This document shows positions 1 through 64,000 of a stretch of DNA of 64,000 bases, in pieces. A program made the position numbers and the translations under genes. This DNA comes from Serpula lacrymans var. lacrymans S7.9 (Eukaryota > Basidiomycota > Agaricomycetes > Boletales > Serpulaceae). A model generated the notes under the pieces. That model saw nothing but the letters and a program-made list of their open reading frames with translations, had not been told where the DNA came from and made no database searches. The first letter of the stretch is position 1. Each line of letters starts with the position of its first letter. The stretch covers positions 1,386,655 to 1,450,654 of the forward strand of contig NW_006763300.1 of the NCBI RefSeq assembly GCF_000218685.1, read 5' to 3'.

Positions 1-192
1 ACCCCAGAGGTAGATACCATCCGGATCTGTAACGTCGGCTTGATCTCTGATGATCTGCACATCCTTGACAGGATAATATGCCCACAAAGCACCGTAGCGA
101 CGGCAGATTGAGCAGAGGCACTCGTTAAGAGGCTCGGTTGGGGGTGGAAATACGATGCGAATAGCTTTGCAGTGACAAGTGGCTGTGAGCAT
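1..192 (-). CDS. GFA/CENP-V domain protein, 5' part only (runs off the window)
   Basis: The first 64 codons read openly from an ATG at 192 and leave the window at base 1. The start MLTATCHCKAIRIVF contains a CxC pair, followed about 20 residues later by a CSICRRYGALWAYY segment. This is the zinc-binding pattern (CHC then CxxC with an R-x-G-A-L-W-A-Y-Y block) of the glutathione-dependent formaldehyde-activating / CENP-V family. In fungi these are small soluble proteins of about 120-150 residues, mostly uncharacterised. The later zinc ligands lie outside the window, so activity cannot be judged. The family call rests on the motif spacing; the exact substrate is unknown. Confidence 0.7.
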   Translation of the reverse strand, partial: MLTATCHCKAIRIVFPPPTEPLNECLCSICRRYGALWAYYPVKDVQIIRDQADVTDPDGIYLWG

Positions 193-1107
193 CTTACTGG
201 TTGATATAAAGGTGGTGGATAAGCTTTATAGTCGGTGCAACGATGAGATCTTGACTCACGAATTTAATGTGTACCGTGAAAACAGGTATATCGATTAACT
301 TCTGTGTGGAGAGGTGCAAAGGATATTGGAACTCCGTTTACTTACAGTAGTGGTTGATAGACTTGTTATAACAAAGTGTTACTAGGATGGCAGTGCCCCT
401 TTAAGCGGTGACTCGATATCGGGTATCAGGTTCTCTAGATCGTCGAGAAGACCTTCTCCAGCCTTCATGCCACACATACTCCTGCCCTGCTCCCTTAAGA
501 TCATTTGATAAGTGTCAGAGCGATGAGATATGAGATATTTATCGAAACAACCTCGTCTATTGAACTGGCTTGTTATTACGATGCCGCGTCGGTAATTTTG
601 GGCGTTTGTGCAGACTGACGAATTTCTCACGAAGGTTTGGTTTCACACACTTTATCGAGTCACATCCGCCCATTGATTTGACAAGTGGTTGTGCAATGTC
701 CTGACGACAATCTGACAAGTCACTGACTCGTAAATGCTAGTCTCATGCGAACACATAGCCTATAATAGTATTATAGTGTAGCAGGCAGATCATCCAGGAC
801 CCTTGTTTTATAAATACCTCGTTCAAGTGTTTTCCTACCAACACTCACAAGGCCATTTACGTAGATCTTGTGTCAGAGGAGGAAGTGAGTAGCAGCTTTC
901 TGGAGCGGCTCGCGTAGGTAACAAAAAAAAATTAGGCATGGCAGTGTGCGCCGGAGGGCTGCATAACCGTAGAACGGGACGATCTGCGTGCTATGTATAA
1001 TCCTGTAGCCTCGAATATACCATTATGAGTAAAATCTGAAATGTCTTGTCTGTGTGCAATGTACATACTTGGAAACCTCCGTTTCCGAGCTATCCGACAT
1101 CCACACG
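193..1107. other. intergenic, no gene supported
   Basis: About 0.9 kb between the GFA-like gene and the 3' end of the NIPA-like gene. An 82-codon minus-strand frame (382-630) has no recognisable domain and no splice partners. I see an AT-rich stretch around 760-830 that could be promoter for the leftmost gene, but nothing specific. Confidence 0.4.
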
Positions 1108-3463
1108 TCACGGCCTCTCCTGGACTTCACGCGAGTTTTGTCGGCCAGCGAAAACATGCCTCAGCCATCCCCACCGCATTTTCGCCTTTCCGTCCCTTCC
1201 AGCCCCGCTTTCATCGCGTTCACATTCCTCACCTCTGCCATTCTCGTCCGCATCGTCCCTCCTCGCCTCCCACCACCTCCTCAAACCATTCTCGCTCACC
1301 ACCCTCCCCTTCCTCGCAGTCACAGCAGCATCCACGACATCTCCAAACCCAGGGCCCGAGTCTGACCCACTGACCCTCGACCTGGGCACGAGCGAAAAGC
1401 CAGGACTTGCGGGCGATAGCCCGATCGACAGACCGCCTCGAAGGGGTGGAGAAAGCGAGGGATGGGGAAGTGATAACGACGCCCTGTTGGCACGGCTCAT
1501 CGATGGGTCACCATACGTGGACCGACGACGCGATGAGCGAGATGTCGATATAGTCGGTGAGAGGAGGAAGGAGCCGCCTTGCGAGGGAGGAGACGACAGG
1601 TGGGTGGAAAGACCAGAGTGCGGTTGGGAGAGGGAAAGAGTCTGCGAATGCGCGTGTGAATGCGAGCGGGTGGAAGGTTGTAAGTGGGGTGGAGAGTCTC
1701 CAGGTAGAGGATAAAGTGTGTGCATCGAGACAGATCCGGAATTGGAACGCTGTGCACCCTCGGAATGAGACTGACGATCGATGGGAGGTGCAATAACCTG
1801 TATTCTTGATTTAGATCTAGACCTAGATTTCTGATCTGCGGTATACGAAGGCGCCATTAGAAGCCCTTCCTCCACTCTTGCGCTATCTTCCAATCCCCTA
1901 TCTGTTGATTCTGCATCTAATAGTCCTTCCTGTCCTTCGACAGACCCTTCGGCCTTGTCGTCACCTTCCTCCCAAGAACGGACATCTGCTCCTGCTTGAA
2001 CACTTACGGCCCAGACGCCGGCGAGTAATAGGAACATGCCAAGAACAACGAGGGCGATGTTCCCCGCGGAGAGAAGAACCAGTTGATCGTAATAGATCAC
2101 CCCATTGATGATGGAAGAGAAGTTGTAGAAGCAGAAAGCCGCTATAGAATTCATGAAAAGAAATATATGAGCAAATACGAGAGGGAACGCTTGCAATACG
2201 TACATGGGCAGACAACGGCTGGGTCTGCGAACCTCAGTCCTCGGTTGAGATACCATAACTGGCCAAGCGCAAAAGCCACAAGACCACCAACGAGCACCCA
2301 TGCTTCCCAGTGGTGGAATTGGTTGGCACCACGGAGCGTTAGAATGAGGAGTTCCACACCAGATTTCGCAAAAATGAGACAAAGACCAGAAAGTGTGCCT
2401 GAAGCAGCGGCATATGCGAGTGCAAGGAAGAAAGGCGTGCGTGGAGAGAAACCACGAGGAGTAGTGTGGGACTTGTGGTGGTCGAGGCTTAAAGATGAGG
2501 GTGCGGACCCGCTGAGGCTGGATTCCGTCGATCTCAGCTTGGGATCTATTAATGGTGTACGCTCGGTCAATCCTGTGGTTGTGAGTTCTTCTGTAAGGCC
2601 AGTGGTCAGTACAGACGGATGTTGATGTATCGATGATGGTAAAGGAGTGGGTGATAGGGGAGGTGTACTTGACGGTGAAGCTGAGAGTGAAGAAGGTCCT
2701 GAGCCTGACGGCGAGGACAAGCACATAGCTTTATAGGAACGAGTGAATGAAAACTCCACTATATGGGTCTGTAGCGGTCGTGAGTAACGACCCACAGGCA
2801 CGCATTCAAAGGCGAACAGTCATGAAAAGGACTCACCACCACGAGACACACGGCCAGAACAAACCCTTCTATGCAGAACCAAGCTATGAATGCATGACGA
2901 GCAAAGAGCGCCATAAGTTCTTCAAGACTGCGGGTCGTTTCTGGGACGATGCCGTACACGGCGATGAGTGCTGCACCACCTGCGATAAGTGCAGTACCCA
3001 AGAGGAGAGGGAGGCGAAAGAGAATACGCGAAAAGAGTGCATTCCATAGAAGGGAGACGGCCCCTAGAGGAGCAAGAATGACAACCGGGAGGGAGGCGAT
3101 TTGGATGACAGATCCGAAGACATTCGATGTGAGAAATATGGCTGTTGCAAGTGGGTCAGTTTAACTGAAGTAACCAGAGAACGAGGAGCATACCAAAGCC
3201 TAGTAGCCATAACCTTTGAGGAGATGTTAGCTAGACGCAATTTCGAGTACGGGAGGGACTCACGGGCGTTTGTGCTCCACCCTTCGGTTGCTCTCCGGTA
3301 GTTGAGCATCAAGAACATGACTGCGGCGCTGTATGGCCAGACCAGCACTTTGCACAAAGGAAGCTAGAAGCCCGATGAATATTCCCAGTGGAATAGATAT
3401 GCCAGAGTCTGAATCTGCGGTGTTGGATAGAAATATAGGATGAGTGTGCTCTGTTGGGTGCAT
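1108..3463 (-). CDS. NIPA-type magnesium transporter (DUF803/DMT fold)
   Basis: Multi-exon membrane protein. The first ATG that fits is at 3463 (MHPTEHTHP); it is followed by a transmembrane segment GIFIGLLASFVQSAGLAIQR. Short introns then join RPLWLLGFG, an NVFGSVIQIASLPVVILAPL segment and a GTALIAGGAALIAVYGIVPE helix. Later come the helix pairs around 2400-2200 and 2150-1990. The P-L-W-L-L-G and A-P-L-G-A-x-S blocks are NIPA hallmarks; the family moves Mg2+ across plasma or endosomal membranes. Two features are unusual. A Ser/Pro-rich loop of about 100 residues separates the first and second halves, and a C-terminal tail of roughly 290 residues is rich in Ser, Arg and Pro. Human NIPA proteins are about 330-400 residues, so this protein is much longer. 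Substrate is inferred from the family only. Confidence 0.82.
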
Positions 3464-4346
3464 TGGATCTGAAAGCGGTGGCAAGCCTGCTGATGATCTT
3501 CTGATCAAGAAAAGGGCGAGTGTGCCCTTCTTATAGCGCTATTATGTTTTCAAGATGCAGCCGCCAGTGCTGGATGGAGCTGGATAGATGTGAACGACTA
3601 AATATAAGTAAAGGATAGAGCTGCAGGCTGTATGGTAACAGTAAGCTGAGGTTTCGTTCTGCCTGCACGTGTATACGTAAAGATGCCTATGGCTCTGTGG
3701 CGTCTAACCCCAATTCAGGCTCCACCACCAATCTCGCAGACCTTTTTTTATGCACACAAGTCCGAGTCTATCATGAGGGATTGATAGGAGGAACGTCTGT
3801 CTTCCTCCTAAATGGTATGTCTAGGGGAGACTAATCATGAGGAGGCAACCATAAACGAACTCCTCGCATTTAAAGCATTTGCCACCACATGCATGACAGT
3901 CACTCGAGACAGGGTCCATTGCCGCAACAGCAAGTCGAGCCTTCGCTCCACGTGTAAGCCTGCAATGCTTGTCGAATTTACCTATATATATTGGTAGCGA
4001 GTAATTGGCCATGAATGTTGATGGGATTGGGGACATTCGGATAGAATCATTGATAGTGTTTGTGTGACGAGGCTCGGATGTACTTTACAGCTAGACGTTA
4101 TTGGTCGAAAATCTGTGGCAGCGAGTACAGAACAACTGGAAAACAAAAAGGCAAAATTTGAGGATAAACTGGAAATGCGAGGACGAATTGGTGAAAGATT
4201 TGAGATGTTGAAATATTGTACAGGGGCTAAGGCCCCATCGAGAGCAGAGGTTGTTTGTGAATGCAGTAACGAAAGAAGAAGAAATAGAGGAAGAAAAGAA
4301 ATAGGAGTGAAGCATGTGCAATACCAAGTTGACTTGTTTTAACGGT
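3464..4346. other. intergenic between two minus-strand genes
   Basis: About 0.88 kb. It must hold the promoter of the NIPA-like gene. Short frames on both strands (around 3812-4342) show no domain, and no repeats stand out. Confidence 0.4.
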
Positions 4347-5906
4347 TTAGCCATTGCCTAGGTTGATCAATGTCTGTCGTAGGGCAGCGTATTGTTGATG
4401 AGAAGAGGCTGCCTCCTCGACAGCCTTATCTCGCTCTATAGATACTGATGTAGAGTACATGAACACACCGTTATACATGAATCTGAACAATAACTTACAT
4501 TGCTTCGACTGAGTGTCTTGTTCGGTTTTCATGGCATTAAGTGCTTCAAGATCGCTGGTCACTAAAATATTGTTGGTCAGCTGCAAGCTTTGAGAAAAAT
4601 GGGTGCCGTTCAAAATTACGTTTAGAAATTGTGTTTTCGTATTCAAAGACCCTCTTTTTCAAGAAATTCAGACCCGACATAGCTAGCGAGCCATATACAT
4701 TAGTGAAACACGTCATGTCATGGCATAAGGCTATGGAAAAACCGAGTCTCACCTAATTCAATGCTAGTTATGACTTCACTACCACTAGTGGGTGGGGTGT
4801 AGGACCATAGGTCACTAACGATGCGTGCCGCTGGATATGTAACTTCAAGCGTCTCGGTGTTCGTGGCTCGAATATTCAATGTCTGATCTTGTACATCGGT
4901 GACGGTGTCAGTGGGAGATGCTAAATGTTGGGGCTGGGTACTTCTGTGTAGCTTTTTGGGCTCGGTGTGCTCTGCGAACATCACCGGGGATCGTTCTCCT
5001 CCTCGACCAGTTTTCTGCCCTGAATCTGAAGAGGAGGTCTGCAAAGTAGCTTGTCGTAGCTCTTCTCGAAGCTTTAGGATCTCCTCGCAAAGGTGTGCAT
5101 TCTGCTGTTTGCTTTGGTCCAGTTCCGAAGTTAGGTTATCTGCATCCTGTTTAAGTCGGCTGACTTCTTCCTCCAGTGAATTACGCTTCGTTTGAGATAT
5201 AGCGCACGTTTTCCGAGACAAAGCTACTGCTTCACTAAGAAATTTTTTTTTCTCTACTAGGCGTGCGACTAATTTTTCTGACTTTGCGAGCGATTCTTGT
5301 AATTTCGTGTGTTTATCCTCAAGAATCTCGAGTTCTGATTCAAGTTCCTTGCGTTGTTTGCACTGTATAGTTTCTTCGTTTTCTGTGGACGGGCTACCAG
5401 CCCTGACCTTCCCTTTTACTTCTTCTAGTTTTATGGCCTTTAAATCATCGGAGGACTTTGCTGATAAGGCATTATGAATTCTCAATTGGGAAAGGATACA
5501 ATGAAACGTACCATCAGAAACAAACGTGCCTGTAGCAAGTTCATCAACATCGATGACTATTGCAACATCGTTATCTGTCCGCATTGTATCCTCTTCAGCA
5601 GTCCTTGCCTTCTTGACAGACGCCCTGCCTTCCTCCACATTCATATGTTCGTCATCCTCGAAACTTCTTTTTCTTTGATCGGGCATCACAGCCTGAGAAC
5701 TTGATGCTGCGTCCTCATCACTCACCTGGTACTAGGCATCTTTGTTCTCTGATCATGGAAGTGACATTGGATCATACCTCGATGAAACCGATTTCAGCCT
5801 TTGGCGCATCCTTTGACTTGCTGGCTCCTGTACGCCTGATGGAAGGTTTGCGTAAGGATAAGTGATCTGTGAACGGATTGGCACCGTTTGACCTTGCGCA
5901 AGACAT
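4347..5906 (-). CDS. nuclear-type coiled-coil protein of unknown function
   Basis: Four exons give one unbroken frame of about 420 residues: 5906-5778, 5725-4753, 4561-4499 and 4444-4347. The first intron (5777-5726, GT...AG) matters because the large exon itself opens with GTG; the upstream exon starting MSCARSNGANPF supplies a true ATG in phase. The middle (roughly residues 140-270) is a long heptad-rich, Glu/Lys-rich coiled coil (for example LEEEVSRLKQDADNLTSEL). A basic, acidic-patched N-terminus with KKAR and RKRS clusters suggests nuclear localisation. The C-terminus is low in structure. I do not recognise a named family. The tail exon boundary (acceptor at 4445) is the least certain part. 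Confidence 0.65.
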
Positions 5907-5992
5907 GCACAAAAGCCCCTGTCCTAAATTCACCGATCTAGTTTTATTCGTCTACGTAAGAAGCTTGAGTGAGTGCTATTATTGTGACAGAT

Positions 5993-6154
5993 CTAAGCGA
6001 TGCTCGCCACTGTAACTTTTTTGTTGCAGCGCGTACAACTCTCTTCAAACTTGCCACGGTTTCGCGGGGTAGGTTTGCGGCTTGTCGTGGTATAGCTTGC
6101 CAGCGGTGATGGTGAGGATGATACTGGTGTATCATCATCTTGATGACGAACCAT
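5993..6154 (-). CDS. possible 53-residue protein with a CxxC motif
   Basis: A single minus-strand frame starts MVRHQDDDTPVSSSP at 6154 and stops at 5993. It has a Ser/Pro/Thr-rich, disordered first half, then a short basic segment and ESCTRCNKKVTVASIA at the end. One CxxC pair cannot form a zinc site alone. It could be a tiny protein, the last exon of an unseen gene, or chance. Two longer frames overlap it in other phases without domain signals. Confidence 0.3.
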   Translation of the reverse strand: MVRHQDDDTPVSSSPSPLASYTTTSRKPTPRNRGKFEESCTRCNKKVTVASIA

Positions 6155-6574
6155 GTGGCTTATGTACTCTCCGGGCGGTGTTGTGTTTATGAGCGGTAAT
6201 TGAAGGTAGTTCTGTTACGTAGATCGTGCAAGTGAATGAAATCAAGACATGGTTACGTTGATAAGATGGGGGGTTGCTGTGAAACAAGATGCCTACCTGG
6301 CGGGGAATGCGGTGGTAACAGCCTTTTTGGTTGCGCATGTACAGGTGGAGTGATGACCGAAAGAGGTAAAGTGGATGGTCGTTTCTGTCGTTTACGTGAC
6401 CGCCACTCGCCGCAGCTGCCAAACGGATGTAAAAATCTTCAAATGCTCCACTCCAACAATGTCTTGGTACTAGTTCCCTTCTTTACCGTCCATCCCCTTC
6501 ATTTCCTTATATCGCAGCTAGCATATCCACTGGCGGGCTGATTTCCTTCCAGCAGTCCTGTCTATTGTCACGCA

Positions 6575-8863
6575 ATGGCACTATGGCCCTCTCAAGCACG
6601 TTATTCGCCTCTCCTGCCTGCTGGACCTACACGTTCGAGCAGGCTTTCTCTTAACTATGGCAAACTTCGATGCAATGCAGTGGTCTTTTGGGCCTTTGTC
6701 GCTGTAGTACTCGTTATCGGCGCCTTTCGCGCCTTCACTCTCCCTTTTTCCAACATACGGGGCACACTGCCCACTGCCACTCCACCAGATATCTTCACTG
6801 AAGACGGACTTGTCTCTGGTGAAGGTCTATATGATTCACCTTCTGCTGAATCATCACATACCCCGCCTCCCTTCGATACCCCAGATGAACCTCCACTCGC
6901 TTCCCCAGTTCCTGTTCTGCAGCTCGCGGATATTGGTGATGATCCTAGTCTAGACCAACTCCACGAGATGGTTTCTCAGACCAAGGGCTTTTTCTCTCGC
7001 GATTACAGTCTTGGTCTGGGGTGGAATAACGTTCGTATCTTCTGAGTTTTCTTGTCCATGCAGGTCCTCAACAATCATAGGTTCGCTACATTATTGAAGC
7101 TGCTCTAGTCCAAGCACAAATTCTGAACCGCACACTCGTCATTCCATCATACGTCTATGCCCGTGCCTGCGAGTATGAAATGTGAGTCGTCCTCTAGTTT
7201 CTTGGCTGCCCAGCGGATGTCTCATCTTGCGCAGTGCGGCATGTGCAGATCAGGCCTCCATGGTCAACAGGGGAGACGCGATTGGTTGGGACGAATGGCG
7301 CGAATTACCTATCGAGAAACAGATGGCATGGAAAATACCAATCGATCAAATGCTCAATTTGACTCACTTGCGTCACGTTCACCCTGTTATTCGGTCCTCG
7401 GAGTTCTTTCGCTTGCGAGGTCTCCCAGAAAATACTGAAACCAGTAGTGGCTGGTGGGATCGCACTGCTTACCATCGCCCTGGAATACCTTTTGGAAGTG
7501 ACCGGGAAACTTCGAGTAGCTTATTTGTTATTGAGAATGAGTGGTACGATCCACGAGGCATGACCCGCGTTGATAAACTATCAGACGCCATGAAAACACG
7601 AGGGGGGTGGACGGATGGTAACCGAAGCGAACCGCAGAGTGGAGAATGGCAGGAAAATACCAAGACGACAATACAGCTATCGTTAGAAGCTGCTTTACCC
7701 GAGGACAGAATCGTCATGGAATGGGACGAAGTTCGTTCCGTGCTCCAATCATCTATAAAGGAAGAATCTGTACATGACAGTTCTGGTCGACCTTTGGATG
7801 TTAATATTGATGAGGATCGGGAGATTATATTACAACAAAATGGCTGGGAGGTTTTGTACACGTTTAATGGAGCGTGAGTGCATATGCTTTTGAAACTGCG
7901 CATCGAGTGCTGATATTTGATCTTAGAAGAGGGATGGACTTTGTGAAATATGTCGTAGAACCAATACGTCAAACAGTACCTCGGGAGAGTATACGAGGCT
8001 TCTTCGATGATTTCGCGAATGTAGATGCGGATGTTGTTGTACTTGCAGGAGAAACTCACCTATACCGCAAACCGGTGCGTACGCATACAAATACAAATTT
8101 GCTAGAACTCACATATATCTCTGTCATTATCAAAGGGTGCTCTTCGTTTCGCGTCTCCTGAAAAGAGAGACGCCTTCGCTCGTATTGTGTTGCATAATGT
8201 TGTACCTACCGATAAAGTACTTGACCTTGCACGTCGGCTAGATAGCCGTTTATCAGAACTGAACGGTGGCAGAATGTGGGTCGGTGCACACATGCGTCGG
8301 GGCGATTGTAAGTGGTTAATATTAGCTTTGTCTCTTTCGTGTTACTAACTTCTAGTAGTCGTATCCGCTGGTTGGGCCTGGGGAGGAAGCTCTGCTGAAG
8401 TTCAATTTGAGCACATTAAAGCTCGCCTTGGCCAAGGGCGAGAGGCTTTGCGCTCAATACAATCATTTGAGGCGTATTCGGTTCCCGGCATCGAAATAGA
8501 CGAGGCGCGAGCGCATCGCAGTGTACCAGAAGACGGGGATCGGTAAGCATCCTTCCCTATAGTCGAACCAACTACCACTCATACTCGGCCAGCTTTTTCG
8601 TGGCAACAGATGAGCGCGATCCACAAAATTTACACAATTTTTCCGAGAACGGTGCCATTATGTTCCACGAGTTGGTAACAATTGAAGACCGTCATGAGTT
8701 TGGCTGGCCACTCATGTTCACTGATATCATCGGGCTAGTCGAGCAGGCTACTCTAGCTCGGGCATCTTATTTCTATGGTTCTGCGATGAGCTCTTTTTCC
8801 GGAGGGGTTGTCAACATGCGTTCTGTCCTGGGCGCAGATCGCCACACAGCATTGATGGATTAG
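6575..8863 (+). CDS. O-fucosyltransferase-fold type II membrane glycosyltransferase
   Basis: About six exons. The N-terminus is cytosolic and then has one hydrophobic anchor (VFWAFVAVVLVIGAFRAF, near residues 33-50), as in Golgi type II enzymes. A Pro/Ser-rich stem follows. The lumenal part starts with FFSRDYSLGLGWNN, then VRYIIEAALVQAQILNRTLV, a typical N-terminal strand-helix of GDP-fucose protein O-fucosyltransferases. The exon at about 8165-8308 ends in WVGAHMRRGD and continues with FVSAGWAWGG after an intron. The H-x-R-R-G-D motif is the GDP-fucose binding arginine block. The C-terminal exon carries FVATDERDPQ, another family signature. Basidiomycetes have many such uncharacterised members; acceptor and even sugar are not predictable from sequence. 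The gene stands alone and ends about 300 bp before the next gene. Confidence 0.78.
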
Positions 8864-9160
8864 AAGTCATACCGATTGTATTGTAGTGCTTTGTCTAGAT
8901 CCTAATGTACATACGTATACTGTCTGGAGGTGGAAGAACCTACAGAATAAATAACTCAGGGCCGCATGCTGCTATAGCTATGTATGACGCACACAGTGCT
9001 AGATACTGCGGGTTTCCCACCCCGCCTTATATTGAGTCCTTTATAACATGACTGCAACTTCAGATTCATCCATATCAGTCCTGTATCCCTACATTGTGCA
9101 TTGGATTTCACGACAGACAACTCCAATTACACCTATCATCATCGCGCATATAACTTGATC

Positions 9161-12100
9161 ATGCCCAAAGGTAAAGGCAAGGCCATTGCAATACCCAGAG
9201 ACGCAGATGGCGAGGAACAGTCTACTACCCTTGACATTGGAAGTATCCAGATGCATCCAGGAATCAGTTAGGCAGCCTATGGGCTATATAACTTGTCCTT
9301 CCATCAGAGATTAAACTTCCATGCCTTGTCAGAATATGCAGAGTATCAAGCTCTAGGACAAGGGCTTGCATCGTTTGCCCGCGTTTCGGACGATGGACGC
9401 ATAACTATATCCCTGGATCTGAAAAAGAAGCTCCCGGAATTACCTGAGGGACATGCTGCCGAGGTGGAAGAATTCGCTCTCGATGCACAGGCGAGGAAAG
9501 ATGTGCCATTATTGAACATAGTAATCATGATTGTAGGAAGCCGTGGTATGTGAGGGTTATTGTTCTGCTTGTGTATACGTTACTGAAAAGTATCTTAACA
9601 GGTGATGTCCAACCTTACGTTGCTCTTGGGAAGTTGCTGCTACGAGACGGTCATCGCATTCGTATAGCAACTCACGAAACCTTTCGTTCATTTGTGCAAG
9701 ATGCGGGTTTAGAGTTCTTTGACGTAGGAGGTGATCCTCAAGCTTTGATGAGTTACATGGTCAAAAGTAAGAACAGATTATAGTCGGTTCAAGTCTACTC
9801 ACCTTAATTCACAATCCCGAAGACCCTGGTCTCATTCCAGGTATGGAATCGTTGACGAACGGAGATATTGGCCGTAAACGCAAGATGCTCGCAGAAGTGT
9901 GCATTATCTCTAACACATCACTCAATTGCTTATCGTCGCACAGATGATGAATGGCTGCTGGAAAGCTTGTACGGATCCGGATGATGAAAACGGGCAGACT
10001 TTTGTTGCAGACGCGATTATATCCAACCCACCTGCATTTGCGCACATTCATTGCGCGGAAGCACTTGGAATTCCTCTTCTTCTCACATTCAGTAAGTATT
10101 ATTTCCTCTGTGATGCTGATAGTTTTGACCTATTTCTATTAGCAATGCCTTGGTACACGCATTTGTCAAAGTATTGTCATCCACTACTCACACGAATTTC
10201 AATAGGAGCCCGACGACATCATTCCCACATCCTCTCGTCAATTTAAGTGCATCAAACGCCGAACCGGGCCTCAGCAATTACCTCAGTTACGCTCTCGTAG
10301 ATCTCTTCACGTGGCAGGGGTAATAGTCTCCGTATTTTCATAACATGTCATCTTTCCTGATGCCTGTTTCAGAATCGGCGATATTGTCAATGAATTTCGA
10401 ACAAGAGCTCTGAGGTTGAAGCCACTAACACTTAGATCTGGATCAGGTTTAGTAGATAGACTCAAGATTCCTTGGACATACTGCATGAGCCCAGCGCTTG
10501 TCCCACCCCCCAAAGACTGGAAAAGTCACATAGGTAAGATTTGACACTGCCCCAACGATTTTTGCTAAGGGTACAACCATTACTAGATATCACAGGTTTC
10601 TATTTTCTGGATCTGGCAACATCGTATAAGCCTCCTGATGATTTAGCCGCGTTTCTTGCCCGCGGTCCACCACCTGTGTATATAGGGTAAGGCAATACCA
10701 TCCTGCTAGAGTGAAGTTGATTAATTTGTAAACTTGCGCATAGTTTTGGTTCTATAGTCATCGACGATCCGGAGGCAATGACAGGTACGCTGTTCCCGGC
10801 ACACTTCGTGTTACTCCACCCATAATAAACTTGACTTTTCAAGAACTCATTTTCGATGCCACTGCTCAAGCCTCTGTACGTGCAGTCGTGTCAGCTGGTT
10901 GGGGAGGTCTTGGTGGTGTAACTATTCCCGACCATATACATATACTGGGAAATGTGCCTCATGACTGGCTCTTTTCTCGAGTCTCTGCAGTCGTGCACCA
11001 TGGAGGTGCAGGAACAACGGCTGTCGGACTTCGCATGGGACGTCCTACTGTAGTCGTGCCCTTTTTCGGAGATCAACCTTTCTGGGGTGCATATTCATCA
11101 TGAGCTCTTTACTTGCAAGTATTGATTGAAAACAGGTATGATGATACACAAGGGAGGCGCAGGACCGAAGCCGATACCTCATAAAGAACTTTCAGTCGAG
11201 AACTTAAGAGATGCTATCAAATTCGCGCTTCGTCCTTCAGCCCGACAAGCTGCACAATCAATGGCAGAAAAGATCAAGGGAGAGGTATGATCGCATTCTC
11301 TCGAGCCACCTCGGTTTCGTCGTGTCAGCTAATCATCACATGTACAGGATGGTTTGAAGAAGGGTGTAGACTCATTCTACAGGCATTTACCTCTGTTAAA
11401 CATGAGGTCGGTATAAGTTGCTTCTTGCAGTGCCATGTGCCTGTTTATTCACTCTCATATAGGTGTGATTTAGATTCTACCAGAGTAGCAGTGTGGTGGT
11501 CCACAGAATATGTGACCAACTTTCCATCTTTCGCTCGCACACACCTAACATTACCCCTATTTAGTGTATAAGACTAAGTGCATTCGCGGCTCAAACTTTG
11601 GCCGATGCCCAGTTGCTAGATCTGCAAGAGTTGGATTTACACCGTATTGCCCTTTCTTTTCATGTGTGTGTATTTTGCTCACATGAATACAGGTCCAAAA
11701 GAATACGATACCCGAAAAGAAATCACTGATCCCGTCACTGGTGGTGCTAGTGCTATCTTCTGGACTATCACTCACTACTACACTGGGATCGCACAAATTT
11801 TCACGTGAGTGTCAGTGCAGCAGTGTCTTCCCTCCTACTTCATACCATATGTACAGTACACCTACCAAAGGAATCATCAAGAGTTATACTGCAATTCCAA
11901 GAGGTATGGAAGACGTCGATAAACTACCTTAGACTTAAGCGACAGCTGATCATAATATGGCACTGTTTAGGAGTCTTCGACATTGTTTCTTCCGTTCATG
12001 AAGGTCTGCACAACGCTCCTAAACTATATGGCTCACAAGTCAGAGACCCTGGCAATATTGTGGACTTTGCCAGTGGTGTCAGGGAGGCTGGAAAGGTGAG

Positions 12101-12773
12101 CTCAACTAGAAATTCAAAACCATGCATTAGATGACGATGATATATTGACAGGGCCTTTTTTACGGTTACTATGATGGCATTACGGGACTCATTCGCGAAC
12201 CAATGGAAGGAGCGAAAAAAGGAGTTAGTGTAGCTTCCAACTGATGGTGACTGCAGCTGCTGACGGTTTTTCTACTCGTAGGGTTTTATGGGCGCCATCA
12301 AAGGATCGGGTCGTAGCTGTCAGTGAAATTTTCGAGTTTTCCTATTCTCTTTGTTGACAATGTGTTATATAGTTGTCAATGCCACCATGCGACCTGCCGC
12401 CGGTATTGTGGGCGTTGTCGCTCATCCAGTACATGGAGCTTGGAAAAGTATGCAGAAATTGATGATCCGCGAACCCAATCAACAGCGAAACACGCGGATA
12501 TCCGATGGTATCAAAGCTGTGGAAAACAGTACTGGAGTGCAACGGGCTCTCATCATACAGAACTTTGGAAAAGCGAAACAGCAAGCAGCGGGAAGGAGGA
12601 AGGAGTATGGCAGACAAGCAGAGCAGGCCATAATTGACAATCAAACGCCAGGAACCCCTCTAGAAGAGTCGCCAAGTTCGTCGATTCGAGGGAGGCCAAG
12701 TAACGATGAACGACGCTCGAGTAGTAGTATGGGAACCACGAAGTGGTCAGCTGAACAACGGAGGTCTCGATGA
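9161..12773 (+). CDS. sterol-type UDP-glucosyltransferase (GT1) with VPS13/ATG2-like C-terminal region
   Basis: More than ten small introns. ATG at 9161 (MPKGKGKAIAIPR). The GT1 N-domain begins IVIMIVGSRGDVQPYVALGK, the ATG26-type nucleotide-sugar enzyme start. The C-domain has PPVYIGFGSIVIDDPEAM, then HILGNVPHDWLF and VVHHGGAGTTAVGLRMGRP, followed by FFGDQPFWG: the UDP-sugar binding box with its HHGGAGT core. The PH/GRAM N-terminal part of Atg26 is absent, so this is a shorter relative that probably glucosylates a sterol or other lipid at a membrane. After the catalytic region a long tail (from about 11700) contains GLIREPMEGAKK, GFMGAIKGSGR and RPAAGIVGVVAHPVHGAW, which resemble the C-terminal region of VPS13/ATG2 lipid-transfer proteins. 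The last 100 residues are basic and disordered. Confidence 0.85.
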
Positions 12774-12876
12774 TAGCGAGTGTGGCGCTAGGGGGGAAAG
12801 TGGCTACAAATGTTCGATCGCCGAAAGATTAGTGGGAAATTTAGAAGATGTGGGACTCCTTGCCAGCTTTCTTGTA

Positions 12877-14814
12877 TTATATATCGATTTCAAGATCCAT
12901 TGGCGTTGTAGCGCCAGGGTCTGGATCCAGATCGGGTTCGGTCAATGTAGTGCCTTTGTCTTTGTCTTTATCAGTGCTTTTGACACGTGGTCGAGCACGA
13001 CCCTTCCCTCGACTTTTCCCTTTGGCACCCCGCGATGATGCTGTCGCAGGCGCCTCTTCTGGGTCGTCTTCTCCTTCCTCGCGAGGGGTTGCTGGAGCAG
13101 TCTTGCTCCTCCCTCGCCCCCTCGTGCGTCTAGTACCCCTAGCCCTTCGTGTCGTAGCCGAAGCTCTAGTTTTGGTAGCAGACAGTGCTGAGCTCTCGTC
13201 ATTATCTACGTCTTTTTCACCATCATAGAACTCGTTCCTAGCTATACTCCGATCATTCCTCCCTTCACCTGCGAGCGCAGTTCCCTGCTCCTCATCTCTC
13301 TCATCTAGTGTGCGATCTTCATCGGCAAGGAGGCCCTCAAGATCAGGAGGGATTTCTTGCATAGCCACGCTCGGGGCACCTTGAAGATACCTGAGCTTGT
13401 TGCGGGTACTGATAGTGATGCGCTGCAACGATGCTGGAGAATTCTGATTTTCGACTCTCCCAGTCAATGGTGGGTGCAATTTCCACTGTGAGTCGCGAAA
13501 GAATGGATCGTATACTGTCGCAGGGAGTTCGTCCGGTATGGAAGCACCGACAAGTACTGCGGTTTCGTACGCCCAACACCGACTGACGTTCTTGATCGTG
13601 TAGCCCCCTCCACCCAGAATGAGTAGAGGGACATTAAATTTCCGGACGAAGTTGACGCATTCACCATGAGCAGCGATAGATAAGTTGAAAGCCCCCAAGC
13701 GGTCGCATCCAAGCGAGTCAGCGCCACATTGTAGAACTATCGACGTTGGGCGAAAGGCTGTGACAGTGTCTTCGATGACAGTTTTGAAAATTGTCAGATA
13801 CATGTCGTCGTCAATGCCATCTTGAAGAGGAACATTGAGACAAAAATGTTTACCGATACCCGCGCCATTGTCGTCAAGCTTCCCCGTCCCAGGAAAAAAT
13901 TCGCCAGTGTACTTGTGAAAAGAGACGGTCATTACACGGTTTGAGTGGTAAAATGCCAGTTCCACTCCATCTCCGTGGTGAATGTCGATATCGATGTATA
14001 GCACGCGAGGGTGATACCTACAACACTGGTCATGTTTGTCTATCAAGGTGGGAATTAAACAGCTACTTACCTCAATAGTTCCAAAATTGCCAGTACGACG
14101 TCATTTACGTAGCAAAATCCACTGGCCTCACCGCGCTTTGCGTGGTGGAGTCCTCCAGACCAGTTAATAGCTATATCGCATGTGCCGGCGCACAGCTTTC
14201 TTGCCCCAGCAAGTGAGCCTCCGGCATACATGCGACAGAAATCATACATTTCAGCAAATATCGGACAATCCTCCACACAGTTGAAGGTGTCTATTAAATG
14301 CCTCATTTCGGACTGATTCCTTGGCGTTACCCTTGATAAATTCGTCAATACACCCGTGACCTGATGTAAAAGTTTAAGCTGCTGACCTGGATAAGAAATC
14401 AATATAATCGTGGTCGTGATATGCCTCTAGTTCAGCTTGCGTGGCTGGACGAGGGTTGTATATGTGGTGTATTTGTTTGTCCAGACCATAACCCATGACT
14501 AGAGCATTTGTCAAGGTCAGACGATGGGGTTTCATTGGATGTCGTTCCTTGGAACCTAATGTCAGTGAACATGATGAAGGAGATCGGGTTTTTAATATAC
14601 CCCGTAATGATGTTCTCCGACGCCTTTTGGGAAGTAGTAGGAAACTATTGGACGGGAATGAGGCTTTCCTCATAATGAGCAAAAAAATCAGCTCCCTGTG
14701 AGCACCAAGACTTACATTAACAAATTCTGTGATTGGCTGAGCGATTCCATGTGAGCCGCGGTCATCGAAGAATGGGGAGGACGAAAATGTTGTTGCTTGT
14801 GCTGTTCGAACCAT
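12877..14814 (-). CDS. HOS2: class I histone deacetylase, Hos2/HDAC3-like
   Basis: Zn-dependent deacetylase with a complete catalytic core spread over five or six exons. In order: [13 protein letters not shown], joined by an intron to [34 protein letters not shown], with the tandem histidines; [17 protein letters not shown], with the zinc Asp/His; [17 protein letters not shown], with the second zinc Asp; and [10 protein letters not shown] near the tyrosine. The [11 protein letters not shown] block is closer to Hos2/HDAC3 than to Rpd3. The start at 14814 ([10 protein letters not shown]) is a true ATG, but the joint to the second exon is uncertain. A C-terminal tail of about 150 residues alternates acidic and Arg/Gly/Lys-rich stretches, longer than in yeast Hos2. 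It acts in the nucleus, probably in a Set3-type complex. It converges on the preceding gene with about 100 bp between stops. Confidence 0.88.
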
Positions 14815-15266
14815 TCGAGGCGGATATTTGCATGCAGAGACGGCTATTACAGATCTAATTCATACGCTCAAAATGAGTTTTGTAAGCTACAGGCTGACGA
14901 TAAAAAAAGAAGGGCTGTATTCAGCAACGCTCCTAGCAAAACGACCATACCTGACAGATAACTTGAGATATCTCTGAGCAAGCCTTGCATATATGATCAA
15001 GTCAATAAGATAAGATGGCTGTGGTTAAGGAGTTACCAGCAATATACTCACTTTGATAAACTTACGCCTGGCTTCAATCTGGCTATATGTCAAGTTGAAC
15101 TTGAAGGACTTCGCAGCGCTGCCAGTGGTAGACTAGTGTGACTCCGGTTTAGGAAAGACATGTTCTGGTCACGTTGTGACAAGGAGCGGACGTTGCCGAG
15201 GTGTCGTCGATCAAGGCTGTTGTATGTTTTACTGTTTTTACTTCTACGATTAGCTTGTCTTTTTAC
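14815..15266. other. divergent intergenic region (HDAC / PER1 promoters)
   Basis: About 450 bp between two divergently transcribed genes; it should carry both promoters. I see no clear TATA box or repeated motif. Confidence 0.4.
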
Positions 15267-16352
15267 ATGTTGTCTATGGTATCGTTTTCGCGCTGTTTTG
15301 TGGTACTAGCATTGGCCGTGCTTGGATCTGCCTCTTCTGGAGACAGAGCTCATATTTACCAAAACTGCGTATCTATATGCCATGCCCAGCGCTGTGTATC
15401 ACCCTCGACATCCTTACCATTGTTTCTTAGATTGACGCAATGGACGTGCACAGACGACTGCAAATACGGATGTATGCATACCATAACAGATAAAGCCGTC
15501 GAAGCAGGTCTTCAAGTCGAACAGTACTATGGGAAGTGGCCTTTTTGGCGATTATTTGGGATGCAGGAACCAGCTTCCGTTGCGTTTTCTCTCTTAAACT
15601 TGTGGTTTCATGCTCAAGGAGCACGTCAAATCTTGTCTCAAGTCCCCTCAAAACACCCAATGAAGCTCTACTACTTAGTATGGGCGTTCATCAGTGTCAA
15701 TGCTTGGACGTGGTCATCAATTTTCCACACCAGAGGTATGCTACACCATATCAAATCTCGAAGGTTGCTGTAACAGTACACTTGCATAGATCTACCTTTC
15801 ACTGAAAAGCTAGACTATCTCTCAGCCGCTATGGCCATATTATTCGCCCTTTACTACACCGTCCTTCGGTTTTATCATCTGTACCCTTTGGTTCAAGGAT
15901 GTACTCAAAATGCGGCAATATCCCAACAGTGGAGGAAGCCCCTATACCTCGCATGGAGCTCCGCTTGTACAATCATATACATTGCCCACGTTTCCTATCT
16001 GACCTTACCCCCTCGATTTGACTATTCATACAATATTTTGTTCAACCTCTCCCTTGGACTTATACACAATTTTCTGTGGTTAGCCTATTCGCTTCCGGCG
16101 TCGTTTTCAGTGCTCCGCAGATTCCCTTTCCGACCCAAATCATACAGACCAAAGTTTGCGAGCAAGGCAGCGGTTTTTGTTCTTCTTACCACTGCGGCTA
16201 CTGCACTAGAGCTATTCGATTTTCCTCCGTGGGGGAGGATTATAGACGCGCATTCGTTATGGCATCTCAGCACCGCCCCAATCGTCAAGTTCTGGTACGA
16301 CTTCCTTATCGAAGATGCTTTAGATGATGGCTGGAGGGACCAGAGAATGTGA
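15267..16352 (+). CDS. PER1: PER1/PGAP3-like GPI-anchor lipid remodelling protein
   Basis: Two main exons joined near 15735-15790. A signal peptide (MVSFSRCFVVLALAVLGSAS) starts at 15276, with an alternative ATG three codons earlier at 15267; an upstream in-frame GTG is unlikely to be used. A Cys-rich lumenal segment follows: NCVSICHAQRC, then WTCTDDCKYGCMH. WPFWRLFGMQEPASVAFSLL and NAWTWSSIFHTRD are signature blocks of the family, and six to seven hydrophobic helices complete the protein. The conserved His residues in SIFHTRD, LIHNFLWL and HSLWHL match the CREST-type hydrolase pattern. The protein removes the sn-2 acyl chain of GPI anchors in the ER/Golgi. Length (about 340 residues) fits. 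Confidence 0.88.
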
Positions 16353-17038
16353 GTGGTGATATGTATGGTGATTACAACAGTGCAGTACTTCACTTGCTGT
16401 TTAGTTAGAAGTGTTTGCTATAAGTTTGGATAATATTATATCGTTAAAATGTAGTGCATCTTGTGAGTTACAGTTTCGTGTGTGCAATAATACTGATAGC
16501 TAATATACGCTGCTACCCGGTGCTGTAGATACTCGATTTCAAAGTGTTCATGTGATTCTATTTTTGCTTGCCTTGCGTCCGCGGATGTGAGCTGAATGAA
16601 TGTGTACCTGTGTACCTCACGAGCTCGGTGGAAGCCATTAAGAGTGCTATCACACGTTGAACGACCTGGCCACATTACAATGGGAGAGTTGTACAGCGGC
16701 TGTCCCTTAATGAACCATCAAGCATACAAACGAGAAATTTCGAAAACAAAGTATTATTAACAAATGTCCATATTGTTCCCCAATTCCATAAACCGACCAG
16801 CAGGACTATGGCAGAATTGTACAGCGACTGTCCCTTAATGGACCATCAAGTCTACGAAGGAGAAACTTTCGAAAACAAAGGGTTATTAACAAATGTCCAC
16901 TCCTAGTTGAATATTGCTCCCCAATCCCTTAAACCGACCAGCAGGACTACTTGGCGCAGTCAATTTCTCCACTGAAGTTACCCCAAGAAGCTCCCATCGC
17001 GTCGCTTCCGTTCCATTATCAAAAACGATACTAGTGAA
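16353..17038. other. intergenic, contains a direct duplication
   Basis: About 0.7 kb between the PER1 stop and the DUF6593 stop. It holds the two-copy direct repeat described separately (16682-16950) and otherwise AT-rich sequence with no supported gene. Confidence 0.4.
16682..16950. repeat. two-copy direct repeat, about 125-140 bp unit
   Basis: Two adjacent copies (about 16682-16806 and 16808-16950). Both contain GCGACTGTCCCTTAAT-like, ACCATCAAG, TTCGAAAACAAAG and TATTAACAAATGTCC blocks and end in AAACCGACCAGCAGGACTA. Copy 2 has an extra stretch of about 15 bases in its second half, and scattered substitutions show the duplication is not brand new. No coding potential or terminal inverted repeats seen. 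Confidence 0.8.
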
Positions 17039-17667
17039 CTAGTCAATGTTGTCAAGACAGAAAGGAACGCGAAACAAACCAATGAGCGAATCCAGTGTTC
17101 CCATTGTCGAGGAATCTATATCAATATGCCCGAACTGTGAGACCATGCCAACGAAAAAGTAACGCTTGGGACGATGATATATTGCCACTGGGTTTTGCCT
17201 CGGGGAACCCTTTATTTGCAACAGCTATGAAAATATTGGTCCCAGCATATGGCGAGTTACTGGATTCATTCACCTCGAGTTCTAACCGGTGGTTCCTGAT
17301 ACTCCAATTGTAGGCTTTGCCATCGTCTCCCTCGACACGCCAAAGGCTGGGCGCATACTGTCAACCCATCAGCTCGAGTTGTTAGGAAAACGTACATTGG
17401 TTCCGTGCCCCCAATTCTCTTCACAAACTCCTCCGAAGGGGTGAACTCTGTACTTTTGCCATTCATGTTGACAGCAATGGGTTTATCTTTTTCATTTCTC
17501 AATACACCGACGATATCAAAGTCACCAGTACTTGTATTGAGCCGGCGGACGGTGGTAAGGTGGGGTTCCCATTCAGGAGTGATTACATCATAGTAGATGG
17601 TGTCCGACTCGTTCGAGATAACAACGTTGTGTAGGCTGGTTGTGGTCAGGAAAAGCTTTTGAAACAT
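17039..17667 (-). CDS. DUF6593 domain protein
   Basis: Three exons in one frame, about 170 residues: 17667-17425, 17357-17274, 17224-17039, with GT-AG introns of 67 and 49 nt, all phase 0. The protein starts MFQKLFLTTTSLHNVVISN and contains IYYDVITPEW, VRRLNTSTGDFDIVGVL and GDDGKAYNWSIRN. It ends in a VAIYHRPKRYFF block. This order (an N-terminal strand pair, a D-G-x-x-Y-x-W core, then a hydrophobic C-terminal strand) fits the agaricomycete DUF6593 family. The fold resembles phospholipid-scramblase-like barrels but the function is unknown. At first sight the end looks frameshifted; the 49-nt intron restores the frame. Confidence 0.65.
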
Positions 17668-18310
17668 CTCAAAGACTGTCTCTTGACGGGCCTAAGAGTA
17701 GTGATAACGCATTCGCGATTGATATGCAAATCACATACCAAGTTAAATAGCCATACAGTCCCCTCTATTCATGAAACTGGATTATTGATCGTCTAGTAAG
17801 AATTCGCACCGTCACGCCGCCGGTTGGTAATATCGATACTCTCCTTCGGGTCCTTGAGTCACTTGTACTCCAACAGAAATCACACACGAAGTATCATGAG
17901 AGAAATGACGGATCATGCAGGGATTCAAACTGAGACCCAACCAACCGAATCGCTGTGCCACCTATCGTTGTCATGCTGTAACGCTTCAAGATATCCTATC
18001 GCACACGGACATTCGTGTAAACCCAGGAACCGCCCAAGAGCAAGGCCTGTGAGTATACGCAGAGCGCTGATGGCAAGACTCGAAATATTGAATCTCAAAG
18101 CCTATTAGAGCACAAAGCAGGATTTAGTTTCTGCTAACCACACAGCTGTTCAGTAATAAATGATAACCATACAAATGTGGTGCTTACACTTGAATAAATA
18201 AGCCCGACAAGACACACGGACAACTGCGATGAAAAGTCTAGTATTTTTTTAATTCTATCAATAGTAGCTTACACAGTCCACATGGCGATTGGTAAACTGA
18301 AAAGATAGGT
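17668..18310. other. intergenic with a tRNA-like A/B-box segment
   Basis: About 0.64 kb. On the minus strand near 17970-17920 there is GTGGCACAGCGATTCGG (box A-like) followed about 35 bases on by GTTTGAATCCC (box B-like). No acceptor stem can be folded, so it is not a tRNA gene; a worn tRNA-derived SINE is possible. A 94-codon plus frame over it has no domain. Confidence 0.35.
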
Positions 18311-19644
18311 CTAGAACATGTCCATACCCCTGCCATCGGCCCATTCACCAAAGAGGAGACTGATACTTTCTCCATTGTGAGTTCTGCGGATACTTTCTGC
18401 GATTGTAGGGCTGACATCCATGATCAACAGCTTCGAGCATTGCTCTTTATGCTGCCTTTGGGGGATGGTGTTCGTAACCTTAACAGAATTGAGCATCTAT
18501 ATACATGTCAACCAAAAGAGATAAATACCACGAGCTGTTCTAATGGAAGACTATCCACTAGCTTCATGTCGGCTTCGGCGAAGAGACCTTTTGCCTCGTT
18601 GAGGAAAGAGCGGAGACTGGGAGTAGCAATGACAAACTTACCATGGGAAATGATCGCATGAACGGTTTTTGCTCCTTTCTCATGCAAAGTTCTAGTAGCT
18701 AATGAGAGTGTCGTTCCTGTATCGACCATGTCATCCACAAGAATAGCCACCTATGCATACAGTTAACGGTGGTGTACCAAATTAAGTATATTACCAAAGA
18801 TTCGTGCCTTGTCGCAAACGTTTCCTACAAGAAGCTCCATCCTTTCCGGGGCATTTTCGGATTTCCCATCCCGTTTTCTGTGAATCAGAGCAAATTCAAC
18901 GCCAAGTTTATCTGCAAGTGCGGTGACACTAAGTAATTTACCAGTAAGTACATGACAAAGGTGAATGTATCCGGTGGGACTCACCGTTTAGCACCACCGG
19001 CATCAGGGCTAACGATGATACTGTTTTGCCACCCATTAATTTGGGTCTTGATATAGGAGATCATCAAAGGCTCCGAGAACAAATTGTCGACTGGAATGTC
19101 GAAAAACCCCTGAATCTGGCTGGCGTGCAGATCCATAGTGATGACATGATCGCAACCTGCGACCACAAGCATGTTTGCAACCAATTTGGCCGTGATCGGA
19201 GCACGGGACTTGTCTTTTTTGTCCATTCTGGCGTATGGGAAGCATGGGATTACGGCAGTGATACGACGAGCGGAGGCAGTCTTGCAGGCAGATATAAGGA
19301 TGAGGAGTTCCATGAGATTATCATTCACATCCCTGCATCCTGACTGAATGATGAAAACGTCTTCCTCTCGAACGGACTCGGATATCTTGACGTTGATTTC
19401 TCCGTTGGAAAATTTCTTTACATCACATGGTGTGAGTGGTACTCCGAGCCTATAGGAGAATCAACAGTCCGGAGACTGCAACGCCGCATCATGTAAAGCT
19501 GCAGCTCACCGCTCGGCCACAGCTTGGGCGAGCTCGGGATGACTATTGCCTGGAAAAGCCTCTTGTCAGCTATAACATAATGGAGAAAAAAAAGAGAAAA
19601 AAGTACGAACCCGCAAGAAGTCTGATGGAGTTTCCGTGATACAT
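18311..19644 (-). CDS. ribose-phosphate pyrophosphokinase (PRPP synthetase)
   Basis: Makes PRPP from ribose 5-phosphate and ATP, the entry to purine, pyrimidine, His and Trp synthesis. Start at 19644 ([12 protein letters not shown]), then short exons: [69 protein letters not shown] and [10 protein letters not shown]. The PRPP-binding loop [11 protein letters not shown] is intact, as are the flag region [10 protein letters not shown] and the catalytic [11 protein letters not shown] Ser-rich insertion found in some fungal paralogues is not seen. The last exon ends [18 protein letters not shown]; the final six residues are unusual. Cytosolic. The gene is followed after about 210 bp upstream by glutamate 5-kinase on the same strand. 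Confidence 0.92.
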
Positions 19645-19856
19645 AGCGATGTGGAATACAGGTGCGTAGCAAATCTATGGCATAAAAACAAGAGGAAAAT
19701 GTGCAGTTAAAGAAGGGCAATAAGAATAAGTAAGTGGAATCTCGCTGGCGCTGATGATCTTTACAGCAGTGGCGAAAAACTTGAGATTGTTTGGCTGTTC
19801 CAAATAGAGCATAGCCACAGATAACGTAAGCATTATGAATTATCTCGATACAGTGG

Positions 19857-21751
19857 CTATGGTACTCTGATCGTGATATTTTCCACGACGTATTCCGTAT
19901 CTGCATACCCCAAGAGCTGTGGTACATAGGAGCTAGAAAACAGGGCATCAGATAACAACGGTCAAATATCAGGAATATATCAGTCGACCGCACCTGTTCA
20001 AACCCTTCACCCGAGATATCTGGGCAGAGTTGTAGTTTGCTAACCCCCGACCAACTTCTACTACTTCCCAGTCTTCGCTTTCCTCCGGCTTGTCGATTGA
20101 GGGGACATCTTCTCCATGAATGGTTTGAATTGATGTCGTTGACGAGAGGTCCGTGAGACAGCTGGACGATCCAGAACGTGACAGAGGGTCTAACGATGCA
20201 ATGGATGATGACATTGACGCCGTCGCAGTCAGCGTAGGCGTTCCAGGTTGAGTTGATGCCAACCCGTTTGAATAGCTAGCCAGTGCCAGATCAGGGTCTT
20301 CTGATGGTGCCCCGTCCGGCCTGCGACGGACAAGAATGCGCACAGCCTGCCCAGATGCAAACGTTCCAAGCACCGCCACAACTCCAGCGGGAAGCAGGCG
20401 GCCTCCTGATTCGCGACGAGAGAGCACAATATGAGCGCCCGAGTCAATGACAACGCTCCCTGACGGAAAGAGTGTATGGCTCGTCCATGACTTCAAATCG
20501 CGCATCGGGGTCAGAGATGGCTTAAAAAGTGTGTGGGCAGGTCTGCTTAGTGTTAGTGAAGCGGTGAGATCTTCTAAGTCTGGTACGTTTGATCTGGGGA
20601 TTGGGCTGGCGGCCCCTGAAGAGGGATTTGACGCGTTTTTTAGAGCGCTGTAATACCATACAATCTCAATAATGATCTCTGGTTGCTTGCTTGAAGTGAT
20701 GATGGTAGTCACGCCAGCTGCAGTAGCAATTTCGGCAGCAATGAGCTTCGTCTCCATCCCTCCTGTACCCAAACTAGAGCCCAGGGTGGAGGTGCTCACT
20801 GGTTCAGATATGTAAATTATGAATGTCGTTATACGAGAGAAGTAAATACCTTGAGAGCGTATTTCAGAAACTGATGTAACCACATCTATTGGCTTGGCCG
20901 ATGGGTCTTTTCGAGGATTCGTGGTATATAGACCGTCCACATCTGTCAGCAAGAACAGGTAGTCCGCGTGGATCATGGACGATGTGATGGCTGATAGGGT
21001 ATCGTTGTCACCAAATTTAATTTCCTGGTAATTTTAAGCCGAAAATTTGACGACAAGTCCTCTAAAATGTCACTTACGCTAACAGAAATAGTATCATTCT
21101 CGTTTACAATTGGGACGACATTCATCGATAGTAGTTCTTTGAAAGTGTTGACTGCGTTGAGGTACCGAGTCCGCTGTCCAGATATATCAGAAGAAGTATC
21201 GTTACCATATGTTTCCATAACACACATCCGAAATGTCTCCCCGAGTAAGTAGGATCTGGGCAGTACGCTGTTCGAACTGTCCAAAAAGGTTATCCCAGAG
21301 CGCGATTAGTCGACCTTGACCGATGGCTGCCAATGCCTAATCAATACATCAAACGGTTTCTCGCAATCAATAATTTCAAAGCTTACTTGTTTTCCTGATA
21401 AACTCTTTGGTTTATGGGGCATGTCCATCGTCTTCAGCCCAACACCAATGGCACCAGAGCTCACTAGCACAACCTTATGCCCAAGCTTCCGAAGGTGCAC
21501 TACAGTTTCGACTACCGATGAAAGTATAGAAAGCAAGGGTTGATGGGTTTCTTCATGTACTATGGAGGATGTTCCTAAGATATAAAATCAGTAAGCCCAT
21601 CGCATTTTAACTTTCAGTGATCTAAGCGATATGCACCCAATTTTATAACGATAGTACAAGGAGGACCACGTCGAGGTTTTGCGAGATCGTCCGTTGGCAT
21701 TTTCGTATTCGATGAACTGGCTTTTAGAGTAGTAGATTTGTGTGATTCCAT
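19857..21751 (-). CDS. PRO1: glutamate 5-kinase with C-terminal PUA domain
   Basis: First enzyme of proline synthesis (glutamate + ATP to glutamyl 5-phosphate), cytosolic. ATG at 21751 ([15 protein letters not shown]); a second in-frame Met lies 17 codons on. Amino-acid kinase motifs in order: [73 protein letters not shown] and [20 protein letters not shown] domain ([20 protein letters not shown] and [19 protein letters not shown]) follows. It is interrupted by an insert of about 75 residues rich in Ser/Thr before the closing strand [14 protein letters not shown]. The last exon is reached by an intron at 19984-19934 and ends in ITIRVP; without it the frame would stop early. Confidence 0.92.
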
Positions 21752-22892
21752 GGTCTTCTGAGTGTTTTCTTCAGAATTTGATATGACTCGACCAAAGGCT
21801 CAATTTTGTATGACTTGCATGCATCGTGCCCGGTCCAAGTGTGGTCACGGCAGCAAATTCGGGTCCCCGGCGGACTCCTTTGACCAACTTAGAAACTCAG
21901 AGAATGTCACGCTACCATGCTAAGTCCTATAATATCGTTGTACTACACTACAATGCATTGGAAAGCTGCCTTGGCATTTACTACCAACAAGGCGGCACTT
22001 ATCATCCAACTAAATAGACAGCATGATACATGTACATAAAGATTTTGTAGGTAGATCTACGAACTCTTGTTTTATCGTCAGCCTAAGGCTCACACACTCC
22101 GATAACATCATAATTGGCACATGTCCTCCGAAAAAGGCTGATTCATATGTGTAGATTATGATGCCCTTGCTAACTCTCTGAGGGAGATAGACAAGAACGA
22201 TGACGTAGTGATCACCGTTTGACAAGGTGAGTGGTCCTTGCGTTAATTAAGATTTATGAAAAGAACTTGAACTCACCGTGGCAGTACCGGAAATTGAACC
22301 AGTGGAAACCGGTTTCGTGCGTGAGTCCATTTCTCTCTTCTGTGCTTGTTCTCAATGCCTTATTCTGTTATGCGGAATCAATGTCAATTGTACCGAAGAA
22401 AAGGAGGTTGAGCCTACTATTCGAGATAACTTTTATACCCGAGTGGTGCGAGCCAGCACAGATTGTGGTCATGCTGTAAGACCGCAATGTATCTGATTTT
22501 TAGACCATGTTCAATAAATGAGATGATATCAGCTTTATAGCCATAGCAAGATTCTTGTTGCCGCGCTTAATGATCCTGTCATGAGTAAGCCACGCTATCA
22601 CGTATGGCTGAAAGGTTTTCGAGTGGGATACCTCAAGTGCGGTTTGGGAAGATTAAGACGAAGGAGGGTAGGCATAAGCTGTGGGGGGTGTCGGTTTTGT
22701 ATCTCTTCATTTATCTAATGATAGGACGTACGAGGACTGTGATGATGCTGCGATGCCTTGTATCCATGCCTGGCCTTAATGTGAGGGCACAATTGAGAAA
22801 CCACATGCAATGGATAAAATAACAAACACCACAACGATTATAAACGACACGAACGACATGACAGCATGGACGATAACACCAAAACCAGAAAG
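21752..22892. other. intergenic, nothing recognised
   Basis: About 1.1 kb. Frames of 60-82 codons on both strands share no domain. No tandem repeat or terminal repeat found. Confidence 0.4.
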
Positions 22893-23671
22893 TTACACTT
22901 TTTTCAAAGAATCGTACTTCGTGCGATAGCCCAACAAAGGACCAATAATCCCTCCAAATATGAACAGGAGCTGCAGCCCACCCAGTGTGAATCTCCGTAC
23001 AAAATCGCGCATAGAATAGGACTCACAAACTTCTCGAGCCACCTGAAATCACCTGGCAGTGCAAAGAAGGCGTCCCCGTGGTAGAACGCGGGAAACACGT
23101 TGAAGGGATTCTTAGGGAAACCATCGGCGAATGCGTTTCGGAAGAAGAGCTCCTTATCATCGTCCTAGTCACATCATAGATATTGTCATATGCATACCGC
23201 TATTCCAGCGAAAAATTAATCGTACCTTTGGCGTCGTGCGCTCCTCAAAGATAGTTTCGACGCCTTTGAACGTCGTGAACGCATGCGTTTTCTTCCTGGG
23301 AACGAGGACTTCGCCGTCACTTGGGGTGTAGACTTTGGTGACGTTGCCTATAGTGTACTCGACCTGGCCTTTGATGACTCTGAAGATCTCAGCGTGTGTC
23401 TCATGCCTGTATTATTTCGTGAGTATGGTGGTTGTGAGAAAGGTGGGACCGTGAAAGAGTTCACCAGTGCGGGGGAACAGCAAAGGCCTCTGCATCAGCA
23501 GCTACATGTACGCGCGTGAGGAATGGCTCGTTACGAAGGAAAGTCTGCAGAAGGACAAACTCGTCAGCCTGGCTGGTTCGTGCACACCATGAGATACGAT
23601 GCATCATGACTCACCATGGTATGACCCTCTCCCAACTTGATTTGATCTGGAAGCACCTCACTGGCAGACAT
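22893..23671 (-). CDS. cupin-domain protein with C-terminal membrane anchor
   Basis: Four introns give one frame: MSASEVLPDQIKLGEGHTM, TFLRNEPFLTRVHVAADAEA, VPPHWHETHAEIFRVIKG, VPRKKTHAFTTFKG, FFRNAFADGFPKNPFNVF, FRWLEKF and a final exon LLFIFGGIIGPLLGYRTKYD. An intron removes an in-frame stop right after PPHW and creates the cupin motif 1 H-W-H-E-T-H-A-E with metal ligands; motif 2 is P-R-K-K-T-H-A-F. Single small cupin barrels of this type are often dioxygenases or isomerases, but the family does not fix the reaction. The last about 20 hydrophobic residues form a tail anchor, placing the barrel on the cytosolic face of a membrane. Confidence 0.7.
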
Positions 23672-24883
23672 GATGATTAGGAACACAAGTAGGCGATGGT
23701 CCGGGAAAATTGGGCTCGGGTGACTTTGAAGGTGTGTTAAGTTGGTCGTGCTCGACTATTTTATGGCCTAAGAGAATTGGTTCAGGTCATTGCAGTCGCG
23801 TAATGAGCCGCATCTTAGTGATACAACGTTGTAAGCATGCTATTTACTGGTCGAAAGATGTCCTTCTTTCCCTGAACGTGAACATCGTTGAGCCGTTGGA
23901 AGCGTTCGTTGAGCCGTGGACAAGCAAATGGGTTTACGGTACCACAAATATCGAGGAAGAAAGAGATTTGTAATAAACCAAGGCGGGGATAGGTCGATGT
24001 TCAATCATCCATGATCTATGAGTGTGTTTCACATCATCTATTCTTGCTATTCCGATGTTATTCGGCCTATGGTACAGTACAAATTGAAACCTGTAATTAC
24101 TCACAACATTCTCTAGTCAATACAACCTATTATAGGGGTATCGGCTTCGCAGGACGCGTTACTGCTACGATTGACTGGAGGATCTGATGGGAGTTGTGAA
24201 ATCATTACCTCTTGAGCTGAATACCCATCTGACAGGCTCCTCCCAAGCCACACTGTTTCGAGTGAGGAGATATTCCTATCTAGTAGAGCATAGGGGACAA
24301 AATATGGAGTGTTATTAATAAATATCATATTTCAAACCCAGCACAACCTCACTCTGCACTTTTATTGCATTTTTCGCACGCCCTGGAGGATGCCTTTATT
24401 GGAAAAGAAAGAAAAAAAGAGCAGTATTCAAAAAACGCTCAAATTTCACCGGATTCAAGTACACACAATATTTTTCACAATTTGTAAAGCTGAGCTCTTT
24501 CTTTACAGTATTAGTTTGTAAGACCTTATTTGGCTATACAAATTTTGCATATTATAAATTTGTATTATAATGAGTTACAAGGCATTCCACGGTCTCTTGC
24601 GCTCAGCCTGTTATACGAGAGCTACATGGTGTTGCCAGTATTACTGTAATATAGAGCACCATACTACCGTTATATTCGAGTACATGATAGCACCTAGTAG
24701 TTCATCCTTGAAAATAATGCCAGCAACAGGTACATCATGATCGTTCAAGGACACCGAACAAAACAGCTTGAACGACCTATTGTTTCATAGATAGCAGCCC
24801 ATGACAAAGGGCATAATATACAACAAAAAAGAAGATATGATTAAGAATATACCCGTCCTCCTCGACATCCGGCCTTGGTGAGA
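23672..24883. other. intergenic, nothing recognised
   Basis: About 1.2 kb of AT-rich sequence between two minus-strand genes. Short frames only. Should include the cupin gene promoter. Confidence 0.4.
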
Positions 24884-25877
24884 CTAGTTCGATGGCGCCC
24901 TGGCAGCCTCCTTTTCACTTCTCAACAACCGTTCCACGTTAGCACCGAGTAGGCGGCGCTCTTCTAGCGTGAGTGGTGGTGAGGTTGAAGAGTAGCCAAG
25001 CTCTTTTATATGGGTGGCGATAAGGCAGTGTATGCATACTAGAGCTATGGCACTCACTCAGACTAGGGTATTGCAAAGGGACCTCATCCGTTTTCCTTCT
25101 GAGGTTAGACAGGTCAAGAGGGTATGAAGGACCAATCCAAGCGCGCCTCAGCTCGTGGTCTCTGCGAAAAAAAATATCAGCATGAGAAGAGTTAAAGAGT
25201 ACATGACGATACTAACGTCCTCTGTTCCGTAATTATGCAACGCCACACAAATAGAAGGATTATGAGTCTGAGCTGAAAGGCTTGTTGATGACATACCTCT
25301 TCACGAGTCAGCGGATGAACAAGAATACTGGAAGAAGAAATCAGAAGGGCTTAGTGCGCAGTGATGTGAGATATCAATACCTGAGTTCTCCTCTGTTTAA
25401 ACAGAGGTACGAAAATACGGACGCAAATGAGGATGCAGGTACCCATATTTCGTAGGATCCTAATCAACGGATGAGAGCTTTCAAAGCAAGAAACATGATA
25501 ACAACACGCACCGACAGGGTGAGGTCCGATAGGGTCGGTATTTACACGAAAAAGCGGAACAGCCACGAATGCTCCATCTCGTCTGAGGCGTAGGACTGCG
25601 TCTCGGAGTTCGAGAGCAGCATGGTGCTCAGCAGCGTTGCGCTGGTGGAAGTAGATGTCTATGCTACAAGTGAGACTTACGATACATGCAGTAAATCACA
25701 TGCTACGTACGGAAGTGCCATTCTCTTCAATTTATGTATCAAAATTTGACATGCAAGAGAACGAATTGATCGATTTTAGTGAAACAATGTCAGTTGCTGT
25801 GATGCGTACTGGATCTCTGAGCTGAGAACGTCCTCGAGTTTAGTGGGAGGCCCCGATTCCTGCAAGTTGCGAGACAT
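24884..25877 (-). CDS. DODA: DOPA 4,5-dioxygenase family protein
   Basis: About 215 residues over five or more exons. MSRNLQESGPPTKLEDVL (ATG at 25877) is joined by an intron to the block EWHFHIYFHQRNAAEH. Further blocks are LRRDGAFVAVPLFRVN, GPHPVGSYEIWVP, LCLNRGELSILVHPLTREE and RDHELRRAWIGPSYP, ending RSEKEAARAPSN. These match, almost block for block, the Amanita muscaria enzyme that opens DOPA to betalamic-acid and muscaflavin precursors. The H-x-H pair and the HPLT histidine, the presumed iron ligands, are present provided the acceptor at 25666 is used; a nearby alternative would lose the first pair. The joint just before RDHELRR is not resolved and may hide a micro-exon. Such genes are common in agaricomycetes without betalain pigments, so the natural substrate may differ. 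Confidence 0.85.
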
Positions 25878-26450
25878 GTTTTCCAAAAGACTTGTAGCCC
25901 GGGCCTAGAAAGCACTGAGATTTTGAAGTTCAACCCTTAGCAGTGTTGCGATAGCACTGCAGTGCCAGTGAGAACGCCATCCTTGTTATAGTGTCGCACA
26001 TGACACCATATGTTGACAGGACAAACTAAACTACTGTAAAGGGATTTTGTTTTTTGTACACAATGTGATTTTCGCTCATATCCTGGGAATCAATTGAGAT
26101 TTTAGCCTCATTTGTCCAAATACAGGGCATGGTAAAGTAAAGTAACTGTACATGTATGCCTCGTACCGCGACTCAGACCAAACTCAGACATAACATCTCT
26201 ATCGAATTGTGATTCAAGTCAATGCTGCACCTCACTGAGAATACCTGCGACCTCACTGAGAATACCTGCGACCTCACTGAGAATACCTGCGCTGGACAGG
26301 ACATTCGTGCGAAATCGGGAGAGGAAGCTGTCTCTTCAGGGTAAGCCAGGTCTATCAATCATCGATTTCACTCCTATTCTGCAATCACACTCATACTAAA
26401 TTCTCCAAAGGTCCGTTTGCAAACATCCAGACCTGCAGAGAAGTTGCATA
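25878..26450. other. divergent intergenic region with a short tandem repeat
   Basis: About 0.57 kb separating the DODA-like gene (minus) from the F-box-like gene (plus); carries both promoters and a 21-bp x3 repeat. Confidence 0.4.
26229..26291. repeat. 21-bp tandem repeat, three copies
   Basis: Unit ACCTCACTGAGAATACCTGCG three times in a row with essentially no mismatch, 160 bp upstream of the F-box-like start. Perfect copies point to recent slippage. Confidence 0.9.
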
Positions 26451-27553
26451 ATGGAACCCGTTTTACCTTACGACATTCTCTACTTGATCCTTGCAAATGT
26501 TCTGGGCGATTTCATACATCGATGCCTAGTCGAGATTAATGGTATCCCTCCCATAAGGAAGGGAGAGTGGGACGCTATATCGTCCCTCCGAAGAGTATCT
26601 CGGATGTTTCGTGACATTGTGGGGACACTAGTCGAATCCGTATTCCGCCATCCGTCTCAGTCTTTTGATTCGTGGGTCCACATCTCTCCATCTTTCATTC
26701 ACTTGGTTAAGCGGCACCATCAGCGTTCCACGTCAAGCAGTTTGGTCGATGGCTCGCCTTTTGATAAGAAAAGGGGACGTTTACTCCCCCGATGAACCTT
26801 ATTTACAGCTTGCTCGACCTTCAAATACTACTGTACCTTTCACACCTCTATCAAAGGCATACAAAAGTTATTTCGCAGCATCGGAGAAAATGCGTAACAT
26901 TATTACAGGGCGATGCGAGGATCCTGCTCCTATTCAAGGGTATCATGACGTTATATTGAAATGTAAACAGCATGTGGTCCCACAAGAGGTTGGGCAGCCT
27001 TTGATAACCTCTGCGCTTCGAGACATACAGAAGGCCCAGTCATGTAAATTTTAACCTTGCATGATCTTCAAAAAGGTGCTAAAAACATGTATTTTCTTAG
27101 ATCAGATCCTTCGTGATATCAGTATGAATGTATTCCTCTGCCTCCTTTCTTACGATCAGCTTCTTAACTCTCCGGGTGCAACGCATGAGGAACTCCAATA
27201 TGTATGGCTTCTTTGAAAAGGTTCCTGTTGGGCTAAAACTCATTTTTATACTATAGGTAAAAGATAAACTAGTCATTGAGTTATGTCGACTAGAAAACAT
27301 AGCGCAAGAAACTTGTCAAGCTTTGGCAAACATGGGCATTAAGTGCAAGAAGGTGTTCCCCAGTCAGTTGCTTTTCCTGGTACGTCCTCATTTTCTCGTC
27401 GCTTTCCCCTGCTACACCAGCTACCAGGTGTCTGGTATCCAAGATAATATATCCGCCGTGACCAGCAACTTCAATATGACTGCTGCCGACAACGTAAACC
27501 TCAGGATGGTACTTGATCGTATCGAGAGACTTTGGCGGGCATTAGGTAAATAA
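26451..27553 (+). CDS. F-box-like protein
   Basis: ATG at 26451. The N-terminal LPYDILYLILANVLGDF and WDAISSLRRVSRMFRDIVG match the degenerate F-box plus following helix (V-S-R-x-F-R) typical of large basidiomycete F-box families. An intron (about 26657-26714) moves the frame to GTISVPRQAVWSMARLLI, then YKSYFAASEKMRN. At least three more introns lead to a C-terminal exon with VIELCRLENIAQETC and LRMVLDRIERLWRALGK. The F-box would bind Skp1 and recruit a target to SCF ubiquitin ligase; here no LRR or WD repeats are visible. Exon joins near 27040-27300 are tentative. Confidence 0.5.
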
Positions 27554-27796
27554 ATATTCGTCCGCAGACATGGGACGTGGTTCAATTTGAGGGTTTTTCC
27601 GGTCAGTCTACTTTTGAATTGTACTTCGGGACATGATGATAATGCATGTGGCACATATTGACCGACGCCCAAAACAAACATTTTTATTTCCATGACTTGG
27701 TCTGGCATGAAATTAATCCCAAAATCGTGTATCGTGGATGCCAAGCCAGAAGTCGCAGCTTAACCTTATATCATCTGTTCCGTACTCACCAATCCA

Positions 27797-29330
27797 ATGA
27801 CACTAACACTAATATTGTCAACACTGACGCTGAGCGTCTTTCGCGTAGCCGCAGTTCCATTCGACTCCTCAAGTGCTTCGACGCTTTATGGAAACAGTAC
27901 TACTCAGGCGTTTGACCCTTTCGTAATTCTGATACCAATGGCTACGACATCTATTCCACCAATGATGAATGACCCTACACTCATCATCGTAACTGACACT
28001 GTGACAGCCACTGAGACGATTACCATCCAAGTTCCCTCAACTACAACTGAAACGAACACTTCCATCACAACTGCCACTCAAACTAGCATTGCTTCTACTA
28101 CAGCTACTACTAGCATGCTCACAGGTTTCCCAGTTCCCACCCCTACCACATGGGCGGCTCCTGCCCAAATGGCAAATCTGGATGCTTTCAATGTCACATC
28201 TTTCTCCAGCGGCCGGGCGAATTTAGTCATCGCCAATGGAGTACCTGTGTCTGCAATGGCGTCCTCCCCAGTTCCCGCCGATCAGGCTACTTTTATGCGA
28301 AATAATTCATTCATTCCACAGACAGGGAACAATGAGACTTCTGTTCTTCAGATATTTTACCCAGCAAACTCAATCAACCCTGCGCACAAACCTGAAGGCG
28401 GTTCCCAGTTCTATGCCACCCCTCTGGATCTTAGCGATGCTCAAAATGTCTCTCTGGAGTACAGCGTCTTCTTCCCTGAAGGTTTTATGTGGGTGAAGGG
28501 TGGAAAGTTACCGGGACTTTATGGCGGTCACACTTCATGCTCTGGTGGTGCTGATGCTTTGACTTGCTTTAGTACCAGGCTGATGTGGAGACAAGATGGA
28601 GCAGGCGAACTATATCTTGTTAGTGTCTCTTTAATTATCGCTTTATCCAAGTTCTTACCAGCTAATTTACGTCATCTCTGGAAGTATGCCCCAAAAGCCA
28701 AACAGACGGCAGCACTTTGTTCAGATCCTCAGTCCGTATGTGATGCTGCCTATGGCTTTTCTGTAGGAAGAGGATCGTTCAACTATACGGCTGGTGGATG
28801 GACAAAGGTTCGTCAAAACATTGTGCTTAACACACCTGGCCGTCAAGATGGCGTCTTCACCCTCGACGTGGACGGCAAACGGGTCATAAATCGAACGGAT
28901 ATCTTCTATCGTGATGTTGCTGCCTTACCTTCATCCGAAGCGGTAGCGCAGAGTATTTCCCGTAAAATAAGTTTCGGCCATGGGGGCCAGCACAAGATAC
29001 CTCATATGCTACAGCGCAGAAACCCTAAGGCTGACGCAGAGTGGTCGGGTCTTGAGTCGAGCAGGACGACTCCGACATCGTCCACTGCCACAGGAAAGCC
29101 TACCACAGATTTACCTGAAATGAACATACTTGATAGCAGTAGTCAAGGTAAACTAGTGGGTTTCACTGGGCTCTTCTTCAGGTATGGTTTACTCCCTGGC
29201 ATGGTTATATCATGGTTGATCCCAGTGTTATCTTATTAGTACTTTCTTTGGTGGCCACGAAGATGATTACGCTACGCCAAAAGATCAGTATACGTGGTTC
29301 AAAGGGTTTTCTATCACACGCTATGCATGA
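27797..29330 (+). CDS. secreted polysaccharide lyase family 14 (glucuronan/alginate lyase-like)
   Basis: Signal peptide MTLTLILSTLTLSVFRVAAV, then a Thr/Ser-rich linker of about 90 residues, likely O-glycosylated. The catalytic part has YATPLDLSDAQNVSLEYSVF, FMWVKGGKLPGLYGGH, TCFSTRLMWRQDGAGELYL and YAPKAKQ, then RGSFNYTAGGWTKVRQNIVL and DGVFTLDVDGKRVI. The W-V-K-G-G-K-L-P-G-L-Y-G-G and S-T-R-L-M-W-R blocks are PL14 signatures. Two introns matter: one inside the GELYL/YAPKAK block (about 28620-28684), and one at about 29181-29238 leading to STFFGGHEDDYATPKDQYTW and the true stop at 29330. PL14 enzymes cleave uronic-acid polymers outside the cell. A repetitive Thr/Ser/Pro patch (about 29050-29130) inside the C-terminal part is unusual. 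Confidence 0.82.
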
Positions 29331-29516
29331 AGACTGAGCTCCCTTGTTATGTTACTTCCTTCTGAATGTCTCGTTTTGGTGTTTTATGTATAAGGTGTAA
29401 TAACAGAAATGTTCGTGGCCACTCTACCTTGGCACAAAAATGGGACATGCAGCCTTACAGGCTAATTATTACATAGCAGTAGCAATGTTCTCATAAGGTA
29501 TCGAATAAGCTTCTGG

Positions 29517-31210
29517 CTAACGAAAGATATATCCAAACAAGTAGGAAACCAGAGCCACGAAATATAGCAGGTACTGCCAGTTGAAAGAGGGGATCGGACC
29601 CATCTCAAATGCTTCTTGCAACACTACCTCCATCTTCTTGGCCATTGAATCCATACCGAATAACTCCCGCGCACGATTTCGTGACCTAGTTGCCAATACG
29701 TTTCGTTGTTCCTTTGTAAGACTTGATATTTCGGTCAGTACCTCTGCCCATAGTTTAGCCTCTGGGGCACGCAACCACCCGGTTTTTTGCTCTATAGGGC
29801 TATCTACCACGCTCTCCGTAGGTCCACCACTGTTGCAAGCCAGTACTGGAAGACCACAAATCATCCCTTCGACAGGGCCGATACCGAAATGCTCATTCGC
29901 CGAGGTATAAAGGAGGGCAAGGGTAGACGGGGCCTTTAGCAGCGCTGAGCGCTGAGCGGTGGTGAAATTCAAAAGGAACAAGATACTAGGGTCGCTTGTA
30001 GTTCCACCGATTGATGGGAGGTTTGATTGGAACTGAGAAGGAGTGACTATGTCGTAGGTTAGTTCGCGTGCCTTTGCCTGATCCACTAAAGAAGCAAGTG
30101 TCATGACGTTGTCTTCCAACCGCGGATCGTAACCACCTATTAGGATATCGACTTAGAGAGTAGTATAATCAAATTTACGGCATACATACCAGCGATTACC
30201 AGTCTTATTCCATCGACTTCCTTTCTCCCAGAAGATTCATTCTGAAAAAGAGAGAAGGCTTGAATAGCTAGAACAGCATTCTTCTTCATCTCGAAGCGGT
30301 TCAGAGACAAAAACGTTGGACGTTCACTGATACCGCATCTTCAGGGAGATTGACAACAAAAATAAATGCATGTCCTTACGAAGAAACGCGGATGATGTCA
30401 GGATCTGACAAGTCGACTGCTTTCTCATATGCGGGAATATTGATTCCGGGATAGATGACCCTTGGGGACTGACGGATAGAGGGAAGATAAGATTGGGTAA
30501 CACGGGCAGAAAATTTAGAATTTGCGAGTATAATGTCGGCCTGACCTACGAAAGTTGGATGAATGCGCGTCAGCAGACCGAAAATAAACGCACGAGTTGT
30601 GACCTCCTCTAACCAATCCATTGGAAAGCGGTATAATGATTTCAAGAAGCCCATTTTCTTTCTGGATTTTCCTTCTACAAATTCACCATTGGCCAGTAAC
30701 TTATCGGGGAAGTGACAATAAAAAATTACGCGCTTCTTTCCCCACAATCGTATGAGAGGTATACATGTTGACAACTGGTCAACGAAGAAGACATCAGAAG
30801 ACGCCTGCTGAGATGAGAACAGGAGGTGTTTCGTGAGGTGAAGTTGTCTGGCATGTGCAAACAGAATATGAAACAGGCCTCGGAAAGAGCGAGGGAAAGG
30901 AGAGACGACGTTGTGTACTCGAAGGGTTCCTGGACAATATTGACAATGTAAGATGAGATAATAACACGCTGAGTATGCTTACCGTCTCGTGTCTCATCGA
31001 AACAGTGGTCGCGGTCGTGGTGAGAAGTATAGATGTCGACCGAGTGGCCTAAAGTCTGGAGACCTAATGCAGCATCCACGACTAGACGTTCGGCTCCACC
31101 TGAATACAATAGTTGGTACAAGGTAAGGGTGACCAGGAATCCAATGTTTAAGCACCAATTCCCAAGTCAGGGTGAATAAAAGCTATTCGTAGTTTTGGTT
31201 CAGAAGCCAT
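29517..31210 (-). CDS. ALG2: ALG2 alpha-1,3/1,6-mannosyltransferase (GT4)
   Basis: Adds the second and third mannoses to the dolichol-linked N-glycan precursor on the cytosolic face of the ER. ATG at 31210 ([19 protein letters not shown]), then [35 protein letters not shown] and [14 protein letters not shown]. Next come [70 protein letters not shown] and [13 protein letters not shown]. The GT4 acidic motif is [20 protein letters not shown]. The C-terminal hydrophobic hairpin ([17 protein letters not shown]) is typical for ALG2. Introns at about 31156-31098, 30980-30920, 30340 and 30190. All blocks are present. Confidence 0.93.
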
Positions 31211-31549
31211 GTTCCGATGCTGGAGTTACTGGCGAATGAAAGGCGGACAATGGCTACAGAGCCACGTATGAGGAGACAATGGAACGTAGGTTAATAATTG
31301 TCAGAATAAAGGAACACGCTCACTCGGTGTTATCCGAGCATCTCTACTCTTATGCCACAACGGCTACGCACTACGGTCATGGTACAAGGTCACCAAGTAA
31401 CCTTGTCGATCCTACATATAAAGGACCACATCTCTCCAATCAATATCAGCAAGGTATCATCTCATTTCCTTCTGCATTGCTCAGACAATCACGCCATCTT
31501 AGCCAGGACATCACCTTTGTGCCCACTGTTTCAATTGAAGCCCTGAAAC
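31211..31549. other. divergent promoter region (ALG2 / F-box protein)
   Basis: About 340 bp. CAAT-rich with several short AT runs; no specific site assigned. Confidence 0.4.
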
Positions 31550-32833
31550 ATGTCGGCCTCTCATGCGAAGAGCAGCAAACGAAATATACCTTCCCTGCCG
31601 CCCGAGGTATGGCTTGACATCTTTCAAAAAGCCACATACGTCTCCGGCATTGTAGGACCCGACATGGAGGGGTACTCTCTAGAAACTATATGCTCTCGAT
31701 ACCACCAACGATTGTTGAAAGACTCGCTGTTGACAAAGAGATATGTTGTACGGGTGTGCAAGCAGTGGTGGTTCCTCGCTACCCCATTCCTCTACGAGAC
31801 ATTGCTCATTGGCCGGAGCCGGAGCCTCTCGTCTTTGTGCCGCACGTTGTCAAATTCAAAGGATGGTATGGCTACTCTGAACGCAGATCAGCCTTTGGGT
31901 TGGAGGACCAAGAGGATTTATGTGACTATGCGAGACCGGTGTTACAGACATGGAGACATCGACCTCGATCTCCTCGCTGAAATAATCGGGTATTTACCCA
32001 ACTTAGTCATCGTCTCCTTCGGCGTAACATCATCCCAGTACATTGGTACTCGGATGCCAAAGTCTATTATGAATGCTCTTGCGGATCGCGGTTCGTCGCT
32101 GAAAGCCTTGGAGTGGTCCACGTGGTGCCTCAATCCTACCTCTGCTGATCTCATGGAACTACTCGCATGTACCCCTCACTTGCGCATCCTGCACTGCCGT
32201 CAGGCAAAGGGCGGTAATAATGATGTCGAACTTCCGTTTATGCCATCGCTTACTGCTCTCTCTTTTTGCCCATTATCGTGTAAATGGTTCGTGGCAGCGG
32301 AGGATCGCCTTCCTTGCATTCAACAGGTTGCATATCGTGGCTACGTGTGGCCGGCCAGACTTGCATGGCTGCGCTTTTTGGACATGTCGGGTGGCAATAT
32401 AACCACCATATATCTGCACCCGGTTTTTTTAATTAACGGCTTACAATCCGAGATGGACAAATTTCGTCGTTATTGTCCTCGTTTGACGAACCTCACGCTT
32501 TCTGTTGGCCGCTGGGATCAGCTCGTCCCCGATCCAGACCCCGAACTAATACTGCCTCCAATCCGCTATCTTGGCATAAAGTGCGGAAAAAAGCAAGCGC
32601 ATTCGAGGGAATACAGGCTCTTTTTTGACTTTCTTTCTCATATATCCGTTAATGCGCCGTCATTGCGAGTTGTGCAGCTGATCGACCATTACAACGTCGA
32701 CGACTTGCGGAACCACCACGCACATGTTCTTCGTCAAGGCTTGCGCCAATTATCGGGTGTTTCATTTCAGCTGCAAGATCACGAGGGAAACATTATGCGT
32801 CCTTTTGATGTTGGTGGTATAAACATGCGGTAG
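31550..32833 (+). CDS. F-box family protein with LRR-like body
   Basis: Intronless frame of 427 residues. Near the N-terminus, NIPSLPPEVWLDIFQKATYV is a good F-box core, followed by RVCKQWWFLATPFLYETLLI (the second F-box helix and the typical P-x-L-Y-x-x-L). Irregular leucine-rich segments follow: LDLLAEIIGYLPNLVIVSFG, ADLMELLACTPHLRILHC and FRRYCPRLTNLTLSVG. These suggest a solenoid for target binding. Such genes are massively expanded in agaricomycetes. The target is unknown. Confidence 0.75.
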   Translation: MSASHAKSSKRNIPSLPPEVWLDIFQKATYVSGIVGPDMEGYSLETICSRYHQRLLKDSLLTKRYVVRVCKQWWFLATPFLYETLLIGRSRSLSSLCRTLSNSKDGMATLNADQPLGWRTKRIYVTMRDRCYRHGDIDLDLLAEIIGYLPNLVIVSFGVTSSQYIGTRMPKSIMNALADRGSSLKALEWSTWCLNPTSADLMELLACTPHLRILHCRQAKGGNNDVELPFMPSLTALSFCPLSCKWFVAAEDRLPCIQQVAYRGYVWPARLAWLRFLDMSGGNITTIYLHPVFLINGLQSEMDKFRRYCPRLTNLTLSVGRWDQLVPDPDPELILPPIRYLGIKCGKKQAHSREYRLFFDFLSHISVNAPSLRVVQLIDHYNVDDLRNHHAHVLRQGLRQLSGVSFQLQDHEGNIMRPFDVGGINMR

Positions 32834-33133
32834 TGAATGTTGGAAAACGCAAGCACGTAATTTTGGAGGATAGTGGGTAATTCGCAGGTTTGAAAAACAA
32901 TCATGCGGTACAAATATATGTAATCGTAAATGACATTCATAAGTAAATAAGAAGTTGAATTGTACACAAGGTCGTACGCGTGAATTCATGGAGGTATAAA
33001 GTGGTTTTATCCTGCAAAATTCTATACAGAGCAATGAGCAAACAATAAAAAGACAATCGAGAAATATAAAGGAGCAGAATAGTAAAACAAAACAACAGAA
33101 AGAAAATATGTCGAGCGAGTGGGCAAGGATAGC

Positions 33134-34579
33134 ATCTCATTCATCTGTTTCGGATTGGGAACCTGAGCCTCGGGAACTTGCGCGTGAGCGTGCCCGTCGA
33201 GCACGTTCTGCCTCTCGAGTTCGCTGTTGTTGGTCGCGTAGCTCTTGTTGTGTCAGAGGATAGTTAGGCAAGCACTTCAACTCGTAAGTACACGGTAGAG
33301 CGTCCCCGCAGTGATCCTTCACGAAATTATCATTTTGTACGATTCCCCCGAACATTGAATCAGCACAGAGGTAATCCAGCCTTCTCATACCGTCTCCTAG
33401 AGATCCTCCTGGCACGTTGGGGTGTGTGGATCTATTGTGCTGATAAGATTGGTATATCGTCTTTTTGCGTGCTCTGGGTATAGAATCATATTCTGTCCTG
33501 ATGACGTCCCCGTAGAGGTAGTGAGATATTCGGTCGAGGATTTCACCACAGGTGATTCCTATTTTCGGATCCCGCGCTTGTATCGTGATCATTCCCGGGA
33601 ATGAGTGGCATATGATGCGCAAGCTCGACAGACGCGGATGGGTAGCCGGTTCACCCCTTCCTTTGATCCAGGAACGTCGTGGATCAGTCGAGCGGTGGCA
33701 GTTGCTAGTCCCAAACACCATGTTCCACTGAAGGTAGTCATCCGTGGCATCATTGGGAGGAGCGAGCAGAGGATTTATCTTGACATTTGCTCTGACCACT
33801 CTGACGAGAAACGGCTCGAGGACGGGACCATCTACAAAACGTGAGTATCAGAGAGATCGAGAATCAGCTAGCGGGAAAACCATACAATGAGGTCCTTCAG
33901 CGAACGGGTTCATTCGATCCATACCAGATTTCGTCCACCTGAAGTCCGCTGTACCGGCAGGTGCAGGATTCGCGGGCGGTTGAGTGGGGTGCACCCAAGG
34001 TGTTGGAGGGTGGCCCCAAGGAGGTGGATGGTGTGGAGGGGGTTGCTGTGGTGGTATATTCCACATGGGAGGGGCGGCAGGAGTAGCATAAGGAGGAAAT
34101 TGACCCCAACCAGGCGGCGGGCCATATGGTCCAGGAGGAAGAGGTTGCTGAAATGCACTATAACCCGTGCCTGGCTGGGACCACGCAGGCATTTGCTGAG
34201 GAGGGGCATAAGGCGTGTTTGCCAAGTTGGGGTATCCAGTGTAGTCGTGAGACAGGCCCTGGGCCAAGCCTGCACCAGGAGTGCCGTGCATGTTGGGGAG
34301 CATACTGGGAGCAGGAAAGTATGAGCCTGGTGGTTCTGTAGGGAGTACAGCGGGAGTAGGATAGCCACTTGGCGGCATTGAAGGAATGAATGGCGTTCCA
34401 TTATAAGGTGTCGACGGATACGCTGGATAATTTGCCTGTGAACGCGTCCCATGGGCCCACGGTGGAGGCTCCCCCCGAGGTGTGGGAATTTGTGGGGGTA
34501 TATTCATGCTGTCCGGTGAGGGCAGTGGAGGTACGAAGGGGCTGGACTGGGACTGGGATCGAGGTGAGCGCCCAAACAT
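33134..34579 (-). CDS. DUF6699 protein with Pro-rich N-terminus
   Basis: Two exons. The first (34579 to about 33862) encodes a disordered, Pro/Gly/Tyr/Gln-rich region of about 235 residues. It includes PPGPYGPPPGWGQFPPY, a composition seen in phase-separating or cell-wall-facing proteins. An intron leads to FVDGPVLEPFLVRVVRANVK and the DUF6699 domain: HPRLSSLRIICHSFPGMITI, KIGITCGEILDRISHYLYG, GMRRLDYLCADSMFGGIV. The W/L-x-I-x-x-G-x-x-T-x-x-E-V/I-L and R-x-D-x-L motifs define the family. It is confined to basidiomycetes as far as I know and has no known function. A short Arg/Ser-rich tail follows. Confidence 0.75.
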
Positions 34580-35413
34580 TATTGTAGGTATATCAGGGGA
34601 CGGGTTCGATGTGGAAGATGATTGGTTAACTGAAATCGGTATCTACAGCCATATCAGTTTGTCTGCGGAAATGTAGTACACAGGAATATTCTCGCCTGTG
34701 AGTCCTATGTCAAACGGTTATGAAGAAAAAGGTGACTCGAATGATGTTTGACTAAAGAAGATCGATGAGAGAAAATTTTGGAACAGGCTGAATGACACCC
34801 TACAGAGAAGGCAGTGTCAAACAACGTGTTATCTGTCAACTGGATCAAATCAGAATGAGCACGTACCTAGAACTATCCAGCTTAGGAACTGAACGATGAG
34901 CCTGACAAGATGAAACCTTGAGACAAGATAATCTGGGTGTACATTTGTGACGCTGATCGTATGACTTTCAAGTTGAAATGTTGGACTGACTGACCTACGG
35001 GGCTAAACAGGACCACAATTCCTAGAAAGGGACTCAGGCTACGAAAATCGAGTCAGCAATAGCGACCTGTGAGTCGGCTGGTGAGAGCAGAGACCTGAAC
35101 AGGCTAAAGTAGGCTATCGCAGTGATTCCAGCGGTAATAGTCCCGGTACTGCAAGGTACCGTCTAACACGTTGTAATCGGTGGCAGTGTGCAGGCTTTTT
35201 GTCCCACTAACGTAAATCCAAAATGCAGCCTCGTACATCTACTGACGTACGTTTCTCAAAAATCGCTTCTGTTCAGCGTTATCGTACAGATGAGAGCGGT
35301 CAATCCAATACGGCAAGGCTTCGATTCGTGTTGATATGAATACAGGATGTATACAATAAGTGTATGTGATAGGAATATTGGATCGCAAATGTAGGTGTAA
35401 ATACACCCAGAGA
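34580..35413. other. intergenic between the two DUF6699 genes
   Basis: About 0.83 kb, probably promoter and 5' UTR of the upstream gene. No frame with a domain on either strand. Confidence 0.4.
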
Positions 35414-36471
35414 TTAGGAAGTTAACGACATAACAAAAATGTTTGGAGCCTTGAATCCAAGGCGAGCCATAGCATAAGTATCTTTCTTCAAGAGGCATTC
35501 GAAGAAAATCTTGTCGCGGAGCCAATCTAGTATTAATCGAGGGAATGTGTAAATAAAACAAATGAAAAAAGTGCTATGATGTACTTGCCTACTCGTCTGT
35601 AACGGTTGGGCATTACTTGGGGTGTATAATAAGCATTCCACCCCTGCCCTCCTTGACCGTTGTGAGAAGCAGCCCGTTTGATCTGTTCTTGTAACCGAGG
35701 AGGTAAGGCTCCGAATTCACTTTCAGTGACATAGTGGTCCGTGTAACTGTTGATGGGGATCAATAAAAACATATGAATAAAATGTACAGAAGCAGAGGGA
35801 ACGATAATTACTCTTTCCAGATCATAGTGCAGACATCTCCCATAGTGACTCCATGATCATTGTGCACTACTGTGCACCAGGGACTTAGTTCGGTTATGAT
35901 AATGAGATCGGAAACACGGGGGAGAGTCGCAGGTTCGTCCTTGGCTGCGAAGGGAAGATCGTGATCTCGAGCTTCAGAATTGAAACCTCCAGTTTGACCT
36001 GAGAAAGTAGTAAGTCGTAGGAGCCAAGAATAGAGGAAGATCAAGCGCACCAGATGCAAGATTGAAAATTAAGTGGAAGGAAGGATTTGTGTTCTCCAAG
36101 ATCGGGTTTAGATGGAGGTCAGTGTTTAAAAGATAAAGATCCGTCTGTGAAAGCACAGGGCCGTCTGGGGAATGATATCAGTTTTACTCTCACATCACCA
36201 ACGGCACTTAAAAAATTGCACTGACAAGAGGGTCCAGCCGACCACCTGCCCACTTGATCAACCATGCTATGATCTTCTTAACAAGCAAATGATGTGTCGA
36301 GCGATAAGTTTGATGTGAAAGGGTATAGTTGAGCGGGAAAAGAGAAGAAGATGGTACAAGGTGCAAGCGGAGGATGTCACGGTTATAGAAAGCTGGTTCG
36401 CCCTTTGGCAGGGCATGTTGTTCCAACGTGCACATGATCGATATAGAAGAATGTGGCTGTGCCCCACACAT
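35414..36471 (-). CDS. second DUF6699 protein
   Basis: Four or five exons on the same strand as the previous DUF6699 gene. ATG at 36471 (or an in-frame ATG at 36432) opens a Ser/His-rich lead. Exon 1 ends RLDPLV and joins NGPVLSQTDLYLLNTDLHLNP, comparable to VDGPVLE in the neighbour. The domain continues with LPRVSDLIIITELSPWCTVV, NDHGVTMGDVCTMIWKEYTD, MPNRYRRV and DWLRDKIFFECLL, ending FKAPNIFVMSLTS. The R-R-V-D-W-L block, the family's R-x-D-x-L, is only formed if the intron at 35588-35527 uses a GC donor (AG then GCAAGT), a known minor intron class. Function unknown. The pair are probably old tandem paralogues. Confidence 0.72.
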
Positions 36472-36592
36472 ACTACAGATCGTGACTCAAAATGACCTTA
36501 CACTGATCCATACAGCTTGCTCTGCCTTGCGGTCTACGCAAACCCACATCTCGTACCTCCACTATCATTCTGTGGCTCGAGATCTCATAATC

Positions 36593-37584
36593 ATGGCCCC
36601 CAAAGGTGGAAACGCAAAGAAGGAGAGCGGGCGGGCCAAAAAGGCAGACAATGAGGCTAAGAAGCAAGAAACAGCAGCTGCTGAGCGAGTTCGTATGTCG
36701 TCCAAGATCTATCACTCCCACTGACTACGATTGGGCTCCAGGAGCGTAAAGAAGCCGATAAATGGCAAGATAATGCTAAATCTAGCAAATCGAAAGAGGA
36801 TAAAGAAGAAAAACGCAAGGCAGAACTGGCACGAAAGGCTGAGAACGCACGCCTTCTAGCAGAGGAAGAGGCGGCTGCTCCCCCAAAGCCTAAACCGGCG
36901 CCTAAAGCAAGCGCGAAAAAGCCTGTCAAACCTACCAAACCAGCGGGCCCGGGAGCCATTGCTGCTGGCGGTGGACTTGGCGAGAAAGAGACAGGGGAGG
37001 ACGCACCGAAGGAGATTGAGAGCTATTCGGCCACCGGTATTGACAATGCAATCGATCTTCTGGAAGTTGTCACTGCGAAGAAAGACAAAGCAAGTGTCGG
37101 ACAGCAAGCTGCTGGAATAGAGAGACATCCAGAGGTACGTCTCCTATGGGGTTGGATCTACACCACGCTGACCTGATCCTTGCCATTCAGCGACGCTTCA
37201 AGGTCAGTTTATTACGTTTCTTACTGAACAGATCTTACCAGTTTGAAAAATTTCAGGGTGCATTCGAGGCGTATAAAGAACGAGAGTTGCCTAATTTGAA
37301 AGTCGAAGTACGCTTTTCATCTTTCAAGAGATGCCAGAATCGTCCTCACAGTTTTCTTAAGCATCCTGGTCTTCGGTTACAGCAATACCAGGATCTGCTT
37401 TATAAACAATTCCAAAAGTCTCCCGAGAACCCGTGAGTATTTGTAGAGACCTCTTTGAGGCCCATAGTGACGCCCTCTTTGCAGCTTCAACCAGGTCACG
37501 CTTTCCTATGATGCCACGAAGGACGACAAGGTTCAGGCTCTCAAGGACAAACAAGAATCAGTCGAAAAACGTTTGCGTGCATAG
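36593..37584 (+). CDS. CCDC124-like (Oxs1/Lso2-type) ribosome-associated coiled-coil protein
   Basis: ATG at 36593: MAPKGGNAKKESGRAKKADN. Long Lys/Glu/Ala-rich helix follows (ERKEADKWQDNAKSSKSKED after a short intron), then an Ala/Pro/Lys linker. The C-terminal globular segment has TGIDNAIDLLEVVTAKKD, GAFEAYKERELPNLKVE, HPGLRLQQYQDLLYKQFQ and KSPENPFNQVTLSYD. The P-G-L-R-L-x-Q and K-S-P-E-N-P blocks are diagnostic for CCDC124. Its relatives bind idle 80S ribosomes and help restart translation; a nuclear co-factor role is reported in fission yeast. Several tiny exons, for example RRFK, are separated by introns near 37134-37250. Only about 120 bp separate it from the divergent DUF6699 gene, so the two likely share a promoter. 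Confidence 0.88.
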
Positions 37585-38923
37585 GTCGTGATGTATTTGT
37601 CTTCATATTTTGAAGTTATTTCACCTTTTTTCTTCGAGAAAATTGAGCCTGTGTAACAATTGCGTGCCAGGATATGTATCCTTACATGTTTTACACTTGT
37701 AATCAAATTGAGTTACTGTATCCTTCTTTTTCATCATCTCTCTTTGTAACCATGAATCCAAATGGCCTCGGTAATAAATCAAGTTTCATTGAATGCTTCA
37801 AGTAAAGATAGTATTCACGGTAGCTAAAGGAGAGTCTGTTAAGTTGATATCAAAGACATTTTATAACCGGCATATTGCATCCAGGGCTCTGACGGACTTG
37901 GTTGGCTACCCCAGAATCAGGTGCGGATAGGACAGGAGTAGTCTCCTTCATCCAACCGAATCATTGACATGACAGTCGATATCAACGTAGGACAGAAGGG
38001 AGTGTTCGATCGGTAGTACGCTTCGTATTCATAGTTGCCTTTACGCGACCATGCTCCTCAAAGTGGCGGGTCCTCTTAATTTCGCACAATACCTGCAACC
38101 TGGAGGGACTGGTGGCAAAACCGCAAACGGATGACCGATACAAACAGTTGATACCAACGAACCTTTTTGAAAGACTAATCAGCCTAGAAACCTGCTCACG
38201 GTAATGGGGAGTCACCTGACCAGAATCGATGCTTGCTGGACAAGTACTTCTGCCAAAACAGATGGGGAGCAGGATTTCCGCCAAATCAGATATCCAGCAA
38301 GTGGGTAACCTCCCAAGTTACATAGATACGTACCGCGTAAACAGTTGGATGTCGTTAATAAGTCAGGTTATAAACCTTTCCTTGTGAAAATCTGCGCTGT
38401 CTAGCGGTCCAAGTTAGTCCATGGTCTCACACCTGTGGGATCAACAGCACTATTATGAAACCATATCCTAACCGTACGAGGGAGTTCGAGAGCCTCAACA
38501 CATACACGTGAGCCTCGATGAAGAGAAAAATAAATATCAGGAATCGACAAAGACGGAAGTGGAGGTCCCTTCCTTATGAACTACAGGTCTGCACATGTGA
38601 GGGCGTGCACATGAAACAGCTGGACATATGTCCATAAGGATTCACATATAAATTGTTGCGGAGACACGATGACTTGAGGAGAACCTTGAAACGGGACACC
38701 ATGAGCGTGTAAGAACCTGACCCGTGATCAACGTAACAAGTCACGAGGACAGAAAGTCATCCTGTACGGGTGAACCGCGCCGCTGATCGTCTTCGCAGTG
38801 ATACGACAATTTTCCGCGAAATTAAGCTGGGTATAATCGCAGGCAACCCCAATATTAGAACGCATTCACAGATGAATAAAGAGTCTGACCATCACGAATG
38901 CAAAATGTAAACTATTGTGCACC
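37585..38923. other. intergenic, nothing recognised
   Basis: About 1.3 kb. One 100-codon minus frame (37982-38284) without a domain. I looked for transposon ends and tRNA signals and found none I trust. Confidence 0.4.
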
Positions 38924-40048
38924 ATGCCTCGTCTTCAGCATCTGAAAATCGCCTGTACTTTGCTTGCCTTAGCCCCACTCTCGTTGGCAAAGGGAGTGCT
39001 GCCAGGACAGATCAAAAATTTCGTCACCTTCGGCGACTCGTATACAGATATCGCCTACCCTGCTGCTGATGGAGGACAAGCGTGGCCAGTTTATGCAGCT
39101 GGCTATGGAAACTTCACTTTATACCCCTTTGCAAAGAGCGGAGCGACCTGTTCGAACAATTTGACGTATAGGCCATTCCCTCCTGTATTTGGAAGCCAGA
39201 TACCAACATATTTAGAAGAGAAATCAAACGCGACAATTAACCCAAATCCCGAGGAAACCATATACACCTTGTGGATTGGTACGAATGACTTGGGCGTAAA
39301 TGCGCTCCTCACGGGAAGCGATGCGCCCGATGTGTCGATAGTTCAAGTCAGAGAATGTGCTGTGGACTGGCTCAAAGTTATGTATGCCAGCGGAGCCAGG
39401 AACTTCATCATGCAAAACGTGAGTAAAGGCAATAATACCATAGGGAAGAACTCTACGCTAACAATATTTCAAGATTATACCACTCGACCTGACAATCTTG
39501 TACTCGAATTACTCATACCCCAATCGTTACTGGGATGCGCAACGGAATACCACCGAGTGGAACGTATACATGAGGGAACTTGCAAAGGCAGGCAATGAGA
39601 TAACTCTGTTGATGCTACAAGCTCTTGCTCCCACTTTGCCAGACGCTCACATCGGTAAGTCGCAGGTTAATCCACGATATGGCTACCAAACTCACTGTTC
39701 GAGTACAGCTTCGTTCGACTCACATGGCCTTTTCACCGATATGTACAACCACCCACAGAACTACCTCAATGGTACCGCACCCCTGAATGTGACAGGCTGC
39801 GTTAACTCGTGCATCTTTGCTTTGAACGAGAGCACTGGTGATGCCGGCGATTGCACAGTCGCGGAAGGTACAGACCGTGACAGCTTCCTGTGGTAAGATC
39901 TCTTCATCTTTGGTGCATTTTCAATTCTGATACCTTGGACAGGTACGACGAGCTCCACCCGTCCGAACAATCAGATAGGATTGTGGCGCGTGAGATAACA
40001 GCAGTTATGAAGGGTGAAGAGAACCAGTGGGTGACGTGGTTGAGTTGA
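38924..40048 (+). CDS. secreted SGNH/GDSL esterase, CE16-like
   Basis: ATG at 38924 (MPRLQHLKIACTLLALAP) opens a signal peptide. The serine block NFVTFGDSYTDIAYP carries the nucleophile in G-D-S-Y. Then come FAKSGATCSNN (block II Gly), YTLWIGTNDLGVNALL (block III G-T-N-D) and, after the last intron, YDELHPSEQSDRIV with the Asp and His of the triad. About 315 residues and four exons, with several N-glycosylation sequons. CE16 members of wood- and litter-degrading fungi remove acetyl groups from hemicellulose oligomers. The Asp-x-x-His spacing and blocks are intact, so it should be active. Confidence 0.88.
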
Positions 40049-40924
40049 GCTGCTGGCAAGGAAGGGTCACTGGCAGTTGTTCCACAATCATAGGATAAAT
40101 TTCCTTGGACAATATTATGCCCGTAGAACGATTGATCAGAAGACCTGAAACTTTGACAAGTGGTCCACATTATTCGAAAGGGATCATGGTTATGTGGTAA
40201 TATGCCATACCACACTATCATCAGCACACTGTCCGCAAAGAGCGAGTGCTTTTTACTGGCTGACCATTGCGTCTTGTTTCAAGTTAATTATGCCGTCTAG
40301 CCTCTACTAATATTCTAGCGTAATTCCAACACTTGTACAAGGATGGGGTCTCAATTGTAATATCTACTAATCCGAAACACAAAGGACAAAGGACACTCGG
40401 GGTATTGGCAAGGCACTCGAGGACTCAAGTTGGTAAAGAAAATGTTCAGTTCAATTACAGATAATTCACAACCTTGTCGGTGGCGAATGTGTAAAATCTA
40501 TCTTCTGCTGAATCCATTCATGGTGACTGCCTAGCAAGCGGCTTTGTTGTGAACGCATCCGTAATTTCACTGGCACAATGTCTTTAAACCATGAATGACC
40601 ATCGAGGTCTAACAATTCAGAATACAAAAGCATCAGTCGACATACAAACAACGGATACATGGCAAGAGAAGAAAAATCAAAGAAAACACGCCTTATTCCC
40701 ACCCTCAGCCCTTCATCCCATCTCCCTCTCCCTCTCGCCATTTCAATCTGCCCATTTATCGATCGTTTCATCACCCAAAGTCTATCACCCACAATCCATC
40801 CTACAGAAATCCCGAAAAGGACCCCAGATCGCCTCCAAGCGTACCTAAAAATAAAAATCTGAAGCCGCACACACAGGCACCATGAGCCACATCCTGCTCG
40901 CCCACCCACAATGAGCAGGGTACC
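40049..40924. other. convergent intergenic region
   Basis: About 0.88 kb between the esterase stop (plus) and the last codon of the NACHT gene (minus). A 147-codon minus frame (40466-40909) lies just downstream of the NACHT stop in another phase and is Arg/Trp-rich; I regard it as 3' UTR. Confidence 0.4.
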
Positions 40925-43900
40925 TTAACGCGCCCTTCTGGCATACCCCCGACTACGACCTTGCAAGTATTGCGGCGGTTGTCCTATGGGAAAATGACAA
41001 TATATATGAATTAGCTACTTCACAGCATAGCTCGAGCTGATGCTAGGAACTAACCGCCAAAGGCCTGCAGAGTAGGTGTATTTTCCATCGGCTCCTTCTG
41101 TAATCGCTCCTCATGACGCCCTTGCTGTAGTGGTAAGAGATTTTAGGGACATTGTCAAATATATATATAGTTCACATACTCGCTATTGATCAAGCATGTC
41201 ACATGCACAACATTGAGCTAATTTCATGAGGTCAAGATGAAACGAACCACACACCCACTAGGAAGTTAAAATGATTAGCTATTCAAAAATATATCTCGAC
41301 AGTATATACATACTTTCTGCAAGGAAAAATAAAGAATATCATATACATTAGTGCCGAACGTAAGAAGATTATGAAACAAATTTATCCGTACATTCTAAAG
41401 ATTTCCGCGCAAAATGAATATGTTTGTAAAGTTTGACGAGATATGATGGAAAATGACAAAACATACGATCTGCGGTGCGAGAAAGTTAGTGAAATGCTCT
41501 CGCACAATGCAAGGAATGTCCCCAACCATCTTCAGGTCCAGATTCGTATATACTCAGTATTGGCTGCATAGCACAGATGCTGCAAGAGGGAAAATGTTTA
41601 AATGGAATAAATCCGTAGAGAAGTAAACGATGCACTTGCATTAGGAAACGACACACCTCGCGGAGTTTCTGATGACACATTGGTGATTAGTATGCAGGCT
41701 CATTAGCAGGACACGAACACCAGCTTACGGCCTAGAAATTGAGCAAAACATTATTTGTGCGTGAAAAAAAAAGATGCATATAAAAGAACAAATGCAGCGT
41801 ACGTCCTGAGATCATCATGGGCACAAGAACAAGTAAAGGGTATCAGAGAGAGAGCCAAAGCATAATAAAAAAGGCAACGAAAAGGCATACAGGCTGAGAA
41901 TGTCAAGGAGGGCATGACAGTCAGTGCCAAAGCTAGCAAAAAAAGATTGAGAGCGACTCACATCCTAAGAATGTCAAGAAGGGCCTAACAGTTAGTGCCA
42001 AAACTGTCTACAAGGGGGCCGAGGGCGACGTACTCCCTGGAATGTCAACGAGGGCATGACGGTCAGTGCCAAAACTGGCTAAAAAGATCGAGAGCGGCGT
42101 ACAGTCTGAGAATGTCAAAAGGGACTGACAGTCAGTGCCAAAACTGGCTACAAAAAGACCGAGAGCGACGTACAACCTGGGAGTGTCGAGGAGGGGATGA
42201 CGGTCAGTGCCAAATCTGACTAAATAAGATCGAGAACGACGTACGATCTGAGAATGTCAAGGAGAGCCTGACAGTCAGTGCCAAGCCTGGTTAAAAAGAT
42301 TGAGAACGACTTACATACTGAGAATGCCAACGAGGGCACAACAGTCAGTGCCAAATCAGACTAAATAAGAGCAAGAGGGACGTACATTCTGAGAGCGTCC
42401 ACGAGGGCATGACAGTCAGTGCCAAATCTGACTAGATAAAATCGAGAATGACGTACATTCTGAGAGAGTCCAGGAGGGCTGACAATTAATGCTCAATCTG
42501 GCTAAATAAGGTTGAGAGGGACGTACAGGCTGAAAAGGTTATCATGAAATTGTGGTTGTGGAGCGGTTAATGGGCAGTTGTTAGGGTAGTATATGAATGT
42601 GTATTCGATGAATATCATCACAATGTCAGTAGCAACCCTTGCACGAAACGGGAACATGACCGCGTACGTTCTAATGATAACATGTGGTAGGGCAGCAATG
42701 GTAAGCGGCATGGAGCATTTCCAGTGGATTATCGAGCACGTACAATATCGTAGAACTGTCAGAACACAATGCAATAATCAGAAAATCCAGCAAGATATAT
42801 ATCGTCTATAACCATTTACCTTCTAAAGAACGGCAAGCGTATAAAGCCTTAGCAGAAAGCCTCACAGGAAGAATTCTTGAGTAACGCACCCCCTGAAAAT
42901 TTATATTTAAAAATAAAAGCATTTAATATAACAAAAGCACGTCAGAGTGTAGCGTGATCGGATGGGTTAATAACGCACAAACTGGCTCAGTACACTCATC
43001 AGCCTTTCGTATCTCAGATATTTGTCATGTAGATACTATGTTACTTACATCCTGTTTGTGCAGCCAGCTCCTTTAAATATAATATGGGGGTATATTAAAA
43101 TGACATACATTCTGTGTATAGTGGGGGTACATTAGCTCGGTTTCAACGCCCTTGTTTTCAACTGACTTACTTTCTGCCGAGCCGGTTGCACCAATAAAAA
43201 ATTGGGTCAATAACCATCTATCGCGAAATATTGTCACGCACAGCCTAGTCATGTGCCAGAGTTACAAAAGGTGGGATATAAGCATCTTGTGTAAGATACA
43301 AAAAATATACACACATTCTGAAATGTTTTGTTGGGAGAAAAAGTTCAAGACGCTTTTGTCATCATGAATCGGAAACAATCTCGTACTTCTGTTTGCTCAA
43401 TCATGTTAATGAGACTCCCTAGTGCCAAACGTAAATGCCGGGGGTATCGCAGCCACTCCTGCACCAAATTTGCATTAGATATGTCTCGCATAATTATTCT
43501 AGCTTACCTCCATCCGTGTCTTCATTCCTAAGTATTGCCTTGGTGGTCCATCTCGGATGATAGTATATACCCAAGAAGCGAATACATTACTATTAGTGGC
43601 GAAATCCGTTAGAGACCTGCTTAGTGAAACAGAAAGAGATGACTCTGAATGGTAACTCTCCCAACCATCAACAGCCTGCCAAAGGTGGTACAGACAATTC
43701 TTTGTGATAGAAGCATGGCAGTCAGAGGGGTTAGTGAAATAGACAGCCGAGCGTGATTCTGTCGTTAGAAAATCCCGGAGCGATGTGTGGACTAGGTGCA
43801 CTGGACGGTCGTCAGCTTCGGGAATAAGTAGAATGGATTGAATCCCGAGGAAAGACCTGACAAGGTTTCGCGGCGGTACATCCATCAGGAGAGCTAGGTC

Positions 43901-45240
43901 CCGGATGGACAACTGTTTTTCGAGATGTAACAGGGTTCCCATTGCCCACTTGAGGTCAACAACGCTTCCAGGTGCAACTTCAGAAGATACAGCACTGGAG
44001 AAAACCTGTATATATAGAGGATCCAGACCATGTGCCTTCAAGGCCTCTAGAAGTTGTTGGTGCGCCATCCCCCCCGCTTGCCGAACAAATTTGACGAATG
44101 TCGATGCATAGATATAGGAGCCATTAGCTTCACCAACCAGGGTATTAAGAACGTCCCACGAAGGCCAAGGCTCCGGTACACCATCCGCAACCATGAGTAG
44201 GCGATTGGCGGCATATATATCCGCAAATTCGGACTGGAAGAACATGCGAATGTCCTTTCTAGCGTCGTAATGCTGCAATTTCAGCTGAAGGGAGACCTTC
44301 TTGGCATCTATAGTTTCAAGTTTTAAGCGAAGGTGTTCCTCAACTCTACTTGTGATAAATAGACGAAACGGGACCCGGCCTCCCTTGGACTTGCACGCAT
44401 CAATCACAGCATCGATGAACTCGTCCATCGATTCTCCGTCCCCAACTTCACATTCATCGAGGGCGTCAATAACTATCACCATGCATTTTTGTGCAGCATT
44501 GTTCTGCGTAAATGTTGAGCGGGCATGGGAGAGCATGGGGGTCATGATTAGCTTGTCAAATTGGTAGCTGAGCGGAGTATGCTGCTGGGTGAGGAAGGGT
44601 TCTTTGTCGAGGGCATCCCGGATCAACAGTTCCATGTTTTCAACTGTAGTTGAGAGCTGAAAAGCGAGCGTAGAAATCAGGTGGGATATCTTGTCTCGGT
44701 TTCCTGTCCCCCGAAAGAAGAAAAAGCTGGCAGCAAGCCTCCCTTCGCTAGCACACCACTCTGCTACGCTCTGCGCTATGGTCGACTTCCCCGACCGAGC
44801 GAAGCCATTAAGCCAGCAAATTGGAAGAGTACCATCTGTCCACGATTTGATCTCGTTCAGGACTTCCTTGCGAGTGCCTTCCAAACATCGAGCGAGTTTC
44901 CCTGAGCGATCCTTGTACGAAGCCTGCACTGGGTGTATTATATCGTATAAGCTCGGCACAGCTGACCGCGAATGATTGAGCTTGCTATTTAAGACGGATA
45001 AAGACCACGCACGGTAGAATCTATTATTGTTATTGATGTTCTGTTCGACGTGTTGAGCACTTCCAAAGTCGGTAAGAACACAGTCCTGGAGTCGGGCATT
45101 GTTGGACCAGTTTAGTAGACCAGCAGGAGGTGCTGGAGAGGGATGTTGGTTAAGATTGTTAGAACCTTCACTGTCATCGGAAGCTGTAAATGTGGCTTGT
45201 GTTGATGATACTTACCAGGTCGTTTCCCAAAAGAAGACAT
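40925..45240 (-). CDS. NACHT-domain NLR-like protein with micro-exon 3' part
   Basis: Model: exon 45240-45216 (MSSFGKRP), exon 45183-43508, exon 43458-43387 (72 nt), 29 micro-exons (43317-41176), exons 41124-41055 and 40983-40925. Frame is kept throughout; about 668 residues. Walker A GFARSGKST lies near residues 135-143 and Walker B MVIVIDALDECE near 243-254. Then come FRLFITSRVEEHL, SYIYASTFVKF, a winged-helix-like RDLALLMDVPPRNLVRSFLG and HLVHTSLRDFLT, the usual agaricomycete NACHT layout. The N-terminus (about 85 residues) is Asn-rich with no known effector domain, and no WD40, ankyrin or TPR sensor follows. Instead the C-terminal tail runs from WLRYPRHLRLALGSL through the micro-exon codons to GGQPPQYLQGRSRGYARRAR and a TAA. 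The NACHT call is firm; the micro-exon model rests on splice-site reading and needs RNA. Possible role: non-self recognition or regulated cell death. Confidence 0.72.
41176..43317 (-). other. cluster of 29 micro-exons (27 of 3 nt, 2 of 12 nt) in the NACHT gene
   Basis: Each listed codon is preceded by AG and followed by GT on the minus strand. First bases (lower coordinate): 43315 AAT, 43242 GCT, 43171 AAA, 43109 AAT, 43049 GAT, 42983 CCA (weakest), 42890 GGG, 42820 AAG, 42744 (12 nt, FYDI), 42668 AAC, 42527 CCT, 42457 AAT, 42386 AAT, 42315 TAT, 42245 ATC, 42174 GTT, 42103 ACT, 42034 GGA, 41962 GAT, 41891 CCT, 41803 GAC, 41729 GCC, 41657 (12 nt, KLRE), 41527 ATG, 41467 ATC, 41392 AAT, 41314 AAA, 41255 TGG, 41176 TAT. 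All junctions are phase 0, and none of the codons is a stop. Most intervening introns are 57-88 nt; five are longer (108-139 nt). Confidence 0.55.
41894..42526 (-). repeat. tandem array of nine near-identical intron-sized units, period 69-72 bp
   Basis: On the minus strand each unit starts GTACGTC (variants GTAAGTC, GTGAGTC, GTACGCC). It has a pyrimidine tract, then CAGTTTTGGCACTGACTGTC or a close variant in the middle, and ends CTTGACATTCTCAG or close to it. Units are 66-69 nt and separated by exactly 3 nt, giving unit-to-unit steps of 71, 72, 69, 71, 71, 70, 71, 71 and 70. Each therefore has a 5' splice site, a CTGAC/TTGAC branch-like element and a YAG end. Flanking older introns outside the array keep only traces (for example CTGGCACATGACTAG before 43245). 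Confidence 0.85.
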
Positions 45241-46760
45241 CAATGAAGCTGAGAGAATGAGACTATGAAGCGGGAAGATAAGCTGTGTCAAGTGGACATG
45301 CACATAAATACTGTATCGATAAACGCTCAGCCGCGTGGTCTCGTGTCCTGATAACATTGAATCCACCTAATGTGCGGTGCATATCGATAAACGCTCGCTA
45401 TTATTGCGATGGTACAAATGGGCGCTCAATAATCGATTGGGGATAGCGCACACGAAGGGGGGGATAAGACCGGAAAAATGCGCAAGCCGCACATGATAAT
45501 GGTTGTTTTCATAGATACATTCCTAGGCAAGGAAGCAGTACATCGTGGCTTCCTGATCCGAAATGTAACTTAATGACGACAAAGCAACCAGCATCCGGGT
45601 CAGGACCCTGGCAGAGTAATCCTTTCACGCAAGAATATTTGCTGTTTGTAGTTCTGTTGTCAATGAAGCTGTATCGGGGTTATAGGGGTAATGTCGAGGG
45701 TCATTGACGCATACTTCGATATCACCACCACTATTTGCTAGGCAGTACAAGTCAGTGGCGTCCCTAGAATTCAGAAATAGTTGTCCACACACCACCACCC
45801 ACTAGATAAGACGATGCAACACGAAGGTTAAACGCTACACCAATGCCGCCACGGCAGGGAACAGAGACATGAGCATAAACCATCAGGTCATTCACAACAC
45901 TCGCCTTGGGGACTCAATTTGAATTGCTATCTTCGTTCATTAAATCTGCTTGGAAAGATCCCCCAGATATGGGCGCTCGACACCCTATGATATCCGACAG
46001 TCGACCTTGAATTAATCGTTGAACAGACTGGAGCGTGAAGTTCAAGTTGCACTTACTAGAAATTGGGTTACAACATCAATCTATGTTGTACCCGAGTAAA
46101 TAGAGGCAAATAGCCTATAGCTATAGTATCTCGAGATGGCAGAGCCTATGCAACTTGACCCAAAGCACTTTCAAAGGCGAAGATTCAGATTAACGCCCAC
46201 AAAAATGAAGGTTAATATCTTTCAAAAGGACAGGACCCTGCCAGCGACTTTCATGTTGCTGCTACCATCGTCGCATACTTGAGTGTTGATTCGAAGATTG
46301 ATTTTCCATTCACATCAGCTCTTGCCTGACAAAATGCCACATCCTCGAGGTAGTCGACTGGCGTCAGTCATCTAGCTACAGTCGGAGCCTCGCGCCTTGC
46401 ATACAACCTGGGGCTGTGAGCCGGTTCAAACTTCTCTGCGTGTCTCCCTCGCTGTGTTCTCGGTGCTTTGCGGCAGAGCATGATTCTTTCTGACAAAGGA
46501 CCGTCGTATCTCGATTTTAAAGGAACATACAACACTTTTTATTCCACTCATTGTAGTTGAGAGCCACGAGCCAAGCCCAAGTTCGACCTACTGTCACCAG
46601 CTTTCATATAGACCCCACCCAGTACCGTCAGCTATTACACAAGTACGTTTAGCAACTTAGTAAGTTACTTCTGTGCTACTTCGTCGTATAGAAATAATCA
46701 ACCCAGAAAACGGAACCATCATTATTGCACTCTCACCAGCGTATCTAGGCGAAAATTTTC
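45241..46760. other. divergent intergenic region between NACHT and HET genes
   Basis: About 1.5 kb. No supported gene. In-frame ATGs extend upstream of the chosen NACHT start to 45366 within a hydrophobic 5' extension that I consider untranslated. Contains both promoters. Confidence 0.4.
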
Positions 46761-49202
46761 ATGTCGTATAGCAAAGTTATCAGTGGCGTCGCTGGAAGTA
46801 TTGCTGGCATTATGCTGTTCCAGCTACTTAGCTTTTACTTAATGAAGCCCAAAAAAAAGGATGGCATTAATCACAGCCCCCCTGGTCACATGCCTAGCCG
46901 CTCTTCCAATGAAGATGTGGCAGTTGACGTCGACGAGGACACAGTCACCTCATTTCAGCAGTCATCCACCGACTACGACGGAGCCACACATAATTTTCCA
47001 TTGGACGTTACAACTTCAAATGCAGGAGCATCCATCATCCCCGGAGAGAATGCTCCTCTTTGTTCGACTTGCACAGAACTAGATTTCCATCTGATCCTCC
47101 GCAATGGGATCCCAAGGGAAAGCGCGATCTCACTCGGCCCTCTCACAGGCATCATACAAAGAGCTGGTCAGTGCGGTTTCTGCCGTCTTGCGTCTATTGT
47201 CATCCGTCGAACATGGCTTCTGGATGAACACCCGCATGTCGACCTCTCTGAAATTCAGTGCTCGCTGTATTCGATGGACTGTGGTTGTTTACAGGATCCT
47301 GCACCTGCGCCAAAGGAATTATGCCATCGCTTTTACATTCAGCCTTCAGATCGGCCACGGGAGATCTATGATGCTATGCTTGCAGCAAACACAGGGCTTA
47401 TGCTAGATATCCAGCTCTTAGAGGAAGATGCTTGCAACAATGAAAGAACGGAGGAGCTTCATGGGAGGAGAGTGGGAGATACTATCGACATAGGACTCGT
47501 GAAAAAGTGGCTTGATCTTTGTGAGAGGGAACACGGTGACGTCTGCGAATCTGTGTGGTGGAGGGGTAGTGATAAAAATCTACCTAAGGGCGTGCGGATG
47601 CTAGACGTGACCTGTATGTCTATAGTACATGCACCCCCAGGATGCCGCTATGTAGCCCTGAGCTATCTTTGGGGAGGCATGGGAGCAGAGTATTGGACGA
47701 CGCAGGCTAACTTGAAACAACGGGGTGTGTCCGGTGGTCTTGATATGTCTTCTTTGCCTGGGACGATCACAGACTCAATCCAGCTTGTTCGCCAGCTTGG
47801 CGAACGTTATCTCTGGGTCGACGCTCTTTGCATTATCCAAGACAATTTGAAAGACAAGGCCGTGCAAATTGGTGTCATGGAGCTGATTTATGGCAGCTCC
47901 CTCTTTACGATATTTGCTGCTGGTGGTAGAACCGCTAATTCTCCTCTACCGGGGCTTCGTCCAGGGACTCGCCGGCAGCAACAACACATAGATGTCATCC
48001 AAGGTCTCCATCTTACTGTTCCACTTCCAATGCTTCGTGAGACGCTTACACGGACAGCCTGGGATACACGTGGCTGGACTTTCCAGGAAGTTATGCTCTC
48101 CCGCCGTCGATTATTCTTCACAGACCAGCAAATATATTTCGAGTGTGGGCAGGATGTGTGGTGCGAAGATGTAGTGGCAGAGAGGAAGCGCCAACCACGG
48201 TCTTACCAACCACTACGGTACAACGGTGTAGGGGGTCTTACTTTCCTGCGGACCCCACCAAGCTGGGCCAAAAATGAATATTTATCAAGCTATGCCAGTG
48301 CCGTCGGACTTTACACGCAACGCCAGCTTACTATGGAGTCTGACATAGTCAATGCTATCACAGCACTAACCAATGCATGGACGAAAGGTTTCAAGTTGAA
48401 TGGGGGTGATCCCCGTAAAGCCTTCCGTTTTGGTATGTCAATAACCGACTTGCACACTGTGCTTTTGTGGCAGCCAGAAGCAAATGTAAAACATTATCGA
48501 CGATCAAATGGGGGAATGGGGAGCGCGCCTTGGCCGTCCTGGTCGTGGGCAGGGTGGCGGGGCGCTGTCCACTATGCTGGTAGCGGCCAATACCTCGAAA
48601 TCCACAAGAATACCGAATCTCCACGGCTCTTGGAATCATTGGTCGATCCCTGGTTTATCGTGGACGAAGGTGGGGAAGTAGTTCAGCTGGAAGTCGGGCG
48701 CATGAATCGAGCTACTGCCTACCCAGAAGAAATAGGACCGAGACAGTATTTACCCCCCCAAGGGATTTTCGATCCACTGCAGCTAGGCCTTACGAATGAG
48801 CATCCCCCAGAACCTGGCACCCTTATCTTTCGCACAAGTTCTGCATGGTTCGATATCGCACAAGTCAATAGTGTTAGCTCAAACATTGAAACACATTACG
48901 CTTTCTTCTCCATACTATCAAATATACCATCCCCTTCGACTCGGGTAGGACGGATCATCCTACCCCTTTCCATACGCTCTCCGGCATCTCTCAAATTTAT
49001 TGTTCTTTCTCGGACCAATGGACCCTCGGGCGTGTATGATGAAAACGTTCTAGGGGAACGATATTCTGGGTGTTTCTTGTACGTGATGGCGGTTGAAAAG
49101 AAAGGTGATACTACCATAATGGAGCGCGTCGGAGTTGGTATAATTTTTGAAGGAGCCTGGCTTCAGTCAACTGCAGAAGAGACGGTAGTGTTGCTTGGCT
49201 AA
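46761..49202 (+). CDS. HET-domain protein with N-terminal membrane anchor
   Basis: Single exon, 813 residues. Residues about 6-28 (VISGVAGSIAGIMLFQLLSF) form a transmembrane helix followed by KPKKK, so the body faces the cytosol. An acidic linker and a Cys-containing region (CSTCTELDFH, GQCGFCRLASIV) lead to the HET core: GCRYVALSYLWGG, then LPGTITDSIQLVRQLGERYL, WVDALCIIQDNLKDK and IYGSSLFTIFAAGG. Further on are LTRTAWDTRGWTFQEVMLSR and RRLFFTDQQIYFECGQDVWC. These are the classic heterokaryon-incompatibility blocks. HET proteins trigger regrowth arrest or cell death upon non-self contact; a TIR-like fold is reported. A membrane-anchored HET is uncommon. It is transcribed away from the NACHT gene. 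Confidence 0.9.
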   Translation: MSYSKVISGVAGSIAGIMLFQLLSFYLMKPKKKDGINHSPPGHMPSRSSNEDVAVDVDEDTVTSFQQSSTDYDGATHNFPLDVTTSNAGASIIPGENAPLCSTCTELDFHLILRNGIPRESAISLGPLTGIIQRAGQCGFCRLASIVIRRTWLLDEHPHVDLSEIQCSLYSMDCGCLQDPAPAPKELCHRFYIQPSDRPREIYDAMLAANTGLMLDIQLLEEDACNNERTEELHGRRVGDTIDIGLVKKWLDLCEREHGDVCESVWWRGSDKNLPKGVRMLDVTCMSIVHAPPGCRYVALSYLWGGMGAEYWTTQANLKQRGVSGGLDMSSLPGTITDSIQLVRQLGERYLWVDALCIIQDNLKDKAVQIGVMELIYGSSLFTIFAAGGRTANSPLPGLRPGTRRQQQHIDVIQGLHLTVPLPMLRETLTRTAWDTRGWTFQEVMLSRRRLFFTDQQIYFECGQDVWCEDVVAERKRQPRSYQPLRYNGVGGLTFLRTPPSWAKNEYLSSYASAVGLYTQRQLTMESDIVNAITALTNAWTKGFKLNGGDPRKAFRFGMSITDLHTVLLWQPEANVKHYRRSNGGMGSAPWPSWSWAGWRGAVHYAGSGQYLEIHKNTESPRLLESLVDPWFIVDEGGEVVQLEVGRMNRATAYPEEIGPRQYLPPQGIFDPLQLGLTNEHPPEPGTLIFRTSSAWFDIAQVNSVSSNIETHYAFFSILSNIPSPSTRVGRIILPLSIRSPASLKFIVLSRTNGPSGVYDENVLGERYSGCFLYVMAVEKKGDTTIMERVGVGIIFEGAWLQSTAEETVVLLG

Positions 49203-49856
49203 TGAATAAACAATAACAGATCAGCATTGCTTGGCCCACGCCAAACCGATGCCGACCCTGTGCCATCCTAGCTGCCAGTCACAATTGTAAATTCATTGGC
49301 TGGGTAACTTGCTGCGTCTCACACGAGTCTGAGAGGTTCTCACATGTCTCTGTATTTGTCGGTTAGTTTTCAGCTCGGGGGAATCTAAAGATTGCACTGT
49401 TTGAATGTTCGAAAGTGATGATGAATGGGCTGTGCTCATCGTGATTGTGCAGATTTATTCTCACCTAGGCCTTCTTTCTGCTTGTCGTTAGATGCATAAA
49501 ATTCTCCTTTTCGCAGATCTGAAGCTATTGTGAGATTCTCTGCAGGCTGGCACTCATAACAGTAACTGCGCATTCGATAAATATAAATTTATTATTCTGC
49601 CCAGAGTTTCAGAAGAGTTCTGGATAGTGTTTTGCGTCCTGCCTCGCGGTTAGTCTTGGTATGATCGTAAATACAGCTCCTTTGTCAGTACGATGTAGGA
49701 CTATACTCCGCAGAGCAGTGCTTTCGATGCTTTGGCAAGTTCCCTTTGTGCTGCGCCGGGGAGGCAATGGTGGATTACATAATCCCCTGAGATAGTTGAT
49801 AAAATCCGGAGTCGCATCGAATTGTAACATTTGATATCATACCAACGTTTACTACA
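49203..49856. other. intergenic, nothing recognised
   Basis: About 0.65 kb between HET and calcipressin genes, both plus strand; HET terminator and calcipressin promoter. Confidence 0.4.
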
Positions 49857-50590
49857 ATGCCTGACATTTCCATTCTCTCCAGCTCTACGAAAGGAGTAGA
49901 ACGAACAAACTCCATTGTCATCACACAACTTCCCCGCTCACTTTTCCAGCCTTCGATCCTGAGCGCGCTTCAAGACCACTTCGCGGTGTATGGCCAGATT
50001 AACCAATGGGTACCCATAGCAAGCTTTTCACGTATAATTGTGGTTTACTACTACGAAGATGACGCCGAGCGTGCAAAGTTGAACTGTGATCCTTTGATCA
50101 TCGAGCCACTACACAGGTGTGTCTAGTTGGCCCTCACTTTATTGTGCCACAATCTCACAGAGCCTTAAGCTCGCCGTTGGCCCTGCGAGTTTATCGTTCC
50201 GACACAAACCCTATATTAACATCAGAATGGCCGCATACAACGGACAACCACTATCTCCACCCTCCTGCATTGGAAAAGAACTTCCTTATCTCACCACCAG
50301 GATCACCACCTATAGGCTGGGAGCCCATCAAAGAAGATCCTCCAAATGCCACACCACTGGCTGATGACTTGATAGCGGCTCTTCGCAAGCTGCAGGTGCA
50401 TAACAAACGCTCAAGCAAGGAGGTTTTGTTAGAACCCGAAGATGGTGTCGGTGTCGGTGTATATGTGGAGGACTGTGACGGTGAAGAAGGCGAAATGGAG
50501 GTTGACGATTGGGCGTATAAAGGCCCTTTACCCTTAAATCGGAAACCTCTGGCCACTGCAATGCCGCCACTCCCAGCAGTTGTGTCGTAG
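49857..50590 (+). CDS. RCN1: calcipressin (calcineurin regulator, RCAN family)
   Basis: Two exons joined by an intron at about 50116-50159. N-terminal RRM-like domain: TNSIVITQLPRSLFQPSILS, HFAVYGQINQWVPIASFSRI and IVVYYYEDDAERAKL. The C-terminal half carries the signature EKNFLISPPGSPPIGWEPIK, the conserved FLISPPxSPP phospho-motif that docks and modulates calcineurin. Acidic linkers and a short tail end at PPLPAVVS. Length of about 225 residues fits. In fungi it tunes Ca2+ stress signalling and is itself regulated by phosphorylation of the SPP serines. Confidence 0.93.
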
Positions 50591-51500
50591 ACTTATTATT
50601 GACACTGTCATGCTATCAGTAAGTCCTTCGTGGATATATTACTCTCGATTTTTTGTTAACGCTATCTTGAAGAGGTATATCCCCCAGATTCTGTAATAAC
50701 CATTCAGTCATTGTCATCTCACGTTTTTGTTGTAACTGCTGTATCATACCCATTTAGAGACGTGAGTCGGAGTTTTTCCCCCTTATCGCAATGTCTCATA
50801 AATTAGTTTGATGTAGAAGTGTTTAAAGTTTGTAGGAAAAGTTATGTACATGAATGATGTATCGAACCTTGGCCAATTTTTTTGCTATCATGTCATCGGT
50901 ATTCTTTCCACTTCGACTTCGTGTAAATCGGAATTGTATACTCATGGACATTACTTCTGGACTTTTTATCAGTATGGAATTATTTGAGCCTCTCTAAGCT
51001 ACTTGTCATTGTATCGAATCGTTCAATAAATGTTGCTCTAAATTGAGCATACAGTCGGTACATATCCATGACAGGACAGTATAGTGAGGACGATGGAGAT
51101 GGATAAACAGTAGATCAAGACGGCGATGAGCTTGAAAGACCTCTCTAATGGACGTGCGAACGCAAAAAGCGAATCATTTAATTATAATGGTTTCTTCTGA
51201 AATATCAAGTCGGCAGGATTATTTACCACTGTAAGGGATATCTGTTCCCACTGAAAGATGGACAAAACAGCCGCATGAAGACTGCTGACTCTATGAAGAG
51301 GACAATAGCTAACGGTAAGTTGATGCAGCGAGATATTTCTTGGGAGTCATACGTGAAATGAAGATATGTTTCTGTCGTTGATTGAATGATTTGACCTACT
51401 AATACGGCTTACCTTAGTTATGAGCATTGCCTTAATCATCCTGGTCGTAATGGTCCTTTATGAAGGCTTTTCCGTATCTTACTTAGCAACGACTAAACAG
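50591..51500. other. intergenic / 3' region of calcipressin, nothing recognised
   Basis: About 0.9 kb, AT-rich. No supported frame. A few isolated AG-(2-6 nt)-GT spacings exist (near 51230 and 51310) but they are not part of a consistent series. Confidence 0.35.
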
Positions 51501-51537
51501 CCATTTGCGGGCACAGTTTTGCCATTTAGACGAATAA

Positions 51538-52612
51538 AGGGAATTGTAACTGAGACGAGGATAAACACCATTGTGCAATCGTCTTCCGAGTGCCGGTGGG
51601 TGTTACTATAGAGTGATTTTTGTGATGTCGGCCGTCTACTTCGTCCGGGAGCTGTGTATGGACAGGGCAAGGCGAGATCACGGTAATTCTGTGTACGCCT
51701 ACCCACGATGGCCAACTGGTAAGAGAGAGGCAAGAAATTGAAGAATGAGGAAGTCGCTCTGGATACCTGTACGGTTTGTTGTTCCTTAAAGAAACCAAAC
51801 CTGTGACATTTTAAGATAACAATAGTCAATCATTCGACTTCTCTCACCAGTTACTTTGAACAACTATTGGTCTACATATGCGGTTGCACCGGTTCCGGTA
51901 GCGGTTCTGTAATATGCTATTCGTTTTTGCGGTGCATTGTATCAGGATGACTTTGATGCCATTGTCTCTGTTGGGTAGTTTAGCACCAGAGTATAAGGAT
52001 AGGGCTAAAAACTCACCATAGTCCAATGGAAAACTGATGAAAGCCAAGCTCCGGTGTGATGCCATCTGTAAATACAATCACCGATCACCATAGCTCCAGC
52101 ACTACCTTGGGTTAATACCAAGACTCCCGAGTCCGACTATATTCACATGCCAGCCATGACGGATAATAGTGTATTCCTACTGTACAGGATGAAAAGGGTA
52201 TAAAGCAAGATGGGTCATAGTGAGAATAAGTATAGTGGGGATAAGGCTTAACCTGGATTGAAGCCAAGTCCAGTCACTGTGATGTTAAAGTTTGCCAAAT
52301 AGCTCGGATTTACGACAGTCGGAATCGGAGAGCTCTCGTCTCTACAACCATCATCCAAGTTCGTGCTTTTCAAGTTCCAACACTTCCAGTCGTAGGCCAT
52401 GCACGAGCTTTATGCTATTTCTATTTCCTTGGGTCTTAATTTCAGCTGCATTCAATGTTTTCTCCACCGGCAAACGATATGACGCTCCTCGAATTTCACG
52501 AGGAGCTGGTAGTTTCTCGCCCAGTCGCCTAAATCGTAATTTTGCGTGGGCTAGCACTCCTGATGATCAGGTATAGGTATAGGATTGCATGATAGAGAAA
52601 GGCGAGCTTCAT
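51538..52612 (-). CDS. tentative multi-exon secreted-protein gene, unrecognised
   Basis: From an ATG at 52612 the frame begins MKLAFLYHAILYLYLII, which would be a good signal peptide. Further exons can be read with GT-AG introns: one covering CWNLKSTNLDDGCRDESSP, and VVNPSYLANFNITVTGLGFN up to 52253. Then come GIHYYPSWLACEYSRTRE, WHHTGAWLSSVFHWTM and a last exon ending QLQFPLFV at 51538. The joins in the first 230 nt are not certain (two alternative frames overlap), and I recognise no domain. It may be a real small secreted protein, or a decaying gene. Confidence 0.3.
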
Positions 52613-53404
52613 GGTGAGCGTTGGTATCTTCTACTACTATGATCATTTACCTAACCCTTTTGTACAGGCTTTTACCTTGGTGTAAAAGTATCTACAGATC
52701 TCAAAGTATTGGAAAACAAATAACTTATATCTCCAATTACTTAGGCAAGACATATATTTTGTCTCCAAATAGGAATTTGTCCTGGATTTCCATGCTAAAA
52801 TAAGCATCCAGTCACAGATGCATACCTTTTATGCGGCACACATGTTGCCTACGAAACTCTTGTTTTCTCCAGGATCACAGCCCCATGAATGATCATGACT
52901 CGATTCGCCACTCTTTCAAGCGCCTATCGGCTTTGTTTTCTTACTGGAACGCTGTGTCACTAAGGTACCAGCCGTTGCGTGTGTGAGCTACCTGTTCAAC
53001 TGATGTTCGTTATATAGAATTCTAGGATCTTGCCGCCTGCGTAGCAGATAAATACCAAGTTTCGAAATGATGCTCCATTCTCGCCTTTTCATATCTCCTT
53101 TCAGACCGATAAAAGCATACCAATGTTAGTCCGGATATTGCCCACAAGCAAGATTACTCGACGGGCCACTCGTTCGGTACGTCAATACCTCGTACTTTGA
53201 AGCCACAAAAAACTCAAACTGGATTAAAATCTATAATCTACTATCTAAATAGGTTATATAAACAAATTACAGAGATTCATGACCGTGCAACAACCATGAA
53301 CATGCAATGTTGGAGGTCCCTCAAAATACTGCTTAAAATGGGTTTCCCGAAAGCTGCCGAAATCTCGAATACGAATGGGTATAAATGTTCAAGAATTGTC
53401 GTCT
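52613..53404. other. intergenic, nothing recognised
   Basis: About 0.8 kb, AT-rich; a 122-codon plus frame (53197-53565) overlaps the tail of the next gene in antisense and shows no domain. Confidence 0.35.
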
Positions 53405-54522
53405 TCATTTACTCTCTAGGTCTCGTGCTCCATTCTGTGTTTCCTCAACTTCAAATTGAAGTCTGCTGGAACGGTCTGCATCTTGATGTTCAGACACCGT
53501 CAATGTGGATTCTTGAAGATGATTCGAGGCCCAAGTCCACACGGTTGCAAACGCCACACCAATAATGGCTACATACGTGTTCACTATGAACACTGTACTT
53601 GTGATCAGCACGAATTTTTCCGAAGAAAAGAGCAGAGCCAGTTGTATAATGTTGAATATAACGGGAAAGATGAAATTTGACGAGGCGATAAAAAACAGGC
53701 CGCGCAATTGTGTTCCGAAACTCCCTGAAATATACTAGGTAAATAATATTGAAACATCCAAAATGCATTATTACTTACAGGTCCCGCCACCTTTGACACA
53801 ATGACACGGGAAGCGACGAAGAAACATGACCGAGAGAAATCTAAAAAATCCTCCTTGTTCAATGACTGGAAACCTCCTGTTTAGTATCTCAAAACCACTC
53901 ACGAGACATCCACGGTCTGCAATATCCATTCGAATTTAACTTGCCAGTCCCCCCATAGATGAAAAGCTGAAACCAGTGGCGATTCGGCACCGTTTGTAGC
54001 GCCGACGTCTTTCCAAAGGTAAGTGGCACAGTTAATCATCCTGATCACATGGATCGTCGAGGGAATCGATACAATAATCAGGAATGTGAGCCTCGGAGTA
54101 CTTCGAGAGGGATAAAGTGCGAGAAGACGCAGGATTAGAATGGTTTCTACCGCCAAAGGAGCAAATGCTGATAAGGTAGTATATGCTATACTTGCGGCCT
54201 GCGGCAGCGGATCATCGGGAGTCAAGATAGTACGGATCTGTTGCGCTTCAATATCCATAGCACTATCACGCAAAAATATTGCACGTACCATTATAAAAAT
54301 GTTAAGTCCTCCTTGCACAAGACCGACTAATATTCCTACAATGTTCAGATAGAACACTGCATACCGACGCGATTGTGGTGTTGAGAAGATGAGCAACGCG
54401 ATAAGGACCGGGATCAACATGGACGAGAATACAGTACCGACTAGAAGAAACGTCACAGTCGGTTGGAGCATCTCTATCCAGTTTGTACCTGGTGGAGGTA
54501 GGGAAGCGTCAGAGGCGGACAT
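53405..54522 (-). CDS. seven-transmembrane (GPCR-like) protein
   Basis: ATG at 54522 (MSASDASLPPPGTNW); the longer open frame upstream begins with TTG and is unlikely. Three or four exons. Hydrophobic helices in order: TVTFLLVGTVFSSMLIPVLI, AVFYLNIVGILVGLVQGGLN, ASIAYTTLSAFAPLAVETIL, RLTFLIIVSIPSTIHVIRM, FFVASRVIVSKVAG, GLFFIASSNFIFPVIFNIIQ and VFIVNTYVAIIGVAFATVWT. A soluble, Ser/Glu-rich tail of about 45 residues follows. The arrangement fits an unclassified fungal 7TM receptor family; I do not see Ste3 or Pth11 hallmarks. Ligand unknown. Confidence 0.6.
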
Positions 54523-56932
54523 CCTTCCAATGGTCAATCGTTAGTCCATGCCATCCCATGGATTATATACAAGGCTTTCGGGACATGAGCACCATCTCCG
54601 AACACTGTATACCATCATGATCGGAATCATACTACAAGGTCTCGCGTCAGCCAGGGCGGATGCTGTGAAGCCAATAAAGAGCGCCTATTGTGGGTGAAAG
54701 CGCCGACAGCAACGTTTTCTCATCCACAAAGCTTCAACAAAACATATCCAAATTACCCTCAACCCTCGAGCACTATCGCTTCAAGATGTTAGTATGGGAT
54801 ACGTTTAAGCGCCTTGGTATATTCAGAAAGGTGTATATTATGGAGTGCAAGGGCCCCGACGCATTCATCATTTAAGCAGCCGCACAGACTACAAATGCAC
54901 ATCAACTTTCAACTTAAATCATGTTAGGATCAAAGGGCGGGACTCCCATATGGCCGACGCCGACCGAGGGTGGACAAGGTTCCTGTGTCTATAATACTTG
55001 GTATCCTCCACGCTTGCTCAGCATACAAAGGGAACAGCACGTACTGGATGAAGGAAAGATCGGGATTGTTGTATCCTATCCCGAATATCAACATAGCCGG
55101 GCCACTACATGGAGACAATCATAATGATCCTGCTCGTAGCGATCACTGTTCTATTCACAGTTTACAATGGAACGATCCTCGTCAGCATGGTTTCCCAGCA
55201 AATAAGCTACAGAAACTGACCATCAGCGGGCCTAGCACCAGCACTAGTCACGATTGTAATGGACGCTGACACTGCAGTGAGCAATGTTCTGCAGATCTAG
55301 GATACTTCATTTCACTATGATTCGTCATAGCAGTCTATGCTAACCAACCAAACCCCCCAGAGTGTGCTCATATGGATATGGATCTTGCCTGATTTCACAG
55401 GTGTATGCTCAACGTCGGCATCTTTCTCTTCTAGCTTGCGACTCATACACCTCGACCATATGTACCATCACATACCTTCTTTCGCACCAAGTGCACCAAC
55501 ACCAGTTTCACCCACCCCGAGAACACCGACTCTACGCCCAGGACACAAGCTACCTGGGATGTTCCCAACGACTGCCGTCGCAGAGTGAGGTCAAGTCCAC
55601 CGCAACGTTGATACATCTTCGATGGCCACGTCGCATCATCATCCCGTTTCAAGATACCGTGTCATATTTCTTATGCGCGCGTCAGTGCACAGCCAGACAC
55701 AATGACGTTACCCGATTGGGCTCGAAACGGACAACTTGACTGGGATGAAGCGCACCCTCCTCTGCGTACCGTATTCGTACAGTAGACTCCTTGTTGTAAA
55801 AAATTCCACGAGGTTTACATCCAAAATATGACGTGGTCTCTCGCACGTTTCGTGGCCATTCATCATCTCCGACATCTCACAACAACAAAGACAAGACAGT
55901 CGAAAACCCAGGACCATTCGACGGCTCCGGGATCGATATCCTCCTACGAATCCGAGAATCTCCGGCCAGACGCGTCCAAGGTGTGAACATGCTCTTATGC
56001 CGTAATAACCATCCCCGAGGTCGTAAGTGGGGTGCGACGACTGGCCAGAACGTACGATGGCAAGCTGTCACCTCTACCGTCTAACCGCTTATTCTGGATA
56101 TCTTATACATCCATAGTCGACCTTTGAAACTTGAAACTTGAAGCTCGAAGGGCTGACGATAACGAAAATGACGCGCTTTGGCGATATTTGGTCTGATTGG
56201 TCACTCGACCTGCAGTCAGAATATACCAAAGACTCGGACTCGGAGAACTTGCAATAGAAAGGACCTGAAAAATGGCGAACACATCAACGATCGATTAAAC
56301 CGAACTCGAGAAACAGGAGTAACCAAAAATGCAAAAAAAAAATCAAAAATCAAAAATCAAAATCTAACAAAATGTAAGATCTATGAATGGGAAGGAAGAG
56401 GACCGGGGGATGTGGGTATTAGGAATTATGATACTGCTAATTCGAATCATTACTACGAAAAATTTAGGAGCTAAAACTTGAAGCTCGAACAAACAACGAT
56501 ATGTTTAGTAAAAGTATAGGCAGACAATCAGGCGACAGATAAACACGTGTTAGACATCATAAAAGTCTACAAGAGCGGAATGCTATTCAAGACAAAGAAT
56601 GAGAAGTGAGTGGTGGGGAAACATAGGACAAGAAACGAGGCAAACAAGAACATGGGGTGACCATTAAAACCACATTGAAACGGAATACAAAAAAATTGAT
56701 CGCGACAAGGCTAGAAAATAAGATTATAAAGGTGGCGACAATTCAAACACTGTGATATTTAGTTATGTATAGGCGGCACGAAAATAAGTTATAATCTTGG
56801 ACCGAACACTTCAGACTCTTGACAAAGACGCGCTGAAAAGAAAATGGAAAAGTGGTAGAAACCTTCATTGACAAAACAAGATGATGAAGACGCGAGATCG
56901 AGGATGGCGAGGCTGATATCGTAGCGCCAGTG
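54523..56932. other. gene-poor stretch, nothing convincing
   Basis: About 2.4 kb. Several frames of 60-125 codons on both strands lack domains. On the minus strand around 55340-55000 hydrophobic segments (for example ITIVTSAG, RIVPL and RIIMIVSM) are broken by stops, which might be the ruin of a membrane-protein gene. A purine-rich, A-rich patch lies at 56325-56370. Confidence 0.35.
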
Positions 56933-59301
56933 TTATAAACAATCACCGATAGCGGCTCTCTTCGATGGTTCTCTGACCATAAGACGTTCCACGATATCCC
57001 GTGCCCAAGGGCTTTCCACGAGACGAGCGACGTTCGATCCCTGGATGCTATCACCGGTTGGCCATGCCCAATCAGCTCGAGCGATCTTCCCGAGCCACGC
57101 CTGTCTCTTCTCCTTCCTGCCACCTCTTCCCCTTTTACGATTGAAGACGTCTTCATGTCCGTCATAGGCGATATTTGACTCCACCTGTTCTATTTCTTCG
57201 CCAAAGGGCAGCTCCCGCGTCATCAGCGCATACAGCACGACACCACAGGCCCAAGCGTCGGTTTTACGCGCATCATATGGGACGCTGTAATCTTTACGGG
57301 GAGACGAATCTGAATGCGACGAGGAGGAGGAATCAGATGAACTGAAGATATCTTCAAGCTGACGCAGATGGTCGTAAAATGAAGGAGAAGAGGTATCGTG
57401 CGCAGAAAGGGAGTGAGATGAAGAGATTTGATGGGATGACAGGGACGACGAAGGCGTGGCTGCGATTACAAGCTCAGGGGCGAGATAAGATTCAGATCCA
57501 CATCGCGTGGTAAGCATGAAAAGGTTTTCTTCCGTTTTCTTTTCATCCTTTTTAGCATCGGCCTTTGTTTCGTATACAACCCTGGCTAGCCCAAAGTCTG
57601 TTAGGTTGATGAGAGGACCTTTCGGCAGTGCTGAACCAGGGGGAGGAGGGAACGGAGTGCTGGTCAGGAGAATGTCTGAGAAAAGAATGTGAGTTGATCA
57701 GTACATCATGTTATAAGTTGCAAAAAAAAAAAAAAAGAGCGGTGCAAAAAAAGAATCAGACTGATAAAAAAAATAAAGAGGCTGTGTGCATGTCTAGAGC
57801 GCGCATACATGCAACTAAACGAAAAATGAAAGATAAAGAATCAGAATATGCGGTATATGCGCATGAAGTCAAGACAAAGCCAGATGAGAGATGAGTAAAT
57901 GTATGCGCCATGAATGACGTAAAAAGAACATGTAGAAGACAAACCAAGACTTACTCTCCAGCTTGACATCTCGATGGACGACTCCTTTCCGATGCAGCCA
58001 GGCGACAGCACCGGCGAGCTCTGTCCAGAGCGAGCGCATAAGCGCGTCGGTTAGCAGCCCGTGTCGTGTATCCGAGTTGACTAACTCGAGGAGATCACCG
58101 CCAGGTGTGAAGGGGAGAAGTAGAGCATGTGCGCTAGGCACAGCTGTGGAGGAGTATAGAGTGGGAATGAGCGTAGAGACCGAGAGCACGCGGAGAAGGG
58201 CAGGGAGGGATGGATGGGCGTCCTTATACGAGGCGATGTGCTATCAAAGACGAGAATATGAAATCTAACTGTTGGATTTTTGAAGGCTGTTAAAAAGGTA
58301 CTTACACGAAGCACGCGAACCTCGTGCTCAAACTCAGTGTGGATAGGACGCGAACCAGATTTGAAAGCAGTCATTTTGACCGCGACGAGCCGGCCAGCGG
58401 CAGACGCCGTGGGCGATGTATCCTGGAATGAGGGTGGACGATGAATATCCGATAACGGTGCATTTAATGCTGAAGAGGTTTCTTTATCGGCACTGACACC
58501 ATGTCTGTCGGTACGAGGGGTATTTACCATCCAAGAAGCATTCCTTCCGTATTCGTGAGAGGTGGTTGAATTTGGTAAGCGGGCGAGCCAGACGTTACTG
58601 AAAGAACCGTAGCCGAGAGCCCGTAAAAGCTCAAGTTCGACTTGTGGGCCACGAGTTCGATCAATCAAGTCCTTGCCGTGGAGAGTCATGCCAGGCTTCA
58701 ATTCGACAGATTCTCCACGAAAGCCCGAAACATCACTCCCACTAGCGCTAGTAGACGCAGGCGAGCAGGGGGGGGACTCGCTTGTGGGAGGAGAGGGGGA
58801 GAGCACGAATGATAGTGGGGAATGTGTGCGTGGGGCATGGGAGTGAGCCACGTCTACATCGATATTAAGGAACTGCGGTTTGGCACGGGAAGGCGATGCA
58901 GAGTTGTATCGCGAGGGGAAGAGGCGGGATAGGGGGAGAAGTGTGTTAGACGGTGTGCTTGGGAGAGGAGATAGAGAAGGAGGGGGAGGAGAGGCTGGTG
59001 TTGAATTACAGAGAAAAACTCAGCTGTGAGGGAGCGGGGGTGGGGAAGACATTTGTTTAGGGGCAGTGGGTGGAGAGGGATTCTTTGGGGGAAGAGGGAG
59101 GCCAGAGTGTGAAAAGGAGGTGGCACAGAAAGCGTATGTCTTGGAGGAGGGGGAGGAGGAGGGAGAGGGAGAGGGAGAGACTTCGGAGAAGGAAAGCGAG
59201 GACGATGAAAGGGACGATGACGTGCTGATAACTGAAACCGACGACGACGAAGAGAGCGACGAGGAGGACGAGTGGGTCATCGTCGACAGCGCAGAGCTCA
59301 T
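56933..59301 (-). CDS. serine/threonine protein kinase with Ser/Pro-rich N-terminus
   Basis: Kinase core on four exons: ELELLRALGYGSFSNVWLAR (Gly loop) and RLVAVKMTAFKSG (Lys). The catalytic loop VVHRDVKLE is joined by an intron (57959 region) to NILLTSTPFP, completing H-R-D-x-K-x-x-N. Then LINLTDFGLARVVYE (DFG), RCGSESYLAPELVIA (APE) and KTDAWACGVVLYALMTRELP. Inserts rich in Ser lie between strands 2 and 3 and after APE (SSSDSSSSSHSDSSP), and a conserved Arg closes the C-lobe. The usual start at 58851 is GTG and the frame stays open upstream to about 58990, so an upstream exon must exist. An exon with ATG at 59301 (MSSALSTMTHSSSSS), joined through a weak donor near 59137, would fit. That 5' part is uncertain. 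CAMK-like overall; no known orthologue assigned. Confidence 0.75.
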
Positions 59302-60850
59302 TGCCAGCAAAGAGAGCGTCGAGGGGAGAGAGTCGGGTGGTGGTACAGCTGAGAGTCAGCCAAGGTCGGAGTCAGTTGCAAGATTGTCGAAGGAGCACAT
59401 CCTGCCAAGCTTTCTTCCACGTGCGTCTCGGATCTACTTACGTCAGCCATCCCCGTTCCTCGACCTTTCCGCCCCTTCCAGCCTTTCCGTCCACCACTGC
59501 CACTCTCACCGCCACCCCCGCCACATCCCCATCCCACCTACTACCCCTCTTCGCCATCCACAACAGCGACCACATCCACCACCCAATGTGCTCCTCTCGG
59601 CTACCATGCTGCTGCGCTGCGCTTACGCTAAGCGTAACGACCTCTTCCCTTAATCTTTGCGTCACTTTTTCCTCGGAGCTTGTAATCAACACCTTCTGAC
59701 ATGCGTCTCACGCCTCCATTCGCTGCTCATCCTAACATCCTATCAACGTGTCTCGCATCGATACGCACTACTGCCTTTTATCTAGACTTCTTCAAGTCAT
59801 CTGCCACTCCATCCTCGTGCACTGCATTCACATCTGCCATCTTTCTGGGTACCCATCTGCCTTACTCAGTTTATCGATAATCCGATCTTGCCTTGGAGAC
59901 TGCATACGGACCGAAAGAGCTCTTCAAGGTATCCCGTTGTCCCAGTACAAGTCCCCACGTAAAACGGAGATAGCGTCACGGTGAATCTAGTTATACCATT
60001 TCACACGCCTGGTTGGTTTATCTTGTGACCGCGGAACTCCTTCGATGGCTCGATCACCCCAATATGAACGTTCATCCCTTTCAACTCGTCAGACGTTCGC
60101 TTCTTCGGATACCTCAGCGCACTCACCGCTGCTTTTCTGCATGAGCACTGCCAGTGGATACACATCAGACATCCAGGTATAGCTATTCACAATTCTGCCT
60201 CCATACAGGATGGTACTACTAGTATATCTCCTCGTGCGGCTCTGTCCGGTTATCCTGAGCCGCCAATAGGGATTGCCCGACTTTTGCCTACTGGTATTCA
60301 GCAATACATTGATTGACAGCCGCCATGGCATATCCCGGTCCGTTCAATGTATTCTTGAAAATTTGGCGCATATATCCACTTACGGTGTCTTACGACATCA
60401 TTGCATTACATAGCCAGGAGCTTCCAGGATGTTTGGGCGACTCTTTGCCAGAAATAGCCTGTACGTTTGCACCATGAAACTGTTTTGCTTCTTCCCAGCG
60501 CTTGCATCGGGTGCGAAGTACTTCCTTCGTTGTTGCAGTGCAACCCGATGCTCGCATCTTTATGCACGTATACTACAGTCGACTCTCATCAAGGGGTGTG
60601 CCGTTTGAAGTATACGGTCTCATACCTCAAACCCCATGCCCCTTAGTGAATGCCAGCATCTGTGGGCCATGAGGGAGTATCAATTCCAATCACTCCTCCC
60701 CAGTGACAAATGGCAACCTTTATATCTAATCTAATCTGAACCTTTTCCCACGAGTTTTGAGATGCGACTCATCTATATATTATGTTCATTCAAGCTATTC
60801 TATGTAAAATAGAATGTACACTAATCCCAATCTCTGAACACAAAAATGGG
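59302..60850. other. gene-poor stretch with a possible kinase-like scrap
   Basis: About 1.5 kb. A C/T-rich low-complexity tract at about 59450-59600 produces long frames on both strands, which I take as artefacts of composition. On the minus strand near 60180-60130, SYTWMSDVYPLAVLMQ resembles the subdomain IX S-D-V-Y block of agaricomycete kinases, but nothing else of a kinase is around it. Confidence 0.3.
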
Positions 60851-61063
60851 CCGACCAGCAAGATAACCACGGCAACATTACCCAAGAACCAATCACCTTA
60901 GTACTTGATGATGTCGACCTAGAAAATCTTACCAGACTCGCCAAGCTTGTTAGCATCAAGATCGCGATGGACTTCATAAATGCGCTCAAGGAGACTCACC
61001 TTAAAGACCATATAACACCTTTTTTGATGTCCAGCAGGCGTTTTGGCACTTGGGCTCTACCCT
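60831..61063 (+). pseudogene. fragment of a transposon-associated type ORF
   Basis: Open frame between a TGA and a TAA: KWADQQDNHGNITQEPITLV, then LDDVDLENLTRLAKLVSIK and IAMDFINALKETHLKDHI. The L-D-D-x-x-x-E-x-x-x-x-L ... I-K-x-A-x-x-F-I-x-A-L-K pattern recalls segments in ORFs associated with agaricomycete transposons. No ATG, no ends and no neighbouring transposase, so it is a relic. Family not assigned. Confidence 0.35.
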
Positions 61064-61499
61064 AAATCCTCGTCAGCTATTACTTCATCTCAAGATATCC
61101 TCGCATTATGGTCACTCGTATCTCGCCATCGTCGCGACAGGTAAGCAAAGGGATTTTCCATTAACAACATCATGTCCTGTTAGTGAGATTGAGAGTACAG
61201 ATACATTAGAAATCACCGTGAAAAGTATACAGCGCTCTATGCTTGGTTTCAATACCCATTCTCGTTGCGCTTTTCGTGTTCTCAGTAGCCAGTTCGCGTC
61301 GTCTCCCTTTTTTTCTTTCTTTTTTTTTTTGAATAAATAGAACGGTGATACTTCTTGGTCTTGCAGTGGGATGTAAAGGACTTTATTATGCCGGGGTATG
61401 ACTGCAAAAAGAAAAACCTACTAACTCTGCAATAACTGACAAAGCTCTTGTATATACATACCAAATCTGGCATCGGAGATTCCTCTAATGGGAATCATA

Positions 61500-61990
61500 T
61501 TCGCGATATTATTTTCACTACATTGCTCTCGTTGACGATAGAAATGACCCTGGATGCACCATCAGAGTTTACATAGATGTATTTCTTCGACACTTGCGGA
61601 TGCGGGGTATAATACGTCATTACTCTCAACGCATTTCTAGTCCAGTTCACCATCGTGGTATCTACAAATCTGACAGTCGCCCCCTCCTCCAGATGTAAGG
61701 GGGACTGACCTGTATTTCACTGCACATTGGTTATCGCTGCAAGAATACCGAGAGCACGATGCAACATGGAGTTGCCAAGTGCATCCAGATAGGAAAACCT
61801 TCAAAGATGTAATGTAATCATCCGATGAAATATATTCATAGTTGTCTATAGCGACTCGGGATTAAAGTTGTGACTTGACCGCCATGTACGCCAGCCGTGG
61901 CACTACAAAGGATGATTTCATCGGGTCTTAGTTGAAGCATCAGTAAAATGTCAACTTTCTTTGAAGACCTTAACTCAGCTTATAACGATT
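61500..61990 (-). pseudogene. ankyrin-like gene remnant
   Basis: Minus-strand pieces in different frames: VDILLMLQLRPDEIIL and SATAGVHGGQVTTL (about 61957-61870), then FSYLDALGNSMLHRALGILA (about 61800), and GQSPLHLEEGATVRFVD running on to INSDG-like residues and a stop at about 61520. D-x-x-G-N-S-x-L-H-x-A and G-x-S-P-L-H-L are ankyrin-repeat turns. They are separated by in-frame stops or unclear introns; probably decayed, possibly a poorly resolved gene. Confidence 0.35.
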
Positions 61991-62423
61991 TTAAGAGTGA
62001 TTAAGATCGGTTTGGTGCCAAGGGACCTATGGATTTTCAAGACGAGAAAAGTTTGATTAAGGACACTCAATTTCTTGAATCTCACTGAGTACGACTTTGA
62101 ACAAACTTGAACAACTCTTGAATTTTTATTAAGGCATTAAGAAGTAACTCCTAAGATGAAAGCAAGATATTTTCGAGAACCGGAACAAGTAGCATTAAAT
62201 GAGAATAAGAAAAAGTCAGTGCTCCAAGTTGTAAAAGACGAAACACAATTCAAGACACAATTATCACCAAAACAAACTGAGCAGGGATGTGGAAAGAGTC
62301 TACAAGGAATTCATGATAGCTGGGGAAAACACTAAATGTATTTGATCATCTATGCACCCCAACGCAAAAAACCTGTAATGAGCATGAATGCGAGGGCACA
62401 CATACAAGGAACACTTACACAGC
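61991..62423. other. intergenic, nothing recognised
   Basis: About 0.43 kb, AT-rich, 3' of the DUF6532 gene. Confidence 0.4.
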
Positions 62424-63987
62424 CTAAACATCAGCTAGACGGGCTCGAGGGTCAGCACCTCCATCTGTACTTGTGGCCGGCTGTTTAGAGCGTCCTTTTC
62501 CAACAACGTAGGTGCTTGCTTTTGCCACTATGTCGTCCATCGTCTCTTGTTTGAGTGCTTTGATTGATGTAGCATAATAGCGAGTAGCCTCGCCCCAGTT
62601 CGTGTCAGAGAACGCCGCATGGCTACCGGTTGTTTTGCCAGTAGCCCTGTTGAGCTCTCGAACCGGCTTGACTTTCCGAGCTACGGAACCTACTTGGGAT
62701 TGCGTTACTGGCGGGTCCCAGGTGATTTTTCTCTCAGCCCACATAGTAAATGCACGTTCAACCTATATTCAGGCTTTAGTAGAGACCTCGAAATGATGCT
62801 GGTTTTGTACTCACGGCTGCTGCGCTCATCGCTAGGGCCCCTACCGGTGGATACTTCTTAGTGTCTGTGGCATTACTAGGCACACTGTCAGCTCGCAATA
62901 CCTCAACATCAATAGATGTGTTAACTGCTGCAAGGTGGGCCGCAAATGTTTGCAGGACAAACGGCGACCGAAAGAGACCACGAAATCCCTAAAAACAAAA
63001 TGTGAGCCAAATATGATGTATTATGAGACCACATACCGAGGGATCATCCCCTATTTCTTCGTAGAGGTATGCAAAACCAGTGAGAACTTCACTAGCAAAT
63101 TCTTGACGGGCGTGATAAGTTGTGTAAGCGGGATCAGATTCAAAGAAGTGCTCCACCATGGCCATGGCAGTAGAACCAAAACCACTTCGCCATTCCGAAA
63201 GACGTTGAGAGGCCTAAGAGCTAGTGAAAGAAATAACAAGACAAAAGACAAAATAAAACTCACCACAAGATAGACAGGGTCTTGTACAGTGATAGCGTGG
63301 CGAATGTTGGGATAGATAGCATCCCAGGCCAGTTGCATGGCCCAGACTGCCTTGGTGTCGCTAATGTTCCAGGGATTCTCGCAGGTCCCAACCCACTTCT
63401 CATACGTTGTGATAAAAGTGTTGCGCCAACGGCCACCCTCCATGCAACCCTCCGGGAGGTCAGAGTTTGTGATTTTTGTCGGATGTTCAACTTTGATGCG
63501 CTTTAAGGGAGGCTTAACACCATCTCGAAATTTAACGAGGTTCTAGAGAAGAATAAGGTCAGTAAAAAACAAACTTGAACGGTTAACTCACAGTGCTTAC
63601 GGTACGCTTTCCCTTAACAGCCTCTATGTACTCTTCTATCTCAACTTCATCCTCAAGTCCACCCGCCCGATATCCAATACCAGTGCCTTCATTTGTAGCT
63701 GACCACGTATTTGATGTGGATTGTGAAGAGAGCACCCGTTTCTTGTTGTTCGGATGAGATGTGCAAGCAGTGGAGTCTGTAGTGATGGGAAAGAGTGATG
63801 AAACGTCCTGCGAGTTTGTGCTGAGTTCATCTGCTTCGTTTGTTGTAGCATAGTTTGGCTTGTGAACATTTTTTCTCCATGAATTGATGCCTACAGATTT
63901 GCTATAGGATGGATCCGACACATTTGAATTGAGGCGTTGGTAGAAAAATAGAGTTATTTCGTTGAGGCAAAGCAGTTGATCAGTCAT
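62424..63987 (-). CDS. DUF6532 domain protein (5' end near window edge)
   Basis: Five exons. N-terminal disordered, Ser/Thr/Asn-rich region (MTDQLLCLNEITLFF at 63987, true ATG, but an upstream exon beyond the window is possible). The domain begins LPEGCMEGGRWRNTFITTYE and continues KWVGTCENPWNISDTKAVWA, AWDAIYPNIRHAITVQDPVY, QRLSEWRSGFGSTAMAMVEH, FFESDPAYTTYHARQEFASE, FAYLYEEIGDDPSGFRGLF and PPVGALAMSAAAVERAFTMW. W-R-x-x-F-I, W-V-G-T, E-W-R-S-G-F-G-S and G-A-L-A-x-x-A-A-A-V-E-R-A are family hallmarks. DUF6532 is an agaricomycete-restricted domain that occurs in many copies; function unknown, nuclear association suspected. A Lys/Arg-rich tail ends the protein. Confidence 0.82.
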
Positions 63988-64000
63988 TCTGTAGAGATCA

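Follow-up and report, generated by a model that had tools for sequence, protein, structure and literature searches.

Many tiny symmetric exons follow one another in the micro-exon genes of Schistosoma, where skipping is frame-safe and the products are variable. In fungi, NLR sensor domains diversify, and NLRs carry WD40, ANK or TPR repeats under diversifying selection. The diversification of fungal NLR sensor domains is treated in a passage of PMC10197012. The closest described system is the NACHT gene family of the truffle Tuber melanosporum, for which codon-sized, alternatively spliced microexons have been reported (Iotti et al. 2012, PubMed 22289772, as cited in passages of PMC4986451, PMC10197012 and PMC3689799). 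Other papers describe a single-nucleotide exon in Arabidopsis (PMC4674806), a 3-bp exon in Drosophila homothorax (PMC7392893), a one-nucleotide exon in Fusarium CYP621A (PMC12940212) and two 3-nt exons in Dactylellina lipS (PMC5639578). According to the abstract of PMC11121469, functional microexons in filamentous fungi were undescribed before its Trichoderma Xlr2 case, which sits awkwardly beside the Tuber report of 2012. Here, we compare these systems with a NACHT-type gene in a window of 64,000 nt from Serpula lacrymans, by which we mean the whole stretch of DNA that was analyzed. The window is located on contig C11 of the genome that we searched (42.6 Mb, 29 contigs).

Results

A NACHT-type gene model with a tail of one-codon exons

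On the minus strand of the window, AG-NNN-GT sites recur at regular intervals over the roughly 2.2 kb that follow a 72-nt exon, and no frame on this strand exceeds 90 codons there. Our gene model starts with an ATG at 45240. Past its first exon come a NACHT exon and the 72-nt exon; 26 exons of one codon and two of 12 nt make up the series behind them, and two C-terminal exons close the model. Its 33 exons add up to 1953 nt, a multiple of three with a sole, terminal TAA, and would encode 650 amino acids. GT-AG borders are present at 32 of 32 introns, and all exons from the 72-nt exon through a CGA codon are entered in phase 0. The features are listed below in the direction of the gene, together with counterparts at related loci of the same genome (L numbers).

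45216..45240, minus strand: first coding exon in the model (MSSFGKRP); no paralogue match of note
43508..45132, minus strand: NACHT-type (NPHP3_N) exon; Pfam PF24883, E 2.3e-24
43387..43458, minus strand: 72-nt exon EWLRYPRHLRLALGSLINMIEQTE; tblastn matches in L009, L010, L011, L013, L014 and L017, E 0.001-0.08
43315..43317, minus strand: one-codon exon AAT (N); spliced model
43242..43244, minus strand: one-codon exon GCT (A); spliced model
43171..43173, minus strand: one-codon exon AAA (K); spliced model
43109..43111, minus strand: one-codon exon AAT (N); spliced model
43049..43051, minus strand: one-codon exon GAT (D); GAC/GAT at the same place in L009, L010, L014, L017 and L018
42979..42981, minus strand: one-codon exon TTT (F); TTT in L009, L010, L011, L015, L017 and L018, TTG in L014
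42890..42892, minus strand: one-codon exon GGG (G); spliced model
42820..42822, minus strand: one-codon exon AAG (K); spliced model, weak donor gtaaat
42744..42755, minus strand: 12-nt exon TTCTACGATATT (FYDI); FHHI in L009, FHNL in L010, FHSL in L018, FHNF in L029
42668..42670, minus strand: one-codon exon AAC (N); spliced model
41894..42533, minus strand: tandem array of ~71-nt units (intron plus one codon each); Tandem Repeats Finder
42527..42529, minus strand: one-codon exon CCT (P), first of the tandem hypervariable array; Tandem Repeats Finder and model
42457..42459, minus strand: one-codon exon AAT (N), array; spliced model
42386..42388, minus strand: one-codon exon AAT (N), array; spliced model
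42315..42317, minus strand: one-codon exon TAT (Y), array; spliced model
42245..42247, minus strand: one-codon exon ATC (I), array; spliced model
42174..42176, minus strand: one-codon exon GTT (V), array; spliced model
42103..42105, minus strand: one-codon exon ACT (T), array; spliced model
42034..42036, minus strand: one-codon exon GGA (G), array; spliced model
41962..41964, minus strand: one-codon exon GAT (D), array; spliced model
41891..41893, minus strand: one-codon exon CCT (P), array; spliced model
41803..41805, minus strand: one-codon exon GAC (D); spliced model
41729..41731, minus strand: one-codon exon GCC (A); spliced model
41657..41668, minus strand: 12-nt exon AAACTCCGCGAG (KLRE); KIHE in L009, KTRN in L010, EIRK in L011
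41467..41469, minus strand: one-codon exon ATC (I); model and paralogue alignment
41392..41394, minus strand: one-codon exon AAT (N); model and paralogue alignment
41314..41316, minus strand: one-codon exon AAA (K); AAA in L009, L010, L014 and L018, GAA in L011 and L012
41255..41257, minus strand: one-codon exon TGG (W); TGG then CGA/CGG in 7 of 10 arrays
41180..41182, minus strand: one-codon exon CGA (R); CGA also in L009, L010 and L018
41055..41124, minus strand: C-terminal exon QGRHEERLQKEPMENTPTLQAFG; relative RHEEQLQTERM.. in L010, E 0.037
40925..40983, minus strand: last exon GQPPQYLQGRSRGYARRAR plus TAA; no paralogue match of note

The model agrees with most of the architecture put forward in the original prediction: AG and GT bounds with phase 0 for all micro-exons, a frame open from MSSFGKRP to a terminal TAA, and the two 12-nt exons. 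The 27 one-codon exons claimed there become 26 in our count. The last one claimed, AG-TAT-GT at 41178-41176, overlaps the donor of the CGA at 41182-41180, which aligns with CGA in L009, L010 and L018 and is the final one-codon exon of our model. The coding length that closes with the NACHT exon is a multiple of three as proposed, at 1650 nt from the ATG at 45240 in place of the 1701 nt given.

Tandem Repeats Finder reports a 71-nt unit in 9 copies at 41894-42527, with longer periods reaching 42533. Our model treats 41656-41470 as a 187-nt intron, an interval that is poorly resolved; this minus-strand stretch is alignable across five loci and could hold a further exon, and a common splice frame was not found in it. 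The L029 counterpart of the 12-nt KLRE exon reads NIRE and has no GT donor. For the C-terminal exons, the protein search recognizes a relative in L010 only, with a weak E-value. The public model of the gene, P0001, starts elsewhere than at the ATG at 45240 and ends within the first intron past the NACHT exon. A public protein from Serpula lacrymans var. lacrymans S7.3, SERLA73DRAFT_76340, is identical to our query NACHT exon.

The site chain exceeds chance expectation

We counted the strict pattern [CT]AG-N{k}-GTRNG on the minus strand of the region 40900-43520. A spacing of k=3 occurs 25 times, k=12 twice (both 12-nt exons), and any other k between 0 and 15 at most once, and the opposite strand has no k=3 site. 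Across 1000 dinucleotide shuffles of the region, k=3 sites averaged 0.33 and never exceeded 4. The array sites are ~70 nt apart, and the longest chain of sites spaced by 48-95 nt has 12 members, compared with at most 3 in the shuffles and 2 in the remainder of the window. When the tails of 12 family loci are pooled, k=3 gives 225 sites, the remaining spacings in the range 0 to 24 give 2-17 each, and the antisense strand gives 7; a block shuffle of these tails yields 8.1 k=3 sites on average. Chance and antisense explanations are ruled out by these site counts. The 14 array-less stretches around other NACHT matches (L020-L028 and L032-L036, a set that omits five weak NACHT matches, two on C7, one on C10 and two on C14) have no excess of k=3 (51 sites, compared with 36-79 at the other spacings), and none of their chains is longer than 3 sites; the same chain limit applies to the nine more distant NACHT loci among them, L020-L028.

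The central claim of the original prediction, serial 3-nt micro-exons in a NACHT-type gene, is thus strongly supported by 25 strict sites compared with 0.33 and by nine other loci in the same genome. Its statement that no such gene had been described does not hold, since the codon-sized microexons of Tuber melanosporum NACHT genes are in print, as cited by later authors.

A family of arrays

A search of the Serpula genome with the NACHT exon gave 45 matches. Parsing covered the window, L009-L019 and L029, 13 loci in all, and ten of them have arrays, namely the window, L009, L010, L011, L012, L014, L015, L017, L018 and L029, with parser scores of 129-519; arrays are absent in L013, L016 and L019 (scores 10-13). 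The parse of L011 contains 43 one-codon exons. Three of the ten arrays belong to broken-looking copies: the NACHT match of L014 has one TAG, that of L018 has several stops, and L029 has no adjoining NACHT match. Five of the 10 arrays have a 12-nt exon of the form F[HY]xx, and in four a 12-nt exon resembling KxRE was parsed. TGG followed by CGA or CGG, as adjoining one-codon exons near the end, is found in 7 of 10 (the window, L009, L010, L011, L012, L017 and L018). DNA searches with three arrays matched family loci only; these searches missed the array of L015, so that arrays with diverged introns could escape elsewhere and the result is not a full census.

The 253 parsed introns have a median length of 68 nt, with 249 GT-AG and four GC-AG pairs. 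A CTRAY branch-site motif occurs in 141 of 253 introns compared with 34 in shuffles, a count biased upward by the parser, which favors a branch-like motif; some of the introns, moreover, are duplicates of others. The intron limit of the parser, 125 nt, meant that 12 of the 26 one-codon exons of the window were found, and the other 14 are outside the 224 codons analyzed below. The final CAA parsed in L009 and L010 may begin a C-terminal exon. The parse is weak in the 187-nt interval, at weak donors and in the multi-codon exons of L009, L010, L011, L018 and L029.

Several loci depart from the common arrangement. A single 18-nt exon in L012 (NGFADY) and in L014 (NEFISS) takes the place that 3+3+12 nt occupy in the window, L009, L010 and L018. 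Intron loss is a possible but weak reading of this, as the sum of the lengths and one F agree and little else does, and L012 was dropped as evidence for it after inspection of flanking intron landmarks. We also dropped an equation of the L011 codons Y, H, D and V with the 12-nt exon FYDI, as intron landmarks place only the first codon there. The 18- and 27-nt exons parsed between KxRE and K-W-R in L009 and L010 did not align as exons in DNA, and this stretch was treated as a single intron. In L012, a unit with the codon TGT has a GC donor between array codons. L013 (C3:2595400-2605300) has a stop-free NACHT match and just two one-codon sites left, and its array has apparently been lost. The NACHT fragment of L016 and the array of L029 are on the same strand, ~13 kb apart (C6:2525478-2541992), and the start of a long frame in between looks, by eye, like a retroelement integrase; they are perhaps one gene split by an insertion.

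The array codons avoid stops and are hypervariable

There is no stop among the 224 one-codon exons of the ten arrays (L013, L016 and L019, with their scores of 10-13, are excluded from codon counts), and the parse was made without any anti-stop rule. Positional composition predicts 8.2 stops (P ~2e-4) and local composition 10.5 (P ~2e-5). The seven arrays with stop-free NACHT matches have none among 165 codons, compared with an expectation of 5.5 or 7.6 (P ~4e-3 or ~4e-4), and L014, L018 and L029 likewise have 0 of 59, where 2.6-2.9 are expected.

In the central arrays, an intron of ~68 nt and a single codon form a unit repeated in tandem, and within this otherwise conserved unit the variability is highest at codon positions 1 and 2. 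Within-gene entropies at positions 1, 2 and 3 are 1.69, 1.58 and 1.01 bits (87 units from seven arrays, 57 columns), whereas the top flanking intron column reaches 1.27 bits and the AG and GT are near 0. Each unit included is at least 70% alike another unit of its gene over 45 flanking bases, a rule that removed all units of L015 and L017. Arrays of fewer than five units were left out of the entropies and those of fewer than eight out of a further test on realigned introns; L014 is in neither. After realignment, the level of codon position 1 or 2 is attained by 0-2 of the 67-69 intron columns in six arrays, and that of position 3 by 2-41 columns (3 in L010, 2 in L018). In the broken copy L029, 4 and 11 of 68 intron columns reach positions 1 and 2, respectively.

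We paired the closest units (31 disjoint pairs with upstream intron divergence of at most 20%, mean 11.4%). Positions 1, 2 and 3 differ in 21, 17 and 11 pairs; 25 pairs are nonsynonymous, none is synonymous and 6 have identical codons, the zero being little informative if change is saturated. For the 26 pairs from the window and L009-L012, the positions differ in 18, 14 and 9, with 21 nonsynonymous and 5 identical pairs. L029 adds four pairs that were counted apart from the 31, with the codon identical in two, and in L011, the weakest array, it is identical in four of eight. Position 3 also differs more often than the introns do (11 of 31). Taken together, the pattern says that the array codons are probably translated and under selection. 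The variability of codons above that of the near-copied introns beside them, which was absent from the original prediction, is the most telling point.

The NACHT-type domain and its surroundings

The NACHT exon matches the Pfam model NPHP3_N above the cut-off; the Pfam NACHT model itself stays below its own, at 18.2 bits compared with the 26.7 required. The consensus of alignment A1 has a P-loop and a DALDEC motif, and the exon is 61-80% identical to seven paralogues (L002-L008) across most of its length. Pfam recognizes no ankyrin or other repeat domain of the WD40, ANK or TPR class in the spliced 650-residue model at E values up to 1. A database protein search with residues 470-650 had P0001 as its sole match (587 candidates) and missed known paralogues, among them P0002 and P0003, so its silence on array-spanning proteins is weak evidence. 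Among the best 120 of 1367 matches, the NACHT exon has protein relatives in Piloderma, Laccaria and Crucibulum, known here as proteins alone. Across species, the scan of viral contigs gave no relative at the DNA level.

A HET-domain gene (46761-49202, plus strand; Pfam PF06985, E 2.9e-31) stands head to head with the NACHT gene, with modeled starts ~1.5 kb apart, and the two are a possible incompatibility-type pair. Downstream of the array, 38915-39595 (plus strand) is part of a GDSL lipase-like gene (Pfam PF00657, E 3e-5).

Discussion

It is likely that the locus is a NACHT-type, NLR-like gene for a putative receptor, whose tail would be a hypervariable stretch put together codon by codon. 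In fungi, such short introns are spliced out by intron definition. The pre-mRNA would hold short introns in series, mostly 55-90 nt, with one codon between neighbors, and their removal by intron definition, probably from 5' to 3', would append each codon onto an already long upstream exon. No step would then have to recognize a 3-nt exon on its own. As array exons are multiples of three and their introns are in phase 0, a unit skipped or added would leave the frame intact. Recurring end codons (D-F, later K-W-R) would frame the central intron-codon array, joined by the two 12-nt exons in about half of the loci. The array would enlarge by tandem duplication, with selection favoring different amino acids at its codons. 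The product may be a receptor whose tail has recurring ends and, as its sensor, a short hypervariable stretch of roughly 6 to 30 residues.

While the family of site chains, its phase, the avoidance of stops and the variability of the codons can be read directly, we infer splicing, translation and a sensor role. By analogy, we hypothesize that the variable stretch is the sensor, with each codon acting as if it were a separately tunable contact for recognizing foreign matter. A further possibility, to which we give a little less than an even chance, is that each residue of a receptor loop sits in its own intron-bounded cassette, making an antibody-CDR3-like, intron-built diversity device of basidiomycete innate receptors. 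Duplication, deletion, gene conversion of introns or exon skipping would then alter the length and content of the loop in frame, and selection would rewrite residues independently; the origin could be independent of that in truffle or common with it.

A combinatorial version would supplement, and not replace, the codon-by-codon receptor tail: the array would be alternatively spliced, each transcript would carry its own subset of codons, and one gene would give many tails. Each one-codon unit can be kept or skipped in frame, the donors and acceptors of the array closely resemble one another, so that pairing is weakly specified, and codon-sized microexons in Tuber are alternatively spliced according to passages citing Iotti et al. 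2012 (PMC4986451, PMC10197012, PMC3689799). However, consensus sites at every unit fit constitutive inclusion equally well, and we regard this version as tentative, leaning somewhat against it.

Another reading has the NNN hypermutated by a targeted mechanism and not by selection. Several closest pairs indeed show two or three changed codon bases at once, with a divergence of 6-15% in the upstream introns, and position 3 is above the intron level (11 of 31). But random change would strike position 3 as often as positions 1 and 2, which it does not, and would create stops, none of which occurs in 224 codons, making hypermutation alone unlikely. A mutator followed by selection is possible.

The public gene model halts after the NACHT exon and the intron-like unit is plainly tandem-duplicated, as would suit one long intron or a 3' untranslated tail in which AG-NNN-GT marks recursive-splicing steps or relics of duplicated introns. 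Such an arrangement, however, predicts neither stop avoidance (0 of 224) nor more change at codon positions 1 and 2 than at intron sites, does not need exactly 3 nt, as the spike at k=3 would have it, and leaves the recurring 12-nt exons and the terminal W-R unexplained. Together, the lack of stops, hypervariable positions 1 and 2 and nonsynonymous pairs would not fit a neutral NNN in a long intron, and we consider this alternative improbable. Its form as a recursive-splicing intron, with zero net exon content and an NNN free of coding constraint, is disfavored by the 0 of 224 stops and by positions 1 and 2 being the most variable. That splice-like sites arose by chance in intergenic DNA has nothing to recommend it beyond the low information of AG and GT, and with 25 sites compared with 0.33, a chain of 12 compared with at most 3 in 1000 shuffles, and arrays at nine other loci, its probability is practically nil.

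If transcripts confirm the receptor tail, it would contain a very long series of minimal exons, reaching 43 one-codon exons at L011, and would provide a natural test of the smallest exon that the spliceosome handles serially. It would also be a clean system for single-residue selection, because each codon has its own yardstick in the intron beside it. The tail is absent from the public model of the window gene, and similar tails may thus hide in fungal NLRs annotated as sensor-less.

Comparison with known systems

Our open-access literature search found no report of micro-exons or microexons in Serpula, and titles and abstract openings of the open-access literature on 3-nt exons and basidiomycete NACHT microexons mention no such basidiomycete arrays. 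Codon-sized NACHT exons are of a kind already known; the basidiomycete case and the test of codon hypervariability appear new within this search.

Serial tiny symmetric exons are shared with the micro-exon genes of Schistosoma, where exons are mostly 6-36 nt and belong to an unrelated protein family of an animal parasite, whereas most of the serial Serpula exons are one codon long. As in fungal NLRs with WD40, ANK or TPR repeats, a NACHT core is followed by an internally repeated, diversifying region, the putative sensor. Their repeats are protein repeats, whereas the Serpula repeat is an intron plus one codon, and the repetition is therefore absent from the protein. In the reports on Arabidopsis, homothorax, CYP621A and lipS, equally small exons are reported as spliced, with one or two tiny exons per gene in contrast to the serial array and diversifying codons of Serpula.

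Many consecutive 3-nt exons in a NACHT gene, the feature of the Tuber type, are found in Serpula as read from its sequence alone. Both are fungal NACHT families with tens of codon-sized exons, which citing authors link to receptor diversification in Tuber. Tuber is an ascomycete and Serpula a basidiomycete, and the Tuber family is described in the citing passages as NACHT-ANK, whereas the spliced Serpula model has no ankyrin or other repeat at E values up to 1. Hypervariable codons set in near-identical tandem intron-codon units are shown here for Serpula.
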